From contig CAIJOA010000046.1 in the NCBI GenBank assembly GCA_903822185.1, positions 1 to 64,000 on the forward strand: a stretch of DNA of 64,000 nt, given 5' to 3'. A program made the position numbers and the translations under genes. The notes below the pieces were generated by a model that saw only the letters and a list, made by a program, of their open reading frames with translations, searched no databases and was not told the origin of the DNA. This document shows, piece after piece, positions 1 through 64,000 of the stretch. This DNA comes from an uncultured Rhodospirillales bacterium (lineage in GTDB: Bacteria > Pseudomonadota > Alphaproteobacteria > ATCC43930 > CGMCC-115725). Every line of letters begins with the position of its first letter. The first letter of the stretch is position 1.

Positions 1-89
1 CCTCGACTTCGCTCGGGATGAGGAAAGGCCGTGCGCTGCGTCGGATGATGCAAGGACACCAAATCACCTCATCCCGAGCGAGGTCGAGG
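1..89. repeat. Intergenic inverted repeat
   Basis: Two 23-base arms at 1-23 and 67-89 are reverse complements at 22 of 23 positions; the left arm reads CCTCGACTTCGCTCGGGATG followed by AGG. They flank a 43-base centre. It lies downstream of the ogt-like gene and has no T-tract, so it looks like a dispersed palindromic intergenic element rather than a simple terminator. The left end may be cut by the window edge. Confidence 0.6.
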
Positions 90-118
90 GACGCACGACG
101 CGCGAGGCAGCCGTCCTC

Positions 119-571
119 TTAAATCAGCAACGCGCCTTCCAACTGCAGCAAGTGCCGCTTCGTCTCGATCCCGCCTTTGCCGGAATAGCCGTGGAGTTCG
201 CCGTTGGCGGCGACGACGCGGTGACACGGCAGGAGGATGGGGATCGGATTGCGGCCGCAGGCCTGGCCGATCTCGCGGGCGTTGAGGTCGAGCTGTTGCG
301 CGATCCAGCCATAAGACCGGGTTTCGCCGTAAGGGATTTGCGCCATCACCGTCCAGATGCGTTGTTCGTCATCGGTGCCTTCGGCGCGCAGCGGCAGGTC
401 GAAGTCGCGGCGTTTGCCGGCGAAGTAAGCGAGCAGTTGGTGCTTCGCCTCGTGCAGTAACGGCGAGGCCGGGCCGGATGATTTATCGCCCCAGACCAGC
501 GCCGTGATCGCGGCGTCGTCTGCGAAGACCGTCACGCGCCCCAGCGGGCTTTCGAGGGAGAGGCGCGGCAT
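119..571 (-). CDS. ogt: Methylated-DNA--[protein]-cysteine S-methyltransferase
   Basis: This 150-residue protein repairs O6-alkylguanine and O4-alkylthymine by transferring the alkyl group to its own cysteine, in a single-turnover reaction. The active-site PCHRVV motif is at residues 115-120 with acceptor Cys116. Upstream lies the helix-turn-helix region with IPYGETRSYGWIA, and downstream GYSGKGGIETKRHLL, all typical of the C-terminal alkyltransferase domain. The length fits an Ogt-type protein without the Ada regulatory domain. A longer frame exists upstream, but the ATG at 571 comes just after the stop of the DUF255 gene (574), so the two are probably co-transcribed. Confidence 0.93.
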   Translation of the reverse strand: MPRLSLESPLGRVTVFADDAAITALVWGDKSSGPASPLLHEAKHQLLAYFAGKRRDFDLPLRAEGTDDEQRIWTVMAQIPYGETRSYGWIAQQLDLNAREIGQACGRNPIPILLPCHRVVAANGELHGYSGKGGIETKRHLLQLEGALLI

Positions 572-573
572 CG

Positions 574-2589
<2,016 letters not shown>

Positions 2590-2640
2590 GCCCTGATATT
2601 AGGACGATGACGCTGCGCCGGAAGGGGTTAGTTCTTCCCC

Positions 2641-2717
2641 GTCATTGCGAGGAGCGTAAGCGACGAAGCAATCCAGTGCGCGGACGGACTGGATTGCTTC
2701 GCTTCGCTCGCAATGAC
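2641..2717. repeat. Palindromic intergenic repeat, copy 1
   Basis: An imperfect inverted repeat of about 77 bases. The left arm begins GTCATTGCGAGGAGCG and the right arm ends GCTTCGCTCGCAATGAC, with an inner pair AATCCAGT and ACTGGATT. A second copy of the same element is at 28284-28361. Such elements are widespread dispersed repeats in alphaproteobacterial genomes. Transcribed, it would form a long hairpin between the DUF255 gene (start 2589) and the FAH-family gene (end 2837). Confidence 0.8.
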
Positions 2718-2760
2718 GAAAAGGAAAGTGAGGCCTTAGCCTCAGTCATCTTAGAAAGAG

Positions 2761-2827
2761 CCCCCTCACCCTCCCGCTGCGCGGGTCCCTCCCTCTCCCC
2801 GCTGGGGAGAGGGTTGGGGTGAGGGGG
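2761..2827. repeat. Second palindromic element, FAH 3' flank
   Basis: Inverted repeat with outer arms CCCCCTCACC (2761-2770) and GGTGAGGGGG (2818-2827), and inner arms CCCTCTCCCC and GGGGAGAGGG. It is unrelated to the repeat at 2641 and lies 10 bases beyond the stop of the FAH-family gene. It could act as a transcription terminator or RNA-stability hairpin, but it has the look of a dispersed repeat. Confidence 0.65.
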
Positions 2828-2836
2828 TTGTTCAGA

Positions 2837-3838
2837 TCAGGACTTATCTTCGACCATCTTGTTGGTCATTTTGCCGAGGCCTTCGACTTCGGTTTCCATG
2901 ACATCGCCGACCTTGAGGAAGGTGCCGGTGCCCTGGCCTACGCCGCCACAGGTGCCGCAGGTGAAGACGTCGCCCGGCAGGAGGGTGACGATGCTCGACG
3001 AATATTCGACCTGTTCTTCCGGCGTGTAGATGAACTGCGAGGTATTGCCGTTCTGCTTCACTTCGCCGTTCACGAGGAGGCGGATGAACAGTTTCATATG
3101 GTTTTTGACGAAAGCGGTCGGGACCAGGAACGGGCCCATCGGCGCGAAATTGTCTTGGCTCTTGCCGCCGAACCAATCCGACTTGAGGCCGGGACGGTCG
3201 GGACGGGTCTGCACGTCGCGGCATGACACGTCATTGGCGGTCATGAAGCCGGCGATATGGCCGAGGGCCTTATCGGCGCTGACGCGGCGGGCCTTTTTCC
3301 AGATGACGCAGGCGATTTCGGCTTCCCAGTCGATCCGCTTCATGTCGCGCGGAATGGCGATGTCGTCGAAGGCGCCGCACAGCACGTCGCCCGACTTGAA
3401 GAACATGTAGGGCCGCGAGGTGGTCTTATCGCCGGTGAAATTGGCGCCCTGGACGGGCGACATGCCGGCGCGGATCATTTCATCGACATGTTCCTGGAAG
3501 TTCTGCGCCGCATTGAGGATCTTGCCTGGCTTTTGGATCGGCGCTTCGACCTTGAGGCTGTCGATCTTGGCGACGCCGCCGGCGAAGCGGGCGCTGTTCA
3601 CGCCTTCCTGTTCGATGAAGGCGACCATTTCCTGAAGCACCGGGAAATTCCGGTCCCAGCCTTCCATCATGTTGGTCAGGCTGTCGGTCGCGGTGAGCGG
3701 GCCGGCCGCGCCGCGCGGTGAATCGCGATAGGCCGAATAGGCGGTGGCGATGTTGATGGCAGTGTCGCCGAGCACGATGGCGGCGAAATGACCGCCGATG
3801 CCGGCATACATGCCGAGTTTAAATTTAGTGCCGTTCAT
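2837..3838 (-). CDS. Fumarylacetoacetate hydrolase (FAH) family protein
   Basis: A 333-residue member of the FAH superfamily, metal-dependent enzymes that cleave C-C bonds or decarboxylate/isomerise ring-cleavage products. The core is recognisable from DWEAEIACVIWKKARR, GHIAGFMTANDVSCRDVQ, KSQDNFAPMGPFLVP, ETEVEGLGKM and the glycine-rich LLPGDVFTCGTCGGVGQGTG. Acidic residues of the divalent-metal site lie in the DWEAE segment. A strong Shine-Dalgarno (GGGGAGGA) precedes the ATG at 3838. The substrate cannot be read from sequence; neighbours are unrelated, so the pathway is unknown. Confidence 0.85.
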   Translation of the reverse strand: MNGTKFKLGMYAGIGGHFAAIVLGDTAINIATAYSAYRDSPRGAAGPLTATDSLTNMMEGWDRNFPVLQEMVAFIEQEGVNSARFAGGVAKIDSLKVEAPIQKPGKILNAAQNFQEHVDEMIRAGMSPVQGANFTGDKTTSRPYMFFKSGDVLCGAFDDIAIPRDMKRIDWEAEIACVIWKKARRVSADKALGHIAGFMTANDVSCRDVQTRPDRPGLKSDWFGGKSQDNFAPMGPFLVPTAFVKNHMKLFIRLLVNGEVKQNGNTSQFIYTPEEQVEYSSSIVTLLPGDVFTCGTCGGVGQGTGTFLKVGDVMETEVEGLGKMTNKMVEDKS

Positions 3839-3958
3839 GGAAAATCCTCCCCGATAGAGCCAGTTGAGCCGATTCTCTTCGTCAGAGAGCCGGACATTCG
3901 AATGGCACGATCTTACGTCGGGAAGCGGCGGCTCGCCAGAAGCAGGGAGGAAAGGGCG

Positions 3959-4183
3959 TTATGCCCCGGATGCAGAGGGCCGATTTTCCGCCGCAACGAG
4001 TTCGTCGGCGGGCGCAAGGCCGTCGAGGCGATCGGCAACCGCCCGCCACCGTTCGGCCCATTCCGCCTGATGACGACGCTGGCAGCGCGCGGCGCGTTTG
4101 CGCGCAACGACGACCGCCCGCTCGCCATGGAGGCGGGTAAGGATCGCGATCAGCTTTTCGACATCGAGTTCAGCCATGTCCAT
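3959..4183 (-). CDS. Small hypothetical helical protein
   Basis: A possible 74-residue charged helical protein (MDMAELDVEKLIAILTRLHG at the N-terminus, then an Arg/Ala-rich middle containing RKRAARCQRRHQAEWAERW). It sits alone in the 470-base interval between the FAH-family gene and the HAD-UbiA gene. No domain is recognised. Codon composition looks coding, but overlapping frames exist on the other strand, so it is tentative. A longer frame starts at 4288; 4177 is an alternative start. Apart from this frame I see nothing in 3839-4308. Confidence 0.4.
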   Translation of the reverse strand: MDMAELDVEKLIAILTRLHGERAVVVARKRAARCQRRHQAEWAERWRAVADRLDGLAPADELVAAENRPSASGA

Positions 4184-4308
4184 CGGATCGCATGCCTGCG
4201 ATATCGGCGCTTTGATCTGGATCATGAAAGCGCAGGGAAAGTTCAAAATTTGGGAGGAAAAACGCGGGATTAACCGAGTCTCCACCAAGTCTAATTAGTA
4301 ATTACGGC

Positions 4309-5796
4309 ATGGATCGCGCCTTGGATCATCGTCTGGTCGAGCCTGATCGGCTTGGCCGGACATCTCAGCCTGCCTTGCTGCCGCTTTGCGTCGATTTGGA
4401 TGGGACGTTGCTGCCCATCGACACGCTGCCGGAATCGGCGGTGGGCGCGTTTTTGACCGATTTCCGCGTCGTCTTCCGTTTGCCCGGCTGGTTATTGCGC
4501 GGCAAGGCGACCCTCAAGCACGAATTGGCCGCGCGGTGGGATTTCGACCCGGCGCTGCTGCCCTACAACAATCCTTTGCTCGAATACCTGGGTGAACAAA
4601 AGTCACGGGGCCGGATGCTGATCCTGGCGACGGCGGCCGATGCCAAGATCGCCCAGAAGATCGCCGATTTCCTCGGGCTGTTCGACGAGGTCATCGCCTC
4701 CGACGGCGCCAGCAATCGCGGCGGCGCGGCCAAGGCGGCGGCGCTGGTCGAGCGGTTCGGGCCCAAGGGCTTCGTTTATGCCGGCAATGAAAGCGCGGAT
4801 TTCGCCGTCTGGCGCGATGCGGCGGCGGCCGTTGTCGTCAACGCATCGGGTTCGGTGCAGCGCGCGGCCGAAGCGATCGGTCCGGTCGAGACGGTTATTG
4901 CGCCGCAAGCCAAGCTCGTGCGCGGCTTGGTCCGGGCGATGCGGCCCTATCAGTGGGTCAAGAATCTCCTGACGCTGGTGCCGCTGGTTTGTGCGGGCGC
5001 CTATACCGATGTCGCCGGCTGGAAAGCGGCGTTCGCGATGTTCGCGGCGTTCTGTGCGGTCGCCTCGGCGATCTATCTGCTCAACGATATTTTTGATCTG
5101 GCCGCCGATCGCGCCCATTCGCGCAAAAAGCGCCGTCCTTTCGCCAGCGGCGCGGTGCCGATTATGGTCGGCCTCGCCTTGGTGCCGGTGCTGTTCGTGA
5201 CCGGCGGCATCTTCGGCTGGCTCAGTGGTGCGCCGTTGCCGCTCGCGGTCTATGCCGTGTTGTCGCTCGGCTATAACTTCAAGCTGAAGGAAATGCCGTT
5301 GATCGACATCCTCCTGCTTGCTGCGCTCTATAGCGTGCGGCTGTTCGGCGGCGGCGAGGCCAGCGGCTATTCGGTGTCGTTGTGGCTGCTCGGCTTCTCC
5401 AGCTTCACCTTCCTCAGCCTCGCGCTGATCAAGCGCGTGTCGGAAATGCTTCGTCTGCAGAGCCAGAAGCAAAAGAGCGCGGCGCGGCGCGGCTATGTTA
5501 CCGAGGACATCACCATCCTCGAGATGATGGGCTGCGCCTCGTCCTTCACGGCGGCGTTGGTGCTGACGCTCTATGTGCAGAGCGATACGGCGTCGCACGC
5601 TTATGTGCATCCGAAAGTGCTGTGGGGCATCGTGCCGTTGATGCTGTTCTGGCAGTGCCGGCTGTGGCTTTCGACCGCGCGTGGTTACATGCATGACGAT
5701 CCGATCATCTATGCCGCGCGCGATTGGGTGTCGTGGGCCGTGCTCGCCTTCCTGATGGCGATCATGGTCACGGCTTATCTCCCGATCCGTTTCTAA
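4309..5796 (+). CDS. HAD phosphatase - UbiA prenyltransferase fusion
   Basis: A 495-residue two-domain protein. Residues about 25-190 form a HAD-like hydrolase, with the nucleophile motif DLDGT (Asp29 and Asp31) and a later GFVYAGNESADFAVW segment. Residues about 200-495 form a polytopic UbiA-type membrane prenyltransferase with YQWVKNLL, the Mg-diphosphate motif NDIFDLAADRAHSRKKRRP (about 259-278), and LGYNFKLKEMPLIDI. Relatives include decaprenylphosphoryl-5-phosphoribose synthase, which transfers phosphoribose to a polyprenyl phosphate. The HAD part could remove the 5'-phosphate. Thirteen bases separate it from the GT39-like gene, suggesting a lipid-linked sugar donor and its user. Confidence 0.85.
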   Translation: MDRALDHRLVEPDRLGRTSQPALLPLCVDLDGTLLPIDTLPESAVGAFLTDFRVVFRLPGWLLRGKATLKHELAARWDFDPALLPYNNPLLEYLGEQKSRGRMLILATAADAKIAQKIADFLGLFDEVIASDGASNRGGAAKAAALVERFGPKGFVYAGNESADFAVWRDAAAAVVVNASGSVQRAAEAIGPVETVIAPQAKLVRGLVRAMRPYQWVKNLLTLVPLVCAGAYTDVAGWKAAFAMFAAFCAVASAIYLLNDIFDLAADRAHSRKKRRPFASGAVPIMVGLALVPVLFVTGGIFGWLSGAPLPLAVYAVLSLGYNFKLKEMPLIDILLLAALYSVRLFGGGEASGYSVSLWLLGFSSFTFLSLALIKRVSEMLRLQSQKQKSAARRGYVTEDITILEMMGCASSFTAALVLTLYVQSDTASHAYVHPKVLWGIVPLMLFWQCRLWLSTARGYMHDDPIIYAARDWVSWAVLAFLMAIMVTAYLPIRF

Positions 5797-5809
5797 GGCG
5801 ATCTTTCCC

Positions 5810-7438
5810 TTGCGCGCGTTCGAGCAATACGGCGTTGCGGCGATCCTCGCACTGGGTGTCGTGCTGCTGGGCATCAGCGTGCCGCATCACGGCGAGTTCT
5901 GGTGGAGCGATGCGCCGCGCCATGCGCTCAATGGCGTCTTCGTCAAAGACCTCGTCACAGCGATGCCGATCGACGATCCGGTCGGCTATGCGACACGCTA
6001 CTATCTGCAATATCCCGCGCTGACGATCCTCTTCTATCCGCCGCTGTTCTATGCGGTGTCGGCGCCGTTCTATGCGATCTTCGGCGTCTCGCACATGACC
6101 GCCCTTCTTGTTGTCCTGCTGCATGATTTCGCCTTTGCCATGGGGCTTTATGCGCTGGCGCGGCGGTCGGTGGATGTCTGGATCGCGCTGGCGGTTGCGT
6201 TGTGCGGTCTGGCCGCACCGGGTATCGCGCTGTGGGGGCGGCAGATCATGCTAGAGCTGCCGGCATTGGCTTATGCCGTCTGGGGCATGGTGCTGATGCG
6301 GCGTTACGCCGATGCATCGAAGCCCGGTTATCTCTATGGTGGCGCGTTCTTGCTGCTGTGCGGCGTCTATACCAAGATCACGGTCGCGTTCCTCGCGCCG
6401 GTTGCGGCGGTGATGCTGTGGGTCGCGCTGGGCAATGCGCTCTGGCGCAACCGTCATACGTGGATCGTCGCGGCGCTGTTCGCGGTCGGTCTGGTGCCGA
6501 TCATTTTCCTGACGCTGAAATTCGGCCAAGCCAACGTCGAGTCCGTTACCGGTATCGCCGATGCGCAGGTCGCGCGTAATTCGCTGGGCGCGTATCTGTG
6601 GTACGCGCAGCAATTGCCGGAACAGCTTTGGTGGCCGGTGCTGGGCGCGGCGATTGCCTGGCCGGTCGTGGTGCTGTTACGTCGCGGCAAGCCCGGCATG
6701 CCTTATGCCGACCTGACGATGCTGCTGGGCTGGTTTATCATCGGCTACGTCTTCTTCTCGCTGATCGATCTGAAAGAGGCGCGTCATTCGACGCTGATCC
6801 TGCCGCCGCTGCTGATCGTCGCCGGCGTTGCCATCGCGCGTCTGTTGCCGCTTAACGCCGCGCGCGGTGTTGCGGTGTGCATGGTCGCGGCGACGGCTTT
6901 TTATACGGCGCGCTACGTGCCGGTGCCGTCGGTCGCGGGTTATGCCGAAGCGGCCAACTGGATCGCGGCGCATGCACCGAAGGACGCGGTTATCATGTTC
7001 TCGGGCAAGCGCGACGGCTCGTTCGTCTTCAATCTGCGCGCCGACGAGAACCGCCGCGACATCACCACGATCCGTTCGGACAAGCTGCTGCTGGATGTGT
7101 CGGTGCGGCGCGAGTTGGGCGTCAAAGAAAAGAATCTCAGCACCGACGAGATCGGCGCGATGCTGAATTGCTATGGAATTTCTTATGCGGTGGCGCAGAC
7201 GGACTTCTGGACCGATCTCACCGAGATGGCGCGGCTGCAGCAAGTCCTGCGTGCCGATGGCTTCGAGGAAGTCGCGCGTATTCCCATCGTCGCCAACGTG
7301 CCGACCGAAGACAAAGAGCTGCGGATTTATCGCAATCTCCATCCCGCCGCAGCGGGTGCGGCGCTGACGATCAATCTGCCGATCATCGGCCGCAGCATCG
7401 AAGGCACGGTTGGCCAAGCCGGCAATTCGCAGAAATAG
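5810..7438 (+). CDS. GT39-like polytopic membrane glycosyltransferase
   Basis: This 542-residue protein has roughly ten or more hydrophobic segments and a C-terminal soluble portion. The first extracytoplasmic loop contains WWSDAPRHALNG, corresponding to the acidic catalytic loop of ArnT/PMT-type (GT39/GT83) enzymes that use polyprenyl-phosphate sugars. The start is a TTG at 5810 just after the HAD-UbiA stop; no closer ATG fits. Its likely role is transfer of a sugar from a lipid carrier, possibly the product of the upstream gene, to a periplasmic acceptor. The acceptor is unknown. Confidence 0.75.
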   Translation: MRAFEQYGVAAILALGVVLLGISVPHHGEFWWSDAPRHALNGVFVKDLVTAMPIDDPVGYATRYYLQYPALTILFYPPLFYAVSAPFYAIFGVSHMTALLVVLLHDFAFAMGLYALARRSVDVWIALAVALCGLAAPGIALWGRQIMLELPALAYAVWGMVLMRRYADASKPGYLYGGAFLLLCGVYTKITVAFLAPVAAVMLWVALGNALWRNRHTWIVAALFAVGLVPIIFLTLKFGQANVESVTGIADAQVARNSLGAYLWYAQQLPEQLWWPVLGAAIAWPVVVLLRRGKPGMPYADLTMLLGWFIIGYVFFSLIDLKEARHSTLILPPLLIVAGVAIARLLPLNAARGVAVCMVAATAFYTARYVPVPSVAGYAEAANWIAAHAPKDAVIMFSGKRDGSFVFNLRADENRRDITTIRSDKLLLDVSVRRELGVKEKNLSTDEIGAMLNCYGISYAVAQTDFWTDLTEMARLQQVLRADGFEEVARIPIVANVPTEDKELRIYRNLHPAAAGAALTINLPIIGRSIEGTVGQAGNSQK

Positions 7439-7462
7439 AGTCGCCCGCTACACTCGGCGGCG

Positions 7463-8797
7463 ATGAACGACACTATCTTTGCATTGGCGACCGCGCCCGG
7501 ACGCGCGGGCATTGCCGTCATCCGCCTGTCGGGGCCGGATGCCGCCGCTGCGCTGCACCGGTTGTGCGGCATGGTGCCGGCGCCGCGCATGGCGCGGCAT
7601 GTCCGCTTCCGCGATCCGGCGACGGACGAGACGTTGGACGACGGCATCGCGCTCTATTTCCCCGCACCGGCCAGCTTCACCGGCGAAGACGTGGTCGAGT
7701 TGCAGCTTCACGGCAGCCGGGCGGTCACGAGCGCGGTCTTCGCGGTTCTGACCGCCCTGCCCGGCTTTCGTCTGGCCGAGCCCGGCGAATTTACGAAACG
7801 CGGCTTTCTCAACGGTAAGTTCGACCTGACCGGAGCCGAGGCCATCGCGGATCTGGTCGAGGCCGAAACGGCGGCGCAGCGGCGGCAGGCGCTGCGGCAG
7901 TTGGGCGGCGCATTCGGGCGGCTGTGCGAGAATTGGCGGGCGCGGCTGATCCATGCCCAGGCCCGGCTCGAAGCCGAGATCGACTTCCCGGACGAGGATC
8001 TGCCCGCAGCCCAATGGGACATCGTCCGTGGCGTCGCCCGCGATCTCGCCGCCGAAATCAGCGGGCATTTGGCCGATAATGGCCGCGGCGAGCGTCTGCG
8101 CCAGGGTGTCTCGATCGCCATCCTGGGTCCGCCGAACGCCGGAAAGTCCAGCCTTCTCAATGCTTTGGCCCGGCGTGATGTGGCTATCACCTCGGCTATC
8201 GCCGGGACGACCCGCGACGTCATCGAAGTCGCGCTCGATCTCGGCGGCTATCCGGTCGTCCTCGCCGATACGGCTGGGCTGCGGGAAACCGCCGACGCTA
8301 TCGAAGAAGAAGGCGTCCGCCGTGCTACGGCGCGGGCCGAGTCCGCTGATTTGAAGCTGGTCGTGCTCGATGCCACTGACCCCGGCGGGGCGCAATCGGT
8401 GCGGTCGCTGATCGACGAACGCACCATCGTTGCACTGAACAAGATCGATTTGATCGATGCGCCGCTGCAACGTTATGCCGATGAATTGGGCACTTCTCGC
8501 ATTCTGCCGCTATCGGTCGCGACTGGCGCGGGCTTATCCGACATGATTGAAGTATTGACCGAGGCGGTCGCGCAGTCGCTGGGCGGCGGGGATGCGCCGC
8601 TGGTGACGCGGACCCGGCATCGTCAGGCGCTGGAAGCCTGTGTCGCCGCCCTCGCCCGGTTCGAGGTGGCCACGCTGCCCGAGCTGGCGGCGGAGGACCT
8701 GCGCATGGCCGCCCGGGCACTGGGCCGAGTCACGGGGAGGGTCGATGTCGAGGACATGTTGGACGCTCTTTTCCGAGAATTCTGCATCGGAAAGTAG
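7463..8797 (+). CDS. mnmE: tRNA uridine-5-carboxymethylaminomethyl(34) synthesis GTPase MnmE
   Basis: A 444-residue MnmE. With MnmG it installs the carboxymethylaminomethyl group at U34 of certain tRNAs. The N-terminal formyl-THF-binding domain starts DTIFALATAPGRAGIAVIR. The inserted G domain has Walker A GPPNAGKSS near residue 222, GTTRDVIE (switch I), DTAGLRE (G3) and NKID (G4). The C-terminus ends with the diagnostic FCIGK, whose Cys is invariant. The partner gene mnmG lies 279 bases downstream on the same strand, a classic alphaproteobacterial arrangement. Confidence 0.97.
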   Translation: MNDTIFALATAPGRAGIAVIRLSGPDAAAALHRLCGMVPAPRMARHVRFRDPATDETLDDGIALYFPAPASFTGEDVVELQLHGSRAVTSAVFAVLTALPGFRLAEPGEFTKRGFLNGKFDLTGAEAIADLVEAETAAQRRQALRQLGGAFGRLCENWRARLIHAQARLEAEIDFPDEDLPAAQWDIVRGVARDLAAEISGHLADNGRGERLRQGVSIAILGPPNAGKSSLLNALARRDVAITSAIAGTTRDVIEVALDLGGYPVVLADTAGLRETADAIEEEGVRRATARAESADLKLVVLDATDPGGAQSVRSLIDERTIVALNKIDLIDAPLQRYADELGTSRILPLSVATGAGLSDMIEVLTEAVAQSLGGGDAPLVTRTRHRQALEACVAALARFEVATLPELAAEDLRMAARALGRVTGRVDVEDMLDALFREFCIGK

Positions 8798-9022
8798 GTC
8801 GGCCGGAAGACCGAGAACAAAACAAGACCTCGACCAGCCCTTGACTACTTCCCCTGGTATGAGTTCAGGGAACGTCTCGCAAACGAATCGGGTGATTTGG
8901 ACTATATATTGTGGGTCGTTCGGTAGAAATGCCCGGAAAATTTGCTAGGTTTTACTTGGGTCTTTTCTTAAGAAATACTTAACGCGCATTTTTGCCCCGC
9001 GCAAGCCCCTCACATGCCTCCA

Positions 9023-9038
9023 TGTTTCACGTGAAACA
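9023..9038. promoter_or_regulatory. parS: parS centromere site 1
   Basis: A perfect 16-base palindrome TGTTTCACGTGAAACA, identical to the parS sequence bound by chromosomal ParB in alphaproteobacteria. It lies in the 279-base mnmE-mnmG intergenic region, about 3.4 kb upstream of parB itself. The flanking bases extend the symmetry to 18 bp. Confidence 0.95.
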
Positions 9039-9076
9039 TCGGAGTCGGCTTTACGCCGCGCGGAGGGCCTTATAGA

Positions 9077-10945
9077 GTGATTTCTATGCGTACATGGGAC
9101 GTGATCGTGATCGGCGGTGGCCACGCCGGCTGTGAAGCTGCGGCTGCTTCCGCGCGTCTCGGCGCCAAAACGCTGCTTTTGACCCATCAGCACGCGACGA
9201 TCGGCGAAATGTCCTGCAATCCGGCCATCGGTGGCTTGGCGAAAGGCCATCTGGTTCGCGAGATCGACGCGCTGGACGGCGTCATGGGCCGGGCGATCGA
9301 TCGCGCTGGCATCCAGTTCCGCATTCTCAATCGAAGCAAAGGCCCGGCCGTGCGCGGCCCACGTGCCCAGGCCGACCGCAAGCTTTACCGCCAGGCGATG
9401 CAGGCGTTGTTGGCCGAGCAGGCTAATTTGACCATTCGCGAAGCCGCCGCCGAGGATTTGACCATCGGCGATGACGGCCGGGTGCGGGGCGTCGTCCTGG
9501 CCTCGGGCGAGGAATTGACAGCCGGCAGCGTCATTCTGACGACCGGCACGTTCCTGCGCGGCCTCATTCATATCGGCGAAGAGAAGATCCCCGCCGGCCG
9601 GGTTGGCGAAGCACCGTCGCTGGGGCTTTCGGCGACGCTTTCGCGGGTAGGATTTAAGCTGGGACGGCTGAAAACCGGCACGCCGCCACGCCTCGACGGC
9701 AAAACCATCGATTGGGCGTCCTTGGAGATGCAGCCGGGGGACGAGCCGCCCCCGCCCTTCTCCTTTATGACGTCGAAGATCACGACGCCGCAGATTGCTT
9801 GCGCCATTACCTTCACCAGCCAAGCGGGCCACGACCTCATCCGGGCCAATATCCACCGCGCGCCGATCTATTCCGGCCAGATCGAAGGCACCGGGCCGCG
9901 CTATTGCCCGTCGATCGAGGATAAGGTCGTACGCTTTGCCGGCCGCGACCGGCATCAGATTTTCCTCGAACCCGAAGGGTTGGACGACGATACGGTCTAT
10001 CCCAACGGGATTTCGACCTCTCTGCCCCGCGACGTGCAGCTCGAATTGCTGAAAACCATTCCCGGTCTTGAGCATGCGGTGATGAAACGGCCCGGTTACG
10101 CGATCGAGTACGACTTCGTCGATCCTCGTGAGCTGCGTCCGACGTTAGAAACCCGCCGCGTACCCGGCCTTTTCTTCGCCGGCCAGATCAACGGCACCAC
10201 CGGCTATGAAGAAGCCGCCGCCCAGGGATTGATGGCCGGTTTCAACGCCGCTTTGGCCGCTTCGGGCAGCGAATCTTTCATTCTGGACCGGGCCAGCGCC
10301 TATATCGGCGTTCTGATCGACGATCTGGTGACGCGCGGCACGGAAGAACCCTATCGGATGTTCACCTCGCGGGCGGAATACCGTCTGCTGCTACGTGCCG
10401 ATAATGCGGATCAGCGCCTGACGCCGCGTGGTCTGGCGCTGGGTTGCGTCAGTGTTTCACGTGAAACAGTCTTCCGGACCAAGATGGCGGCCCTCGACCA
10501 CGCCCGTACCCTGACCAAATCACTGCGCCTGTCGCCGAATCAGCTTCAGGCACGCGGTATCCCGGTCAATGCCGATGGCGTGCTTCGCTCGGCGGTCGAT
10601 TTGCTTCGGCATCCCGACGTGGATTGGGCCCGGGTGACGACGATCTGGCCCGAATTGGCCGATATTTCCCAGGATATTGCCGAGCAGGTTGCGATCGACG
10701 GTCAATATTCCGGCTATCTGGAACGGCAGGATGCCGAAGTCCGCGCCTTCCGCCGCGACGAGAACCTCTCCCTGCCCCGCGACCTCGATTATGCGGCGGT
10801 TGGCAGCCTTTCGACCGAGGTCCGGCTGAAGCTCAGCGCGGCGCGGCCGGAAAACTTGGGCGCGGCGGCTCGTATCTCTGGCGTGACGCCGGCGGCGCTG
10901 GTCGCTTTGCTGCAGCATGTCAAACGCGGCGAGGCGGCGGCGTGA
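9077..10945 (+). CDS. mnmG: tRNA uridine-5-carboxymethylaminomethyl(34) synthesis enzyme MnmG
   Basis: A 622-residue FAD-dependent partner of MnmE. The N-terminal dinucleotide motif [20 protein letters not shown] begins near residue 10. Also present are the conserved [32 protein letters not shown] and [14 protein letters not shown]. The GTG at 9077 has GGAGG (9062-9066) at good spacing; an ATG at 9086 is the alternative. Codons near 10453-10468 contain a complete parS site, encoding a VSRET stretch. The stop overlaps the rsmG start (GTGA). Confidence 0.97.
10453..10468. promoter_or_regulatory. parS: parS centromere site 2, inside mnmG
   Basis: A second perfect TGTTTCACGTGAAACA, embedded within the coding sequence of mnmG and translated in frame as part of SVSRETV. 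Two perfect copies 1.43 kb apart, next to parA-parB, make ParB loading here very likely. Confidence 0.94.
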
Positions 10946-11592
10946 CGGTGATCAACGACCGGCCGGTCCGAACGCCTCTCGGAATCAACGGCTTCGCCAA
11001 GCTCAGCAATGCACCGCCCGAGGTTCTGGATCGGCTGACGGCTTATGTGACGCTGCTCGGCCAATGGAATCAGCGTATCAATCTCGTCAGCAAGAATACG
11101 ATGGGCGATGTCTGGCGGCGGCATATCCTTGATTCGGCGCAGCTTTACCGGTTTCTGCCGCCACGGACGCAGGTCGTGGCCGATCTCGGCTCGGGTGCTG
11201 GGCTGCCAGGACTGATCCTCGCAGCAATGGGTGTGCCGCAGATGCACCTGATCGAATCCGACCAGCGCAAATGCGTTTTCATGCGCGAAGCGGCCCGGGT
11301 TATGGGCGTGAGCGTGACGATCCATACCAAGCGGATTGAGCAGGTTTCTGGCTTTTTCGCCGACGTCATTACCGCTCGCGCGCTCGCGTCTCTCGATCAA
11401 CTCATTGATATATCAGGACAAATTCGTAAATCCGATACTGTCTGTCTGTTCCTCAAAGGCGAAGGGGCCGCGGACGAATTGGCCGAGGCGCGGCAGCGTT
11501 GGCAGATGAAAAGCGAAAATCTGAAAAGCCTGTCCGATAACGGCGCGACGATCCTCAAGCTGGAATCGATCCAACCTTTGGCGGCCGCATGA
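10942..11592 (+). CDS. rsmG: 16S rRNA (guanine(527)-N(7))-methyltransferase RsmG
   Basis: A 216-residue SAM-dependent methyltransferase that modifies G527 of 16S rRNA. Signatures are [13 protein letters not shown] near residue 37, HILDSAQL, the SAM loop [16 protein letters not shown] and [20 protein letters not shown]. The GTG start at 10942 overlaps the mnmG stop and is more credible than a much longer upstream frame. It overlaps parA by four bases, so mnmG-rsmG-parA-parB is one transcription unit. Confidence 0.95.
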
Positions 11593-12422
11593 GCGAAACC
11601 ACCGCAAAGCGCCCGGCTCGGATCATCTCGATCGTCAATCAAAAGGGCGGCGTCGGCAAAACGACGACCGCCGTCAATCTAGCAACGGCCTTGGCGGCGG
11701 CGGGCGAGCGGGTGCTGCTGATCGATCTCGATCCGCAAGGCAACGCCTCGACCGGTCTCGGCATCTCGCGCCAGGCGCGCACCGTTACGACCTATGAAGT
11801 GCTGTCGGGCGAACAGCAGCTGGCGACGGCGATCGTGCCGACCGCGGTGCCGCGTCTAGCCGTCGTTCCCGCCTCGGTCGAGCTTGCCGGCGCCGAACTT
11901 GAACTCGTCGATCTCGAACGGCGCGAATATCGTCTTGCCGATGCGCTCGCCGGAATCGCCCTGCCCTACGATCATGTGTTGATTGATTGCCCGCCGTCGC
12001 TGGGACTGCTGACGCTCAATGCGCTTTGCGCATCCGATGCCGTGCTCGTGCCGATGCAATGCGAGTTCTATGCGCTGGAAGGCCTGTCGCATCTGGTGAA
12101 GACGATCGATCGCGTGAAGCGTCACCTTAATCCGCGGCTCGAGATTCAAGGCATCGTCCTCACTATGTTCGACAAGCGCAACAATTTGTCCGAGATGGTT
12201 GCCGCCGATGTGCGCACGCATTTCGGCGATAAGCTCTACGACACGGCGATCCCACGCAATGTTCGCATCTCCGAAGCGCCGTCGCACGGCAAGCCCGTGC
12301 TCCTTTATGATTTCCGTTGTCCCGGCGCGCAGGCTTATGTGCATCTCGCCAGCGAAGTGCTGAAGCGCGAGCGTCTCATTCAAGCGGGCTCGGTCGAGCC
12401 CGATAAGAGCAATGTTTCATGA
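11589..12422 (+). CDS. parA: Chromosome partitioning ATPase ParA
   Basis: A 277-residue ParA/Soj-type deviant Walker ATPase that drives origin segregation with ParB-parS. The deviant Walker A motif KGGVGKTT is at residues 19-26. Walker B-like DHVLIDCPPSLGLLT and the DLDPQGNASTGLG segment follow. It lacks the N-terminal HTH of plasmid-type ParA, as expected for a chromosomal copy. ATGA overlaps couple it to rsmG upstream and parB downstream. Confidence 0.97.
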   Translation: MSETTAKRPARIISIVNQKGGVGKTTTAVNLATALAAAGERVLLIDLDPQGNASTGLGISRQARTVTTYEVLSGEQQLATAIVPTAVPRLAVVPASVELAGAELELVDLERREYRLADALAGIALPYDHVLIDCPPSLGLLTLNALCASDAVLVPMQCEFYALEGLSHLVKTIDRVKRHLNPRLEIQGIVLTMFDKRNNLSEMVAADVRTHFGDKLYDTAIPRNVRISEAPSHGKPVLLYDFRCPGAQAYVHLASEVLKRERLIQAGSVEPDKSNVS

Positions 12423-13348
12423 CCGAAGACGCCCCTCGCCCTCCCGCCGAGAAAACGAAACCCGCGCGCGGTCTTGGCCGCGGTCTCTCGGCGTTGTTCG
12501 GTGAAGAGAAAGAAACGGTTGTCGCCGTCACGACGGCGCCGGTTGCAGAAACGACTGTGCCGCCGAAGGATCAACGCAGTCTTGCAACCGACTCTCTTTT
12601 TCCCAGCCGCTTTCAACCGCGGCGTCATTTCGACGATGACGCGATGCAGGCTCTTGCCGATTCCGTAAAGGCGAAGGGCATCCTGCAGCCGATCCTCGTG
12701 CGCCGCAGTCCCGATGATCCGGCGCGCTATGAAATTCTCGCCGGTGAGCGGCGCTGGCGCGCGGCTCAAGTGGCGCAGCTGCATGAAGTGCCGGTTATCA
12801 TTCGCGACATCACCGATCGCGAAGCTTCCGAGATCGCGCTGGTCGAAAATATCCAGCGCCAGGACCTCAACCCGATCGAGGAAGGCGAAGGCTATCACCG
12901 TCTGATCGAAGAATTTGGTCATACGCAGGAAGTGCTGGCGCAAGCCTTGGGCAAGAGCCGCAGCCACATCGCGAACACGATGCGTCTTCTTGTCTTGCCG
13001 GCCGAGGTGAAGGCGATGATCGCAGCCGGCACTTTGACTGCGGGTCATGCGCGTGCGCTGATCACGGCGCGCGATCCGATTGCGCTCGCAAAGCAGATTG
13101 TCGCGCAGGGCATGAGCGTCCGTCAGATCGAGGCGGCCTTACGCGCCGAACGCGATGGTCCAACGAAGGTCGAGAGTAAGCCCCGGACCGGCGGTAAAGA
13201 TGCGAATGTCACCGCGCTGGAAAAAGAACTGACGCAGCGGATGGGCCTCAAAGTGTTGATCGAGACTGAAGGCGAAAGCGGTGCGCTGACGATCCATTAC
13301 CGCACGCTGGATCAGCTCGACGAAGTGCTGAAGCGACTGCGGTCTTAA
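12419..13348 (+). CDS. parB: Chromosome partitioning protein ParB
   Basis: A 309-residue ParB that binds parS, clamps and slides on DNA using CTP, and nucleates the partition complex. The N-terminus carries GLGRGLSALFG, the ParA-interacting segment of chromosomal ParBs. The CTP-binding domain has QPRRHFDDDA, the GERRWRAAQVA box and ENIQRQDLNPIEEGEGY. The central HTH (LAQALGKSRSHIANTMRLL) and a C-terminal dimerisation region follow. Its two cognate sites lie upstream at 9023 and 10453. The gene ends four bases from the convergent holA. Confidence 0.97.
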   Translation: MTEDAPRPPAEKTKPARGLGRGLSALFGEEKETVVAVTTAPVAETTVPPKDQRSLATDSLFPSRFQPRRHFDDDAMQALADSVKAKGILQPILVRRSPDDPARYEILAGERRWRAAQVAQLHEVPVIIRDITDREASEIALVENIQRQDLNPIEEGEGYHRLIEEFGHTQEVLAQALGKSRSHIANTMRLLVLPAEVKAMIAAGTLTAGHARALITARDPIALAKQIVAQGMSVRQIEAALRAERDGPTKVESKPRTGGKDANVTALEKELTQRMGLKVLIETEGESGALTIHYRTLDQLDEVLKRLRS

Positions 13349-13351
13349 GCC

Positions 13352-14386
13352 CTAACGGGCCGCTTTCGCACGGGCGCCGCGTGCGATCCGCATCAGGGTT
13401 TCGCGGCAGATCGTTTCCGATGGCAGGCCGGTCGTCTTGGTTTGCGCCTCGGCGGTGTGGAGTGCGTCGAGCGCGGCTTGCGCCCGTGCCGGTGGCCAGA
13501 CGCGCAATTGCCGTTTAAAGCGGTCCATCAATTTGAAGAACAAGGGCGGGCGCAGTTTCAGCGCTTCCTCTTCGCTCTTGCCGGCGGCAAGACGCGTCCC
13601 GGCCAGATGAAGCCGTTGGAAATGCCGCAACTCGGCGCGTAACAAACTGACCGGCTGCGCGCCCTCGCCCAGCGCACGATTGAGCGCGCGTTCCAGTTGG
13701 CTCGTATCGCCATCCGCCGCGGCATAGACAACATCGTCGATCGTCAGTTCGGCGGTATCGCCGATGGACGCCATCACCGCATCTTCATCGACCACGCCGC
13801 CGTCGCCGACATAGAGCGCGAGCTTTTCCAGTTCCTGGCGGCTGATGCCGCGATCGCCGCCGAGATGCGCGCCGAGATACTGCATCGCATCGGGACGCGC
13901 CGAAATTTTGTGGGTGGCAAAGACTTCGCGTGCGAGTTCCGCCAATTCGCGCGGACCATCGAGATAGCAGGCGATCGCCGCTGCCGCCGACTTGGAGGCT
14001 TCGAACGCTTTGCGCAGGCTCGATCGCGGACTCAGATCTCCGGCCTCGACCAGAATGAACGCATCGCCGGGTGGCAGCGCCTTGAGGAATTTATCGAACA
14101 CCGTGCCGCAGCGATCGTCGGCATCGCGCACGCGAATAAGACGACGGCCGCCGATCAGGCTAAGGCTCGATGCTTCGTCGTTCAAACGCGCGGCATCGTG
14201 TGAAAGACCGCCGCCGTCCAATTCGGTGACGCGGAAGGCGTCGTTCAGATCGGGACAAATCGCGATCGCAAGGCGCGCCGCGCGCTCGCGCACAAGACCC
14301 GCATCGGGACCATAGATAAGGGTCGCGCGCATGCCGGCATCGGGAGAGGCTAGAAACGACGCGACGCGTTGCGCCGGCAGTTTCAT
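13352..14386 (-). CDS. holA: DNA polymerase III subunit delta
   Basis: A 344-residue HolA, the wrench subunit that opens the beta clamp in the clamp loader. The N-terminal segment ([28 protein letters not shown]) matches the P-loop-like but ATPase-inactive domain. A helical collar domain with QLERALNRALGEGAQPVSLLRAELRHFQRL follows. Its start codon overlaps the lptE stop (ATGA on the minus strand), so leuS, lptE and holA form one operon, the usual alphaproteobacterial order. Confidence 0.93.
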   Translation of the reverse strand: MKLPAQRVASFLASPDAGMRATLIYGPDAGLVRERAARLAIAICPDLNDAFRVTELDGGGLSHDAARLNDEASSLSLIGGRRLIRVRDADDRCGTVFDKFLKALPPGDAFILVEAGDLSPRSSLRKAFEASKSAAAAIACYLDGPRELAELAREVFATHKISARPDAMQYLGAHLGGDRGISRQELEKLALYVGDGGVVDEDAVMASIGDTAELTIDDVVYAAADGDTSQLERALNRALGEGAQPVSLLRAELRHFQRLHLAGTRLAAGKSEEEALKLRPPLFFKLMDRFKRQLRVWPPARAQAALDALHTAEAQTKTTGLPSETICRETLMRIARGARAKAAR

Positions 14387-14904
14387 TTGTCGCCGCGCTG
14401 TTTGCGGACGAACAAGGCAAGACGCAACGTCATCTCATCGGAAATCTGACGTAGAGCGCGATCACGCGCCGCGTCGGCTGCGACCTGGGTCGCATAAGCG
14501 TCGTAAATCTGATCGAAATCGCCGACGGCACGGGCGGTGCTAGTATAGATTGGCGTGCCGCTCTTTAGATCGAACACCATGAATCTTACGTTGACGGTGA
14601 TTTCGCTGGTCGTCGCGGTCGCGTTACGCTGAATACCGAGATCGGACCGCGAGATCGTCAGGTCGGTGTTGACCCGCCAGCGCGCCGCTACTTTGGCAGC
14701 CGCCGGATTGAGATTTTCACGCAGGGCCAATTCCAGAATCTGGCCGGGTCGATCTTTGATCGGCGCAACGCGGATCGCGGCGAGATCGGGGTCCCAATCG
14801 TTCGATGATTTGGGCGCATAAAGCGGATGGAAACCGCAGCCGGCCAGAACGACACACAGCATCGCGAAGACGGTCAGGCGGCGTGCCGCGCTAGACCACG
14901 ACAT
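14383..14904 (-). CDS. lptE: LPS assembly lipoprotein LptE
   Basis: A 173-residue outer-membrane lipoprotein that plugs LptD during lipopolysaccharide insertion. The signal peptide ends in the lipobox LAGC with acylated Cys23, followed by the LptE hallmark GFHPLY. The remainder resembles the alpha-beta LptE fold. A longer frame begins at 15003, but it runs far into leuS and lacks a signal peptide; the ATG at 14904 gives a clean signal sequence and a 14-base overlap with leuS. It is translated between leuS and holA. Confidence 0.9.
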
Positions 14905-17464
14905 TGACGATCCGATTTGGCACCACGATTGTTTTGCGCGGTGCTTTGCCTTCGAGTGCTTTGACGATCGCGGGCAATGCCAGGGCACTGGCTTTGACGA
15001 CATCTTCGGCGCTGTCGCGGGGCATATCGATCGTGCCGCGCAATTTGCCGTTGATCTGCACGGCGATCGTGACGCTCTCTTCGGCGGCCAGAGCCGGATC
15101 GAAGCTGGGCCATTTCTCGTCGGCCAAAAGCGCGCCGGGATGAAGCGCTTGCCACAGTTCTTCGGCGAGATGCGGCATCATCGGACCCAAAAGGCCGATC
15201 GTGGCTTCGGCGCCTTCGCGCAACACCACGCCGGCGCCGTCTTCCTTCGCCAGATCCCCCTCGATTGATTCGAGAAGATTGGTCATCTCGCGGATACGGG
15301 CGACGGCGCGGTTGAACCGGAATTTTTCGAGATCATCGGTCACGTCGCGCACGGTGCGATGAATCGCGCCGCGAATATCGGCGAGCTTCGCGGTCAGCTT
15401 TTCAGGGCCGCGCGCACCGGCGGCGGCCAGCGGCACCGACGGTTCGGTGACGAGACGCCAGAGACGTCCGACATAACGCCACGCGCCCTCGATGCCGGAA
15501 TCGGTCCATTCGAGATCGCGCTCGGGCGGGCTGTCCGACAAGAGATAAAGCCGCGCCGTGTCCGCGCCGTAGGATTCGACAATGGTGTCGAGCCCGACGA
15601 GATTCTTGTGCGACTTCGACATCTTCTCGGTGCGGCCGACCGTGACCGGACGGCCCTGCGCGTCGTGCGCATCCTTGCCGTCTTCCTTGATGACGTCTTC
15701 GGGGAAGAGCCAGCCGCCGTCGATATCCTTATAGGTCTCGTGACAGACCATGCCTTGGGTGAAGAGTCCGGCAAAGGGTTCGCTCACGTCGAGATAGCCG
15801 CATTGCTTCAGGGCGCGGGTATAGAAACGCGAATAAAGCAGATGCAGCACGGCATGCTCGATGCCGCCGATATATTGATCGACCGGCAGCCAGTAATCGA
15901 CTTCCGACTTCTCCATCGCGCCCAAGGCGCGCGGCGAGCAGAAACGCGCGAAGTACCAGGACGATTCAAAGAAGGTATCGAACGTATCGGTTTCGCGCTC
16001 GGCCGCGCCGCCGCATTTCGGGCAGGCGACATGCTTCCAGGTCGGATGATGCGCTAACGGATTGCCCGGCTTTTCGAAACTGACATCTTCGGGCAGCGTC
16101 ACCGGCAGGTCGGCCGCCGGCACCGGTACCGCGCCGCACTTGGCGCAATAGATGATCGGAATCGGGCAGCCCCAATAACGCTGCCGCGACACGCCCCAAT
16201 CGCGCAGGCGATAAGCGATGGTGCGCTCGCCGGCCTTCAGGTCGCCGAGACGTTTGGCGGAGGCGCGCTTGGCGTCGGGGACTTCGAGCCCGTTGAGGAA
16301 TTCCGAATTGAAGATCGTGCCGGCCTGATCGGTATAAGCGTCCTTGCCGATGGCGAAGCTCATCGGATCGGCGTCGGGCGGCAGCACGACGGGCTTTACC
16401 GTCAGATCGTATTTGCGGGCGAAATCCAGATCGCGCTGGTCATGCGCGGGGCAGCCGAAGATCGCGCCCGTGCCATATTCCATGAGGACGAAGTTCGCGA
16501 CATAGACCGGTAGTTCCCAGCCGGACACGAACGGATGCTGCGCCTTGATACCGGTATCGAAGCCGCGCTTCTCGGCGGTTTCGAGCACGGCCTCGCTGGT
16601 ACCCATGCGATTGCATTCGGCGATGAAGTCGGCGAGCGCGGGTTTGTTCTTCGCGGCTTCGGCGGCGAGCGGATGATTGGGCGCGATGGCGACGAAGGAT
16701 GCGCCGAACAGCGTATCGGGCCGGGTCGTGAAAATCTCGAGCTTGTCGCTACGGCCGGTCAAACCGAAGAAGACGCGCGCGCCTTCGGATTTGCCGATCC
16801 AGTTTTCCTGCATGATGCGGACGCGCTCGGGCCAACGCTCCAGCGTCTTCAACGCATCCAACAGGTCGTCCGCATATTCCGTGATCTTCAGGAACCACTG
16901 CGACAGCAGGCGCTTCTCGACCAGCGCGCCCGACCGCCAGCCCCGGCCGTCGATGACCTGCTCGTTGGCGAGGACGCTATGCTCGACCGGGTCCCAATTG
17001 ACCCAGCTTTCCTTGCGGTAGGCGAGGCCCGCCGCGAGGAAATCGAGGAACATCTTCTGTTCGTGTTTGTAGTATTGCGGATGACAGGTCGCGACCTCGC
17101 GCCGCCAGTCATAGCTGAGGCCCATACGCTTCAGCTGTTCGCGCATCACCGCGATGTTTGCATAGGTCCAGGTCGCGGGATGGGTCTTGCCCGCGATCGC
17201 TGCATTCTCGGCGGGCAGGCCGAACGCGTCCCAGCCCATCGGATGCAGCACGTTGAAGCCCTGCGCGCGCTTATACCGCGCGACGACATCGCCCATCGTG
17301 TAGTTGCGGACATGGCCGACGTGAAGTTTCCCCGACGGATAGGGAAACATCTCGAGCACGTAATATTTCGGGCGTGCCGGATCGGCCTCGACATGAAAAA
17401 CGCCGCGGTCGCGCCAGACCGCCTGCCATTTTTCTTCGGTTTCCTTGGCGTTATACCGCGCCAT
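14891..17464 (-). CDS. leuS: Leucine--tRNA ligase
   Basis: An 857-residue class Ia aminoacyl-tRNA synthetase charging tRNA-Leu. The HIGH-type motif appears as [20 protein letters not shown] (about residues 42-61), the KMSKS loop as EKMSKSHKN, and a zinc-binding pair pattern as CAKCG and CPKCG. The CP1 editing domain lies between. Length and motifs are full, with no truncation. It heads the leuS-lptE-holA operon. Confidence 0.98.
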
Positions 17465-17510
17465 CAGCGCGTCACTCGCTTGCTGTCACTACGGCGAAAG
17501 GCGATCTGAC

Positions 17511-18110
17511 TTACTTCGCCACCGTGCTCATGCGAATTTGACGGGCACGGGTGAGAATCGAATTCTCAATCTCGGTGCCGGTGGTCTGATCGACCGGTGC
17601 ATCGACCCATTGGCCGCTCGGATCGCGGTTCTGACGGAAGACGCGGGCGCGCACGCCATCGGCGCGTAGATCGCGGCCGAGGATGAAGATGTTCATCTTG
17701 AAGCGTTCGTTCGGCGTCTCGGACGGGCTGAACCAATCGGTGATGATCGTCCCACCGAACGGATCGGCCGAGGCGAGCGGCATGAAGGAAACCGTGTCGA
17801 GCGAGGCATGCCACAGGAACGTGTTCACACCGATGCCCGCGCCGCCACCACCGCCACTGCCGTCCGCTTTGTCGGGCGCAAACAAGGCATCGAGGAATGT
17901 GTGCGGTTGATGATCCGGGATGTTGCGATAGTTCGCGAACACGTCCGGGTTGCTCCATTTCGGATCGACGCCGTAGGGATCTTGCGCGCGGCGTGCCGCA
18001 TCCGGATCATTGCCGCCCCAACGGTCGGAATCGAACCAGCTGGCGCAGCCGCTGAGCAAGCCCAGCGTTACGATCGACAACGCAATTTTTTGGACGATAC
18101 GCACGCTCAT
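17511..18110 (-). CDS. DUF3576 domain lipoprotein
   Basis: A 199-residue predicted lipoprotein with signal peptide and lipobox SGCA (Cys22). The mature part contains VNTFLWHASLDTVSFMPLASADPFGG and ITDWFSPSETPNERFKMNIF, the core of DUF3576, a family found mostly in alphaproteobacteria next to leuS. A low-complexity glycine run (SGGGGGAG) occurs near the middle. Function is unknown; envelope localisation is inferred from the lipobox. It lies 46 bases upstream of leuS and may share its promoter. Confidence 0.88.
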   Translation of the reverse strand: MSVRIVQKIALSIVTLGLLSGCASWFDSDRWGGNDPDAARRAQDPYGVDPKWSNPDVFANYRNIPDHQPHTFLDALFAPDKADGSGGGGGAGIGVNTFLWHASLDTVSFMPLASADPFGGTIITDWFSPSETPNERFKMNIFILGRDLRADGVRARVFRQNRDPSGQWVDAPVDQTTGTEIENSILTRARQIRMSTVAK

Positions 18111-18262
18111 TCCAAGCTCCCTCAGTCCCGGCGCATCCTACACCGGCACTGTCTAAAATGGGGCAAATCTTTGACGCCGCAAGTCTTAGCGAAGCCGCTG
18201 AGACCCGGCAACATTCGGGCGTCGGACTGCGCCTGGCCTTGACCCCAGCGACAGGCTCCATC

Positions 18263-18949
18263 ATGCCATCGGCCATGAACGATGTCGCCTCGATTGCCAC
18301 CAATCTTGCCGCGTTGAAAGCGCGCATGGCCGCCGCCGCGCGGGGTGCCGGCCGCGATCCGGCCGCCGTCGAGCTCGTTGCTGTTTCGAAAACCCACCCC
18401 GCCGCCGCGGTCGAGGCGGCGCTTGCCACCGGCCAACGGATTTTCGGCGAGAACCGGGTGCAGGAGGCGCAGGGGAAATTTCCCGCCCTTAAGACCCGTT
18501 TCCCAGACCTGGCCCTGCATCTCATCGGCCCCCTCCAAACCAACAAGGTCAAAGAGGCGGTGGCGTTGTTCGACGTGATCGAAACCCTCGACCGGCCCAA
18601 ACTCGCCGCCGCTCTGGCCAAGGAAATGGAGCGGCAGAACCGGCGTATTGCCTGTTTCATCGAAGTGAATGTCGGCGCCGAACCCCAGAAAGCCGGGATT
18701 TTGCCGGACGAGGCCGATGCTTTCATCGCCCAATGCCGGACCGAATGGCGTCTCGATCTCGCCGGGCTGATGTGCATCCCGCCCGAAGGGCGCGACCCCG
18801 CGCCCTACTTCGAGATTCTAGCTGCCATTGCAGCAAGGAATTCCCTTACCGCGCTCAGTATGGGCATGAGCGCCGATTTCGAGACCGCAATTGCTTGCGG
18901 CGCAACCTTTGTCCGCATCGGGACAGCGATTTTCGGCCATCGCAGCTAG
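18263..18949 (+). CDS. YggS-family pyridoxal-phosphate homeostasis protein
   Basis: A 228-residue member of the YggS/PLPBP family: a single-domain PLP-binding TIM barrel homologous to the N-terminal domain of alanine racemase, implicated in PLP homeostasis. The PLP lysine lies in LVAVSKTHP. Other signatures are IFGENRVQEAQ, LHLIGPLQTNK, CFIEVNVGAEPQKAG and SMGMSADFETAIACG followed by VRIGTAIFG. A longer frame from 18158 adds 35 untypical residues. The ATGs at 18263 or 18275 fit the family; no good ribosome site separates them. Confidence 0.93.
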   Translation: MPSAMNDVASIATNLAALKARMAAAARGAGRDPAAVELVAVSKTHPAAAVEAALATGQRIFGENRVQEAQGKFPALKTRFPDLALHLIGPLQTNKVKEAVALFDVIETLDRPKLAAALAKEMERQNRRIACFIEVNVGAEPQKAGILPDEADAFIAQCRTEWRLDLAGLMCIPPEGRDPAPYFEILAAIAARNSLTALSMGMSADFETAIACGATFVRIGTAIFGHRS

Positions 18950-19446
18950 CGAATAATCACCCGCGAGCTTGGATCGGCGTTCTTCAGAACAGTGTGCATA
19001 TCGGCGCGCGAAAGGGCCACGCAGCCTTCGGTCGGAGCGTAATCGGGCTTGGCCACATGCAGGAAAATCGCGCTGCCGGCACCGGCCACGACGGGATCGT
19101 CGTTGTAGCCCAGCGGAACGATCAGATCGTAGAGCCCGTCCTCGCGCCACAAGGTCTCGGCGCTGGCCGGATAAGGCAGCAGCACCGGTCGGTTATAGGC
19201 CGGGTCGTCCGGCGCATCGCACCAGCCATCATCGGCTTCCAGCGGTGTCGCCGTCAGGCCGGCTTGGGGTTCAGCTTCGCGATCGGGCCGGTATAGTAGT
19301 TCCCGCATCGGGAATGCGCCGACGGGCGTGGCGCCGTCGCCTTCCTTTTTATCGGTGCTGATGCCGCCACGGCCCAGGGCGCAACGAAAGGTCTTGTCGC
19401 CCCATTGCGCCTCGCCGGTTCTACTCACGATCAAATCCATCACCAC
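18946..19446 (-). CDS. L,D-transpeptidase (YkuD domain)
   Basis: A 166-residue protein consisting almost entirely of a YkuD domain. The catalytic signature H-x-n-S/T-x-G-C is seen as His130 and TEGCVAL with nucleophile Cys142. Upstream, GDGATPVGAFPMRELLYRPDR resembles short cytoplasm-lacking family members. No clear signal peptide is present, unusual for an enzyme acting on peptidoglycan. It overlaps the end of yggS by four bases (convergent). Its role in 3-3 crosslinking is inferred only from the family. Confidence 0.87.
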   Translation of the reverse strand: MVMDLIVSRTGEAQWGDKTFRCALGRGGISTDKKEGDGATPVGAFPMRELLYRPDREAEPQAGLTATPLEADDGWCDAPDDPAYNRPVLLPYPASAETLWREDGLYDLIVPLGYNDDPVVAGAGSAIFLHVAKPDYAPTEGCVALSRADMHTVLKNADPSSRVIIR

Positions 19447-19477
19447 GGTCCTCTGTCACGCCGCCTATAATAAGCCC

Positions 19478-20314
19478 ATGAGCACCGCCGAAGAGGCGAC
19501 CAATATTCAGCTTCCGGTCGATCCGGAGCTTTTGGAAAGCCGTGCGCTGGACAAAAAGATCGGTCCGGTGCGCTGGGGCGCCATCGTCGTGGCAATTCTA
19601 TTCCATGCCACCGTGCTCATTGTCCTGAATCTGCCCGACCGCTGGCTGACTCCACCCATTCCCGCGCCGCCGCCGGCGATTCCGGTGACGCTGGTACAGG
19701 CGCCGCCGGCGCCGCCACCCGCGCCGAAGCCGGCACCGCAGCCCAAGCCGACCCCGCCTGTGCAGAAATACGCCGAATCCGGCAAGGATCAGGAAACCAC
19801 CGCCCCGCCGAAGGAGGCCGAGAAGAAGCCCGAGGAAGCGGCACCCGAAGCTAAGTCGCTGGACCAGAACCAGGTGAAATCGGCCACGGGCGAGGCCGCG
19901 GCCAAAGAAGCGCCGGCACCACAAAAGCCGAAGCCCAAAGTCGCAACGCGCGAGACGACATCCGACCCTAAGCGCAGCTTCTTCGATCGCGCGCCCGGCG
20001 AAGAGCGCACAGGCGACCCCTATCTCAACTCGGTTTCGGCGCTCATCGAACGGCACCGCTTTTATCCGCCCAATGCGGTCGGCTCGCTCGGGCTCCCGCT
20101 CCAAGGGTTGGCGATATTTCACATTACCGTCGCGCCGGATGGGCGCGTTCTCAGGGTGGCGCTGGCGCGGTCCAGCGGCGCGGAGGTACTCGATGAGGTC
20201 GGGCGAAAGATGATCGAACAGTCTTCGCCTTTTCCGCGCCTGCCGAACAACTTTGCCCAGGAAGGCGGGGCGGTCCTGGTTCTCGAGTTACCGATCTTTC
20301 CGCTCGGCCGCTAA
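19478..20314 (+). CDS. TonB-like C-terminal domain energy transducer
   Basis: A 278-residue inner-membrane protein with a short cytoplasmic N-terminus, one transmembrane helix (about residues 30-50, AIVVAILFHATVLIVLNL), a Pro/Ala/Lys-rich periplasm-spanning stretch (about 58-165), and a C-terminal TonB/TolA-type domain containing NSVSALIERHRFYPPNA and FHITVAPDGRVLRVALARSSG. It would transmit proton-motive energy to outer-membrane receptors, but no exbB/exbD or receptor gene is nearby. The ATG at 19478 fits better than the upstream extension from 19328, which overlaps the divergent transpeptidase gene. Confidence 0.85.
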   Translation: MSTAEEATNIQLPVDPELLESRALDKKIGPVRWGAIVVAILFHATVLIVLNLPDRWLTPPIPAPPPAIPVTLVQAPPAPPPAPKPAPQPKPTPPVQKYAESGKDQETTAPPKEAEKKPEEAAPEAKSLDQNQVKSATGEAAAKEAPAPQKPKPKVATRETTSDPKRSFFDRAPGEERTGDPYLNSVSALIERHRFYPPNAVGSLGLPLQGLAIFHITVAPDGRVLRVALARSSGAEVLDEVGRKMIEQSSPFPRLPNNFAQEGGAVLVLELPIFPLGR

Positions 20315-20337
20315 GCTGGTATCTCTCGCCGGACCAT

Positions 20338-20388
20338 GATGGGGATGGGGTTCCCCCGAAACCGCCCTCGGGGCTGATGACTCCTATG
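20338..20388 (+). ncRNA. Fluoride riboswitch (crcB motif)
   Basis: The segment contains the conserved blocks of the crcB RNA motif in order: GGGGATGGGGTTCCCCC (20341-20357), AAACCGCC (20359-20366) and GGGGCTGATGACTCCT (20369-20384). These match the GAUGG-GUUC-CC, ACCGCC and GCUGAUGACUCCU elements forming the pseudoknot that binds fluoride. It begins about 24 bases after the TonB-like stop and lies about 55 bases upstream of crcB. A short perfect hairpin with arms CGTCTG and CAGACG follows at 20393-20407, without a T-tract, so control may be translational. Confidence 0.93.
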
Positions 20389-20444
20389 TGTTCGTCTGCG
20401 GCAGACGCGATGGCGCTCGGCCGTTCACAAAGGAGTCGGTGGCG

Positions 20445-20822
20445 ATGAATTATCTGTGGGTGGCTTTAGGCGGTGCGCTCGGATCGGTGGCGCGGTATGC
20501 GACCGGCATCTATGCGGCGCGATGGCTCGGTGCGGCGTTTCCCTGGGGCACCTTGTTCATCAATGTCAGCGGTTCGTTTCTCATCGGTGTCCTGGCCGAA
20601 TCATTCGCGCTGCGCTGGGACGCCCCGATGTCGGCGCGCGTCTTTCTCATCGTCGGCATCTGCGGCGGCTATACGACCTTCTCGACCTTCTCGCTCGATG
20701 CCGTAACGCTGCTCAATCGCGGCGAGCTTCTCGCCGCTTGCGCCTATATGGTCGGATCGGTCGTGTTATCGGTGCTGGCGCTTTACGCCGCGTTGCAGTT
20801 GATGCGCGTCTGGCTGGCCTGA
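20445..20822 (+). CDS. crcB: Fluoride efflux channel CrcB/Fluc
   Basis: A 125-residue, four-helix membrane protein that exports fluoride as an antiparallel dimer. Family signatures include GGALGSVARYATG, FPWGTLFINVSGSFLIG and GICGGYTTFSTFSLDAV, with the central Asn and aromatic fluoride-coordinating residues. The ATG at 20445 is preceded by AAAGGAG (20429-20435). The fluoride riboswitch directly upstream confirms the assignment and the regulation. Its last 40 bases overlap the convergent TPR-glycosyltransferase gene. Confidence 0.97.
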   Translation: MNYLWVALGGALGSVARYATGIYAARWLGAAFPWGTLFINVSGSFLIGVLAESFALRWDAPMSARVFLIVGICGGYTTFSTFSLDAVTLLNRGELLAACAYMVGSVVLSVLALYAALQLMRVWLA

Positions 20823-22549
20823 GCGCGCAGCGCCGACGTCACCTCGGCCATCACCGAATCCCAACGCCGCGTCGCATCCTGACGGAAGAGACGCATGCTC
20901 GGATACCACGGGCTATCGTTGCGCTTTTCAAGCCAACGCCAATCGGAGGCGAAGGGCAGCAGCAGCCACACCGGCTTGCCCAGCGCACCGGCAAGATGCG
21001 CGACCGATGTATCGACGGTGATGACGAGATCGAGCGCCATGATCGCGGCGGCCGTGTCGCCGAAATCGCCCAGCAGCGGTGACAGAACTTCGAGACGCAT
21101 GCCGGCCGGCGCACTTTCGGCCTGATCGAGCGCCGCGCCTTTCTGCAAGGCATAGAACGAAACGTTATCGAGCGTGGCGAGCGGCGCCATTGCCCGCAGC
21201 GACAGCGAACGCTGACGGTCGCGCTTATGCTCGGGACGGCCGGCCCAGACGAGGCCAACCTTCAAGCTTGAACCATCGAGACGGCGCTCCCAATCGCGCA
21301 TGTCTTCGGCATCGGCATTGAGATAGGATTTTGCCACCGGCAAGGTGTCGAGCGTCGTGCCGAAGGCGAGCGCAAGGCTCAGCATCGAGCAATGCGTGTC
21401 GAATTCCGGCACGCGCTGACCGAACACGATCAGATCTTCGACGCCGTCGATATCGGCGAACAAGCGATGCAGTTCCGTCGGCGCTTCCATAATGATGCGC
21501 CCGCCTTTCGCCGCGATCATCGCGAGATAGCGCGCGAACTGAATCGTATCGCCGAAGCCCTGCTCGGCATGAATGAAGATACGTTTGCCGTTCAGATCTT
21601 CGCCGCGCCATTCGGGGGTCGGGAAACGTGTCATCGTCTCGGGCTTCCAGCGCCATTCGGCGAAGCCCTCGGCCAGATCGCCGGCCGTCAGCAAGGCAAG
21701 GCCGCGGCACCAATGGGTGTTTGTGTTCATCGGGTCGATCCGCAGCGCGGTGGCATAGCTGGCCTCGGCTTCGTGCGGCTTGCCTTGATCGAGCAGCGCA
21801 TTGCCCAGATTGACATGCGCCTCTGCATGGGTCGGTTGGATCGCGATGGCCTGACGGAACGATGCGATCGCCGCATCCAGTTCTTCGCGGCGCGCGAGGA
21901 CGTGGCCGTAATTGCTCAGCGCCGCAGCATTGCCCGGCTGTAGTTCGAGAACGCAGCGATAACATTCCGCTGCCTGGTCCAATTGGTCCATTGCCGCGAG
22001 TACCGAGCCGAGATTGTTATAGGCGTCGAGGCACTGCGGATCGGCGGCGAGGGCCGCGAGATATTGATCGACGGCTTTATGCTGTTCGTCGCGCGCGGCC
22101 AGCACGTTGCCCAGATTGACCATCGCCGCGGCATAGCCGGGCTTCGCTGCGATCGCTTGTTCGAAGGCGCGCTGTGCGCCGCTCAGTTGGTTTTGATCCT
22201 GAAGGACGAGGCCGAGATTGTTCTGCGCCTCGGCAAAACTGGGACGCAACGCGATCGCGTGACGATAGCAGGCGACGGCTTCGTCACGGCGGCCGAGGGC
22301 GCGATAGACCGTGCCCAGATTGCCGTGATAATTCGGCTCGTCGTCCTCAAGCTCGATGGCGCGTTTGATCAGCGGCAGAGCGGCTTCGTGGCGGCCTTCC
22401 TGATGCTCGATCAGGCCCAACAGGTGATGCGTCGCCGCGTGCATCGGCTCTTCGGCGATGACGGCGCGATAGAGCGGCGCGGCTTCGGCCAGCAGGCCTT
22501 GCTGGTGCAGGTTGAAAGCAGCGGAGAAAGTCTCGACAAGCGTGGTCAT
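20783..22549 (-). CDS. TPR protein with C-terminal glycosyltransferase-like domain
   Basis: A 588-residue protein. Residues about 10-290 are tandem 34-residue tetratricopeptide repeats (for example NYHNLGTVYRALGRRDEAVA-type units and AYNNLGSVLAAMDQLDQAAE). Residues about 300-570 resemble the GT9/GT41-like domain of bacterial TPR proteins, with HAEQGFGDTIQFARYL, VGLVWAGRPEHKRDRQRS and DLVITVDTSVAHLAGALGKP. Such proteins occur in flagellin or surface glycan modification, but the target here is unknown. Its 3' end overlaps crcB by 40 bases, tail to tail. Confidence 0.85.
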   Translation of the reverse strand: MTTLVETFSAAFNLHQQGLLAEAAPLYRAVIAEEPMHAATHHLLGLIEHQEGRHEAALPLIKRAIELEDDEPNYHGNLGTVYRALGRRDEAVACYRHAIALRPSFAEAQNNLGLVLQDQNQLSGAQRAFEQAIAAKPGYAAAMVNLGNVLAARDEQHKAVDQYLAALAADPQCLDAYNNLGSVLAAMDQLDQAAECYRCVLELQPGNAAALSNYGHVLARREELDAAIASFRQAIAIQPTHAEAHVNLGNALLDQGKPHEAEASYATALRIDPMNTNTHWCRGLALLTAGDLAEGFAEWRWKPETMTRFPTPEWRGEDLNGKRIFIHAEQGFGDTIQFARYLAMIAAKGGRIIMEAPTELHRLFADIDGVEDLIVFGQRVPEFDTHCSMLSLALAFGTTLDTLPVAKSYLNADAEDMRDWERRLDGSSLKVGLVWAGRPEHKRDRQRSLSLRAMAPLATLDNVSFYALQKGAALDQAESAPAGMRLEVLSPLLGDFGDTAAAIMALDLVITVDTSVAHLAGALGKPVWLLLPFASDWRWLEKRNDSPWYPSMRLFRQDATRRWDSVMAEVTSALRAQASQTRINCNAA

Positions 22550-22680
22550 GGTTCCGTTCCTGGTTTTGCGAACCCAAGAGCATGAGCCGTGCCAACTTCA
22601 AATCTAAGGAAAATCAAGGGCTTGCATCTGTGGCGCGCAAGCGTCGCCCGGCAAAACCTGCCGGATCGGCGGAAGTTTGC

Positions 22681-22720
22681 CGGTCCGGGACGGCCCCAAG
22701 CGAGCCACCGTCCCGGACCG
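22681..22720 (-). terminator. Hairpin downstream of dienelactone hydrolase
   Basis: A perfect 13-bp stem (arms CGGTCCGGGACGG at 22681-22693 and its complement at 22708-22720) with a 14-base loop, immediately after the dienelactone hydrolase stop. There is no T-tract on the minus strand, so it may stabilise the mRNA end rather than act as an intrinsic terminator. Confidence 0.5.
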
Positions 22721-22727
22721 AAACCTT

Positions 22728-23447
22728 TTAGGCGTCGATCGTCTCGGCGAAGAAATTCTTCATCGCCAGCCACGACCGCTTGTCGGCCTTTTCGTTATAG
22801 GCGGCTTGCGCGCCTTCGGTCGGCAGCGCCCAGTTGGTGAAGGTATGGACCGCGCCGCCGTAAGCGGTGAGCTGCCAATCGACCTTGGCCGCTTCCATTT
22901 CTTTCTCGAAGGCGGCGACCTCGTCGGGCGGTACCACCGGATCGATCGCGCCGTGCAGGATCAGGACGCTGCCTTTGATGTTCTTGGCGTCTGCCGGGTT
23001 CGGCGTGCTCAGTTGGCCGTGATAGGCGACCGTGGCTTTGACCGCAGCGCCGCTACGCGCCAGTTCCAGAACCACGATGCCGCCGAAGCAATAACCGACG
23101 GTCGCGATTTTCGAGGCATCGACATTCGGTTGCTGCAACAGGGTGTCGAGCCCAGCCTGCGCGCGGCGGCGGGTCAGCTGCCGGTCGGCGTAATAATTCT
23201 TCGAGATCTCGACGCATTCGGGATAGCTCTTGGCGCGAATGCCCTTGCCGAAAATATCGGCGGCAAACGCGACATAGCCCAATTCGGCCAGCATCTGGGT
23301 GCGCTTGTGGGTGTATTCGCCGCAGCCGCTCCAATCATGCGCGACCAGGATGCCCGGCCGCTTGCCGGTCTTGGCGTCGTCATAGGCGAGATAGCCCTCG
23401 CAGACGGTGTCGCCTTCGCGATAGTCGATCATTTGCGTCTTGATCAT
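22728..23447 (-). CDS. Dienelactone hydrolase family protein
   Basis: A 239-residue alpha/beta hydrolase of the carboxymethylenebutenolidase type. The nucleophile elbow is GYCFGG with Cys120, characteristic of dienelactone hydrolases rather than serine esterases. The acid and base are in HGAIDPVVP and GGAVHTFTN. ILVAHDWSGCGEYTHKR is also typical. The ATG at 23447 has GGGGAGGA just upstream. True substrate is uncertain, because many members are general carboxylesterases. No aromatic-catabolism genes lie next to it. Confidence 0.9.
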   Translation of the reverse strand: MIKTQMIDYREGDTVCEGYLAYDDAKTGKRPGILVAHDWSGCGEYTHKRTQMLAELGYVAFAADIFGKGIRAKSYPECVEISKNYYADRQLTRRRAQAGLDTLLQQPNVDASKIATVGYCFGGIVVLELARSGAAVKATVAYHGQLSTPNPADAKNIKGSVLILHGAIDPVVPPDEVAAFEKEMEAAKVDWQLTAYGGAVHTFTNWALPTEGAQAAYNEKADKRSWLAMKNFFAETIDA

Positions 23448-23584
23448 CGTGTCCTCCCCGAAGTGAAGCTGGCCAGATTGAAGCGGTTTCCTAGCATCAA
23501 GCCGCGCCGCGGAGCAACTTTGCATCGCGTGCCGAAAACACCGCCGCGGATATGGTCGGGATCAGGGAACAGCTTCGGCGCGAT

Positions 23585-23788
23585 TTAACCGGCTTGGGGG
23601 ACAGAATCACCTGTCTTTTTGTCGTGGCGCAGGAGCGGCTTCGCGCCGTTCCAAACCTCGAAGCCCTCGAATTTATCGCTGACGGTGGCAAAGAGGGCGC
23701 GTGATTTTTCCGCAGCCTCGGCCTCGGTACAACCGTCAAGAATTTGGACGGAAGCGATATGGCCGTTCTTCATGAAATAACATCGCAT
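23585..23788 (-). CDS. Small conserved-type hypothetical protein
   Basis: A 67-residue protein of the compact type MKxYFxxxGHIxxVxxL followed by EAxxKxxALF and a C-terminal GFEVWxG segment. Here these appear as MRCYFMKNGHIASVQILDG, EKSRALFATV and FEGFEVWNGAKPLLRH. I recall similar small proteins as common in rhizobia. Function is unknown. It is a single gene with about 230 bases of featureless sequence upstream. Confidence 0.7.
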   Translation of the reverse strand: MRCYFMKNGHIASVQILDGCTEAEAAEKSRALFATVSDKFEGFEVWNGAKPLLRHDKKTGDSVPQAG

Positions 23789-24015
23789 CTTCGAGCGCTC
23801 CCTGAGGCGGGAGCGCGCAACCTCTTTGTTAGAGGCGGGCGTTGTCTCTCAGCCGTCGATGCCGTTGCGGTTATCGACGACAGACGGGATATGGCTGTTG
23901 ATAGGCCGTGGCGCAATCTGAAAGAATCGAGACGATCAACTCAGATCAGGAGGATTTCGCGTAAATGCCGCGTTTGGAGCGATAAAGCGCCATCGTTGTT
24001 GTCCCATTTCAAGAA

Positions 24016-24180
24016 ATGAACGATAGCGATCAGTGCCGCGAGAGAGCCAAGGAGTTGCGGGAAAAGGCCCCGCTTTCGATCGATCAGCGAATGCATGACG
24101 AGATGCTGGCCGTGGCGGACATCCTCGACAGGTTGGCCGATAAATTAGATGCTCTGAGAGAGAAGAAGGCCAAGTCGTAG
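24016..24180 (+). CDS. Small helical protein of the RAxELRxKA type
   Basis: A 54-residue protein (MNDSDQCRERAKELREKAPL at the N-terminus, then LAVADILDRLADKLDALREK). Two amphipathic helices are apparent: one with the R-A-x-E-L-R pattern and one ending in a heptad-like coiled coil. It resembles the short proteins at 24206 and 40404 in this window. The ATG at 24016 opens an uninterrupted frame to TAG at 24178-24180. Function is unknown. Confidence 0.55.
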   Translation: MNDSDQCRERAKELREKAPLSIDQRMHDEMLAVADILDRLADKLDALREKKAKS

Positions 24181-24205
24181 GAGATTGGCAAATGGGCGTC
24201 GCCGA

Positions 24206-24352
24206 ATGTTAGATGCAGAGCATTATCGGGCCAGAGCCGAAGAAACACGCGCCCAGGCAGAGACGTTCATCGACCCCGAAGCAAAACGAATATTGCTTAT
24301 CGTCGCGCAGCAATCCAAACCGCATATTGTCGATCGGCATGACGTCATATAG
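24206..24352 (+). CDS. Short, possibly truncated RAxELR-type small protein
   Basis: A 48-residue frame beginning MLDAEHYRARAEETRAQAET and continuing FIDPEAKRILLIVAQQ, the usual N-terminal two-thirds of a family of small rhizobial proteins. Related proteins continue with a Y-E-x-L-A-x-x-A/V coil, as in the 40404 gene. Here the sequence instead diverges (SKPHIVDRHDVI) and stops, so the C-terminal helix seems lost. It starts 26 bases after the similar gene at 24016 and overlaps the next frame. Confidence 0.5.
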   Translation: MLDAEHYRARAEETRAQAETFIDPEAKRILLIVAQQSKPHIVDRHDVI

Positions 24353-24641
24353 ATTGCGAATGGGATCAAACGACGCTGCGGCACAAGGGGATCAGGGAAC
24401 ACCTTTGAATAGAATATTGAAGGAAGACGGCGAAGCCGCCGACGGTCATGAAACCGAAACATTGTCGCCTGATCTTGCCGCACTCGATCGATTGCTGCGT
24501 TACGCCTGGACCGAAGCGGTCGGCCAAAGCCGCGATCTGACCGCCGCGCTGATCGTCAATGCCATCGCCGCTCTCTCCGACGAGACCGAACCGGTCATCC
24601 CTTCGGCGGTCTTTCTCAGCGAAAACCGGACCCGGCACTAA
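24339..24641 (+). CDS. Hypothetical protein
   Basis: A 100-residue protein without a recognised domain. The C-terminal half looks like a folded helical region (LSPDLAALDRLLRYAWTEAV, then DLTAALIVNAIAALSDE). The N-terminal half is polar and Gly/Asp-rich. ATGs at 24339 and 24360 are both possible; an even longer frame begins at 24213. It overlaps the preceding short frame by 14 bases. Function unknown. Confidence 0.55.
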   Translation: MTSYRLRMGSNDAAAQGDQGTPLNRILKEDGEAADGHETETLSPDLAALDRLLRYAWTEAVGQSRDLTAALIVNAIAALSDETEPVIPSAVFLSENRTRH

Positions 24642-24722
24642 GTCTCTCGATAAGCCAGTGTTGGCCGCCGTGTGCCGGGCGGCGTAAACTCACCCGATAA
24701 AAGCGGTGGGGAGAACGACGCC

Positions 24723-25718
24723 ATGACCGATCTGAAGCTGTCGCTGGCTTGCTGGATGTACGATCGCACCCACGCGATCGCCGCCGGTGTCGTGAAGCCC
24801 AAAGGGATCGAGCTCTCGTTCAGCAGCGCCGCCCAAGTCGGCGACATCATGCGCCAGGCCATTGCCGGCGCCTTCGACGTCTCGGAACTGGGCCTCACTT
24901 ATTATCTGCGCAGCCTCGAATTGCCGAACCCGCCTTTCATCGCCATTCCGGTTTTCCCCAACCGCTTCTTTCGCCACAGCGCGATCTTCATCAATCGCGA
25001 CGCCGGCATCCGCACGCCGGCGGACCTCGCCGGCCGCCGCGTCGGCGAATTGCTGCGTTACGGTCACGACGCCGGCATCTGGTCGAAGGGCGCGATCAGC
25101 GATGATTACGGCGTTCCGGCGAACAGCTTCACTTATTATGTCGGCCCGCTCGACAAGCCGGCGGCGACCGGCGACTGGGCCGCCCCCACCGCCCCGCCCG
25201 GTGTCCGGATCGAACCGCTGCCGCCGGGCAAGACGCTCGACACGATGCTGGTCGCGGGTGAGATCGACGCGCTGTTCTCGGCCTGGATTCCGCCCAGTCT
25301 GCGCGCCGGCTCGCCCAAGGTCGGCCGCTTGTTCGAGGATTACGAAACGGTCGAGCGCGACTATTTCCGCCGCACCAAAATCTTCCCGATCATGCACACG
25401 GTCGTCATCCGCCGTGCGATTTACGAGGCCCATCCCTGGGTCGCAAAATCGATCCAAGCTTTGTTCCAGCAGGCCAAGGACATGGCCGAGGGACGCTACC
25501 GCGCCGACACGGTCTTCTTCTCGCCGGGCGTGATGATTCCCTGGACCTCGGCCTTGCAGGATAAGAACCGCGACTTGATGGGTGACGATTACTGGCCTTA
25601 CGGCCTCGACCGGAACCGTCACGTGCTTGAGACCTTCATTCGCTACAATCGCGAACAGGGTCTGATCAAACGGGACTGGAAGGTCGAGGAACTGTTCGCC
25701 CCGGAAACGCTGGGCTAG
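24723..25718 (+). CDS. 4,5-dihydroxyphthalate decarboxylase-like / periplasmic-binding-fold protein
   Basis: A 331-residue protein resembling proteins annotated as 4,5-dihydroxyphthalate decarboxylase, which share the type-2 periplasmic-binding-protein fold with NMT1/THI5-like binding proteins. Segments include GAFDVSELGLTYYLRSLE, HSAIFINRDAGIRTPADLAG, FFSPGVMIPWTSALQ and DYWPYGLDRNRHVLETFIRY. There is no signal peptide, arguing for a cytoplasmic enzyme. The ATG at 24723 follows GGGGAGAA. No phthalate-pathway genes are adjacent, so the substrate remains open. Confidence 0.75.
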   Translation: MTDLKLSLACWMYDRTHAIAAGVVKPKGIELSFSSAAQVGDIMRQAIAGAFDVSELGLTYYLRSLELPNPPFIAIPVFPNRFFRHSAIFINRDAGIRTPADLAGRRVGELLRYGHDAGIWSKGAISDDYGVPANSFTYYVGPLDKPAATGDWAAPTAPPGVRIEPLPPGKTLDTMLVAGEIDALFSAWIPPSLRAGSPKVGRLFEDYETVERDYFRRTKIFPIMHTVVIRRAIYEAHPWVAKSIQALFQQAKDMAEGRYRADTVFFSPGVMIPWTSALQDKNRDLMGDDYWPYGLDRNRHVLETFIRYNREQGLIKRDWKVEELFAPETLG

Positions 25719-25802
25719 CGCCGGCCAAAACGCACACCGCCCCGTCCCGCGCGGCATGAAGCCGAGCAAGACGGGGAACGGTATGTTCGTGATGGGTATT
25801 CT

Positions 25803-25877
<75 letters not shown>

Positions 25878-26053
25878 ATCCGAGGCGCAGATAATAGGGG
25901 GCTAAGTGTTGGTTTTCAATTACCGTCCGGGTTTTTCTCGACGGATTTCTCAGGACGGTTAGAGGGGGCCTTTTCGGGGTCTTATCGAGGGGTGGCCTTG
26001 CTTTGCGGGCAGTGCGCCGCCATTTTTAGGGAAGATTGAAGGAAGAAAAGCAC

Positions 26054-26971
26054 ATGGAAGCGCTTATCGGTGGCGGCGCCCCCGGGGCAGACGCCGACCT
26101 TATTAAAAATAGCACGACGGCCACTTTCATGGCCGATGTCATCGACGCGTCCCAGGAAACGGCAGTCGTCGTCGATTTCTGGGCCCCCTGGTGCGGCCCC
26201 TGCAAGACTCTCGGACCGCAGCTCGAAAAGGCCGTGCGCGACGCCAAGGGCGCGGTCCGCATGGTCAAAGTGAATATCGACGAGAATCAGGAACTGGCGC
26301 AGCAGATGCGCATCCAGTCGATTCCGGCGGTTTACGCCTTTAAGGACGGTCGCCCGGTCGATGGCTTCGTCGGCGCGGTGCCGGAAAGCCAGATCAAACA
26401 GTTCGTGACCAAGCTCGCCGCCCTCGCCGGTCCCGGCAGCTCGCCGATCGCCGAAGCAGTCGCGCTCGCCAAGGAAGCCTTCGCCGAAGGCGACATGGAA
26501 CGCGCCGCCAATATATATGAGCAGGTCGCCGAGCATGACCCGGGCAATATCGATGCACTCATCGGTCTCGCGCGGATTGCGCTTACGCACAAGGATCTCG
26601 ACGCGGTGCGCGCGTTGCTGGAACAGGTGCCGGCCGAGCACGCGAAGCACGCCGATATCGCCGCGATCCGCACCGGTCTCGAACTCGCCGAAGCCGGCGC
26701 GAAGGCCGAAGGCGCGACCGGCGAACTGACGGCGCGTATCGAAGCCGATCCGAAAGATCATCAGGCGCGGCTCGATCTCGCTCTTGCTCTCTTTGCCGCC
26801 GACAAGCGCGAAGAAGCGATCGATCAATTGCTGGAAATCATCCGCCGCGATCGCGAATGGAACGAGCAGGCCGGCCGCAAGCAGCTGGTGAAATTCTTCG
26901 AAGCGATCGGGCTCAGCGATCCTTTGACGGTACAGTCGCGCAAGCGGCTCTCCTCGATCCTGTTTTCGTGA
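26054..26971 (+). CDS. Thioredoxin-TPR protein (CnoX/YbbN-like)
   Basis: A 305-residue protein with an N-terminal thioredoxin domain (active site WCGPC, Cys47 and Cys50) and a C-terminal TPR-like helical domain from about residue 135 (EAVALAKEAFAEGDMERAAN and DHQARLDLALALFAADKREE). This is the CnoX/YbbN architecture, a holdase linked to GroEL. Retention of both active-site cysteines suggests redox activity. The ATG at 26054 is preceded by GAAGGAAG; a TTG at 26036 would put that ribosome site inside the gene, so 26054 is preferred. Confidence 0.9.
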   Translation: MEALIGGGAPGADADLIKNSTTATFMADVIDASQETAVVVDFWAPWCGPCKTLGPQLEKAVRDAKGAVRMVKVNIDENQELAQQMRIQSIPAVYAFKDGRPVDGFVGAVPESQIKQFVTKLAALAGPGSSPIAEAVALAKEAFAEGDMERAANIYEQVAEHDPGNIDALIGLARIALTHKDLDAVRALLEQVPAEHAKHADIAAIRTGLELAEAGAKAEGATGELTARIEADPKDHQARLDLALALFAADKREEAIDQLLEIIRRDREWNEQAGRKQLVKFFEAIGLSDPLTVQSRKRLSSILFS

Positions 26972-26984
26972 ATCGGTAACCCGC

Positions 26985-27641
26985 ATGAGCTTCGCGCCGC
27001 TCCCCGACGAACTGCCGGCGCTGCTGCCGATCTTTCCGTTGACCGGCGTGTTGCTGCTGCCGCGCGGGCGTTTGCCCTTGCAGATTTTCGAGCCGCGCTA
27101 TCTCGCGATGACGCGTCATGCGCTGGCTCATCCGCATCGTCTGATTGGCATGGTTCAGCCGCAGGAAGAACAAGGAGATGCGGGTGATCCGCCGGTCTAT
27201 CAGATCGGTTGCGCCGGCCGCATCGTCGAATTCGCCGAGACGCGCGACGGGCGCTACATGCTCAGTCTCGAAGGCGTCTGCCGGTTCGATATCGCCAGCG
27301 AACCGCCGCGAAGCGAAGACTATCGCGAAGTCGTCGCCGACTGGCAGCGTTGGCACAGCGATTTTCATGAAGACGATAAGGGCGTCGATCGTGATCACAT
27401 GATCGCGGCGTTGAAGCCGTTTCTCGATCGCCAGGGCATCAACGCCGATTCCGACGTGCTGACGACGGCGCCGATCGAACATCTTGTCAATTCGCTGGCG
27501 ATGGCCTGTCCCTTCAGCGCGCGCGAGAAACAGGCGTTGCTCGAAGCGCAGAACACATCCGAGCGTTCGAAGATTCTGACCGCGCTGGTCGAAATGTCGG
27601 TCGCTGCCAACGGCGTCTCCGGCGGCGCGACCAAGAACTGA
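26985..27641 (+). CDS. LON peptidase N-terminal (substrate-binding) domain protein
   Basis: A 218-residue stand-alone LonN/PUA-like domain. It has LPIFPLTGVLLLPRGRLPLQIFEPRYLAM near residues 13-42, then GRIVEFAETRDGRYMLSLEGVCRF, as in the N-terminal domain of Lon. It lacks the ATPase and protease parts. It starts 13 bases after the thioredoxin-TPR gene and leads into the Trm112 gene 15 bases on, forming a tight operon. Exact function in bacteria is unknown. Confidence 0.92.
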   Translation: MSFAPLPDELPALLPIFPLTGVLLLPRGRLPLQIFEPRYLAMTRHALAHPHRLIGMVQPQEEQGDAGDPPVYQIGCAGRIVEFAETRDGRYMLSLEGVCRFDIASEPPRSEDYREVVADWQRWHSDFHEDDKGVDRDHMIAALKPFLDRQGINADSDVLTTAPIEHLVNSLAMACPFSAREKQALLEAQNTSERSKILTALVEMSVAANGVSGGATKN

Positions 27642-27656
27642 CTGGAAAGCATCCGC

Positions 27657-27875
27657 ATGGCCAATCCTGCCGCCGAACTCGATCCCCGGCTTTTGGAAAT
27701 TCTCGTTTGCCCCTTATCGAAAGGGCCTTTGACCTATGATCGTGCGCGGCAGGAATTGCTCAGCGTGCAGGCGGGTCTCGCTTATCCGATCCGCGACGGC
27801 ATTCCGATCATGCTGATCGACGAGGCGCGTTCGCTCGACGATGGTGAAAAGGCGTCGCTCGCCGGCCGATCTTGA
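27657..27875 (+). CDS. Trm112 family protein
   Basis: A 72-residue Trm112-like protein. [18 protein letters not shown], then [17 protein letters not shown] are the signature segments. The first zinc Cys pair of classical members is reduced to one cysteine here (CPLSKG rather than CPxCK), as in many proteobacterial members. In other organisms Trm112 activates methyltransferases. It belongs to the LonN-Trm112-DUF971 run and its end overlaps the longer DUF971 frame. Confidence 0.9.
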
Positions 27876-27894
27876 GCGCGAGGTTCTTCATTCG

Positions 27895-28257
27895 ATGAGT
27901 ACGCCCGGCAGTCACTGGCCGACCGAGCTGCGGCTCAAAAGCGCCGAGCGCCGTCTCGACGTCACCTTCGAAGACGGCACGCAGTTTCAGTTGCCGGCCG
28001 AATATCTCCGCGTCGAAAGTCCCTCGGCTGAAGTGCAGGGCCATGGCCCCAGCCAAAAGCAGACCGTGCCCGGCAAGGCGCAAGTCGCGATCAGCAAGAT
28101 CGAACCCGTCGGCAATTATGCCGTGCGATTGATCTTCGACGATCGTCACGACACCGGAATTTTTTCCTGGAGCTATCTCTATCAACTCGGCACCGAACAG
28201 GAAAAACGCTGGGCCGATTATCGCGCCGCGCTCGAGAAGGCCGGGCTGTCGCGCTAG
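27895..28257 (+). CDS. DUF971 domain protein
   Basis: A 120-residue protein of the DUF971 family, related to the N-terminal domain of gamma-butyrobetaine hydroxylase. Signatures are WPTELRLKSAERRLDVTFEDG, LPAEYLRVESPSAEVQGHG, NYAVRLIFDDRHDTGIFSW and YLYQLG. The ATG at 27895 is preferred; a frame from 27841 overlaps Trm112. In other genomes such domains occur near Fe-S or chaperone genes; here it closes the thioredoxin-LonN-Trm112 operon. Confidence 0.9.
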   Translation: MSTPGSHWPTELRLKSAERRLDVTFEDGTQFQLPAEYLRVESPSAEVQGHGPSQKQTVPGKAQVAISKIEPVGNYAVRLIFDDRHDTGIFSWSYLYQLGTEQEKRWADYRAALEKAGLSR

Positions 28258-28283
28258 GCGGTTGTTGGCTCCTTAAAACTAAT

Positions 28284-28361
28284 CGTCATTGCGAGCGTAG
28301 CGAAGCAATCCAGTCGTGACGCAAACTGGATTGCTTCGTCGCTGCGCTCCTCGCAATGACG
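28284..28361. repeat. Palindromic intergenic repeat, copy 2
   Basis: Inverted repeat of 78 bases, the same family as 2641-2717. It begins CGTCATTGCGAGCG and ends TCGCAATGACG, with the inner pair AATCCAGT and ACTGGATT. It lies between the DUF971 gene and the convergent Ubi hydroxylase, where it could also terminate both transcripts. A fragment reading CCTTCGACAGGCTCAG, part of another common dispersed repeat, follows near 28388-28403. Confidence 0.8.
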
Positions 28362-28434
28362 AATGGATGTTGCACATTGATCCAGCGGCCTTCGACAGGC
28401 TCAGCAAAGCCATAAAGCCACGAAAGGCTGGCGC

Positions 28435-29661
28435 TTAAAGCGTCTCGCCCCGGACGAGACGCGGCGCATCGCCAACCACACCCATGGCATGACGCATGAA
28501 GAATTTCTTGAGCCCCGGTGCGCGATTGACCGCCGCCAAGCCCAAATCGCGCGCGATCCGCACCGGCGGTAACTCGTTGGAGAACAGGCGGTTCAATCCG
28601 TCGGTAACCGCCGTCAGCATCAGATTATCCAGCCGCCGCCATTTCTCGTAACGCGATAGCAATTCGGCGCTGCCCAGATCCAAACCCAGCCGGTGTGAAT
28701 CGACGATCAGCTCGGCCAGCGCTGCGACATCGCGCACGCCCAGATTCCAGCCCTGCCCGGCGATCGGATGAATGACATGCGCCGCATCGCCAACCAGCGC
28801 CAGGCGCGGCGCGGTGTAGCGTTCGGCATGGATCAGCGACAGCGGATAGGAAAACCAATTCCCTTCGAGCGTCAGCGCGCCGAGGAAATCGCCGAAGCGT
28901 TCGGATAGTTCGCGGGCAAAGCTCTGACGATCCAGCGCCAACAGGGCCGGCGCATTGTCTTCGTGTTCGGTCCAGACGATCGACGAGCGGTTGCCGCGCA
29001 TCGGCAGGATGGCGAACGGACCGGCGGCGCGGAAATGCTCGACCGCGATGCCGTCATGCGGCTGTTCGTGCTGCACGGTGCAGACGATGGCGGTCTGGCG
29101 ATAGGATTTGTTGTGGCTCTTGATGCCGCCGGCTTCGCGCATCGGCGAGTTGCGCCCGTCGGCGCCGACGACGAGACCGGCGCGGATCATCTGGCCATTC
29201 GCCAGATTGAGCGTCGCGGCGTGGTCGGTGAAGGCGACATCGGCGACGGCCAGCGGCGCCATCAGCGTCAGGTCGGGCAAGGTCTCGGCGCGCTTGTGCA
29301 GCCCTTGCCGCAGCAGCCGGTTTTCGATGATGTAGCCGAGCGGATGATCACCGACCTCGCGATGGTCGTAATGAAGAAACAGCGGAGAGTCGCCGTCGGC
29401 GACGCGAATCTCGCGGATCGGTTCGGCGTCGGGGGCGAGAATGTCCCAAACGCCGAGGCCGGTTAGAACCTGCTGCGAGCCATAAGCGATCGCGGTCGTC
29501 CGGCCGTCATAGGGGGCGGCCATCATCTTGGCCGGGTCTTCGCGATCGATAACCGCAGTCTTTACGCCGGCAGCGGCGGTGGCGATGCCCAGCGCGACGC
29601 CCGAAAGCCCGCCGCCGACAATCGCCAGATCGAACCGTGTCCCCGTGCTGCGCTTTGCCAT
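28435..29661 (-). CDS. UbiH/UbiF-family FAD-dependent hydroxylase
   Basis: A 408-residue class A flavoprotein monooxygenase of the ubiquinone-biosynthesis type. It has the FAD dinucleotide motif AIVGGGLSGVALGIATAAAG (about residues 13-32), the GD-containing motif GLVVGADGRNS, and LVGDAAHVIHPIAGQGWNLG near residue 285, the second FAD motif of UbiH/UbiF/UbiL proteins. Which ring carbon it hydroxylates cannot be told; alphaproteobacteria often use a UbiL-type enzyme. It is transcribed alone. Confidence 0.9.
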   Translation of the reverse strand: MAKRSTGTRFDLAIVGGGLSGVALGIATAAAGVKTAVIDREDPAKMMAAPYDGRTTAIAYGSQQVLTGLGVWDILAPDAEPIREIRVADGDSPLFLHYDHREVGDHPLGYIIENRLLRQGLHKRAETLPDLTLMAPLAVADVAFTDHAATLNLANGQMIRAGLVVGADGRNSPMREAGGIKSHNKSYRQTAIVCTVQHEQPHDGIAVEHFRAAGPFAILPMRGNRSSIVWTEHEDNAPALLALDRQSFARELSERFGDFLGALTLEGNWFSYPLSLIHAERYTAPRLALVGDAAHVIHPIAGQGWNLGVRDVAALAELIVDSHRLGLDLGSAELLSRYEKWRRLDNLMLTAVTDGLNRLFSNELPPVRIARDLGLAAVNRAPGLKKFFMRHAMGVVGDAPRLVRGETL

Positions 29662-29739
29662 CCGCGAAGAGTGCCGGGCGGCCCAGCGAAAAACAAGCCA
29701 GCCTGCCGCGACACATTATTATTATACGCAGCTAACTTC

Positions 29740-30021
29740 TTAGTCCGCGCTAGCGTCCGAGGCCGCCGGCACGATCGGGACGAAGCGCTGTCCGTGCGGA
29801 TGCGATTCAAAGAATGCCCGAGTCTTAGGCGCTGGCACCCGCCAACCGCGAAAACGAAGCCGGTCATAAACGGCGCGCGCCTCGGGCGGCAAATGGTCGG
29901 CGCAGAGCCGCCCGCCATGCTCATGGGAGTCAACGGCTGCCGGAGCCCCGCAAAACAGGCAGGGTTTCAGGGTTATAGCACTGTTACGGTCGCGGGGAGG
30001 AAGCGGAATGTTTGTGTTCAT
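29740..30021 (-). CDS. Small putative zinc-binding hypothetical protein
   Basis: A possible 93-residue protein. It has a CxxC pair (CLFCGAPAAVDSHEHGGRLC) followed by CADH, i.e. a C-x2-C ... C-x2-H spacing suggestive of a zinc knuckle. Its C-terminus is Pro/Ala-rich. No known family is recognised. The ATG at 30021 is chosen because the frame from 30099 runs into the amtB regulatory region. It is divergent from amtB. Confidence 0.5.
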   Translation of the reverse strand: MNTNIPLPPRDRNSAITLKPCLFCGAPAAVDSHEHGGRLCADHLPPEARAVYDRLRFRGWRVPAPKTRAFFESHPHGQRFVPIVPAASDASAD

Positions 30022-30094
30022 AATGGGGTAAACGCGCGACTTGCCAAAAAGATGCCTCGCTCCCGCCTTTTTATTTGCTCGTGTTTTGTCCATG

Positions 30095-30111
30095 TGCATC
30101 GTTTATGTGCA
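30095..30111. promoter_or_regulatory. Putative NtrC enhancer site 1
   Basis: TGCATCGTTTATGTGCA matches the NtrC pattern TGCAC-N7-GTGCA with one mismatch in the left half. It lies 24 bases (centre to centre) upstream of a second such site and about 90 bases upstream of the sigma-54 promoter. Confidence 0.65.
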
Positions 30112-30118
30112 AAATATA

Positions 30119-30135
30119 GGCACACCAATGGTGCA
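30119..30135. promoter_or_regulatory. Putative NtrC enhancer site 2
   Basis: GGCACACCAATGGTGCA matches the TGCAC-N7-GTGCA pattern with a single mismatch (first base) and resembles the classic NtrC operator. It is centred about 80 bases upstream of the predicted amtB transcription start, a standard enhancer position. Confidence 0.75.
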
Positions 30136-30183
30136 ATGCGAAGAAGTCCTGAAAAATCGCCCTGAATCCGGGGGATTCGAGTC

Positions 30184-30199
30184 TGGCACGAATCTTGTT
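30184..30199 (+). promoter_or_regulatory. Sigma-54 (RpoN) promoter of amtB
   Basis: TGGCACGAATCTTGTT carries an ideal -24 element (TGGCACG) and a -12 element TTGTT in place of TTGCA/T, at correct spacing (TGGCAC-N5-TTG). It is about 65 bases upstream of the amtB ATG, with two NtrC-like sites upstream, so nitrogen-limitation control is expected. Confidence 0.82.
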
Positions 30200-30263
30200 C
30201 TTAGGGCGTGGGGCGCTGGCCAGGCGAGTTTGGCTGCGCGCGTGGTCACTCGGGAGGTTTTCG

Positions 30264-31712
30264 ATGAAGTTACGTAAGTTTTGGACAACAGCGGCGCTGA
30301 TACTGCCGCTACTTTTGGGGGCGGTTACCGTCTCAAGTTCTGTTTCTTGGGCCGAAGATGCGGCGCCTGCCGCTGCGGCCGATGCTGCCGCACCGGCGGC
30401 TGATGCGGCTCCGGCTGCTGCGCCTGCCTGCGCCAGCAACACCGATCCGAAGCTGGCTGTTACGGAAAAGTGCTCGCCGAATTCCGGTGACACGGCTTGG
30501 ATGCTCACCTCGGTCGCCCTCGTCTTGATGATGACGATCCCGGGTCTCGGCCTCTTCTACGGCGGCATGGTCCGCAAGAAGAACGTCGGCGACACGATCA
30601 TGACAAGCTTCGCCATCACCTGCTTGGTCACCGTGATCTACACGGTCTGCACCTACAGCATGGCCTTCACGCCGGGCAGCCCGTTCATCGGCGGCTTCAG
30701 CCGTGCCTTCCTGCAAGGCATCATGAGCGACATCGCCAACGGCGTCGGTAATCCGAACCCGCTGGCTGTGACGATCCCTGAGACCGTCTATTCGATGTTC
30801 CAGCTCACCTTCGCCATCATCACCCCTGCTCTCATCGCCGGCGCCTTCGCCGAACGCATGAAGTTCTCGGCGATGCTCTGGTTCATCGGCCTGTGGTCGA
30901 TCGTGGTCTATGCCCCGGTCGCGCATTGGGTCTGGGGTCCGGGCGGCATCCTCAATGCCGGCAACGACGACGCGTGGGTCAAGGTCCTCGACTACGCCGG
31001 CGGCACGGTCGTTCACGTCAATGCCGGTGTTGCCGGTCTGATGTGCGCCCTCATGCTCGGCAAGCGTAAGGACACGGGTCCGGCACACAACGTCATCCTC
31101 ACCTTCATCGGTGCGGGTCTCCTGTGGGTTGGTTGGTTCGGCTTCAATGCTGGTTCGGCAGTCACCGCCGGCCTGCAGGCGGGCATGGCCATGGCCGTTA
31201 CCCAGATTGCTACCGGCATGGCCGGCATCACCTGGATGTTCGTCGAATGGATCCATCGCCGTAAGCCGACGGTCATCGGTGTCTGCTCGGGTGCGGTCGC
31301 TGGTCTCGTCGCGATCACCCCGGCCTCGGGCTTCGTTGGCCCGGCAGGCGCCCTCGCCATCGGCCTTGCCGCCGGCATCGTCTGCTACGCCGGTGCGGTT
31401 TGGGTCAAAGGCATCTTCGGTTACGACGACGCGCTGGATTGCTTCGGCGTCCATGCGATCGGCGGCGCCACCGGTGCCATCCTGACCGGCGTCTTCGCGA
31501 TCAGCGAATACGGCGGAACCTCGGGCTGGATCGAAGGCAATGCCGGTCAGGTGCTGAACCAGATCGAAGGCGTCGCCATCGTCATCGTCTATGACGTGAT
31601 CGTCTCGCTCGTCCTCCTGAAGATCATCGATGTCATCATCGGTCTCCGGGTCGATGAAGAGACCGAACGTGATGGTCTCGATCTCGCTCTCCATGGCGAG
31701 ACCGTGCAGTAA
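30264..31712 (+). CDS. amtB: Ammonium transporter AmtB
   Basis: A 482-residue Amt/Rh channel for ammonium uptake. A cleavable signal peptide (ending VSWAED) is followed by an Ala/Pro-rich periplasmic stretch, then 11 membrane helices. Conserved segments include GLGLFYGGMVRKKN, YAPVAHWVWGPGG, DYAGGTVVHVNAGVAGL (first pore His) and FGVHAIGGATGAILTGVFA (second pore His). The ATG at 30264 follows GGGAGG; a longer frame from 30195 starts inside the promoter. The usual partner glnK is not adjacent. A UUCG-loop terminator follows. Confidence 0.97.
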   Translation: MKLRKFWTTAALILPLLLGAVTVSSSVSWAEDAAPAAAADAAAPAADAAPAAAPACASNTDPKLAVTEKCSPNSGDTAWMLTSVALVLMMTIPGLGLFYGGMVRKKNVGDTIMTSFAITCLVTVIYTVCTYSMAFTPGSPFIGGFSRAFLQGIMSDIANGVGNPNPLAVTIPETVYSMFQLTFAIITPALIAGAFAERMKFSAMLWFIGLWSIVVYAPVAHWVWGPGGILNAGNDDAWVKVLDYAGGTVVHVNAGVAGLMCALMLGKRKDTGPAHNVILTFIGAGLLWVGWFGFNAGSAVTAGLQAGMAMAVTQIATGMAGITWMFVEWIHRRKPTVIGVCSGAVAGLVAITPASGFVGPAGALAIGLAAGIVCYAGAVWVKGIFGYDDALDCFGVHAIGGATGAILTGVFAISEYGGTSGWIEGNAGQVLNQIEGVAIVIVYDVIVSLVLLKIIDVIIGLRVDEETERDGLDLALHGETVQ

Positions 31713-31772
31713 GTCTGTGTGTGTGAGTAGGTTCTAAGTCTCGTTTACTACCGATCGTTTCTCCAGAACCTT

Positions 31773-31806
31773 GGGGGTGCCGTTCGCGGCACCCCCATTT
31801 TCTTTT
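31773..31806 (+). terminator. Intrinsic terminator of amtB
   Basis: A perfect 10-bp stem GGGGGTGCCG / CGGCACCCCC closed by a TTCG tetraloop and followed by ATTTTCTTTT, about 60 bases beyond the amtB stop. Confidence 0.93.
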
Positions 31807-31875
31807 GGCCCGTTTTCCACGCCCGGCGCTGTCATAAAATTTGCGCGCGCCGGTGCTAGCGTCGAAGGGTTGAAC

Positions 31876-31971
31876 ATGGCGTCACTGATCATCATCGCGG
31901 CAATCTTCACGATCGGCTTCAGCGCCGGCTTCGGCATGCGCTCTTATATGTCGTACCGACGACGGCACTAA
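31876..31971 (+). CDS. Tiny single-span membrane protein
   Basis: A 31-residue protein: a hydrophobic helix (ASLIIIAAIFTIGFSAGFG) followed by MRSYMSYRRRH, a positive tail typical of a cytoplasmic C-terminus. Similar 30-40-residue proteins with the G-x-G-x-R pattern after one helix are, from memory, common in rhizobia. The ATG at 31876 follows the GTCGAAGGG region. Function unknown. Confidence 0.6.
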   Translation: MASLIIIAAIFTIGFSAGFGMRSYMSYRRRH

Positions 31972-32031
31972 CGACCGATTTGCCTTGGCTGTGTCTCGGG
32001 CTAGTCTCCCTCGTAAAGAAGGAGACTCGGG

Positions 32032-33327
32032 ATGACATCGTCCTCGGCGCGGGCATCGAAATTTTCCACCGTCGTCCGCGTATCCAGCGGCAACTTCCTC
32101 GAGATGTATGACTTCTTCGTCTTTGGCTATTACGCCAAGGCGATCGGCGAGACGTTCTTTCCCACCGGCAACGAATTCGTCTCGCTGATGCTGTCGCTGA
32201 TGACGTTCGGCGCCGGCTTTCTGATGCGGCCCCTGGGCGCGATCATTCTCGGCGCCTATATCGATCAGCATGGCCGTCGCGCCGGTCTGCTTCTGACATT
32301 GGTCTTGATGGCGGCGGGGGTGCTGCTGATCGCGGTCGTGCCGGGCTATCAGACCATCGGTTGGCTCGCGCCGCTGCTCGTCGTCATTGGACGCTTGGTT
32401 CAGGGCTTCTCCGCCGGGGTCGAGCTGGGCGGAGTCTCGGTCTATCTCTCGGAAATGGCAACGCCCGGCCACAAGGGCTTTTACGTCAGTTGGCAATCGG
32501 GCAGCCAGCAGATCGCGGTGATGGTGGTGGCGCTGCTCGGCGTCGCGATCAGTCTCTATCTGCCGCCGGCGGAAATTACCGCCTGGGGATGGCGCATCCC
32601 ATTCCTGATTGGCTGTCTGATCGTGCCTTTTATCTTCCTGCTGCGTCGTCACCTGGTCGAGACCGAGGCTTTCATCAACCGGAAGCATCATCACGCCAGC
32701 CCGATGGAGATCTTCCATTCGGTCGCGACCCATTGGGGCATCGTTCTTATCGGCATGCTGATGGTGACGATGACGACGGTCTCGTTCTACTTCATCACTG
32801 CCTACACGCCGACCTTCGGCACGACCGAGCTCCATCTCTCTTCGACGTCGAGCCTGCTCGTGACGCTCTGCGTCGGTCTGTCGAATCTGATCTGGTTGCC
32901 GCTGATGGGGGCTTTGTCGGATCGCGTCGGGCGGCGGCCGCTGCTGATCGTCTTTACGCTGCTGACCTTGCTGACGGCTTATCCGGCTTTGCTGTGGCTG
33001 GTCGATGCGCCCAGCTTCACGCGTCTCTTGCTGGTCGAGCTATGGCTGTCGTTTCTCTATGGCAGCTATAACGGCGCGATGGTGGTGTGCCTGACCGAGG
33101 TAATGCCTGAGTCCGTGCGCACATCGGGCTTCGCTCTCGCCTACAGCCTCGCCGCCGCACTCTTCGGCGGCTTCACCCCGGCGATCAGCACTTGGCTCAT
33201 TCATATCAGCGACAACCGCGCGATACCGGGCCTGTGGCTCAGCGCCGCGGCGCTCTGCGGCCTTATCGCGGCGCTATTGCTGGGCAATCGTGCGGCGGCG
33301 GCGCAACACGCACACGCCGCCGAATAG
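32032..33327 (+). CDS. MFS transporter, citrate/tricarballylate-proton symporter type
   Basis: A 431-residue major facilitator protein with 12 predicted helices. The metabolite:H+ symporter subfamily is indicated by [16 protein letters not shown] at the first helix, [21 protein letters not shown] in loop 2-3, and [15 protein letters not shown]. Residues [11 protein letters not shown] and [11 protein letters not shown] mark the second half. A SD (AAGGAGA) precedes the ATG. Substrate is a di- or tricarboxylate by family only. It faces the ABC permease gene convergently. Confidence 0.87.
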
Positions 33328-33344
33328 GCTCAACCCCTCTTTGA

Positions 33345-35084
33345 TCAACCGGGGCCGGCCGCGATGCCAAAGCGGTTGGACACGATGCGCACGACCGCGG
33401 CGGCGAGGAGGCTGATCAGCACGATAATGACGCCAATCACCGCCGCCGGTCCCAACCGTCCATCGGTAAGGAAGTCGAGCTGCAGCACGGCGAGCACGCG
33501 GGTTTCACCGGTCGATAACAGGATCACCGATCCGATCTGACGGATCGTCGCGACGAAGACCAGCACGGCGACCACGGTGACGGCAGGCGCGACCAGCGGG
33601 AAGATGACGCGGCGGAAGGTCGTGAACCAATTTGCGCCGGCGCAGCGTCCGGCCTCTTCGATCTCGGCGCCAAGCTGCTGCATATGAACTTTCAGCACCT
33701 GCACGCCCATTGTCATGGCCGAGAGGAAGCTGACCAGGATCATGACGAAGATCGTGCCATAGAGCGGCGAGAAGATCGGCACCTGTAGCACCATGAACAG
33801 ATAGCCGAAGCTGAGGATGATGCCGGGGATCGAAATCGGCATCCACGACAGGATGTCGAGCGGGATGCGCCAGCGGGTCTTGAGCCGTACGGTGCAATAA
33901 GCGACGAAGACATAGACGCCGACCGCGGCGATGGTGGTGCCAAGGCCCAGCACCAGCATGTTGTGCAGCCCGGTGATGAAGGTCGTGTCGCCGAAGGCGT
34001 CGCGCCAATGTTCGAGCGTCCACATCTGCGGCAGGCCGAAGAAACCGAACAGCTTCATGAAGCTACCCATCAGCAACAGCCCCAGCGGGACGAGGCTGAT
34101 GAAGATGACGAGCAGCAACAGCATCGCGAACGTCGGCCAGCGCATCCGTCGAAGCTGGTTCATATGCGCGCGATACTTGCCGGCGACGACGACATAGCTA
34201 CGCCGCATCGAGGCCCAGCGCTGCAGAATGATCAGCGGCAGGATCATGACGAGGATCGAGGTGGCGAGGACGCCGCCCTGGGCATAGGCCGGCGGGGCAT
34301 GCGCGATCAGGCGATAGATCTTGGTCGAATAGACATAGAAGTCGATCGGCACGCCGAGGAACAATTCGATCTCGAAGGCTTCGAGGCCGCGGATCAGCGA
34401 CATCAACAGAACGACGGTGATCGCCGGGACCATCAGCGGAATGACGATCCGCCACAGCGATTGCAGCGTCGTCGCGCCGGACATCCGCGCCGCTTCTTCG
34501 ATGGAACCGTCGAGATTGCGGAACGCCGGCGTCAGCAGCATGACTTTGACCGAGAGGCCATAGGTCGTCAGATGCGCGAAGACGATGCCCCAATAGGAAT
34601 ACATATTGAACGGCGCGGTACTGACGATGCCCGATTCGATCAGCCACTTGTTCACCAGGCCGAAATTCGGATCGAAGAACAGCAGCCAGCCGGTGGTGAC
34701 GCCCAACGCCGGCAGGAAGAACATAATCCAGAAGCCGAACTCGATAGTGCGCGCGAACGGCACGTCGGTGCGTGCGAGCACCCAGGCGATGCCGATGGCG
34801 ATCGGCAGCGAGATGCCTTGCACCGCGCCCTGCACCTTGATCGTGTTGACGATTGCCTCGAGAACTTCGGGATCGCTGAAGGCGATCTTCCAGGTCGCCA
34901 TGCCGGCGCCTTGGAACGTGCCGCCGGGCAGGACGCTATTCACGATCACGGCGATGATCGGATAGAGCACCATGAAGCCCAGCACCGCCACCAGGCTGGC
35001 GACGATACCCTGCTCGGCGGTGAAGGGCAGCTTCAGCTTGCGCCGCACGGCGGGCTGCTGGTGGCTCACTGTCTCAGTCGTCAT
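33345..35084 (-). CDS. ABC transporter permease, fused two-domain (FbpB-like)
   Basis: A 579-residue permease comprising two homologous membrane halves, each with an EAA-type loop: EEAARMSGATTLQSLWRIVIP around residue 195 and EEAGRCAGANWFTTFRRVIFP around residue 490. This is the FbpB/SfuB layout of ferric-iron type importers (also seen in other type-2 binding-protein systems). It lies 63 bases downstream of a binding-protein gene on the same strand. No ATPase gene is in the cluster, so a shared or distant ATP-binding subunit is implied. Confidence 0.9.
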   Translation of the reverse strand: MTTETVSHQQPAVRRKLKLPFTAEQGIVASLVAVLGFMVLYPIIAVIVNSVLPGGTFQGAGMATWKIAFSDPEVLEAIVNTIKVQGAVQGISLPIAIGIAWVLARTDVPFARTIEFGFWIMFFLPALGVTTGWLLFFDPNFGLVNKWLIESGIVSTAPFNMYSYWGIVFAHLTTYGLSVKVMLLTPAFRNLDGSIEEAARMSGATTLQSLWRIVIPLMVPAITVVLLMSLIRGLEAFEIELFLGVPIDFYVYSTKIYRLIAHAPPAYAQGGVLATSILVMILPLIILQRWASMRRSYVVVAGKYRAHMNQLRRMRWPTFAMLLLLVIFISLVPLGLLLMGSFMKLFGFFGLPQMWTLEHWRDAFGDTTFITGLHNMLVLGLGTTIAAVGVYVFVAYCTVRLKTRWRIPLDILSWMPISIPGIILSFGYLFMVLQVPIFSPLYGTIFVMILVSFLSAMTMGVQVLKVHMQQLGAEIEEAGRCAGANWFTTFRRVIFPLVAPAVTVVAVLVFVATIRQIGSVILLSTGETRVLAVLQLDFLTDGRLGPAAVIGVIIVLISLLAAAVVRIVSNRFGIAAGPG

Positions 35085-35147
35085 GCCCGTTTACTCGTCC
35101 TGGCCCGTTTACTCGTTCCCGTCCCTACGACGCGCCGTCTTTAACGC

Positions 35148-36269
35148 TTACTTCGCCTGACGGCGCCATTCACCGACGAGACGCACGGCCTCATCGACCG
35201 GATCGACGTCTTCCTCGCGCTGGGTGTGCATATATTCCGTCTTGGGCAGCGGCGTCTGGTCGGAATCGGCGACCGACGGTACGTCACTGCGGCGCGAATC
35301 CTGTTGGATCGCCTTGGCGAATTCGGACTGCACGTCTTTGCTCAGGAACCAATTGACGAAAATCTTGGTCACGTTCGGATGCGGCCGCTTGTTGAAGATG
35401 AAGAGGGTCGATCCGCCGATCGATTCCATATTCACCTCGGGACCATTGCCGAAAGGACGGATGTCGGTTTTGACGCCGGCTTGAACGAACGGCGCCATCA
35501 GCGGGCGAACCGGCGGGCCGATGCCGATCCATTGCGTGCCGCGCGCCAGGGCTTCGACGACCTGGTTCTGCTGCGCCACCATCGTGACCTTCTGATCGGT
35601 CACGAGGGTCTTGAGGCCATCATCGCCCAGCATTTTGCGCAGCATGTAAGCCGGCGCGGTGCCTGCACCCTGGATCGACGGGTCCTGCCAGACGATCTTG
35701 CCCTTATAGTCGGGGTCGAGAAGAATCTTGATCTTGTCCTTCTCGACCTTCTTCGGGTCGATCTTCAGCGCGTCGTACCAGGGGCCGGCGATGAAGCGCG
35801 ATGTGGCGAAGACATATTTCTTGGTGACGTCGAGGAATGCCCCTTCCCAACCGCCGGTCCAGGTCTCGGGCTTTTTCAGCTCGGGGTCGATCATGCTGTC
35901 GAGGACGGGATCGAGAATCCCCTCATGGCCCATCGCATAAGAGATGGTGAAGCCCGACAACGCGAAGTCCCACAGATATTTGTCGGCGGCACGCTCGGTA
36001 CGGATGCGCGCGGCGAATTGCGGCGATTGGATCACCGACATCGACAGCTTGATGTTGGGGAAGGCCTTGGGCCATTCGCGCTGCAGGAATTCGCGCGCCT
36101 GCTGATTGGGCTGCGACTGCATGATCAGCTCGCCTTCCTGATTGGCGGCGTCGAGCGTCTTTTTATACTCGGCCTTCCAGTCTTGGGCTTGCGCGAAGGC
36201 GGGCGCGGCACCAAGCCCGACCATCATCGCGGTAGCGGCGAACAAACTCTTTCGCATCATCATCGTCAT
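35148..36269 (-). CDS. ABC transporter substrate-binding protein, copy A
   Basis: A 373-residue periplasmic binding protein of the type-2 fold (AfuA/PotD-like). A Sec signal peptide (LGAAPAFAQAQ) is followed by ANQEGELIMQSQPNQQAREF, then FIAGPWYDALKIDPKKVEKDK and DYKGKIVWQDPSIQGAGTA. It is a close paralogue of the gene immediately upstream; shared features include KIFVNWFLSKDVQ and the C-terminal REEDVDPVDEAV. It lies between copy B and the permease. Ligand is unknown. Confidence 0.9.
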   Translation of the reverse strand: MTMMMRKSLFAATAMMVGLGAAPAFAQAQDWKAEYKKTLDAANQEGELIMQSQPNQQAREFLQREWPKAFPNIKLSMSVIQSPQFAARIRTERAADKYLWDFALSGFTISYAMGHEGILDPVLDSMIDPELKKPETWTGGWEGAFLDVTKKYVFATSRFIAGPWYDALKIDPKKVEKDKIKILLDPDYKGKIVWQDPSIQGAGTAPAYMLRKMLGDDGLKTLVTDQKVTMVAQQNQVVEALARGTQWIGIGPPVRPLMAPFVQAGVKTDIRPFGNGPEVNMESIGGSTLFIFNKRPHPNVTKIFVNWFLSKDVQSEFAKAIQQDSRRSDVPSVADSDQTPLPKTEYMHTQREEDVDPVDEAVRLVGEWRRQAK

Positions 36270-36289
36270 GTCCTTGTACTCAACCTTAC

Positions 36290-37426
36290 TTACTTTGCTT
36301 GCCGGCGCGTTTCTGCGACGAACTTCACGGCTTCTTCCAGCGGCTCGACATCTTCCTCGCGCTGGATATGCATGTATTTCGTGTTCGGCAGCGGCGTCTG
36401 GTCGGCGTCGGCGACCGAGGGCACGTCGCGTCGGCGCGAATCCTGCTGAAGCACCTTGGCGAATTCGTATTGCACGTCCTTGCCGAGGAACCAGTTGACG
36501 AAAATCTTTGTCGCGTTCGGATGCGGCCGCTGGTTGAAGATGAACAAGACCGATCCGCCGATCGATTCCATGTTCATATCGGGCGTGTTGCCGAAGGGAC
36601 GGACGTCGGTCTTGATGCCGGCCTGGACGAACGGCCCCATCAATGGCCGCACCGGCGGGCCGAGGCCGATCCAGGCGGTGCCGCGCGCCATCGCTTCGAT
36701 GACCTGATTCTGCTGCGCGACCATCGTGACCTTCTGATCGACGATCAACGTCTTAAGCCCGTCATCACCGAGAAGCCGCTTCAGCAGCAGCGCCACCGGC
36801 GAGCCTGATCCGGCGATGGTCGGGTCCTGCCAGACGATCTTGCCCTTATAGTCGGGATCGAGAAGGGTTTTGATCTTCTGCTGCTCGACTTTCTTGGGGT
36901 CGATTTTCAGCGCGTCGTACCAGGGGCCGGAAATAAAGCGCGAGGTGGCGAGGACGTATTTCTTGCCCAGGTCGATGAAGGCATCGTCCCAGCCGCCCCA
37001 CAATTCGGGCTTCTTGAGGTCGGGGTCGATGACGCTATCGAGGACGGGGTCGAGTCCGCCTTCATGCGCCAATATATAAGACGGCGTGTAACCGGCGAGG
37101 GCGAAGTCCCACAGATATTTCCCCGCGCTGCGCTCGGTCCGGATGCGGGCGGTGAATTGCGGCGGTTGGATCACCAGCATCTGCAGCTTGATCTGCGGGA
37201 AGGCCTTGGCCCATTCACGCTGCACGAAATCGCGCGCCGCCTGATTGGGCTGCGATTCCATGATCAGCTCGCCTTCCTGATTGGCGGCGGCGAGCGTCTT
37301 TTGATACTCGCCCTTCCAATCTTGAGCCTGGGCCTGGGCGGGCGCTTGGAACGGCAGGACGGCGAGCACGGCCGCGCTGAACAACGCGGTGCGGATAAAA
37401 GTCGTCGGGCGGTCCACTCTTTTCAC
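36290..37426 (-). CDS. ABC transporter substrate-binding protein, copy B
   Basis: A 378-residue paralogue of the downstream binding protein, with a signal peptide (QAPAQAQAQDWKG) and matching landmarks FISGPWYDALKIDPKKVEQQK, DYKGKIVWQDPTIAGSGSP and REEDVEPLEEAVKF. The pair is separated by only 20 bases, indicating a tandem duplication. Divergence is mainly in the middle and in loops that could set ligand preference. About 200 bases upstream (37427-37632) hold no gene I can support. Confidence 0.9.
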   Translation of the reverse strand: MKRVDRPTTFIRTALFSAAVLAVLPFQAPAQAQAQDWKGEYQKTLAAANQEGELIMESQPNQAARDFVQREWAKAFPQIKLQMLVIQPPQFTARIRTERSAGKYLWDFALAGYTPSYILAHEGGLDPVLDSVIDPDLKKPELWGGWDDAFIDLGKKYVLATSRFISGPWYDALKIDPKKVEQQKIKTLLDPDYKGKIVWQDPTIAGSGSPVALLLKRLLGDDGLKTLIVDQKVTMVAQQNQVIEAMARGTAWIGLGPPVRPLMGPFVQAGIKTDVRPFGNTPDMNMESIGGSVLFIFNQRPHPNATKIFVNWFLGKDVQYEFAKVLQQDSRRRDVPSVADADQTPLPNTKYMHIQREEDVEPLEEAVKFVAETRRQAK

Positions 37427-37632
37427 TCCCCGGCGCGGCGGTCCGAATGGAACAGACCCGCGGCACTGCTATTTTCTTAGGCGAAAACGATTGGTCGCAT
37501 TCTACCCATGAGGATGGCGACTCCGAAAGCCGAAGCTCTATTGATCGCACGATTTTTAGCAGTTTCCCAGCTGTGACGCATCGACACCGAAAGAGTGTTC
37601 GGCGGCTTCGTTCTCGGGGTAAACGCAGCGTT

Positions 37633-38379
37633 TTAGGGAGTGGCGCGCCAGCGCCGCACGAATTCCTGCAACTCGGCGCCTTCGAGATCGGACACCGCCC
37701 ACAGATTCATGCCGTTTTCGCGCCAATGAACCGCGTTATAGCCGTGGTGACCGGCGTTCTGCGGCGTGGCGTTGCCGTTTTCCGGCCAGATGAACAGATC
37801 GATCACATGCTTGTCGTGGCGATAGACCAAGGCCGCGACGGTTCGTTCGTCCAGATAATCGAGCCGCCCACCGAGGAGCGGGAAACTGTCAGTGGCGAGG
37901 TCCTTCACCGGCGGCGCGAAATCCAGCTTGCCGTCGAACCAGGGTTTGACCGTGTGCTGATCTGTCGAGACGACATCCTGCAAATGTCCCGGCTGCAACG
38001 CGCGAACATGGCCGGCGACAATTTGGTCCAGCATGTCGTGCTGCTCGGGCGTGACGATCATCAAGGTGATCGCTGCGGCGATCGCCATTCCAGCGGCGAA
38101 GATGCCGCCTTCACGCCAGAGGGTGGATTTGCGCGGTATCGCCGGCGTTCGCGTCGCCAGCCCCGCGGCCAGCGCGCGGCGCAAACTGTCGGGCGCGCGA
38201 TATCGCGGCGCGTCGTCGCGCATCAGGTGTCGCGCCGCTTCCAGATCGGCATAGGCCGCACGGCAGATCGCGCATTCCTGGCGATGGCTCATCGCGCGCA
38301 CCGCATCGGCGGCATCGATCTCGCCGTCGAACTCGGCCTGCACCAGCAGCAGCTTCTCGCAATCCATATCGGTGATCAT
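37633..38379 (-). CDS. Anti-sigma factor (zinc-finger type)
   Basis: A 248-residue membrane anti-sigma factor. The N-terminal ZAS domain has the H-x3-C-x2-C motif (His32, Cys36, Cys39 in HRQECAIC). One transmembrane helix (about residues 95-113, GIFAAGMAIAAAITLMIV) precedes a periplasmic domain containing GGRLDYLDERTVAALVYRHDKHVIDLFIW, as in many RpoE/ChrR-type partners. Its ATG overlaps the stop of the sigma gene by four bases, so the two are translationally coupled. Confidence 0.9.
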   Translation of the reverse strand: MITDMDCEKLLLVQAEFDGEIDAADAVRAMSHRQECAICRAAYADLEAARHLMRDDAPRYRAPDSLRRALAAGLATRTPAIPRKSTLWREGGIFAAGMAIAAAITLMIVTPEQHDMLDQIVAGHVRALQPGHLQDVVSTDQHTVKPWFDGKLDFAPPVKDLATDSFPLLGGRLDYLDERTVAALVYRHDKHVIDLFIWPENGNATPQNAGHHGYNAVHWRENGMNLWAVSDLEGAELQEFVRRWRATP

Positions 38380-38894
38380 CTCTCTTCGGCCTTGATGGCG
38401 GCGGCGAGCATTTGCCGCGCGCGCCATAATCGCGACATCACCGTGCCGATCGGGGTTTCGGTGATCTGCGCGATCTCCTTGTAGGAAAGCTCTTCCAGCT
38501 CGCGCAGCACCAACGTCTCGCGCAGATCGACGGGCAGCTGCGATAAGAGGCGCGTGACACGGCGTTGATCTTGTCGGCGTGACAAAGCAGTTTCCGGATC
38601 GTCGCCGGGATCGGCGATCTCCGGTATCGTCGTGTCGCCGCCCTCTGTTGGCAACGCGACCAACACGACGCCACGCGCCAGCGCGTGCGAGGCATAGGCG
38701 GTGTTGCGCACGATCTGCAGCAGCCAGCCGCGCGGATTGGTGCCGCGAAAGCCGGTGAAATAAGTCGCGGCGCGCAGCACCGCTTCCTGCACGACATCGT
38801 CGGCATCGCTGGGACTGCGCGTCAGCCAGCGGGCAAGGCTATAGGCAGCATCGAGATGCGGCAGCACCACCGCCTCGAACGCCCCGCCCGTCAT
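38376..38894 (-). CDS. ECF-family RNA polymerase sigma factor
   Basis: A 172-residue ECF sigma factor. Region 2 is seen as AYSLARWLTRSPSDADDVVQEAVLRA, then FRGTNPRGWLLQIVRN. Region 4 is VLRELEELSYKEIAQITETP followed by IGTVMSRLWRARQML. The ATG at 38894 follows GAGGGAA; upstream ATGs at 38909 and 38921 would lengthen the N-terminus into that ribosome site. With its anti-sigma partner it probably controls the divergent metallophosphoesterase-cupredoxin pair and itself. Confidence 0.92.
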   Translation of the reverse strand: MTGGAFEAVVLPHLDAAYSLARWLTRSPSDADDVVQEAVLRAATYFTGFRGTNPRGWLLQIVRNTAYASHALARGVVLVALPTEGGDTTIPEIADPGDDPETALSRRQDQRRVTRLLSQLPVDLRETLVLRELEELSYKEIAQITETPIGTVMSRLWRARQMLAAAIKAEER

Positions 38895-39046
38895 GCCTTG
38901 TTCCCTCATGCTTGCCGCCATCTGGATGATGATCGCGGAAGGCGTGATTTTATTCGCGAAATAATCGCGCTGCCGAAAAAATTTATTACCGAATAAACCG
39001 CATGAAACCGCGATCTCCACCCCATCGACATTGATGCGAGGGAAAG

Positions 39047-39979
39047 ATGGCCAAGGATAATGAAACCGGAACGACGCGGCGGCAGGTGCTGCAATGCATG
39101 GCTTGGGGCAGCGCCGGCTTGCTGTGGACGGTGACGGGCGGCGTGCCGCGTGCTTCGGCGCTGGAGCCGGGCGCCAAGGCGGCCAAGGATTTCACCTTTA
39201 TTCAGGTCAGCGATTCCCATATCGGATTCAACAAACCGCCCAATCCCGAACCTGACGCGACCCTCAAGGAAGCGCTGTCGCGCATCGCTTCGATGAAGCA
39301 GCGACCGGCCCTGATGCTCCATACCGGTGATGTGACTCAGCTTTCAAAGCCCAGCGAATTCGATGCTGCGCAGGGAATCATGCAGACCGCAGGGCTCGAA
39401 ACCTATTACGTGCCGGGCGAACATGACGTCATCAATGACGACGGCAAGGCGTTCTTCGAACGCTTCGGCCGCAACAAGAAAAGCGGCGGCTGGTACAGCT
39501 TTAATCAAGGCGGCGTGCATTTCATCGGCCTCGTCAATGTCTTGAACCTCAAGGCCGGCGGGCTCGGTTATCTCGGGCCGGATCAGATCGCCTGGCTTGG
39601 CAACGACGTGAAAGGATTGAGCGCCTCGACGCCGATCGTCGTCTTCGCGCACATGCCGCTCTGGTCGCTCTATCCGCAATGGGGCTGGGGCACCGACGAT
39701 GCGGCCCAGGCGCTGGCGCACCTGAAACGCTTCGGCTCGGTGACGGTCCTCAACGGCCATATCCATCAGATCATGCAGAAGGTCGAAGGCAAGGTCACGT
39801 TCCAGACCGCCCGCTCCACCGCCTTCCCGCAGCCTACGCCGGGCGATGGCCCGGGCCCCGGCCCAATGCAGATCCCGGCCGACCGGCTGCGCACCGCGCT
39901 GGGCATCCGCCAGATCGATTTCGGACCGAAAAAACCGTCGAAGGCGCCCGGCATCCAAGACAGCGCGTTGGCGGGGTAA
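39047..39979 (+). CDS. Tat-exported metallophosphoesterase
   Basis: A 310-residue calcineurin-like phosphoesterase. A twin-arginine signal (TTRRQVLQCMAWGSAG, Arg11-Arg12) precedes the catalytic domain. Metal ligands lie in VSDSHIGF, HTGDVTQ, GEHDV (variant of GNHD), FAHMPLW and NGHIHQ. Such a periplasmic location fits a role in envelope stress. The gene is divergent from the ECF sigma operon, with its start only about 150 bases away, and is followed by a cupredoxin. Confidence 0.9.
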   Translation: MAKDNETGTTRRQVLQCMAWGSAGLLWTVTGGVPRASALEPGAKAAKDFTFIQVSDSHIGFNKPPNPEPDATLKEALSRIASMKQRPALMLHTGDVTQLSKPSEFDAAQGIMQTAGLETYYVPGEHDVINDDGKAFFERFGRNKKSGGWYSFNQGGVHFIGLVNVLNLKAGGLGYLGPDQIAWLGNDVKGLSASTPIVVFAHMPLWSLYPQWGWGTDDAAQALAHLKRFGSVTVLNGHIHQIMQKVEGKVTFQTARSTAFPQPTPGDGPGPGPMQIPADRLRTALGIRQIDFGPKKPSKAPGIQDSALAG

Positions 39980-39985
39980 CAGGCG

Positions 39986-40360
39986 ATGCGGAAATTCTTG
40001 ATCCTCGCCGCTGCCGGTTTCGTCACGGGTTTCGCCGGCCACGCCTTCGCTCATGACATGGGCATGATGGAGGCGCGCCCGACCGTCGCTCAGGCGACGC
40101 CGTCAGCGCCCAATACCATCGACATCAACAATTTCGATTTCGGGCCGAAGGTCATCACCGTCCCGGTCGGCACCACCATCACCTGGATCAATCACGACGA
40201 TGAACCGCACACTGTCGTCAGCAGCGCCAACCCGCGGATTTTTCGCTCCGAGGCGCTTGATACGACGGATAAGTTCAGCTTCACCTTCGATAAGGTGGGG
40301 ACTTACGCCTATTTCTGCTCAATCCACCCGCAAATGACCGGGACGGTGGTGGTGAAGTAG
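39986..40360 (+). CDS. Periplasmic cupredoxin (type 1 copper)
   Basis: A 124-residue protein with a signal peptide (ending HAFAHD) and a plastocyanin/amicyanin-type fold. The copper ligands are His75 (EPHTVV), Cys111, His114 and Met117 in CSIHPQM. Length and motif fit a small blue copper electron carrier. It starts six bases after the metallophosphoesterase and thus shares its transcript. The His/Met-rich mature N-terminus (HDMGMMEA) could bind extra copper. Confidence 0.93.
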   Translation: MRKFLILAAAGFVTGFAGHAFAHDMGMMEARPTVAQATPSAPNTIDINNFDFGPKVITVPVGTTITWINHDDEPHTVVSSANPRIFRSEALDTTDKFSFTFDKVGTYAYFCSIHPQMTGTVVVK

Positions 40361-40380
40361 GAAACGGACGAAATTCCGAC

Positions 40381-40417
40381 GGTTAGCCCAAAAAGCCGAG
40401 TGGTTATTGGGCTAACC
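40381..40417. terminator. Bidirectional hairpin between cupredoxin and small gene
   Basis: A perfect 10-bp inverted repeat, GGTTAGCCCA at 40381-40390 and TGGGCTAACC at 40408-40417, between the cupredoxin stop and the convergent 55-residue gene, whose last codons overlap the right arm. No clear T-tract. Confidence 0.5.
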
Positions 40418-40571
40418 AACCTTTTTCAACCATTTCGGCGAGCTTTTCGTATTCGTGGGCCATGATCTCAAACTGTTCTTTGAGACGTTGCGGACCTGCG
40501 TGCTTTGCCTTGAGGCGAAGCTCCGCTGCCCGGCTCCGGTAGAGTTCCGCGCGCGACCCATCAAAACTCAT
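40404..40571 (-). CDS. Small helical protein of the RAxELRxKA type
   Basis: A 55-residue protein starting MSFDGSRAELYRSRAAELRL and continuing with a helix FEIMAHEYEKLAEMVEKG. It has the same two-helix pattern as the proteins at 24016 and 24206. I recognise this as a recurrent short-protein type in rhizobia, of unknown function. The ATG at 40571 is favoured over a frame from 40688, whose extra residues are untypical. Confidence 0.65.
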   Translation of the reverse strand: MSFDGSRAELYRSRAAELRLKAKHAGPQRLKEQFEIMAHEYEKLAEMVEKGWLAQ

Positions 40572-40781
40572 GACGGCAAATATAACCCCTTTTCGTTGTC
40601 CAAAACTACGAAGTAAAGGGGAAGTAAGCCTGACCCAGCCGCTCGGAACGAGTCGGTCGCTTATCGGGCTATGTCTTTCATGCCGCATCCGGCGAAATTA
40701 ACCGATGCCGAAGCGGCCGCGCTGGTTTTGCCGCGCGACGGGTGGAAGCACTTATGTTATGGTCCCACCGTCACTTAGCCG

Positions 40782-41990
40782 GTGGTCTTACTCTTGCCTG
40801 TCAACCCGCGCCTCGAACGGCTTGCCGATAACCCGTTCTCGAAGCTCCGTGAGCTTTTCGACGGGGTGCAGCCGCGTTCGAACGAGCCGGTGCTGCCTTG
40901 GGCCGTGGGTGAGCCGCAACATGCGCCGCCGCCGATGCTGGCCCAAATCCTGGCGGAAAAGGCGGAATTCTGGAATCGCTACCCGCCGCCGGCTGGAACG
41001 CCTGAATATCGCGCCGCCTGCGCCGGCTGGTTGACCCGCCGCTATCGCCTGCCTGCCGGGATGGTCGATCCCGACCGCAATGTGATGATCGTCAACGGCA
41101 CCAAGGAAGCGCTATTTCTCTGTCCGCAAATGGCGGTGCCGCAGGAGAAAGCCGGCCGCGTCCCGACCGTGCTGCTGCCGAACCCCTATTATAATGTTTA
41201 TAACGCCGGGGCGATTTTCGCTGGGGCCGAGCCGGTCTATCTTGACTGCACCAAGGAAACCGGGTTTCTGCCCGACCTCGACGCGATCCCAGCCGAGACG
41301 CTCGAACGCTGTGCGCTGTTCTATCTGTGCAATCCGGCCAATCCGCAGGGTGCGATCGCTGATCTCGATTATCTGAAAAAGGCGATCAAGCTGGCGCGGG
41401 CGTATGACTTCGTGTTGCTGGCCGACGAATGCTACAGCGAGGTCTATCAACGGCGCGAACCGCCGGGCGCGCTTCAGGCCTGCGCCGAACTGGGCGGCTC
41501 GCTCGATCATGTGCTGGTGTTTCATTCACTGTCGAAGCGATCGAACGCGGCGGGTCTGCGCTGCGGCTTCGTCGCCGGCGACCCGCATCTGATCGAACGC
41601 TTTTCGCATCTTCGCTCTTATGCGGGCGCGGCCGTGCCGGTGCCGATCCAAGAGGCAGCCGTCGCGCTGTGGAACGACGAAGCGCATGTCGATGCCAACC
41701 GCGTGCTCTATCGGCGCAAGTTCGACATCGCGCAGAATTATCTCGAAGGCAAATTCGGTTTCTACCGGCCCGAGGGCGGGTTCTTTTTGTGGCTCGATGT
41801 CGAGGATGGCGAGAAGGCAGCGCTGACGCTGTGGCGCGACGCCGGCATACGCACCTTGCCCGGCGCCTATACCGCGCGCGCCAATCCAGGCAGCGCCAAT
41901 CCGGGGCAGCGTTTTATCCGCGTCGCTCTGGTGCATGACGACGCGACGATCGAAGCAGGCATGAAGCGCCTGCTGCGTGCTTTGACTTAA
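40782..41990 (+). CDS. PLP-dependent class I/II aminotransferase (DapC-like)
   Basis: A 402-residue fold-type I aminotransferase. PLP-binding Lys252 lies in FHSLSKRSNAAGLRCGF, with NPANPQGAI and ADECYSEVY providing the Asn and Asp/Tyr of the cofactor pocket. The N-terminus (NPRLERLADNPFSKLREL) matches succinyldiaminopimelate transaminases of alphaproteobacteria, so lysine/peptidoglycan precursor synthesis is likely. GTG at 40782 is used; TTG at 40794 (giving MPVNPRLERL) is an equal candidate. The gene is 9 bases upstream of ftsK. Confidence 0.85.
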   Translation: MVLLLPVNPRLERLADNPFSKLRELFDGVQPRSNEPVLPWAVGEPQHAPPPMLAQILAEKAEFWNRYPPPAGTPEYRAACAGWLTRRYRLPAGMVDPDRNVMIVNGTKEALFLCPQMAVPQEKAGRVPTVLLPNPYYNVYNAGAIFAGAEPVYLDCTKETGFLPDLDAIPAETLERCALFYLCNPANPQGAIADLDYLKKAIKLARAYDFVLLADECYSEVYQRREPPGALQACAELGGSLDHVLVFHSLSKRSNAAGLRCGFVAGDPHLIERFSHLRSYAGAAVPVPIQEAAVALWNDEAHVDANRVLYRRKFDIAQNYLEGKFGFYRPEGGFFLWLDVEDGEKAALTLWRDAGIRTLPGAYTARANPGSANPGQRFIRVALVHDDATIEAGMKRLLRALT

Positions 41991-41999
41991 GGGGGAACG

Positions 42000-44483
42000 A
42001 TGGCGAGCATTACTGAAACCGGACGTCGATACGCCGAGGCATCGCCGCGCTCCTGGCGCCGCGCCTTCGTGACGAGTTCGGGTTTCGCCTTTCTGGCACT
42101 CGGCGCATGGCTTGCCGCCGTGCTGGCGACGCACGATGCGGGCGATCCGTCATGGAACCAGTCGATCAATGCGACGGCCAAGAATCTGATGGGCCTGCCC
42201 GGCGCGCGCATCTCGGACCTGATGCTGCAATGGCTCGGGCTTGCGGCGTGGCTGCTGCCCGCGGTGCTGATCGATTGGGCGCTGCGTTTCATCAGCGGCA
42301 AAGGCCTGACGCGCTTCTGGCTAAAGGCATTGGTGTTGCCGGCGTTGCTTTTCGCCGCGGCGCTCGCGGTATCGATCCTGCCTGCGCCTTCAAGCTGGTG
42401 GACCAAGACCGGTCTCGGCGGCGTCATCGGAAAATTGAGCCGCGATGGCTTCGCTCATATCAGCGTCGCGCCCGCGATTTCGGCAATGGCTGCCGCCGTG
42501 CTGGTCGCGTTGATGCTGCTTTATGTCATGGGCTGGTCGTTCCTGACGCTCGCGCCGCGCGCTGCCGCGGCGAAGGCGGCCGATGTCGTCGCGAAGAAGC
42601 GTTACGTGCGGCCCACTGCGCATCAAGACGATGATGACGACGATTACGAGGATGACGAAGAAGAAGGCGCGGTGAAATCTGCCAAGCCGGCACTCTTCTC
42701 GCGTCTCAAGAGCCTCATCCCGGCGATGCCGAAGCTCAGTGGTGTGCGCGTCTTCGCCGATGATGACGACACACCGAAGCTGCGCCGGGAGCCGCGTCTT
42801 GGCTCGGTCGGTACTGCCCGCGACGATGACGAAGAAGCCGAAGACGATATCGAGATCGCGCGTCCTGTCGTTGCCGCGCCGGCACGCCGCATCGCGACGG
42901 TCGAATCACCACGCAAGACCAAAAAGCGCGAACAGCAACGCCAGACCTCGCTCGATCTCGGTCCGGCAGGCGCGGAGCATCTTCTGCCGCCGCTGGATCT
43001 TCTGACCGACAATCCGCCGTCGCGTTTCGCCCAGGTCAGTGAAGACGCGCTGCAGCAGAATGCGCGGCTGCTCGAATCCGTACTGTCCGACTACGGCATC
43101 CAGGGCCAGGTCGTGAAGGTGCGTCCGGGTCCGGTTGTTGCTCTCTACGAACTCGAACCTGCACCGGGCATCAAGGCCTCGCGCGTCATCGGCCTCGCCG
43201 ATGATATCGCCCGCTCGATGAGCGCAATCTCGGCACGCGTTGCCGTCGTGCCGGGCCGCAACGTCATCGGTATCGAACTGCCGGCAGCGAAAGCCGAGAC
43301 GATCTATCTGCGCGACCTGCTGCAATCGGACGATTATGAACGCACCTCGGCGAAGCTCGCGCTGGTGCTCGGCAAAGACATCGGCGGCACGCCGGTGATC
43401 GCCGATCTCGCCCGCATGCCGCATCTTTTGATTGCGGGTACGACGGGCTCGGGCAAGTCCGTCGGCATCAATACAATGATCTTGTCGATCCTCTATCGGA
43501 TGCCGCCGGATCAATGCAAATTCATCATGATCGATCCGAAGATGTTGGAACTCTCCGTCTATGACGGCATTCCGCATCTGCTGGCCCCGGTCGTGACCGA
43601 GGCGCGCAAGGCGGTGGTCGCGCTCAAATGGACCGTGCGCGAAATGGAAAACCGGTATCGCGCCATGTCGAAACTCGGTGTGCGCAATATCGAAGGCTAT
43701 AACCAGCGCCTCGCCGAAGCGCAGTCGCGCGGTGAAATCTTGAAGCGCAAAGTGCAGACCGGCTTCGACGAAGAAACCGGCAAGCCGATCTTCGAGGAAC
43801 AACCGCTGGCCTCGACACCGCTGCCGATGATCGTCGTCGTCGTCGATGAAATGGCCGACTTGATGCTGGTCGCCGGCAAGGATATCGAAGCCGCGGTACA
43901 GCGTCTGGCGCAGATGGCCCGCGCCGCCGGCATCCATATCGTGATGGCGACGCAACGTCCCTCGGTCGATGTCATCACCGGCACGATTAAGGCGAACTTC
44001 CCCACCCGGATCAGTTTCCAGGTCACCTCCAAGATCGACAGCCGAACGATCCTCGGCGAATCCGGCGCGGAACAGCTCCTGGGCCGCGGCGACATGCTTT
44101 ATATGGCCGGCGGCGGGCGCATCACCCGCGTCCACGGTCCGTTCGTCTCGGATGAGGAAGTCGAGCGTGTCGTCCGCTTCTTGAAGGACAATGGCGGCCC
44201 GCCCACCTATATCGAGGAAGTCACCGAAGAAGCCGAAGACATGGCCGATATGGCTCTGGGCGGCGGCGACAGTGAAGGGTCGGGCGATCAGCTCTATGAC
44301 CAGGCGGTTGCGCTGGTCTGCCGTGAGCGGAAAGCATCGACCAGCTTCGTGCAGCGCCACCTGCAGATCGGCTATAACCGTGCTGCGCGCATCGTCGAAC
44401 GCATGGAAGCAGAAGGCGTTGTCACCGCCGCCAACCATGTCGGCAAGCGCGAAGTCCTCGGCCGCAACATAGATGAGCGATGA
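42000..44483 (+). CDS. ftsK: DNA translocase FtsK
   Basis: An 827-residue FtsK. Four transmembrane helices occupy roughly residues 25-190. A linker rich in acidic runs (DDDDDYEDDEEEG) follows. The RecA-like motor has Walker A GTTGSGKS near residue 481, Walker B VVVVDEMADLM, and RISFQVTSKIDSRTILGESGAEQLLGRGDMLY. The C-terminal gamma winged helix is EGVVTAANHVGKREVL. It pumps DNA towards dif during division. It is coupled by ATGA overlap to the lolA-like gene. Confidence 0.97.
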   Translation: MASITETGRRYAEASPRSWRRAFVTSSGFAFLALGAWLAAVLATHDAGDPSWNQSINATAKNLMGLPGARISDLMLQWLGLAAWLLPAVLIDWALRFISGKGLTRFWLKALVLPALLFAAALAVSILPAPSSWWTKTGLGGVIGKLSRDGFAHISVAPAISAMAAAVLVALMLLYVMGWSFLTLAPRAAAAKAADVVAKKRYVRPTAHQDDDDDDYEDDEEEGAVKSAKPALFSRLKSLIPAMPKLSGVRVFADDDDTPKLRREPRLGSVGTARDDDEEAEDDIEIARPVVAAPARRIATVESPRKTKKREQQRQTSLDLGPAGAEHLLPPLDLLTDNPPSRFAQVSEDALQQNARLLESVLSDYGIQGQVVKVRPGPVVALYELEPAPGIKASRVIGLADDIARSMSAISARVAVVPGRNVIGIELPAAKAETIYLRDLLQSDDYERTSAKLALVLGKDIGGTPVIADLARMPHLLIAGTTGSGKSVGINTMILSILYRMPPDQCKFIMIDPKMLELSVYDGIPHLLAPVVTEARKAVVALKWTVREMENRYRAMSKLGVRNIEGYNQRLAEAQSRGEILKRKVQTGFDEETGKPIFEEQPLASTPLPMIVVVVDEMADLMLVAGKDIEAAVQRLAQMARAAGIHIVMATQRPSVDVITGTIKANFPTRISFQVTSKIDSRTILGESGAEQLLGRGDMLYMAGGGRITRVHGPFVSDEEVERVVRFLKDNGGPPTYIEEVTEEAEDMADMALGGGDSEGSGDQLYDQAVALVCRERKASTSFVQRHLQIGYNRAARIVERMEAEGVVTAANHVGKREVLGRNIDER

Positions 44484-45160
44484 CAAAAATTTTAGGTAAC
44501 GACGATACCGGCCTTTCAGTCTCTCGCCGGACGCTGCTGACCGCGGCGCCGATCTTTGCAGCGTTCGCGATGATGCCGCGCTGGGCATCGGCGGCGGTCT
44601 CCGCCGCCGACAGCGCCGATATCGGCCGGGTGCAGGATTACCTCAACAACATCAAAACGCTGAAGACCCGCTTCCAGCAGGTCTCGAATGACGGCGGCGT
44701 CGCGACCGGCACGCTCTATATGTCGCGGCCGGGCAAGATGCGGGTCGAATACGATCCGCCGGTGCCGGTGCTGATGGTCGCGACCGAAGAACGCATCTGG
44801 TATTACGACAAGAAGCTCGAGGAAATTAGCTTCTTTGACTTGAAGGACACGCCGGCGTGGTTCCTGCTGCAGCCCAACGTGCGCTTCGGCGGCGAAATCA
44901 CGGTCAGCGGTTTCGAGCGGTCGCCGGGCGCGTTCCGCGTTACCGTCAACGAAACCAAGAATCCCGATCTTGGCAAGGCGACGCTGGTGATGAGCGACCA
45001 GCCGCTTCAGCTGCGCCAGTGGAAAATTCTCGACGCGCAGCAGAAACAGGTCACGGTGACCCTCGACGATCCACATTACGGCCTGCCGCTCGATCCGCAG
45101 CTTTTCTATTGGACCGATCCGCGCCCGCCCAGCGCCCGCGCGACGGGCACGGGCAACTAA
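44480..45160 (+). CDS. lolA: LolA-family outer-membrane lipoprotein carrier protein
   Basis: A 226-residue LolA-like protein that would shuttle lipoproteins across the periplasm. NIKTLKTRFQQVS, GTLYMSRPGKMRVEYDPP and IWYYDKKLEE are the family core. The signal region reads SVSRRTLLTAAPIFAAFAMMPRWASA, with an Arg-Arg pair that resembles a Tat rather than Sec signal. The ftsK-lolA order is typical of alphaproteobacteria. A hairpin with a T-rich tail follows the stop. Confidence 0.92.
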   Translation: MTKILGNDDTGLSVSRRTLLTAAPIFAAFAMMPRWASAAVSAADSADIGRVQDYLNNIKTLKTRFQQVSNDGGVATGTLYMSRPGKMRVEYDPPVPVLMVATEERIWYYDKKLEEISFFDLKDTPAWFLLQPNVRFGGEITVSGFERSPGAFRVTVNETKNPDLGKATLVMSDQPLQLRQWKILDAQQKQVTVTLDDPHYGLPLDPQLFYWTDPRPPSARATGTGN

Positions 45161-45197
45161 GCCGGACTTCGGCCTGTAAGCCAACCGACCGAAAATT

Positions 45198-45246
45198 CGC
45201 GCGCCCCGTGACGGAATAACGCATCACGGGCGCGCGTTTTCTTTTC
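45198..45246 (+). terminator. Intrinsic terminator after lolA
   Basis: A 13-14 bp GC-rich stem (CGCGCGCCCCGTGA at 45198-45211, TCACGGGCGCGCG at 45224-45236, one bulge) followed by TTTTCTTTT. It closes the dapC-ftsK-lolA unit. Confidence 0.9.
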
Positions 45247-45279
45247 GTCTTTCGGCTGGTTTCGCGGATACTTTTTCTC

Positions 45280-46098
45280 ATGTCGATTCTCGACGCACCG
45301 CCTGTGGCTCGCAAACGCACTCAGCGTCCGGCCCCGCTCGCGGTTATTGGCATTCAATGCTGCCGGCGTGACGTCGTCACCGAAGGCGGCACCCATCCCG
45401 GCCATACCGCCGTCAAAAAATACGTCGATGCCGTCTCCGGCGGCGCGGGCGCGATGCCGCTGCTGATCCCCGCCGAAGGCGCGGCCGAATGGGCCGATGC
45501 CATCGTCTCGCGCATCGACGGGTTGCTGCTGCCCGGTTCTCCGTCGAATGTCGAACCGCGCCATTATGACGGTTGCCCCAGCCGTTTGGGCACGATCCAT
45601 GATTCGGCGCGCGATACGATCGTGCTGCCGCTGTTGCGCGCGGCGGTGCGGGCCGATCTGCCGATCATTGCGATCTGCCGCGGCATTCAGGAATTGAACG
45701 TCGCGCTGGGCGGCAGTCTTCATCAACTGGTTCACGAAGTTCCCGGCCGGCTCGACCACCGCGCGCCCGATATCGACTCGCTGGATGAACGCTATGCGCA
45801 TTGTGCCCATACGGTTGAGCTGCGCGTCGGCGGCATGCTGGCGCAGATCGCCGGCACCAACCGGCTCTCGGTCAATTCGCTCCATTCGCAAGGCATCGAC
45901 CGTCTCGCCCCGGCTTTGACGATCGAGGCGGTCGCGCCGGACGGGCAAATCGAAGCCGTCACCATTCCCGGCAAAAGCTTCATCGTCGGGGTGCAATGGC
46001 ATCCCGAATTCCGATTCGATCGGAATCCTTTTTCGCAAAAACTCTTCGCCGCGTTTGGCGCCGCCTGCCGCGCGCGGGCCGAGGCGCGCGTCGCCTGA
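45280..46098 (+). CDS. Gamma-glutamyl-gamma-aminobutyrate hydrolase family (class I glutamine amidotransferase-like)
   Basis: A 272-residue PuuD-type peptidase C26 protein. The nucleophile is in AICRGIQELNVALGG, and the base in GVQWHPEF. An early DGLLLPGSPSNVEPRHY loop is characteristic of gamma-glutamyl-GABA hydrolases. These cleave gamma-glutamylated amines in putrescine use, but no other puu genes are near. The next gene begins 32 bases downstream. Confidence 0.92.
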   Translation: MSILDAPPVARKRTQRPAPLAVIGIQCCRRDVVTEGGTHPGHTAVKKYVDAVSGGAGAMPLLIPAEGAAEWADAIVSRIDGLLLPGSPSNVEPRHYDGCPSRLGTIHDSARDTIVLPLLRAAVRADLPIIAICRGIQELNVALGGSLHQLVHEVPGRLDHRAPDIDSLDERYAHCAHTVELRVGGMLAQIAGTNRLSVNSLHSQGIDRLAPALTIEAVAPDGQIEAVTIPGKSFIVGVQWHPEFRFDRNPFSQKLFAAFGAACRARAEARVA

Positions 46099-46129
46099 CA
46101 AAGATCGTTCGTCGCCGCATAATCGGGCG

Positions 46130-47080
46130 ATGAGCGGACCGTATCTTTCTTTCCCTGATGCTGATGATGTCTTTTGGGTCGATGCCCCCGATGGCGTGAC
46201 GCAGCCGGTCTATGCTCTGAACGGCCCCGCCGATGCGCCGGCGGTTTTGTTCGGTCATGCCAATGGATTCTGCGCTGGTTCCTACGCGCCGTTCCTGAAA
46301 GAGCTTGCGCGGCATCATCGCGTTTTCGCCTTTGATGCGCGCGGCCATGGCGCGTCGCGCTGGCCGAACGGATCGCTGGCCGAACTTTTCACGTTGGATC
46401 GTTTCGCCGACGATCTCGGCCGCATCGCTGGTGCGGTGCGCACGCGCCTCGGTGATGCACCGCTCGCTTACGTCGGCCATTCGCTCTCGGGTGCGGCGGC
46501 CTTGATGCTGGAAACAAAAGCCTCGCCGCACTGGGCCGGGATCATGCTGTTCGAACCGCCGGTCTTTCCGCCGAAGGACGCAACCGCCTCGAAGGAAGCC
46601 TCGCGTCTCGAAGGCGGCACCGCGCGGCGTCGCGCGGATTGGTCCAGTCCCAATTCATTTTTCGATCGCCTTAAAGGCAGCGCGACATTTCAGAATTTTA
46701 CCGACGAGATGCTGCGCGCTCATTGCAGCGCCTCTTTGCGGCCCTTGGCGGACGGCGGCTTTACGCTCGCCTGTCCGCCCGCCGTCGAAGCAGCGATCTA
46801 CGGCACCAATCGCATCGCCGCGCTCTGGGCCAAATGCGGCGAAATTGCGGCGCGCGTCGATCTCGTCAGCAGCGATCCGACGTTGCCGACTCCAAGCTGG
46901 AGCAGTCTGACCATCAGCGCGCTTGCCGAGCGTCTATCGCATAGCAGCCTTACGGCGATGCCAAAGGCCGGACATCTCATGTTTTTCGAGCAACCGGGCG
47001 AGTCTTTGGCACTGATCACAAAACGGTTACGTGAAATCGCTGAAAGGGTGATTGAAGCGCCGCGAACTCTGCTTACCTAG
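46130..47080 (+). CDS. Alpha/beta hydrolase
   Basis: A 316-residue alpha/beta-hydrolase fold protein. The oxyanion segment LFGHANGFCAGSY and the nucleophile elbow GHSLSGAAAL (catalytic Ser) are clear; the C-terminal histidine is in MPKAGHLMFFEQP. Substrate is unknown. The ATG at 46130 is preferred to a longer frame from 46055 that overlaps the upstream gene's 3' end. Confidence 0.88.
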   Translation: MSGPYLSFPDADDVFWVDAPDGVTQPVYALNGPADAPAVLFGHANGFCAGSYAPFLKELARHHRVFAFDARGHGASRWPNGSLAELFTLDRFADDLGRIAGAVRTRLGDAPLAYVGHSLSGAAALMLETKASPHWAGIMLFEPPVFPPKDATASKEASRLEGGTARRRADWSSPNSFFDRLKGSATFQNFTDEMLRAHCSASLRPLADGGFTLACPPAVEAAIYGTNRIAALWAKCGEIAARVDLVSSDPTLPTPSWSSLTISALAERLSHSSLTAMPKAGHLMFFEQPGESLALITKRLREIAERVIEAPRTLLT

Positions 47081-47089
47081 ATATTCAGA

Positions 47090-47204
47090 AGCGCGACGAG
47101 TTCGCTCGCCGCCAGCCCGACGGTGTTCCCCCGAGCCCGAAGGACTTCCCCGCGAAGGGGCTTCGAGCGCCCGGTTACCCCCCTAACCGGGCGCTTTTTA
47201 TTTT
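47090..47204 (+). ncRNA. Candidate small RNA with C-rich loops and terminator
   Basis: Between the hydrolase stop (47080) and the terminator at 47167 lies a structured stretch. It shows a C-rich single strand GTGTTCCCCCGAG (47120s), a hairpin around CTTCCCCGCGAAGGGGC (about 47147-47163), and the terminator whose loop is CCCCCC. Repeated C-rich loops that could pair with Shine-Dalgarno GGAGG are a feature of several alphaproteobacterial sRNAs. It could instead be the 3' UTR of the hydrolase mRNA. No family is recognised. Confidence 0.4.
47167..47204 (+). terminator. Strong intrinsic terminator
   Basis: Perfect 11-bp stem GCGCCCGGTTA / TAACCGGGCGC with a CCCCCC loop, followed by TTTTTATTTT. 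It ends either the hydrolase transcript or the candidate sRNA. Confidence 0.93.
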
Positions 47205-47302
47205 CCGCGTTCGCTATCTTTTTGATTAGCGAAGATTTTATGCATCTAAACCGCGCGCCCGGTCTTATAGGGAGGTCATTCAACCCTCCCGGAGGACGAA
47301 CC

Positions 47303-47530
47303 TTGCGCCATTTTCTGACTGCCGCCCTTTTCGCCAGCACTGTTGTTCTCAGCCTCGGTGCGACTGCCAACGCCGCGCCGTCCGCTGCCTTCTCGCCGAC
47401 CGACCAAGTGACCAATGAATCGCAGATCACCCAGGTCGATCGCCGTTGCGGCCGTCATGCCCATTTCGTGCCGCGCCATCGTTTCCATGGCCGTCTCGTT
47501 CGCGGAGCCTGCGTCCGTAACGGTCGCTAA
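47303..47530 (+). CDS. Small secreted hypothetical protein
   Basis: A 75-residue protein with a convincing signal peptide (RHFLTAALFASTVVLSLGAT, cleavage near ANA-AP) and a basic mature part ending in RRCGRHAHFVPRHRFHGRLV and GACVRNGR, with two Cys and many His/Arg. Similar short His/Arg/Cys-ending exported proteins occur in rhizobia. The start is a TTG at 47303 with GGAGGA at 47291; an ATG at 47240 would add a non-signal extension. Confidence 0.65.
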   Translation: MRHFLTAALFASTVVLSLGATANAAPSAAFSPTDQVTNESQITQVDRRCGRHAHFVPRHRFHGRLVRGACVRNGR

Positions 47531-47611
47531 CCCGTTACTCCGTCGGGGTGTGCCTTCATGCCCCGGCCACTAGGCCCCTCGGCGACGTAGCCGGGGGGTC
47601 CCTTTTGCGTC

Positions 47612-47653
47612 AAATGCCCCGCTGTCTAAACGGCTTTAGATAGCGGGGCATTT
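47612..47653. terminator. Long hairpin upstream of esterase gene
   Basis: A 19-bp near-perfect stem: AAATGCCCCGCTGTCTAAA pairs with TTTAGATAGCGGGGCATTT, one G-T wobble. It lies 29 bases before the esterase start and beyond the small secreted gene. It could terminate the latter or structure the esterase leader. Confidence 0.55.
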
Positions 47654-47681
47654 GTGCTTCAACATCCACCGATAACGGGGG

Positions 47682-48782
47682 ATGGAAAGCATGACGACCA
47701 CATCTTTGGTCATTGCGAAACAAGGCTATGTCTTCGCCGGCGGCCGTTACATCGAGCACGGCGGCAAGCAAATCCTCACCGGCCAGCTCTATGCCGAATA
47801 TCAAATCCCCGAAGACCAACGTTGTCCTTATCCGGTCATCATGGTGCATGGCGGCAGCCAGTCCGGGACCAACTACACCGGCACGCCCGACGGTCGTGAA
47901 GGCTGGGCGCAGCATTTCTTGCGCCGTGGCTATGCCGTCTATGTCGTCGATCAGGTCGGCCGCGGCCGCGCCGCCTATCGGCCCGAGGTGCAAGGCCCGA
48001 TCCGCCATCCCGATATCGAGGGCGCGCAGCAGCGTTTCGTCGATATCAAGAAGCAGAAACTCTGGCCGCAAGCGGCGAAGCACACGCAATGGCCCGGCGG
48101 CACCGAACCGGGCGATCCCGTGTTCGATCAGTTCTTTGCCTCGCAGGTTCCGACCATCGTCGATTTCCATCAGCAACAAGTTCTCAACCGCGATGCGTTG
48201 ATCGCGCTGATCGACAAGATCGGGCCGTCGATTCTTCTCACTCATTCGCAATCGGGCGCGTTCGGCTGGCCGGTTGCCGATGCGCGGCCGGACGCGGTGA
48301 AGGCGCTGATTCAGGCCGAACCAAGCGGTCCGCCCTTCCACGATGTCGGGCTCGAATTCATCGGCGGCGAAGACGGTTACAAACCCGGCGCCAAGGCGCG
48401 GCCTTACGGGCTCTGCTCGGTGCCGCTGACCTTCGATCCGCCGCTGTCATCGGCGGACGATCTCGTTGCGGTGCGTCAGGACAAAGCTGACGGCCCGGAA
48501 CTCGCGCGCGGCTGGCTGCAACAGGAACCGGCGCGCAAGTTGCCGAACCTGATGAAGATGCCGATCCTCGTCCTGACCGCCGAAGCGTCCTATCACGCTT
48601 ATTCGGATCATCTGACGGTCAAGTTCTTGGAGAAGGCCGGCGTCAAACCCACCTTCATCCGGCTGGAGGATGTCGGCGTCACCGGCAATGGCCATATGCT
48701 GCAATTGGAAAAGAACAATCACGAGATATCGAACGTCATGCTGAACTGGCTCGACAAGGCTCTTGGCGGGAAGACCGCATAA
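47682..48782 (+). CDS. Alpha/beta hydrolase, esterase-713-like
   Basis: A 366-residue alpha/beta hydrolase resembling the bacterial esterase 713 family. HGGSQSGTNYTGTPDGREGW is the oxyanion region, THSQSGAFGWPVAD the nucleophile elbow and GNGHMLQLEKNNHE the catalytic His segment. No classical signal peptide is seen. Substrate is unknown. It lies two bases upstream of xthA and is probably co-transcribed. Confidence 0.85.
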   Translation: MESMTTTSLVIAKQGYVFAGGRYIEHGGKQILTGQLYAEYQIPEDQRCPYPVIMVHGGSQSGTNYTGTPDGREGWAQHFLRRGYAVYVVDQVGRGRAAYRPEVQGPIRHPDIEGAQQRFVDIKKQKLWPQAAKHTQWPGGTEPGDPVFDQFFASQVPTIVDFHQQQVLNRDALIALIDKIGPSILLTHSQSGAFGWPVADARPDAVKALIQAEPSGPPFHDVGLEFIGGEDGYKPGAKARPYGLCSVPLTFDPPLSSADDLVAVRQDKADGPELARGWLQQEPARKLPNLMKMPILVLTAEASYHAYSDHLTVKFLEKAGVKPTFIRLEDVGVTGNGHMLQLEKNNHEISNVMLNWLDKALGGKTA

Positions 48783-48784
48783 CC

Positions 48785-49585
48785 ATGGCGCTTAATCTCG
48801 TTACCTGGAACATCAACTCGGTCCGCATCCGCGTCGATCACGTAAAGCGCATCGTCGGCGAATTGCAGCCCGACGTGTTGTGCTTGCAGGAAACCAAGAC
48901 GCGCGATGAATTTTTTCCGCGCGAAGCAGCCGAGGCATTGGGCTTCAAGCACATGCTGGTCCACGGCATGAAAAGCTATAACGGCGTCGCGATCCTCTCG
49001 AAGCTGCCGCTGTCAAAGCCGCGCAACGAGAGCTGGTGCGGCAAAGAAGATTGCCGTCACATCATCGCCGAACTGCCGGGCGGGATCGAAGTCCACAACG
49101 TCTATGTGCCGGCTGGCGGCGACATTCCCGATCCTGAGGTCAACGACAAGTTCGCGCACAAGCTGCGTTTCCTCGACGAGATGACCGGATGGTTCAAAGG
49201 CCGGCGTGTCTCAAAGAAACCGATGATCCTCGTCGGCGATCTCAACATTGCGCCGCTCGAAACCGATGTCTGGTCGCACAAGCAACTCGTGAAGATCGTC
49301 AGCCACACCCCGGTCGAAGTGGAAAAGCTGCTGAAGCTCCAGGACTCGGCGAAGTTCGTCGATGCGATGCGCCACTTCATTCCGCCGGAAGAAAAGCTCT
49401 TCACCTGGTGGAGCTATCGCAACAACGATTGGAAAGTCTCGGATCGCGGCCGCCGCCTGGATCATATCTGGGTGACGCCGGTGCTGAAGGATCGTCTTGC
49501 CGGAATGGCCGTGCATAAATCAGCGCGCGATTGGGAAGTAACGTCCGACCACGTTCCGGTACTGATCCGGCTTTACGACGAGTAA
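48785..49585 (+). CDS. xthA: Exodeoxyribonuclease III
   Basis: A 266-residue Xth-family AP endonuclease / 3'-5' exonuclease. Motifs in order: TWNINSVRIRVDHV, CLQETKT, NGVAILSK, VYVPAGG, VGDLNIAP, DAMRH, WWSYR, RLDHIWV and the C-terminal SDHVPVL. It acts in base-excision repair. All catalytic residues (Glu in QET, Asp/Asn in GDLN, Asp/His in SDH) are present. Confidence 0.95.
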   Translation: MALNLVTWNINSVRIRVDHVKRIVGELQPDVLCLQETKTRDEFFPREAAEALGFKHMLVHGMKSYNGVAILSKLPLSKPRNESWCGKEDCRHIIAELPGGIEVHNVYVPAGGDIPDPEVNDKFAHKLRFLDEMTGWFKGRRVSKKPMILVGDLNIAPLETDVWSHKQLVKIVSHTPVEVEKLLKLQDSAKFVDAMRHFIPPEEKLFTWWSYRNNDWKVSDRGRRLDHIWVTPVLKDRLAGMAVHKSARDWEVTSDHVPVLIRLYDE

Positions 49586-49591
49586 GAAGCG

Positions 49592-50071
49592 TCAGCCGCC
49601 AATGCGATACAGATAATCGCGCACGTCGCGCGGCGTTTCCGCTGTCGTGACCAAGTCCCATCCCGGCAGGTCGAGCGCGGATTCGACGATGACGATGGCG
49701 CCGGGGCGAAGCAGCGGCGCGACTAGCGGGGCCAGTTCGGCGGCGACATGGCCGCGCGGTGCGGGGAAATTCAGATGCGCGAAGGCGGCCTCGCGCGGAA
49801 ACCGTTCCCAGGCTTGCGGCAATGTCTCGAACGGATCGCCGACGATGCGGTTCTCCGGTGTCGGCGGCAGGTCCTCAGCCGCATCGATCGCCTTGTCGAA
49901 AACCAGGATGTCGCGCCGCCGCATCGCTTCGCGCAGATGGTCATAAGCGGTACCGTCGTGCCAACCGATCATCAATGCCGGGCCGGGCAGTTGCGTCACC
50001 ATCGAGGCGGCGCGTTCCAGACTCGCCCGCTGCGCCATCAACCGTCGGATCAGCGTGTCGAGCGTGCTCAA
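49592..50071 (-). CDS. Small methyltransferase-like hypothetical protein
   Basis: A 159-residue protein with the tail of a Rossmann-type methyltransferase fold: GPALMIGWHDGTAYDHLRE (in place of a glycine-rich SAM loop), RRDILVFDKAI and RPGAIVIVESALDLPGWDLV. The canonical GxGxG is not seen, so activity is doubtful. It uses a TTG start at 50071, three bases from the stop of the response regulator gene, and is probably translated from the same mRNA. Confidence 0.6.
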   Translation of the reverse strand: MSTLDTLIRRLMAQRASLERAASMVTQLPGPALMIGWHDGTAYDHLREAMRRRDILVFDKAIDAAEDLPPTPENRIVGDPFETLPQAWERFPREAAFAHLNFPAPRGHVAAELAPLVAPLLRPGAIVIVESALDLPGWDLVTTAETPRDVRDYLYRIGG

Positions 50072-50074
50072 TTT

Positions 50075-50764
50075 TTAGGGCACCAGCCGGTAACCGCCGG
50101 GCTCGGTCACCAGAATTTCCGCCTTGGCCGGATCGCGCTCGATCTTCTGGCGCAAACGATAAACGTGGGTTTCGAGCGTATGCGTCGTCACGCCGGAATT
50201 GTAACCCCACACCTCGTTCAGCAGGATCGCACGGCCAATCGTCTTCTCGCCGGCGCGATAGAGATATTTGAGGATCGCGGTTTCTTTCTCGGTCAGCCGG
50301 ACCTTGCGGCGCTTGGCGTCGTCCATCAGCGTCTTGGCGCTGGGGCGGAAGATATAGGGGCCGATATTGAAGACGGCGTCTTCCGATTGCTCGTGGGTCC
50401 GCAATTGTGCCCGGAGACGCGCCAGCAGGACGTTCAGCCGGAACGGCTTAGTGATGTAATCGTTGGCGCCGCTGTCGAGACCCAGGATCATGTCGGCCTC
50501 GCCATCGGCCCCGGTCAGCATCAACACCGGAGTGCGGACGCCGTTGCGGCGCATCACCCGGCACAACTCGCGCCCGTCCATGTCGGGCAGGCCGACATCC
50601 AGCAGGATGGCGTCGAAAATCTGTTCCTTGGTCGCGTCCAGCGCCTCTGCAGCGGTGCCGGCCTCGGCAGCGGCGAACTCCTCGTGCAGCTGCAACTGCT
50701 CGGCCAGCGAATGCCGCAAGGCGACATCGTCATCGACGATCAGAATCTTCCGGCCCACGCTCAT
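50075..50764 (-). CDS. OmpR-family response regulator
   Basis: A 229-residue two-component regulator. The receiver domain has the acidic pocket (IVDDD), phospho-acceptor Asp in AILLDVGLPDMDG, and the Lys in DYITKPF. The C-terminal winged helix includes LTEKETAILKYLYRAGEKTI, EVWGYNSGVTTHTLETHVYRLRQKIE and GGYRLVP. No histidine kinase gene is adjacent, so it appears to be an orphan. A SD lies upstream of the ATG at 50764. Confidence 0.94.
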   Translation of the reverse strand: MSVGRKILIVDDDVALRHSLAEQLQLHEEFAAAEAGTAAEALDATKEQIFDAILLDVGLPDMDGRELCRVMRRNGVRTPVLMLTGADGEADMILGLDSGANDYITKPFRLNVLLARLRAQLRTHEQSEDAVFNIGPYIFRPSAKTLMDDAKRRKVRLTEKETAILKYLYRAGEKTIGRAILLNEVWGYNSGVTTHTLETHVYRLRQKIERDPAKAEILVTEPGGYRLVP

Positions 50765-50855
50765 ACTGCTTCCCGTTCCATCGCACGTCTCAGCCGCAAG
50801 CTTTTAGGCCGGACGCCACCGGTTCGTCCCCGGCCGCTTTGGCAGGATTGTAAGG

Positions 50856-50887
50856 CAAAAAAGGCCGGCAGCGATAGGCTGCCGACC
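50856..50887 (-). terminator. Intrinsic terminator after the TPR-barrel gene
   Basis: On the minus strand GGTCGGCAGC / GCTGCCGGCC form a 10-bp stem (one U-G pair) followed by TTTTTT (50857-50862 on the plus strand as A-run). It lies about 25 bases beyond the stop at 50910. Confidence 0.9.
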
Positions 50888-50909
50888 CTTTCCGGCCCGA
50901 AAGAAACGC

Positions 50910-52238
50910 TTAGAACGGCGCGGTGAGCTGCAGGCTGCCCTGATGCCGGTGGTAGGTATAGAGGCGCTGGTTCGAATCGCCGAAGGTCCAGGCATAGGTC
51001 AGCGCCAACTGCGCGTCATGGTAGCCCAGATCGTAGATTAGGCTGGCGCTGGTGCTGTAGATCGTGTCGTTCCGGGTGCTGGCGAAGGCCGGATTGTTCT
51101 GGGCATAGGCGACGTTGCGGATGCCCGGCTCGACATAGACCGAGAAGCCGTGGCCGATCGGCTGGAAGACGGCGATCGACCCGCCGACTTGATCGTCGGT
51201 ATTGATGTTGTTGCGGGCGTCTTCGTGGCCCAGCAACAGTTTGGGTTGGATATAGCCGCCGCTCATGTTCCAGAACCATTGCAGCGAGGTTACGCCGAAG
51301 ACGGCCGGACCGGTGCGCGTCCCGTCCCGATCATAGTTGTTGTATTCGAACGAGGCCTGTTCGAGGAACACCAGTTGATCGTTGATCGGCATCGTGAACA
51401 GCGGCGCGGCGCCGGCCGAAGTGCTGTAGTCGCGCTGGTTGAACCAGGAATGGCTGACGTTGAAGTTGGTGTTCAACTGGAACGGCAGCGCACCGATATG
51501 GGCGCGGAAGGCGGGACCGGCGAAAGCGGTGATCGCGCCGTAATCGAATTGATCATATTTGAAGTAATGGATGCCGCCGACGGCGACGCCCGCCGTGACG
51601 CCGACATTGTCGTCAAAGAAATGCGCGTAATCCAGTTCGCCCGCGGCCTGGATGCCCCAATCGGGATGCTTGGTAAAGGCGCTCGAAATCTGGAACGGCG
51701 TGCCGAACGCGGTGATCGTGCCGCCGGCCGGACCCGCGCCGGGGTTGCTGTCATACAACATGCCGATGGTCGCCTGCGCCGACCATTCCTTGCCCGCGCC
51801 CGCCGGCGTCAAGCTCGACAGGATGCGCTGCAGATCGGCGCGCACCTGCGGCGGCGGATTGGCGTCGAGCACGGCTTGATAATCGGCGCGTGCCGAATTC
51901 GTCTGTCCTGCAGCCAGTTCCGCGTTGGCCAATTCGGCGCGGGCGCGTGTGTTGCTCGGGTCGCGCGACAGAATGAACTGATAATGGCTGATCGCTTCAT
52001 CGGGCTTGCCGGTCTGCGACAGGCATTGTCCCATCAAAGCGTGAAGCTGAAGATCGTCGCCGTTGGTCGGTAATAAAGGGCGCAGCCTATCGCAGGCAGC
52101 TTGCGCATTGCCGCTTTGCAAAAGCTTTGAAGCATCGCTTTCGGCGGTAGCCGCGGACGATGTTTGCGCGAAAGTTGGATTCGATGTCCACAAGGACAAG
52201 ACCGCAACGGCCGTTACAGCATAAAGCGTAAAGCGCAT
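50910..52238 (-). CDS. TPR plus outer-membrane beta-barrel protein (SLAM/type XI secretion-like)
   Basis: A 442-residue exported protein. Signal peptide (AVLSLWTSNPTFAQ) is followed by TPRs at about residues 40-130 (HALMGQCLSQTGKPDEAISH, TRARAELANAELAAGQTNSA). From about 150 to the end there are alternating amphipathic strands with aromatic girdles. It opens WSAQATIGMLYDSNPGAG, a Y-D-S-N pattern I associate with DUF560/SLAM-like barrels, and ends in the barrel-type tail LQLTAPF. Such proteins translocate partner proteins across the outer membrane. ATG at 52238 is used; 52262 would precede the signal peptide. Confidence 0.65.
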   Translation of the reverse strand: MRFTLYAVTAVAVLSLWTSNPTFAQTSSAATAESDASKLLQSGNAQAACDRLRPLLPTNGDDLQLHALMGQCLSQTGKPDEAISHYQFILSRDPSNTRARAELANAELAAGQTNSARADYQAVLDANPPPQVRADLQRILSSLTPAGAGKEWSAQATIGMLYDSNPGAGPAGGTITAFGTPFQISSAFTKHPDWGIQAAGELDYAHFFDDNVGVTAGVAVGGIHYFKYDQFDYGAITAFAGPAFRAHIGALPFQLNTNFNVSHSWFNQRDYSTSAGAAPLFTMPINDQLVFLEQASFEYNNYDRDGTRTGPAVFGVTSLQWFWNMSGGYIQPKLLLGHEDARNNINTDDQVGGSIAVFQPIGHGFSVYVEPGIRNVAYAQNNPAFASTRNDTIYSTSASLIYDLGYHDAQLALTYAWTFGDSNQRLYTYHRHQGSLQLTAPF

Positions 52239-52421
52239 AAATCCCCCCAACGTACAACGCACACCTTCTTCGTCTCGCCCTATGCTCGGGCGGCGAAGAA
52301 ATCTTTCACGCCGTTAATGAACGCGAAAAAAATTCTGCGGTCGAGTAAAAGAAGCGCCTGCCCTTATCTTTCCCCGAAGCTGCCACGGTTTTTCCTTATT
52401 CGGACTTCGTGTTGCGCTCAC

Positions 52422-52451
52422 AAAAAAAGCGCGCCGGTGAAGGCGCGCTTT
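52422..52451 (-). terminator. Intrinsic terminator of the Gly-rich gene
   Basis: Stem AAAGCGCGCC / GGCGCGCTTT with a six-base loop. Read on the minus strand it ends in a run of seven T (plus-strand A-run at 52422-52428), about 20 bases beyond the Gly-rich gene stop. It separates that gene from the downstream TPR-barrel gene. Confidence 0.88.
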
Positions 52452-52471
52452 CTTCGTCCACTTGTCGACCG

Positions 52472-55400
52472 TTACTTTGCTTTGTCGGCGTCATCCGGCA
52501 GGGTTGCCGTCTGTTGCGGCTTCGCTCCGTTATCGGCAGTGTTGTTCGCGCCTTCCGTCGTGCCGCAATAGTAATAATCGTTGGCATGGCTCGAGGCGCA
52601 GGCATCGGCAACGCCGCCGACATTGGCCCCGTTGCTGCCGCCGGACCCGGCAATGCCGCCGAACCCACCGCCCGTTCCACTGCCGTTGGCACCGCCCGAT
52701 GCGATGGTGCCGCCGGTATTGTCCGTGCCGGTACCGACGCCGACCGCGATACCGCCGCCATCGCCGACGCCGATGGTCACGCCGGTTCCCGAACCGCCTG
52801 TGCCCGAACTTCCGGTGCCGCCGTTATCGCCGACCGTGGTGCCGGTGCCCGGTGAACCGCCGCCGGTTCCCGTGTTGCCACCGGTTCCGCTGCCCGTACC
52901 TGCGCCGCCATTGCCCGTGCCGTTACCGCCATCGAGGCTGCCATCGACACCGGTCGTGGCGATGGTGGTGCCGTTGCCGGTCCCGACCGTGCCGCCCGCG
53001 CCAACGGTCGTCGTGCCCGGGGTGGTGCCGCTGCCATTACCAAGGCCCAGCCCGCCCCCGCCTTCGGCCGAGACCGGCGCGATGCCGGCAACCGCTGGGG
53101 TCATCGCACCGACGCCCGCTCCGACGGAGGCGATGCTTCCACCGGTACCCGACCCGCTGCCGGTGCCGATACCCAGCCCGACGCCCGCATCAACCGAGGC
53201 CGGCGCAATGCCGGCGACGGCGGGCGTTGTTACGCCGAGGCCAGCACCGGCGGTCGTCCCATTACCCATCGAACCGGTTGCGCCATTGCCGAGACCACTG
53301 CCCAGACCGGCATCGACCGACGCTGGCGAGATGCCGGCAACGCTCGGCGTCGTTGCGTTGACGCCGGCACCGATGGAGCTTGCCGATCCGCCGGTTGTAC
53401 CTGCGCCCGTGCCGTTTCCGAGACCAATGCCCAAACCAGCGTCAATCGAGGCCGGCGCAATCCCGGCGATCCGCGGTGTCGCAACACCGACGCCTGCGCC
53501 GGCATTCGTGCCCGCTCCACCTGCCGTGCCGCCATTGCCGAGATCGACGCCCAGACCCGCATTGACGACGGCGGGGGTGATACCGGCGATCGTCGGCGTC
53601 GCGATCCCGGCGCCCGCTCCAACGGTGGTGCCAGTGCCGGTGCTGGGGTTGTTCCCGAGGCCGATGCCCAACCCCGCCGAAGCGGCGGCAGGCGAAATGC
53701 CGGCAAGGCTCGGCGTCACGACGCCCAGGCCCGCACCGACCGTGTTGAAGTCGTTATTCGCGCCGGCGCCATTGCCGTTACCCAGATCGACCCCGACGCC
53801 CGCCGTTACCGGGGTGACGCGAACGACGCTCGGTAAAACGATCCCGGCACCCGCGCCTGCGCCCGTTCCATTACCGCCGTTGCCAAGCCCGATGCCGGCC
53901 CCTGCAGCAACCGGCGTGATGCCGGCGATATCCGGCGCGGCAAGGCCGGCGCCAAGACCCGCAATGGTACGACCGCTGCCGTTATTGCCGCTTGAGCCGC
54001 CATTGCCGTTCGTTTGACCGAGGCCGATCCCGGCACCCAGCCCGACATTGGCCAGCCCCGTCGTCGCGCCCAATCCAGCGCCTGCGGTCACGGGCGATAC
54101 GCTCATGGACGAGCCGTTGCCGTTGTTATTACCAACCCCGATGCCCAAACCGGCTCTAACGGCGACCGGTGCTGCGGCGAGTCCTGCGCCAACGCCGGCG
54201 ACCGTGCCGTTGCCGGTGGAACCGGATGCGCCGTTGCCCGGCGAGCCGCTTCCGGTGCGGCCGATACCGACTCCTGCGCCCGCGCCAAGGCGGGCATCAC
54301 CGATCCCTGCGCCGGCCAACGCGCCGGCGCCGATGCCGTTACCGCGAGAGGGATTGCCGGAACCATTTCCCGTCGTGCCGCCATTGGCTTGGCCCGTTCG
54401 GCCGATGCCGAGTCCTGCGCCAGCACCGACGCCCGTATCACCGATCCCGGCACCCGCCAGGACGCCGGCGCCGACACCGCCGTTATGGGTGCCGTTACCG
54501 GATGAGCCATTACCCGCTGAACCGCTCGAGCCCTGTCCGGTCCGGCCAATGCCGATTCCGGCACCAACGCCTGCGCCGGTATCGCCGATGCCTGCTCCGG
54601 CCAGCGCGCCCGCGCCAATCCCGCTGCTTGTGCCGTTCGCCGGGGAGCCAGTGCCGGATGACCCGTTGTCCGAACCACCCGTCCGGGCAATCCCGAGACC
54701 AGCGCCTGCACCGGCACCGGTATCGCCAATGCCGGCTCCAGCAAGGTCACCCGCGCCGATCCCACGACCGGTGCTGTTGCCCGACGAACCATTACCCGCG
54801 CCGTTCGACGCCTGACCCGTCCGGCCGACGCCGACGCCCGCCCCAGCGCCGACGCCGGTGTCGCCGATCGCGACGCCGGCCAAAGCACCGGCACCGATCC
54901 CGTTGTGTTGTGTGCCGTTGCCCGGTGAGCCGTTACCGGTTCCGTTCGAGGCTCGGCCGGTTCGGCCGATGCCGAGGCCAGCCCCTGCGCCGACAGTCGT
55001 ATTACCGACAGCGACCCCGGTGCCGGCGCCCGCTCCGGCGATACGGCCCGCGCGATTGCCGCGTCCGCCGATTCCGATTCCGGCGCCCGCGCCGGCAGCG
55101 ATGTCGTTCGTCGCAACGCCCGCACCGCCGCCCGCGCCAAGCGCGTGATCGTTGTTCGTGCCGGATTGATTGTTCTGATTGTTGTTTGTCGCTTGGCGCG
55201 TTCCGTGGCGGATCGCGGCACCAGCGCCCGCGGCGATATCCGCGCTGTGGCGCTGCGCGCGATGGCTGGTGCCGACGCCGACACCGGCTCCCGCCGCGAC
55301 GGCATTGCGGCCCGCCCCGACGCCTGCGCCGGCAATCGCGCCTACGCCGCTGCCGTTATTGTTCGATCCCGCGCCGACACCCGCGATCGCGCCGCCTTCG

Positions 55401-55789
55401 ACCGGACCGAGCGCATTGAGGCTATCGGTGCTGAGGCCCGTCACCGCACCCGTTCCGACACCGTTTCCTGCCGCTGGATGGCCGCCCGCTGCCGTACCTG
55501 CGCCGGCACCTGTCGCGCCGGAGCGCGCGCCCAAGCCGCCGACCCCGACGCCCGCGCCGGCACCGGCGCCCAGTCCCGGCGATACGCCGACCCCGACACC
55601 CGTTCCCGCGCCCAGGCCAACACCGCCGCTCATTCCGGGGACACCGACCCCGACGCCCGCGCCGGCACCTAGCACGGGCGTGCCGACACCGACGCCCACG
55701 CCAACACCGCCGGCCCAAGCGGGGGCCATCGAAAAGCCGATCGCCAAGGCGACCGCTGAACATGCAATTGATGATCCGAAACCGCGCAT
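52472..55789 (-). CDS. Giant Gly/Ala-rich tandem-repeat exported protein
   Basis: A 1,105-residue protein. A Sec signal peptide (SSIACSAVALAIGFSMAPAWA) precedes a mature protein made almost wholly of Gly, Ala, Val/Ile/Leu, Asn, Ser and Thr. Residues about 27-296 are irregular GVGVG/GAGAG stretches. Residues 297-531 hold five copies of a ~47-residue unit, and residues about 609-920 eight copies of a ~40-residue unit. The final ~50 residues are unlike the rest, with two Cys (DACASSHANDYYYCG) and a polar tail. AGAGAGG precedes the ATG. Function is unknown; surface or secreted structural protein is inferred, perhaps exported by the neighbouring TPR-barrel protein. Confidence 0.8.
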   Translation of the reverse strand: MRGFGSSIACSAVALAIGFSMAPAWAGGVGVGVGVGTPVLGAGAGVGVGVPGMSGGVGLGAGTGVGVGVSPGLGAGAGAGVGVGGLGARSGATGAGAGTAAGGHPAAGNGVGTGAVTGLSTDSLNALGPVEGGAIAGVGAGSNNNGSGVGAIAGAGVGAGRNAVAAGAGVGVGTSHRAQRHSADIAAGAGAAIRHGTRQATNNNQNNQSGTNNDHALGAGGGAGVATNDIAAGAGAGIGIGGRGNRAGRIAGAGAGTGVAVGNTTVGAGAGLGIGRTGRASNGTGNGSPGNGTQHNGIGAGALAGVAIGDTGVGAGAGVGVGRTGQASNGAGNGSSGNSTGRGIGAGDLAGAGIGDTGAGAGAGLGIARTGGSDNGSSGTGSPANGTSSGIGAGALAGAGIGDTGAGVGAGIGIGRTGQGSSGSAGNGSSGNGTHNGGVGAGVLAGAGIGDTGVGAGAGLGIGRTGQANGGTTGNGSGNPSRGNGIGAGALAGAGIGDARLGAGAGVGIGRTGSGSPGNGASGSTGNGTVAGVGAGLAAAPVAVRAGLGIGVGNNNGNGSSMSVSPVTAGAGLGATTGLANVGLGAGIGLGQTNGNGGSSGNNGSGRTIAGLGAGLAAPDIAGITPVAAGAGIGLGNGGNGTGAGAGAGIVLPSVVRVTPVTAGVGVDLGNGNGAGANNDFNTVGAGLGVVTPSLAGISPAAASAGLGIGLGNNPSTGTGTTVGAGAGIATPTIAGITPAVVNAGLGVDLGNGGTAGGAGTNAGAGVGVATPRIAGIAPASIDAGLGIGLGNGTGAGTTGGSASSIGAGVNATTPSVAGISPASVDAGLGSGLGNGATGSMGNGTTAGAGLGVTTPAVAGIAPASVDAGVGLGIGTGSGSGTGGSIASVGAGVGAMTPAVAGIAPVSAEGGGGLGLGNGSGTTPGTTTVGAGGTVGTGNGTTIATTGVDGSLDGGNGTGNGGAGTGSGTGGNTGTGGGSPGTGTTVGDNGGTGSSGTGGSGTGVTIGVGDGGGIAVGVGTGTDNTGGTIASGGANGSGTGGGFGGIAGSGGSNGANVGGVADACASSHANDYYYCGTTEGANNTADNGAKPQQTATLPDDADKAK
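53030..53965 (-). repeat. Class B tandem repeats in the Gly-rich gene
   Basis: Eight imperfect units of about 36-43 codons. The recurring signature is TPxxAGIxPAxxxAGLGxGLGNG followed by a variable Gly/Thr/Ser linker, for example TPSLAGISPAAASAGLGIG and TPAVAGIAPASVDAGVGLG. Unit boundaries are approximate. Confidence 0.8.
54197..54901 (-). repeat. Class A tandem repeats in the Gly-rich gene
   Basis: Five tandem units of 46-48 codons (about 141 bases) covering residues 297-531. Each begins GIGAGxLAGAGIGDTGxG, continues AGAGxGIGRTGQ and ends in a Gly/Ser/Asn-rich linker such as NGSSGNGT. Linkers vary in length by one or two residues. Confidence 0.85.
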
Positions 55790-55946
55790 AGGGTTGCCTC
55801 TCTTCGCTTGTTTGTTGCGACCATTAACTTCTGTTAAGGCGACAACCGAGAGGTGCGGGAATCGTTCCGATTAAATGTTACTGCCGGTTGAGCCAAATAA
55901 AATGAAAACTAAAGGCTCGGCATGACGTTGAGTGCGGCGCGAGAAA

Positions 55947-56231
55947 CTAGCGCTCGACCGTGACGCCTTTCCAAAACGCGACGTAGTTTTTGATCTGCTT
56001 TGCCGCGTCCATCGGCTCGGGATAATACCAGGCCGCATCCTTGTTCTCGTCCCCATCGACGCTGACGCTGTAGTAATGCGCCGTGCCTTTCCAATGGCAC
56101 TTCGATGTCGTTGCACTGTCTTTGAAGTATTGCTTGTCGATCGTCTCGGGCGGGAAATAGACATTGCCTTCGACGATCTCGAAGGTCGGGCTCTCCGCGA
56201 TGACTTTGCCGTGCCACAGTGCCTTGGCCAT
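55947..56231 (-). CDS. DUF427 domain protein
   Basis: A 94-residue protein covering one DUF427 domain: AKALWHGKVIAESPTFEIVE, NVYFPPETIDKQYF, CHWKGTAHYYSV and AWYYPEPMDAAKQIKNYVAF. The conserved Cys-His-Trp-Lys-Gly core and the W-Y-Y-P-x-P motif are intact. The biochemical function is unknown. The ATG at 56231 has a SD (AGGAGA). It is 16 bases downstream of the methyltransferase gene and may belong to the same transcript. Confidence 0.92.
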   Translation of the reverse strand: MAKALWHGKVIAESPTFEIVEGNVYFPPETIDKQYFKDSATTSKCHWKGTAHYYSVSVDGDENKDAAWYYPEPMDAAKQIKNYVAFWKGVTVER

Positions 56232-56247
56232 GTCGTGTCTCCTGTTG

Positions 56248-57120
56248 TTAAGTGGGGATCGCGAGAAGATCGCAATGTCCGATGGTGAGGCGCAGCGACC
56301 CATTGGCGAGTTGCGCGCGGCGTTGGCTTTCCCATCGCGCGATAACGTCGTGATGCGCGGGCGATGCTTCGCGCGCCGCGTTCGCTTCGCCGCCGATCAA
56401 AGCATCGATCAAGGCGCTATCGCGTGAACCCAACTGCCAATCGCTTTTGATCTTTTCGACGGTAAAGCCGTTGGCGGTGAAGGCGGCCTCCATGGCGCGC
56501 GGTGCATCACCGCCCAACGACGTGCCGAAACCTTTGTCGCGCGTCTGATGTTGTGCGAAAGCGGCGGCGATGATCGCGTCTTCGTCAAGCAGCGGTTCCC
56601 ACAAACGGCGGCCATCGACGTTCAGCGCGGCCAGCAGCGGCACGCGCATTGCGCCAAGCTCGGCGGCAAAGCCTTCGACCCAATCCGTCGAGACAAGATC
56701 GAAGAACGCAGCAGCGGTGAAGCCATCGACATCGTTCGGTGCGGCGTGGCCGAGACCGGACGAGAGATCGAACGGCAGACTCTCGATGCGCCATTCTTGG
56801 CCGGGCGGCGTGATGGTGATGCGGTTGCCGCCGGCGAGAATCGGCAGGCCCTGCCGCCGCGCCCAGAGCGAGAACTCATCGCCCTGCGCCGCGATCAAGG
56901 CGCGGTCCTGATCGACCAGAATCCATTCTTGATTGCCGGCGATGCGCGGCATCACCGCACGGCAATTGGCGCCGCTGCCCGCGCCGAGATCGACCAGTCG
57001 CAACGGTGCGCCGTCACGTTTCTTCAAGGCGGAGGCGAAACGCCGTGCGAGGGCTGGGCTGCGTGCGGCAAGATCCGCGCCTTCGCGCAAACGCAGCCAA
57101 TCGAGCGCGAAGCCGCTCAT
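56248..57120 (-). CDS. SAM-dependent methyltransferase
   Basis: A 290-residue class I methyltransferase. The SAM loop is LRLVDLGAGSGANCRAVMPR (about residues 43-62), followed by WILVDQDRALIAAQ (acidic ribose-binding residue) and FFDLVSTDWVEGFAAEL. The rest is unlike well-known subfamilies. The ATG at 57120 overlaps the stop of the GT4 gene by four bases, so it is the last gene of the five-gene minus-strand arm. The acceptor is presumably the product of the locus. Confidence 0.85.
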   Translation of the reverse strand: MSGFALDWLRLREGADLAARSPALARRFASALKKRDGAPLRLVDLGAGSGANCRAVMPRIAGNQEWILVDQDRALIAAQGDEFSLWARRQGLPILAGGNRITITPPGQEWRIESLPFDLSSGLGHAAPNDVDGFTAAAFFDLVSTDWVEGFAAELGAMRVPLLAALNVDGRRLWEPLLDEDAIIAAAFAQHQTRDKGFGTSLGGDAPRAMEAAFTANGFTVEKIKSDWQLGSRDSALIDALIGGEANAAREASPAHHDVIARWESQRRAQLANGSLRLTIGHCDLLAIPT

Positions 57121-58169
57121 GCGAGCAGCCGCGCGACTTCGTAATGCCAGCGCGTGGCCGCCTGCCGCCAATCCGGCAAGTCCGCACCGGCTTGCGCCGC
57201 GCCTTGCGCGAAACGCAGCAGCGCCGCGCGATTATCGAGGCAGAAGCGCAGAGCTTCGGCGAGCGCCGGCAAATCGCCCGGCGGGACCAGGATGCCCGCG
57301 CTCTCGGGCACGGTGTCGGGAATAGCGCCCGCTTGGGTCGCGATAATCGGCAGGCCATGCGCCAGCGCTTCGGCGAAGGCCATGCCATAGCCTTCGTGAA
57401 ACGACGGCAGCACAAACATATCGGCGGCGTCATAGAGCGGATCGAGCTGTGCCGGTGCCAACTCGCCATGCAGCTTGATCCGATCGCCGAGCCCGTGCCG
57501 CGCAATCGCGGCTTGCAACGCGGCTGCGTATTCGGTGTCGCGATCGAGACTGCCGATGCAATCGAGCGTCCAGTCGTTGCGGCGTAGCGTGGCCAAAGCT
57601 TCGACCAATAGCAGATGGCCTTTGCGCGGCGTAATGGTCGCGACCGACAACAGATGCACTTCGCGGCTGGCGCGTTGGCGTTGTTTAAGAATCGCGGGTT
57701 TGTCGGTGCCCGGCGGCGCGACGCCGACGGCATCTATATCGACGCCATCGCGAATGACTGCATCGCCGGTCACGCGGCTGGGACATAGGATTCCGCGGAA
57801 CAATGGCAGAAGCTGCATCTCGGCAGCATGAAACCGCGCGGCATCCACGTCGCTCAATCCGGTTTCATCGGCCAGCGGATGATGCACCCAGCCGATCAAC
57901 TGCAAGCGATGCGCTTCATGCGCGAGACAATCGGCGAAAGCGAGCAAGCCGAGGCCGTCGATCACCGCGACTTCATCGTCATGCAGCGCAGCGAGAGCCG
58001 CTGTCGCAGCGTTGCGTGCGATGACGTCGGCATCGGGAAAGTTGCCGGGCATTTCGACGATATTGATCGCATGTCCTCGCTTGCGAAGCTCATCGACGAC
58101 GCGGCGGGCAAAGAGATATCCGCCGGTCAATTGATCGATGCGCCCCGGAACGAGGAGAGCGAATTTCAA
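57117..58169 (-). CDS. GT4-family glycosyltransferase
   Basis: A 350-residue retaining glycosyltransferase of the GT-B/GT4 type. The N-terminal segment is LVPGRIDQLTGGYLFARRVV. The C-terminal donor-binding domain shows LLSVATITPRKGHLLLVEAL, FVLPSFHEGYGMAFAEALAHGLPIIAT (E-x7-E pattern) and GAIPDTVPESAGILVPPGD. It overlaps both neighbours by four bases (ATGA), so it is translationally coupled between the PTPS-like and methyltransferase genes. Likely nucleotide-sugar dependent; the acceptor is unknown. Confidence 0.9.
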   Translation of the reverse strand: MKFALLVPGRIDQLTGGYLFARRVVDELRKRGHAINIVEMPGNFPDADVIARNAATAALAALHDDEVAVIDGLGLLAFADCLAHEAHRLQLIGWVHHPLADETGLSDVDAARFHAAEMQLLPLFRGILCPSRVTGDAVIRDGVDIDAVGVAPPGTDKPAILKQRQRASREVHLLSVATITPRKGHLLLVEALATLRRNDWTLDCIGSLDRDTEYAAALQAAIARHGLGDRIKLHGELAPAQLDPLYDAADMFVLPSFHEGYGMAFAEALAHGLPIIATQAGAIPDTVPESAGILVPPGDLPALAEALRFCLDNRAALLRFAQGAAQAGADLPDWRQAATRWHYEVARLLA

Positions 58170-58570
58170 TCGAGGGGTCCTTCGAACGCCGCCCAGGCCA
58201 CCGGCGATTCGCGCAACACGACGCGCATCGAGGCAAGCGCGCCGGCGGTGCCGGGGCCGAAACCGCCTTTGCCGACATGGGCTTTCAAGCGGCGGAAGAT
58301 ATCGCCGGCCAGAAATTCAGTCGTCGTGTTGCGACCCTTGAACGACGGCAGTTCGTCGAGATTGTGATAATTGAGTTCGGCGAGGACGGCCTTGAGCGTC
58401 TCGAGCGCCTTGCCGATATCGCAGACGAGGCCGTCGCCATCCAATTCCTTACGGCGAAGTTCGATCTCGACGGCATAGGTCGCGCCATGCAGGCGCTGCG
58501 CCGGGCCGAAGATATCGCCGACGAAACTATGGGCGATCATCACATGATCGCTGACAGCCAATGTGTACAT
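58166..58570 (-). CDS. PTPS/QueD-like protein with altered active site
   Basis: A 134-residue T-fold protein of the 6-pyruvoyl-tetrahydropterin synthase / 6-carboxytetrahydropterin synthase family. The fold is marked by MIAHSFVG (first Zn His), LHGATYAVEIEL, LVCDIGKALETL, TTEFLAGDIFRRL and VVLRESP with its conserved Glu. Relative to E. coli QueD, the catalytic Cys (CGRLHGH) is Ala, the third zinc His of HGH is Ala, and the LDHH pair is LNYH. Catalysis of the standard reaction is therefore unlikely. It overlaps the GT4 gene. Confidence 0.85.
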   Translation of the reverse strand: MYTLAVSDHVMIAHSFVGDIFGPAQRLHGATYAVEIELRRKELDGDGLVCDIGKALETLKAVLAELNYHNLDELPSFKGRNTTTEFLAGDIFRRLKAHVGKGGFGPGTAGALASMRVVLRESPVAWAAFEGPLD

Positions 58571-58579
58571 GCTCAGCCT

Positions 58580-59548
58580 CTAGAAATAACGAACGATCTC
58601 GCATAACGCGCCGGCGGGGTCGCGCGCCAACTGCGCCATCTTCTCCGGCAATTGGTCGAGCGCTGTCTCGCCGGTGATCAACCGGTCATAGACCGGATCG
58701 GCCAGAAGCTCCAATGCCAGGTTTAAGCGTTGCCGATAGGTGCGGCGCGCGCGGCGGGCGGTGGCGACCGCGCCGACCTGCGACGATTTAAGAACTAGGC
58801 GGCGGCTATGGAAAGCTTCGCCCAGTGGCACGGCGACTTGTTTGTCGCCATACCAGCTCATCTCCAGCACCGTCGCCTCGAACCCGGCAAGGCTCAATGC
58901 GGTGGAGAGACCCGCCGCGTTGCCGCTGGTGTGAATGACCAGATCGCACTCGCCTTCGGCCTTTGCAGGCAACGCGAAGTTGCAACCGAGTGCGACGGTA
59001 ATCTCCGCGCGCTTTTCATCCACATCGATCAAGGTGACATGCGCGCCGGGCAGCTTCGCGGCCAGCGATGCGACCAAGCATCCAACCACGCCCGCGCCGA
59101 TCACCGCGATCCTGTCGCCGATGCGCGGACCGGCATCCCACAGACCGTTGAGCGCCGTCTCCATATTGGCCGCGAGTGTTGCGCGTCGATCCGGTACCGC
59201 ATCGGGAATTTCGATGACCGCATCTTCCGGCACGACGTAACGATCTTGATGTGGATACAGCGCGAAGACGCGTTTGCCGGTTAGCGTTCCCTGCTCCACC
59301 GTGCCGACCGAGGCGTAGCCGTATTTCACCGGCGCGGGAAAATCGCCGTCCTGAAAGGGACAACGCATCAACTGATATTGGCTGGGCGGTACTTGGCCTT
59401 GAAAGACGAGGCTTTCGGTGCCGCGGCTGATCGCGCTGAAGCTTGTGCGCACCAGCACATCGCTCGGGCCAAGCGTTGCAAGCGGTGTGGCGCGGATTTC
59501 GCCGCGCCCTGGCGCTGCCAGCCAGAAGGCGCGCGCGGTGTCGCTCAT
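58580..59548 (-). CDS. Zinc-type (MDR) alcohol dehydrogenase-like protein
   Basis: A 322-residue medium-chain dehydrogenase/reductase. SFSAISRGTESLVFQGQ is the N-terminal substrate domain; GDRIAVIGAGVVGCLVASLAAK is the NAD(P) Rossmann motif; VTLIDVDEKR follows. The four-cysteine structural zinc loop is missing, as in related bacteriochlorophyllide- or sorbitol-type members. ATG at 59548 lies one base from the RibD-like stop (59550). It probably oxidises or reduces an intermediate carrying a ribityl or sugar side chain; this is inference from neighbours. Confidence 0.85.
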   Translation of the reverse strand: MSDTARAFWLAAPGRGEIRATPLATLGPSDVLVRTSFSAISRGTESLVFQGQVPPSQYQLMRCPFQDGDFPAPVKYGYASVGTVEQGTLTGKRVFALYPHQDRYVVPEDAVIEIPDAVPDRRATLAANMETALNGLWDAGPRIGDRIAVIGAGVVGCLVASLAAKLPGAHVTLIDVDEKRAEITVALGCNFALPAKAEGECDLVIHTSGNAAGLSTALSLAGFEATVLEMSWYGDKQVAVPLGEAFHSRRLVLKSSQVGAVATARRARRTYRQRLNLALELLADPVYDRLITGETALDQLPEKMAQLARDPAGALCEIVRYF

Positions 59549-59549
59549 G

Positions 59550-60326
59550 TCAGGTGCCGAAGATACATTCGAACAATGTATCATCCCCAAGCGTTATCCG
59601 GCGAACCGTGGGACGCAGGCCCGATGCAGGGTCCATGATCTCGGGCAAGGTGAGGCTCGGACGGCCCGATCCCATGATCACCGGCGCGACCGTCAGTTGC
59701 AGACGATCGAGACAGCCGGCGCGCAGGAAATGCGAAACGGTGACGCCGCCGCCTTCGATGAACAGCCAATGAAGTCCGCGTGCCTTGAGGGCCGCGACGA
59801 TGGCGGCAGGCGCGATCTTGCCGTCGCCGTCGCGTGGCAAGGCGATGATCTCGGCGCCGTCGATCGGCGTATTGTTGCTGTTGTCTTCGGTGGTGATGAG
59901 CAATGTCGGCGTGCTGCGGTCGGTGAAGACCTGATGATCGCCTTTCAATTTGCGGCGCGGATCGATGATCACGCGCGCCGGGTGATTGCCGCTGCAGCGG
60001 CGCACGGTCAGCAGCGGATCGTCGTGAAGTATCGTGTCCGTGCCGACGATCACCGCATCGGCCAGCGCGCGCATGCGGTGGGTGTGTTGCAGATCTTCGT
60101 CACCGGAAATCCAGCGCGACGCGCCGTTGGCGGCAGCGATCCGGCCGTCGAGGCTTTGCGCCAGATGCGCGATCACAAAGGTTTGTTCGACGGAGCGGGT
60201 GCAAAGCGGTCCATAGAGCGCTTCGATCGCATCGGCTGCCGTATAGGTGGATGCGTTGCGCCGGCGGCCCAACAGGCCCTGCCACTGCGCTTCCGCATAT
60301 CCTTTTATGTCGCCTTCCGCAGCCAT
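59550..60326 (-). CDS. RibD C-terminal (reductase) domain protein, no deaminase
   Basis: A 258-residue protein whose core is the RibD_C / dihydrofolate-reductase-like domain: HLAQSLDGRIAAANGASRWI, HRMRALADAVIVGTDTILHDDP, HPARVIIDPRRKL and LFIEGGGVTVSHFL. Canonical RibD also has an N-terminal cytidine-deaminase-like zinc domain; here it is absent and replaced by about 50 residues of unknown role. The enzyme should reduce a ribosyl-amino side chain to ribityl in an NADPH-dependent reaction. It is the first gene of the minus-strand arm, 37 bases from the divergent CDP-alcohol phosphatidyltransferase. Confidence 0.88.
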   Translation of the reverse strand: MAAEGDIKGYAEAQWQGLLGRRRNASTYTAADAIEALYGPLCTRSVEQTFVIAHLAQSLDGRIAAANGASRWISGDEDLQHTHRMRALADAVIVGTDTILHDDPLLTVRRCSGNHPARVIIDPRRKLKGDHQVFTDRSTPTLLITTEDNSNNTPIDGAEIIALPRDGDGKIAPAAIVAALKARGLHWLFIEGGGVTVSHFLRAGCLDRLQLTVAPVIMGSGRPSLTLPEIMDPASGLRPTVRRITLGDDTLFECIFGT

Positions 60327-60362
60327 CGTTGACTCAACCCCAGTAAAGCATAATAAGCTTGG

Positions 60363-60965
60363 GTGCGATCCTTGAACACCAACAAGTTTTCGCGAGCACT
60401 GCCCCGGCCCTTCGGTGCGGCCAATTGGGTAACACTCGTTCGAGCCTGTATTGCCCTCGGCCTTCTTGGTTATGCCGTTGCGGCTCTACTGACCCCCACA
60501 AGTACGGCGGGACGATGGCTTTGGACCACCGCTGCACTCTGCGCGGTGATACTGGATGGGATCGACGGCTATCTCGCGCGGCGTTTCGGCCAGACAAGCG
60601 CGTTCGGCGCGCGCTTCGATATGGAAACCGATGCGGCGACCGTGCTGATGCTGTGCCTCTTGGCGTTTCTTACCGGGCAAGCCGGAGCTTGGGTGCTGTT
60701 GAGCGGCCTGATGCGCTACCTATTTATAATCGGTGGCCGGATTTGGCCCGGCCTGACGATGCCGCTGGCGAAGAGCAAAAGGCGTCAAGTGATCTGCGTC
60801 ATCCAGATTGCCGTACTCATTTTGGCGCTGGCGCCGGTCACGCCGCCCGGCATGGCGGCGATGATTTGCCTCGCGGGGCTTTTGCTGCTGGGCTATTCCT
60901 TCGCGGTCGATACCATATGGCTCGTGACCAACCGGGCCGGTTTAGAGAGTGAGGCTGTACGGTGA
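60363..60965 (+). CDS. CDP-alcohol phosphatidyltransferase family protein
   Basis: A 200-residue integral membrane enzyme. The CDP-alcohol motif D-x2-DG-x2-AR-x8-G-x3-D-x3-D is complete (Asp65, Asp68-Gly69, Ala72-Arg73, Gly82, Asp86, Asp90). Six helices are likely. It would attach a CDP-activated alcohol to a hydroxyl acceptor. A GTG at 60363 is used; TTG at 60372 is an alternative. Its stop overlaps the ribA start by four bases, linking it to a flavin/pteridine enzyme, an unusual pairing. Confidence 0.92.
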   Translation: MRSLNTNKFSRALPRPFGAANWVTLVRACIALGLLGYAVAALLTPTSTAGRWLWTTAALCAVILDGIDGYLARRFGQTSAFGARFDMETDAATVLMLCLLAFLTGQAGAWVLLSGLMRYLFIIGGRIWPGLTMPLAKSKRRQVICVIQIAVLILALAPVTPPGMAAMICLAGLLLLGYSFAVDTIWLVTNRAGLESEAVR

Positions 60966-62071
60966 GCGAGAAGAACGTCGAAACCGGTGATGCGCGCTTG
61001 TTGCGCCGCGTCGATCGCGTGATCGGCGATTTGCGTCGCGGCGAATTCGCGGTCGTCAACGGTGCGGGGCAAAGCGTTCTGCTCCAGGCGGCCGAGAATG
61101 TCAGCACGCAAAGTTTGGCGCAGTTGGCGGCACAAGGTCCCATCGCGCTGGCTCTGACCCGGCGCCGCGCAGCGGCGGTTGGCCTTGCCGCACCGGCCGA
61201 TGCGCCCGGCGGCAGCGTCGTCCTTACCCTCCCGCCCAATACCGAACCCGCTTATCTCCATACCCTCGCCGATCCCGGCGCGGCCGTCGTTGGCATGGGG
61301 CTGACGGCCCCGGGCGGCGATCATCTGGTTGATGCCGCGGTCGAATTGACCAAGCTGGCGCGGCTGCTGCCGGCGGCGGTGATCGTGACGCTAACGCCCG
61401 ACGCGGCGGCGCGTTTTGCCGCTGCCGAAGGGCTTTTGACGATCGATGCCGGCGACATCTTCGCCTATCAGGCCGAGGCGGCACGCAATCTCCGCATCGT
61501 CTCCGAGGCGCGCGTGCCGCTGGAAGATGCCGAGGAAACCCGTCTGGTGCATTTCCGTCCCGGCGACGGCGGCGTCGGCCATGTTGCGATCGTCATCGGC
61601 GAACCCGATCCGTCCCAGCCGGTGCTGATCCGACTACATTCGGAATGTTTCACCGGCGATCTGCTCGGCAGCCTGCGCTGCGATTGCGGCGATCAGCTGC
61701 GTGGCGCCATCGCCGAGATCGCGCGCAGCGGCGGCGGCGTGGTCCTCTATTTGTCGCAGGAAGGGCGCGGCATCGGCCTCGCCAACAAGCTGCGCGCTTA
61801 CGAGCTGCAGGATGCCGGCTTCGACACGGTCGATGCGAACGAGCTGCTGGGCTTCGACGCGGACGAACGGGTCTATCTCCCGGCGGCGGCCATGCTGCGC
61901 CAGTTGGGTTTCAACCGTGTCCGGCTGCTGACCAACAATCCGGAAAAGATCGACCAGTTGGGTCGCTCCGGCATCGAGGTGGTCGAACGCGTCGCCCATG
62001 CCTTCCCGGCCAATGCCCATAACGAGCGTTACCTGCGGACCAAGGCGACACGCAGCGGGCATATGCTCTAG
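60962..62071 (+). CDS. ribA: GTP cyclohydrolase II (RibA type, degenerate N-terminal domain)
   Basis: A 369-residue protein. The C-terminal half is a canonical GTP cyclohydrolase II: zinc site CFTGDLLGSLRCDCGDQL (about residues 228-245), catalytic QEGRGIGLANKLRAYELQ, and NNPEKIDQL. It opens the GTP imidazole ring to a 2,5-diaminopyrimidinone. The N-terminal ~180 residues align loosely with DHBP synthase but lack its motifs. Overlap with the phosphatidyltransferase indicates co-expression. It could serve riboflavin synthesis or a dedicated pathway with the divergent arm. Confidence 0.92.
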   Translation: MSEKNVETGDARLLRRVDRVIGDLRRGEFAVVNGAGQSVLLQAAENVSTQSLAQLAAQGPIALALTRRRAAAVGLAAPADAPGGSVVLTLPPNTEPAYLHTLADPGAAVVGMGLTAPGGDHLVDAAVELTKLARLLPAAVIVTLTPDAAARFAAAEGLLTIDAGDIFAYQAEAARNLRIVSEARVPLEDAEETRLVHFRPGDGGVGHVAIVIGEPDPSQPVLIRLHSECFTGDLLGSLRCDCGDQLRGAIAEIARSGGGVVLYLSQEGRGIGLANKLRAYELQDAGFDTVDANELLGFDADERVYLPAAAMLRQLGFNRVRLLTNNPEKIDQLGRSGIEVVERVAHAFPANAHNERYLRTKATRSGHML

Positions 62072-62193
62072 CGGTCCGGTTCTGCCGGGCAAATTTTGCC
62101 GTGGCAAAATCCGCGCGCTTCTAACCCCTTGATTTACAAGGCTTGGGCCTTGGCATACGGCGTGCAATTGGATTTGGCAGAAGGATTTTTGCC

Positions 62194-63084
62194 ATGTCCG
62201 ATATCGCCGCCACCTCATCTGCCGCTGTTGCCGCTCAGGCACCCTCCGACTCAGGCCAGAAGCTTTGGTCGAAGGGCGGGTTCGGCTTCAAGGATCTGCT
62301 CGATATCGTCAATCCGCTGCAGCATCTGCCGGTGATCGGCTCGGTTTATCGCTACCTGACCGGCGACGAACCTTCTGGCGGCGCGCGGATCGTCGGAGAC
62401 GCGCTTTATGGCGGGCCGATCGGCTTGGGCGTCGGCGTCGTTTCCTCGATGCTCAGCGATTCCCAGGGACATGATGTCGGCGAGCAAATGCTGGCGAAGG
62501 TTTTCGGTTCGCATGACGATGCCGTACCGACGACTGCTGTCGCCTCGGCAACGCAGACCTCGGCCCCTCCTTCGTTCCCGCCAACCCCCATCGCCGCCGC
62601 CCGCCCGAATACGCGGACGATCGCGTCGGCCGCCGCTCCGACCACGCCGGGCGCATCGCCTTTTGCGACCCCGACCGCGACCAGCCCGGTCGATATGACC
62701 GGGCTTTATAAATCGGCCTCGGCCCCCGGCGCGTCGGCCGCGAAAACGCCGGAAGACAGTTTTCTGAGCCAAAGAGCCCAATTCCAGCAGCAACTCGCCA
62801 ATGGCCGGGCGCCGAACGGCCAAGTCGTCGCTCCCCGGGCAGTGCCGCTGGAATTGCCGGGCAATCTCCAGACCCCGCAACGCGCGCCGATCGCCCGCCC
62901 TGCTGTCGCAACTGCGAACCAGGCTGCCCCGGCCACGGTCCAGCCGCCGGACCCGAACAATCCGGTGGCGATCCCGCAAAAGATGCTCGAGGCGTTGGAT
63001 AAATATTCCCAAATGAAGAAACAGCAGAATCAGGACGATAGCGCCCAAGCGGCGACCGCCGACAAGGTCGATCTGTCGCTCTGA
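62194..63084 (+). CDS. Hypothetical protein, Ala/Pro-rich
   Basis: A 296-residue protein. Residues about 25-90 carry a conserved-looking core, GFKDLLDIVNPLQHLPVIGS then YRYLTGDEPSGGARIVGDAL and GGPIGLGVGVVSSML, which I recall from proteins of Rhodospirillales-type genomes. The rest is low-complexity Ala/Pro/Thr-rich, ending in a polar helix (IPQKMLEALDKYSQMKKQQN). No signal peptide or transmembrane helix is obvious. Function unknown. ATG at 62194 follows AGAAGGA. Confidence 0.75.
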   Translation: MSDIAATSSAAVAAQAPSDSGQKLWSKGGFGFKDLLDIVNPLQHLPVIGSVYRYLTGDEPSGGARIVGDALYGGPIGLGVGVVSSMLSDSQGHDVGEQMLAKVFGSHDDAVPTTAVASATQTSAPPSFPPTPIAAARPNTRTIASAAAPTTPGASPFATPTATSPVDMTGLYKSASAPGASAAKTPEDSFLSQRAQFQQQLANGRAPNGQVVAPRAVPLELPGNLQTPQRAPIARPAVATANQAAPATVQPPDPNNPVAIPQKMLEALDKYSQMKKQQNQDDSAQAATADKVDLSL

Positions 63085-63108
63085 TTTCCACCAAATTTCG
63101 GAATGTTT

Positions 63109-63133
63109 GCGGTGCAACGCAGCACCGCTTTTT
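63109..63133 (+). terminator. Intrinsic terminator
   Basis: Perfect 7-bp stem GCGGTGC / GCACCGC, six-base loop, then TTTTT. It lies 25 bases past the stop of the Ala/Pro-rich gene. Confidence 0.88.
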
Positions 63134-63161
63134 CGCGTTGCGAAATAGTACCGATCCGGTC

Positions 63162-63190
63162 CTTGAACGGTCGGACGCGTCACACCATCT
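63162..63190 (+). promoter_or_regulatory. Possible sigma-32-type promoter of rpoH
   Basis: CTTGAA at 63162-63167, 17 bases, then CCATCT at 63185-63190, resembling the heat-shock sigma -35 (CTTGAA) and -10 (CCATnT) elements. The predicted start gives a leader of about 130 bases before rpoH. Only two short elements, so moderate at best. Confidence 0.4.
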
Positions 63191-63327
63191 AGCAAGATGC
63201 GCCGAGGGCAGATCACCCGAAGCCAAGCCTGAAAGCCAGCGAACCGCACTCACCGACACGGCACCTCTTCGCGCCGGCGGAACGAATCTGCGCCTCTTGA
63301 ATTGGCCTTTATGAAATGGACGGACCC

Positions 63328-64000
63328 ATGAACACGAAATTTGATTCCAGCCTTACCCGCTTCGTCGAAGAGGCAAAACGCTATCCGATGCTCAGCCCCG
63401 AGCACGAGAACGAAGTCGCCCTGTTGTGGCGCGACAAGCGGGATCGTGCTGCGCTGGATGAACTGGTTGGTAGCCATCTGCGCCTGGTCGTCAAAATCGC
63501 GCGCGGCTTTTCCGGCTACGGCTTGCCGCTGTCGGACCTGGTCGCCGAAGGCAATGTCGGGGTGATGCAGGCGGCCGAGAAATTCGATCCCGATCGCGGC
63601 TTCCGCTTCGCGACCTACGCGATGTGGTGGATCCGCGCCTCGATCCAGGAATACATCCTTCATTCTTGGTCGCTGGTGAAAATCGGCACGACCGCCGCGC
63701 AGAAAAAACTGTTCTTCAATCTGCGCCGGATGAAGGCGCGACTGCAGGAATTGGAGCAAGGCGATCTTTCGCCCGAGAACGTCGCCTTCATCGCGCGCGA
63801 ACTGTCCGTGCCCGAAGGTGAAGTGGTCGAGATGAATCGCCGCCTCGGCGGAGCCGACAATTCGCTCAACGCAACGCTCGGCTCGGACGGCGAAAGCGAA
63901 TGGCTCGAGATGCTGGTCGATGAACGGCCGAACCAAGAGGTTGTCATCGGCAATCTTGAGGAAGGACGCCGTCGCAAGGATCTGCTCGGCGCGGCCTTGA
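63328..64000 (+). CDS. rpoH: RNA polymerase factor sigma-32 (RpoH type), partial
   Basis: The first 224 residues of a sigma factor; the gene runs off the window. Region 1.2 begins SLTRFVEEAKRYPMLSPEHE. Region 2 contains LVGSHLRLVVKIARGFSGYG, DLVAEGNVGVMQAAEKFDPD and the -10 recognition segment GFRFATYAMWWIRASIQEYI. The RpoH box appears as QKKLFFNLRR. These mark it as RpoH rather than RpoD. ATG at 63328 is the first in frame; a six-codon frame starts at 63311. Confidence 0.93.
   Translation, partial: MNTKFDSSLTRFVEEAKRYPMLSPEHENEVALLWRDKRDRAALDELVGSHLRLVVKIARGFSGYGLPLSDLVAEGNVGVMQAAEKFDPDRGFRFATYAMWWIRASIQEYILHSWSLVKIGTTAAQKKLFFNLRRMKARLQELEQGDLSPENVAFIARELSVPEGEVVEMNRRLGGADNSLNATLGSDGESEWLEMLVDERPNQEVVIGNLEEGRRRKDLLGAAL

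Follow-up and report, generated by a model that had tools for sequence, protein, structure and literature searches.

A seven-gene locus of an uncultured Rhodospirillales bacterium as a candidate pathway to a GTP-derived phospholipid head group

In an uncultured Rhodospirillales bacterium, we found seven genes (positions 56248–62071 of the 64,000-nucleotide stretch analyzed here, hereafter the window) that appear to be a copy of a widespread, undescribed pathway. The product of this pathway is probably a GTP-derived, glycosylated, and methylated head group that is put on a phospholipid and used outside the membrane. All seven genes are open upon ORF inspection, and their order and strands match those given in an earlier sequence-only reading of the window. 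The minus-strand arm encodes a methyltransferase (MT), a GT4 family glycosyltransferase, a PTPS-fold protein, an MDR dehydrogenase, and a RibD_C reductase; the divergent arm on the plus strand encodes a CDP-alcohol phosphatidyltransferase (CDPAP) and a GTP cyclohydrolase II (GCHII). Assuming likely ATG starts at 59548 (MDR) and 57120 (MT), the genes are separated by gaps of 1 and 9 bases or share 4-base overlaps (three cases), consistent with the tight packing (overlaps or gaps of 1–10 bases) described earlier. The divergent gap measures 36 bases rather than the 37 given there.

Similar gene sets are present in Pseudomonadota, Actinomycetota, and Acidobacteria, and partial sets were found in haloarchaea. 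We sampled 92 loci around MDR relatives, 80 of which represent the best 80 of 576 relatives, such that the sample is non-random and includes many Streptomyces. Among the 81 fetched stretches of 16 kb or more (long loci), the PTPS-like gene is present in 76, GT4 in 72, MT in 71, CDPAP in 61 (excluding copies fused to a transferase), GCHII in 46, and RibD_C in 42. Within the class, 23 of 190 genomes have the MDR gene and 20 have a strong RibD_C match (E ≤ 1.7e-39), with 19 genomes shared; in two of the genomes with both genes (G028 and G035), the pair is separated by 63 kb or lies on separate contigs. Sequence and co-occurrence thus demonstrate a recurring gene set.

The GCHII (60962–62071, plus strand; PF00925, 1e-57) belongs to the Tyr280 type. 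Its zinc-cysteine motif HSECFTGDLLGSLRCDC is intact and Tyr280 is present, and it matches Escherichia coli RibA (2bz0) with an E-value of 7e-56; on these features, it is predicted to be a functional GTP cyclohydrolase II. The alignment of the protein with a RibBA starts at residue 115. No RibB domain was found in it by Pfam scan, and its N-terminal ~170 residues are perhaps a RibB remnant.

The RibD_C reductase (59550–60326, minus strand; PF01872, 6e-44) is a stand-alone protein in which the Pfam scan found no deaminase domain. Its best PDB relative is 6p8c, a 2,5-diamino-6-ribosylamino-4(3H)-pyrimidinone 5'-phosphate reductase (1.3e-25). It carries the DDP.L..R motif (GTDTILHDDPLLTVR), which we take to be part of the substrate site. 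The strict motif is found in 47 of 65 family members, and 16 of the remaining 18 have a D-[DN]-P variant; none of the 65 has the deaminase motif. By sequence, the protein fits a reductase of 2,5-diamino-6-ribosylaminopyrimidinone 5'-phosphate (DARoPP) of the RibD_C/archaeal type. Among 18 actinobacterial genomes searched, 15 (11 Streptomyces and four others) carry the locus but lack an orthologue, having RibD_C matches of ≤37% identity or none, and no substitute for the missing reductase was found.

Three routes converge on DARoPP among these loci, as sequence and gene neighborhoods demonstrate: Tyr-type GCHII, Met/His-type GCHII with a creatininase-family neighbor, and archaeal GTP cyclohydrolase III, which adjoins the MDR gene. 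In counts that leave out the window GCHII and housekeeping RibBA, a strong creatininase-family neighbor is present in 32 of 32 Met/His-type loci versus 0 of 16 Tyr-type loci, three of which have a weak one. No creatininase gene was found by Pfam scan among the seven genes and two neighbors. In one locus (L076), GCHII is fused to RibD_C. The creatininase-family genes adjoining Met/His-type GCHII are reminiscent of BrbF of Sinorhizobium meliloti, a formamidase of the same family proven to make DARoPP from formylaminopyrimidine (PMC9478397). However, BrbF serves riboflavin synthesis (PMC9478397), and the seven-gene pathway differs in this respect.

The PTPS-fold protein (58166–58570, minus strand; PF01242, 3e-22) belongs by sequence to the family of Streptomyces coelicolor SCO6650, for which a structure has been solved (3d7j; E = 1.5e-40, profile E = 1e-59); locus-type neighborhoods of this family are also seen in Streptomyces. 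In 103 of 106 family members, HGA replaces the zinc-binding HGH, and in alignments an Ala occupies the catalytic Cys position and the Asp-His pair is lost. The QueD chain in this alignment (4ntk) is presumably a C27A mutant. Two aligned haloarchaeal members retain HSH. Because the PTPS catalytic residues are lost (the HxH zinc ligands, Cys, and Asp/His), the protein provides no evidence for an ordinary pterin step, and we rejected its identity as an ordinary PTPS or QueD (6-carboxytetrahydropterin synthase). Homology to the T-fold is evident, and Glu121, which we take to be the Glu that anchors the pterin ring, is invariant in 11 aligned sequences. The earlier proposal of a dedicated GTP-derived pathway with a diaminopyrimidine/ribityl start is supported by the analysis, whereas a pterin or flavin ring in the product is only a candidate.

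For the MDR dehydrogenase (58580–59590, minus strand), the only Pfam matches are of the Rossmann type, with ADH_zinc_N below its cut-off, and the closest NCBIfam model is BchC (51 bits versus a cut-off of 291). Ser39 and Tyr76 are invariant in 12 of 12 aligned sequences at positions occupied by Cys and His in zinc enzymes, with the register judged by eye, and an SxxSxGTE motif is found in 99 of 113 family members. A zinc-dependent MDR alcohol dehydrogenase was rejected since the Cys/His/Glu ligands of the catalytic zinc are missing. The GT4 enzyme (57117–58169, minus strand; PF13692, 1e-29; PF00534, 9e-29) has no transmembrane segment detectable by hydropathy scan. The MT (56248–57171, minus strand) has no Pfam or NCBIfam match; its AlphaFold model is confident (pLDDT 92.7), and the Foldseek matches are class I SAM methyltransferases (best E 5e-11, TM 0.5–0.6), suggesting a class I SAM-dependent methyltransferase.

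The PgsA-like CDPAP (60363–60965, plus strand; PF01066, 5e-16) has PgsA as its closest NCBIfam model (43 bits versus a cut-off of 109) and four hydrophobic segments by hydropathy scan. The motif D..DG..AR.{8,9}G...D...D is found in 76 of 77 family members. In four of the 92 loci (L095, L101, L105, and L119), the CDPAP is joined in-frame to an LtaS-like transferase. Among class genomes positive for MDR or RibD, this transferase is found in 13 of 13 with a CDPAP versus one of 11 without; among 50 other genomes with the locus, the corresponding numbers are 38 of 40 versus two of 10. In addition, an LtaS-like protein is present in 13 of 23 MDR-positive versus two of 167 MDR-negative class genomes (Fisher 2e-12; these co-occurrence tests ignore shared ancestry). 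The link between the CDPAP and the transferase, new in this work, is demonstrated by fusion and co-occurrence. The attachment to a lipid suggested earlier is now better supported through this co-occurring head-group transferase.

In the genome of the window, the transferase gene is located on another contig (C1:6739-8451). The protein has a Pfam Sulfatase match of 32 bits, and its model, which is of moderate confidence (pLDDT 69, with a low-scoring membrane part), is matched best in Foldseek by LtaP/LtaS, GacH, and EptA (LtaP 3e-11, EptA 6e-8) and less strongly by sulfatases, with TM-scores near 0.4–0.5. The hydropathy scan covered its relatives: five hydrophobic segments were found in L037, L042, L089, L107, and others, with fewer or more in some, and the model of the window genome's own protein shows helices there. 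Among 26 members, ES.G is found in 25, SPT or SST in 21, and GDHQP in 25; by analogy, the Thr of the SPT/SST motif may be the nucleophile. With approximately five transmembrane segments and an alkaline-phosphatase-superfamily domain, the C1 gene fits a putative head-group transferase of the LtaS/EptA type. A search of the window genome for flippase-like genes, which the tool itself flags as uninformative, turned up none.

A rather unlikely alternative is that the pathway yields a pteridine/pyrimidine glycoside that is soluble or secreted and serves as a pigment, cofactor, or signal, with the CDPAP and the LtaS-like protein accompanying it for an unrelated task in lipid metabolism. The absence of a CDPAP match (E ≤ 1e-8) from 11 of 24 MDR- or RibD-positive class genomes that have core genes, and of any CDPAP from the fetched stretch of 10 of 50 other loci, would fit this alternative. 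Methylated pterin glycosides such as cyanopterin also exist. Moreover, a 2026 review mentions cyanobacterial pterin glycosides and externalized pterins (PMC13259868). However, the CDPAP is present in most long loci (61 of 81), and the LtaS-like protein seldom occurs in genomes that lack the core (two of 167, versus 13 of 23 with it).

It is improbable that a lipid- or glycan-linked pteridine acts as an extracytoplasmic electron carrier served by cytochrome b561. Among the 66 loci that remain after 26 Streptomyces-type loci are set aside from the 92, a cytochrome b561-family gene lies near the core in seven (L033, L037, L042, L045, L056, L067, and L085; PF01292 in L037) but is not clustered in the other 59, and none was found among the nine window proteins scanned. 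We consider it quite improbable that GT4, MT, and CDPAP make an ordinary glycophospholipid, with the GTP branch contributing no more than a regulator or cofactor for it. Phosphatidylinositol is indeed a substrate of GT4 enzymes such as PimA, and PgsA is the NCBIfam model closest to the CDPAP; however, PTPS, GT4, and MT show the strongest coupling to MDR (76, 72, and 71 of 81), and loci that lack a CDPAP still contain GT4 and MT.

The genome has two PF00925 matches, the second being a RibBA with a cyclohydrolase domain that lacks the zinc-cysteine motif. The window GCHII probably also feeds riboflavin synthesis, because it is the sole copy with an intact motif found in the assembly. A separate and complete rib operon is located on contig C28 (full deaminase plus reductase RibD, ribE, ribBA, and ribH), as the earlier reading had proposed to check. 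GTP cyclohydrolase, RibD-type reduction, and the DARoPP intermediate are shared with riboflavin biosynthesis, but the deaminase, lumazine synthase, and riboflavin synthase used there are present on C28 and were not found in the seven-gene locus by Pfam scan. We rejected a riboflavin biosynthesis locus, as RibD deaminase, RibB, RibH, and RibE are missing and only RibD_C and GCHII are present. The sequence-only reading had held that the locus would be a chance grouping if its GCHII were the only one, the minus arm were not conserved beside it, and its RibD-like protein were the sole riboflavin reductase. The first holds in effect; the others do not, since 46 of the 81 long loci, and likewise genome G060 of the same family, have GCHII beside minus-arm genes and a full RibD is encoded on C28, and the locus is therefore not a housekeeping grouping. 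With similar sets recurring across phyla when co-occurrence of the families was checked, together with fusions and replacements, a chance association between riboflavin housekeeping genes and glycan genes unrelated to them is hardly credible, and only the co-use of GCHII survives from it.

For the favored lipid head-group pathway, the activities inferred from family membership suggest the following route. GCHII would open GTP to give DARoPP, and the stand-alone, deaminase-free RibD_C would reduce the ribosyl to a ribityl chain, with the 2-amino group retained. The SCO6650-type T-fold protein may bind the 2-amino-4-oxo ring and remodel it with the zinc-less NAD-type dehydrogenase. As a guess, the MDR enzyme oxidizes the ribityl C2'-OH and the 5-amino group closes on it, yielding a pterin of the dihydroneopterin type with no need for GTP cyclohydrolase I. 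GT4 would then add a sugar and MT a methyl group, and the CDPAP would put the product on CDP-diacylglycerol. Finally, the five-TM LtaS/EptA-fold enzyme, present in most genomes with a CDPAP and encoded on C1 here, may move the phospho-head-group from the lipid to an outside acceptor. The order of decoration and the acceptor are likewise guesses.

This pairing resembles PgsA with LtaS (phosphatidylglycerol to lipoteichoic acid) and EptA/GacH, which likewise involve a CDPAP and a five-TM transferase of the alkaline-phosphatase superfamily. LtaP/LtaS give the strongest structural match, but in the present loci both enzymes are linked to a GTP-derived pathway. The cyanobacterial pterin glycosides (cyanopterin and biopterin glucoside) resemble the proposed product in having a glycosylated, GTP-derived ring; they are methylated, and their synthesis starts with GTP cyclohydrolase I. 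A phrase search of the open literature gave no match for a lipid-linked pterin. The earlier statement that no such pathway is described has to be qualified, given the solved structure of SCO6650, and other Streptomyces show the same kind of neighborhood around this PTPS-like family. SCO6650 reportedly lacks PTPS activity, and its cyclohydrolase neighbor SCO6655 is said to be a GCHII that stops at formylaminopyrimidine. Neither a phosphatidyltransferase nor an LtaS-like transferase, nor any link to Proteobacteria or archaea, is known to feature in the published work on the SCO6650/SCO6655 cluster. Earlier studies have reportedly dealt with part of this Streptomyces cluster; the product of the pathway is a candidate only.

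If the proposed pathway is correct, the RefSeq labels of this set, namely "6-carboxytetrahydropterin synthase" (with a queuosine GO term), "zinc-binding alcohol dehydrogenase," and "RibD family protein," are misleading, and a class of lipids has been overlooked. It is doubtful, though conceivable, that bacteria and haloarchaea share a new class of membrane lipid and surface modification, in which a pterin made without GTP cyclohydrolase I is glycosylated, methylated, attached to a phospholipid by a dedicated PgsA-like enzyme, and passed by an LtaS-like enzyme to an extracellular acceptor as a phospho-head-group. In the most far-reaching case, the head group could be polymerized into a teichoic-acid-like chain with nucleobase-like rings. 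The pathway bears on the roles of SCO6650 and the specialized Streptomyces cyclohydrolase, and on whether pterin rings can arise without GTP cyclohydrolase I. It also bears on how pterins leave cells, for which no efflux system has been identified according to the 2026 review (PMC13259868). The LtaS/EptA-like partner predicts a phospho-head-group on the outer surface.

At 56248-62071 the locus has two diverging arms with seven genes in total, all of them open, as the sequence-only reading had described; the arms are separated by 36 bases rather than the 37 given there. The minus arm encodes a RibD_C reductase, an MDR dehydrogenase, a PTPS-like protein, a GT4 glycosyltransferase, and a methyltransferase (MT), and the plus arm encodes a CDP-alcohol phosphatidyltransferase (CDPAP) and a GTP cyclohydrolase II (GCHII). 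RibD_C, PTPS, GT4, CDPAP, and GCHII were identified with Pfam and NCBIfam. The dehydrogenase matches of the MDR protein are weak and all under the cut-offs of these databases, and its relatives are annotated as "zinc-binding alcohol dehydrogenase." No family match was found for MT, and its AlphaFold model (pLDDT 92.7) resembles class I SAM methyltransferases. Directly downstream of MT lies a gene for a DUF427 (PF04248) protein (55947-56303, minus strand), which is outside the conserved set as seen. Near the locus, a minus-strand frame (52472-55789) encodes 1105 residues of low complexity, rich in Gly, Ala, and Val and with many GAGxGIGIGRTG-like stretches; its annotation is uncertain because this stretch has further long open frames.

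The window MDR protein served as the query for relatives of the locus. Among named plasmid records, the PTPS-like gene and MT come after MDR, usually with GT4, and RibD_C, CDPAP, and GCHII are variable around them. Such MDR-PTPS-MT loci occur on plasmids of Thiodictyon, Streptomyces, Palleronia, Peteryoungia, Microbacterium, Methylosinus, and Agrobacterium, and a Halomicrococcus plasmid has MDR-PTPS-GT4-MT with no cyclohydrolase inside the fetched stretch. Two genes for solute carrier family 23 permeases, presumably of the nucleobase type, are close to the Thiodictyon cluster (L033:1535-5544). Scanning a single genome of each species gave at least 576 MDR relatives, and the best 80 of these include members of Alpha-, Beta-, and Gammaproteobacteria, Acidobacteria, and Actinomycetota (two Thermoleophilia). 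Among 92 stretches that include these best 80, the 81 of at least 16 kb were scored for gene content: PTPS was found in 76, GT4 in 72, MT in 71, CDPAP in 61 (fused copies excluded), a flippase-like LPG_synthase_TM protein in 48, GCHII in 46, RibD_C in 42, a creatininase-family gene in 35, and an LtaS-like gene in 18, and these counts are not independent because Streptomyces is over-represented.

In a sample of 190 genomes of the class, MDR was found in 23 (E <= 1e-40) and RibD_C, at a threshold clearly above the level of housekeeping RibD (E <= 1.7e-39), in 20, with 19 genomes common to both sets. Only G127 has RibD_C without MDR, and four genomes have MDR without RibD_C at this threshold (G064, G096, G175, and G161, the last with a RibD_C of E 1e-32 adjoining MDR). 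The two genes are 63 kb apart in G028 and on separate contigs in G035, so their co-retention is independent of linkage. The 1.6-Mb genome of G161 has a compact and diverged cluster (L160) of MDR-PTPS-GT4-MT, RibD_C, GCHII, and a weak creatininase.

A chance grouping around housekeeping riboflavin genes was the explanation that the sequence-only reading had set against its own proposal of a GTP-derived product. The full riboflavin set is present elsewhere in this genome, on contig C28 (nrdR-ribD-ribE, with the deaminase and reductase both in ribD, and ribBA-ribH-nusB); these genes and the conservation of the set rule out a housekeeping riboflavin cluster. The RibBA on C28 (L125:5291-6442) has its RibB domain, but its cyclohydrolase half (MHGINMLDDAFGNVDD, compared with HSECFTGDLLGSLRCDC in the locus GCHII) lacks the zinc-cysteine motif. 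"RibBX" denotes a RibB in which the RibA half is inactive. Since this assembly (95% complete) has only two PF00925 matches and the C28 RibBA has lost the motif, the locus GCHII is the sole intact one found. Its N-terminal ~170 residues have no Pfam match and may be a RibB remnant. The C28 RibBA and the locus GCHII resemble halves that complement each other within a single genome, and the locus GCHII probably feeds riboflavin too. Among the matches listed for the class sample, bit scores place a strong GCHII seemingly inside the locus in G060 and G131 and outside it in G182, G035, G107, G135, G148, G053, and G164. The ordinary explanation fails: the locus is not a housekeeping riboflavin cluster, yet it is not fully separate from riboflavin.

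The opening of GTP yields 2,5-diamino-6-ribosylaminopyrimidinone 5'-phosphate (DARoPP). In Streptomyces coelicolor SCO6655, Met at the position equivalent to Tyr280 of the window GCHII reportedly causes the enzyme to halt at the formylaminopyrimidine. We read this position in 48 loci with a GCHII above 100 bits, leaving out the window and housekeeping RibBA; many of these are related Streptomyces. The Met/His type was found in 32 loci (Met 27, His 5), all of which have a strong creatininase-family neighbor (at least 250 bits). The other 16 are of the Tyr type, 13 without a creatininase and three with a weak one of 75-81 bits (Halomonas L059, Thauera L061, and Chromohalobacter L074). Actinomycetota contain both types. 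The creatininase-family BrbF was shown to deformylate the formylaminopyrimidine to DARoPP, and archaeal GTP cyclohydrolase III yields the same formylaminopyrimidine (PMC9478397). In haloarchaeal plasmids the gene for GTP cyclohydrolase III overlaps that for MDR (L036:7226-8008 and L043:7213-8001). It adjoins MDR on a Haloarcula GH36 plasmid (PF05165 confirmed), where PTPS, MT, and CDPAP are also present, and on a Natrarchaeobaculum plasmid, where PTPS is not annotated. This haloarchaeal enzyme is a non-orthologous replacement of GCHII. Three suppliers (Tyr-type GCHII, Met/His-type GCHII with creatininase, and GTP cyclohydrolase III) thus converge on DARoPP, which makes it the likely shared intermediate.

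The window RibD_C protein lacks a deaminase, and its closest PDB relative is a DARoPP reductase. A single open frame for GCHII and RibD_C in a Pseudonocardia MAG (L076) fits DARoPP reduction as the next step. There is evidence against this step being universal. We searched 18 genomes, namely 11 Streptomyces and four other actinobacteria picked for their RibD_C-less loci and three positive controls; the orthologue was found in the controls and not in the other 15, which gave matches of at most 37% identity or none. No substitute reductase was found for the RibD_C-less loci among the 92 examined; an F420-type PPOX gene beside GCHII (L034) was considered and occurs in only six of the 92. The ribityl step may be absent there, or carried out by the housekeeping RibD or by another enzyme.

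The PTPS-like protein groups with SCO6650, whose PDB entry, 3d7j, was confirmed. In alignment with QueD it has no Cys and no Asp-His pair, the HGH of QueD is HGA in 103 of 106 members, and Glu is invariant at the position where the pterin ring is anchored in the PTPS family. An ordinary PTPS/QueD step toward queuosine or biopterin was rejected, as the catalytic residues are gone. From these residues, a PTPS reaction is unlikely, and the protein should bind a 2-amino-4-oxo ring. In the MDR protein, alignment by eye places Ser and Tyr at the expected zinc-ligand positions. By the same alignment, the second Rossmann strand ends in an Asp, as it does in NAD-type enzymes. Its nearest named family in NCBIfam, far under the cut-off, is BchC, an alcohol-oxidizing enzyme. 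On paper, MDR would oxidize the ribityl C2', after which the 5-amino group would close the ring to give 7,8-dihydroneopterin phosphate.

For the lipid end, the CDPAP catalytic motif is complete in 76 of 77 members. In four of the 92 loci (Pseudonocardia L095, Burkholderiales L101, Geodermatophilus L105, and Thermoleophilia L119), CDPAP is encoded in a single open frame together with a "sulfatase," an LtaS-like transferase that elsewhere is a separate gene, typically with five hydrophobic segments. The window genome has a homologue on contig C1 (L127:6739-8454; 34% identity, E 4e-59). Its model is of moderate overall confidence (pLDDT 69; catalytic domain mostly >80). The top structural matches are LtaP/LtaS, GacH, and EptA (E 3e-11 to 9e-8, with TM-scores by target of 0.4-0.5), and sulfatases come behind them at E 4e-7 and weaker. 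LtaP/LtaS, GacH, and EptA shift phospho-head-groups off phospholipids. The C1 gene has queA, tgt, and a queG-like gene in its vicinity, possibly by chance. A search for a flippase-like gene in the window genome, one of low information, gave no match.

The LtaS-like transferase was found in 15 of the 190 class genomes, 13 of 23 with MDR and two of 167 without (Fisher 2e-12, ancestry uncorrected); one of these two, G127 (74% complete), carries the RibD_C orthologue and CDPAP. The search for CDPAP covered 25 genomes, the 24 positive for MDR or RibD and G056, and found it in 13. All 13 have the transferase, compared with one (G064, 68% complete) of 11 CDPAP-less genomes with the core (Fisher 6e-6, ancestry uncorrected). 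In a second sample of 50 genomes, chosen by us with fewer Streptomyces from the best 80 of at least 576 relatives, the transferase occurs in 38 of 40 with CDPAP and two of 10 without (Fisher 3e-6, ancestry uncorrected; exceptions L051, L104, L075, and L124), with CDPAP scored inside the fetched stretch only, which starts 4.5 kb before MDR in L075, and the transferase query taken from a CDPAP-carrying locus. Linkage between the two genes is often absent, including in the window genome, so the association is more than neighborhood.

An OpgH-like glucosyltransferase adjoins the core in five of the 11 CDPAP-less class genomes (G060, G182, G035, G164, and G189) and in four of 10 in the 50-genome sample (L045, L054, L056, and L085); it occurs together with CDPAP in G028 and L077. 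The OpgH-like genes at L158, L161, L169, L179, L181, L045, L054, L056, and L085 are mainly without CDPAP and the LtaS-like gene. The glucosyltransferase was dropped as a part of the core, since it is mostly present where CDPAP is missing and six of the 11 genomes have neither. Its place by the core in CDPAP-less genomes makes it a possible alternative destination, and the core product may therefore be placed on more than one carrier.

One group reportedly studied SCO6655 and SCO6650 of S. coelicolor without settling what their product is. A PTPS-family review includes PTPS-V as a subfamily whose function is unclear (PMC5041015). No description of the combined locus, the S. coelicolor genes, lipid-linked pterins, or the LtaS combination was recognized in full-text searches of the open-access literature; one paper among the matches, on a metabolic model, names SCO6655. 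The best reading of the locus, which we consider somewhat probable, is a conserved pathway that leads from GTP, by putative intermediate chemistry, to a lipid-borne and exported head group.
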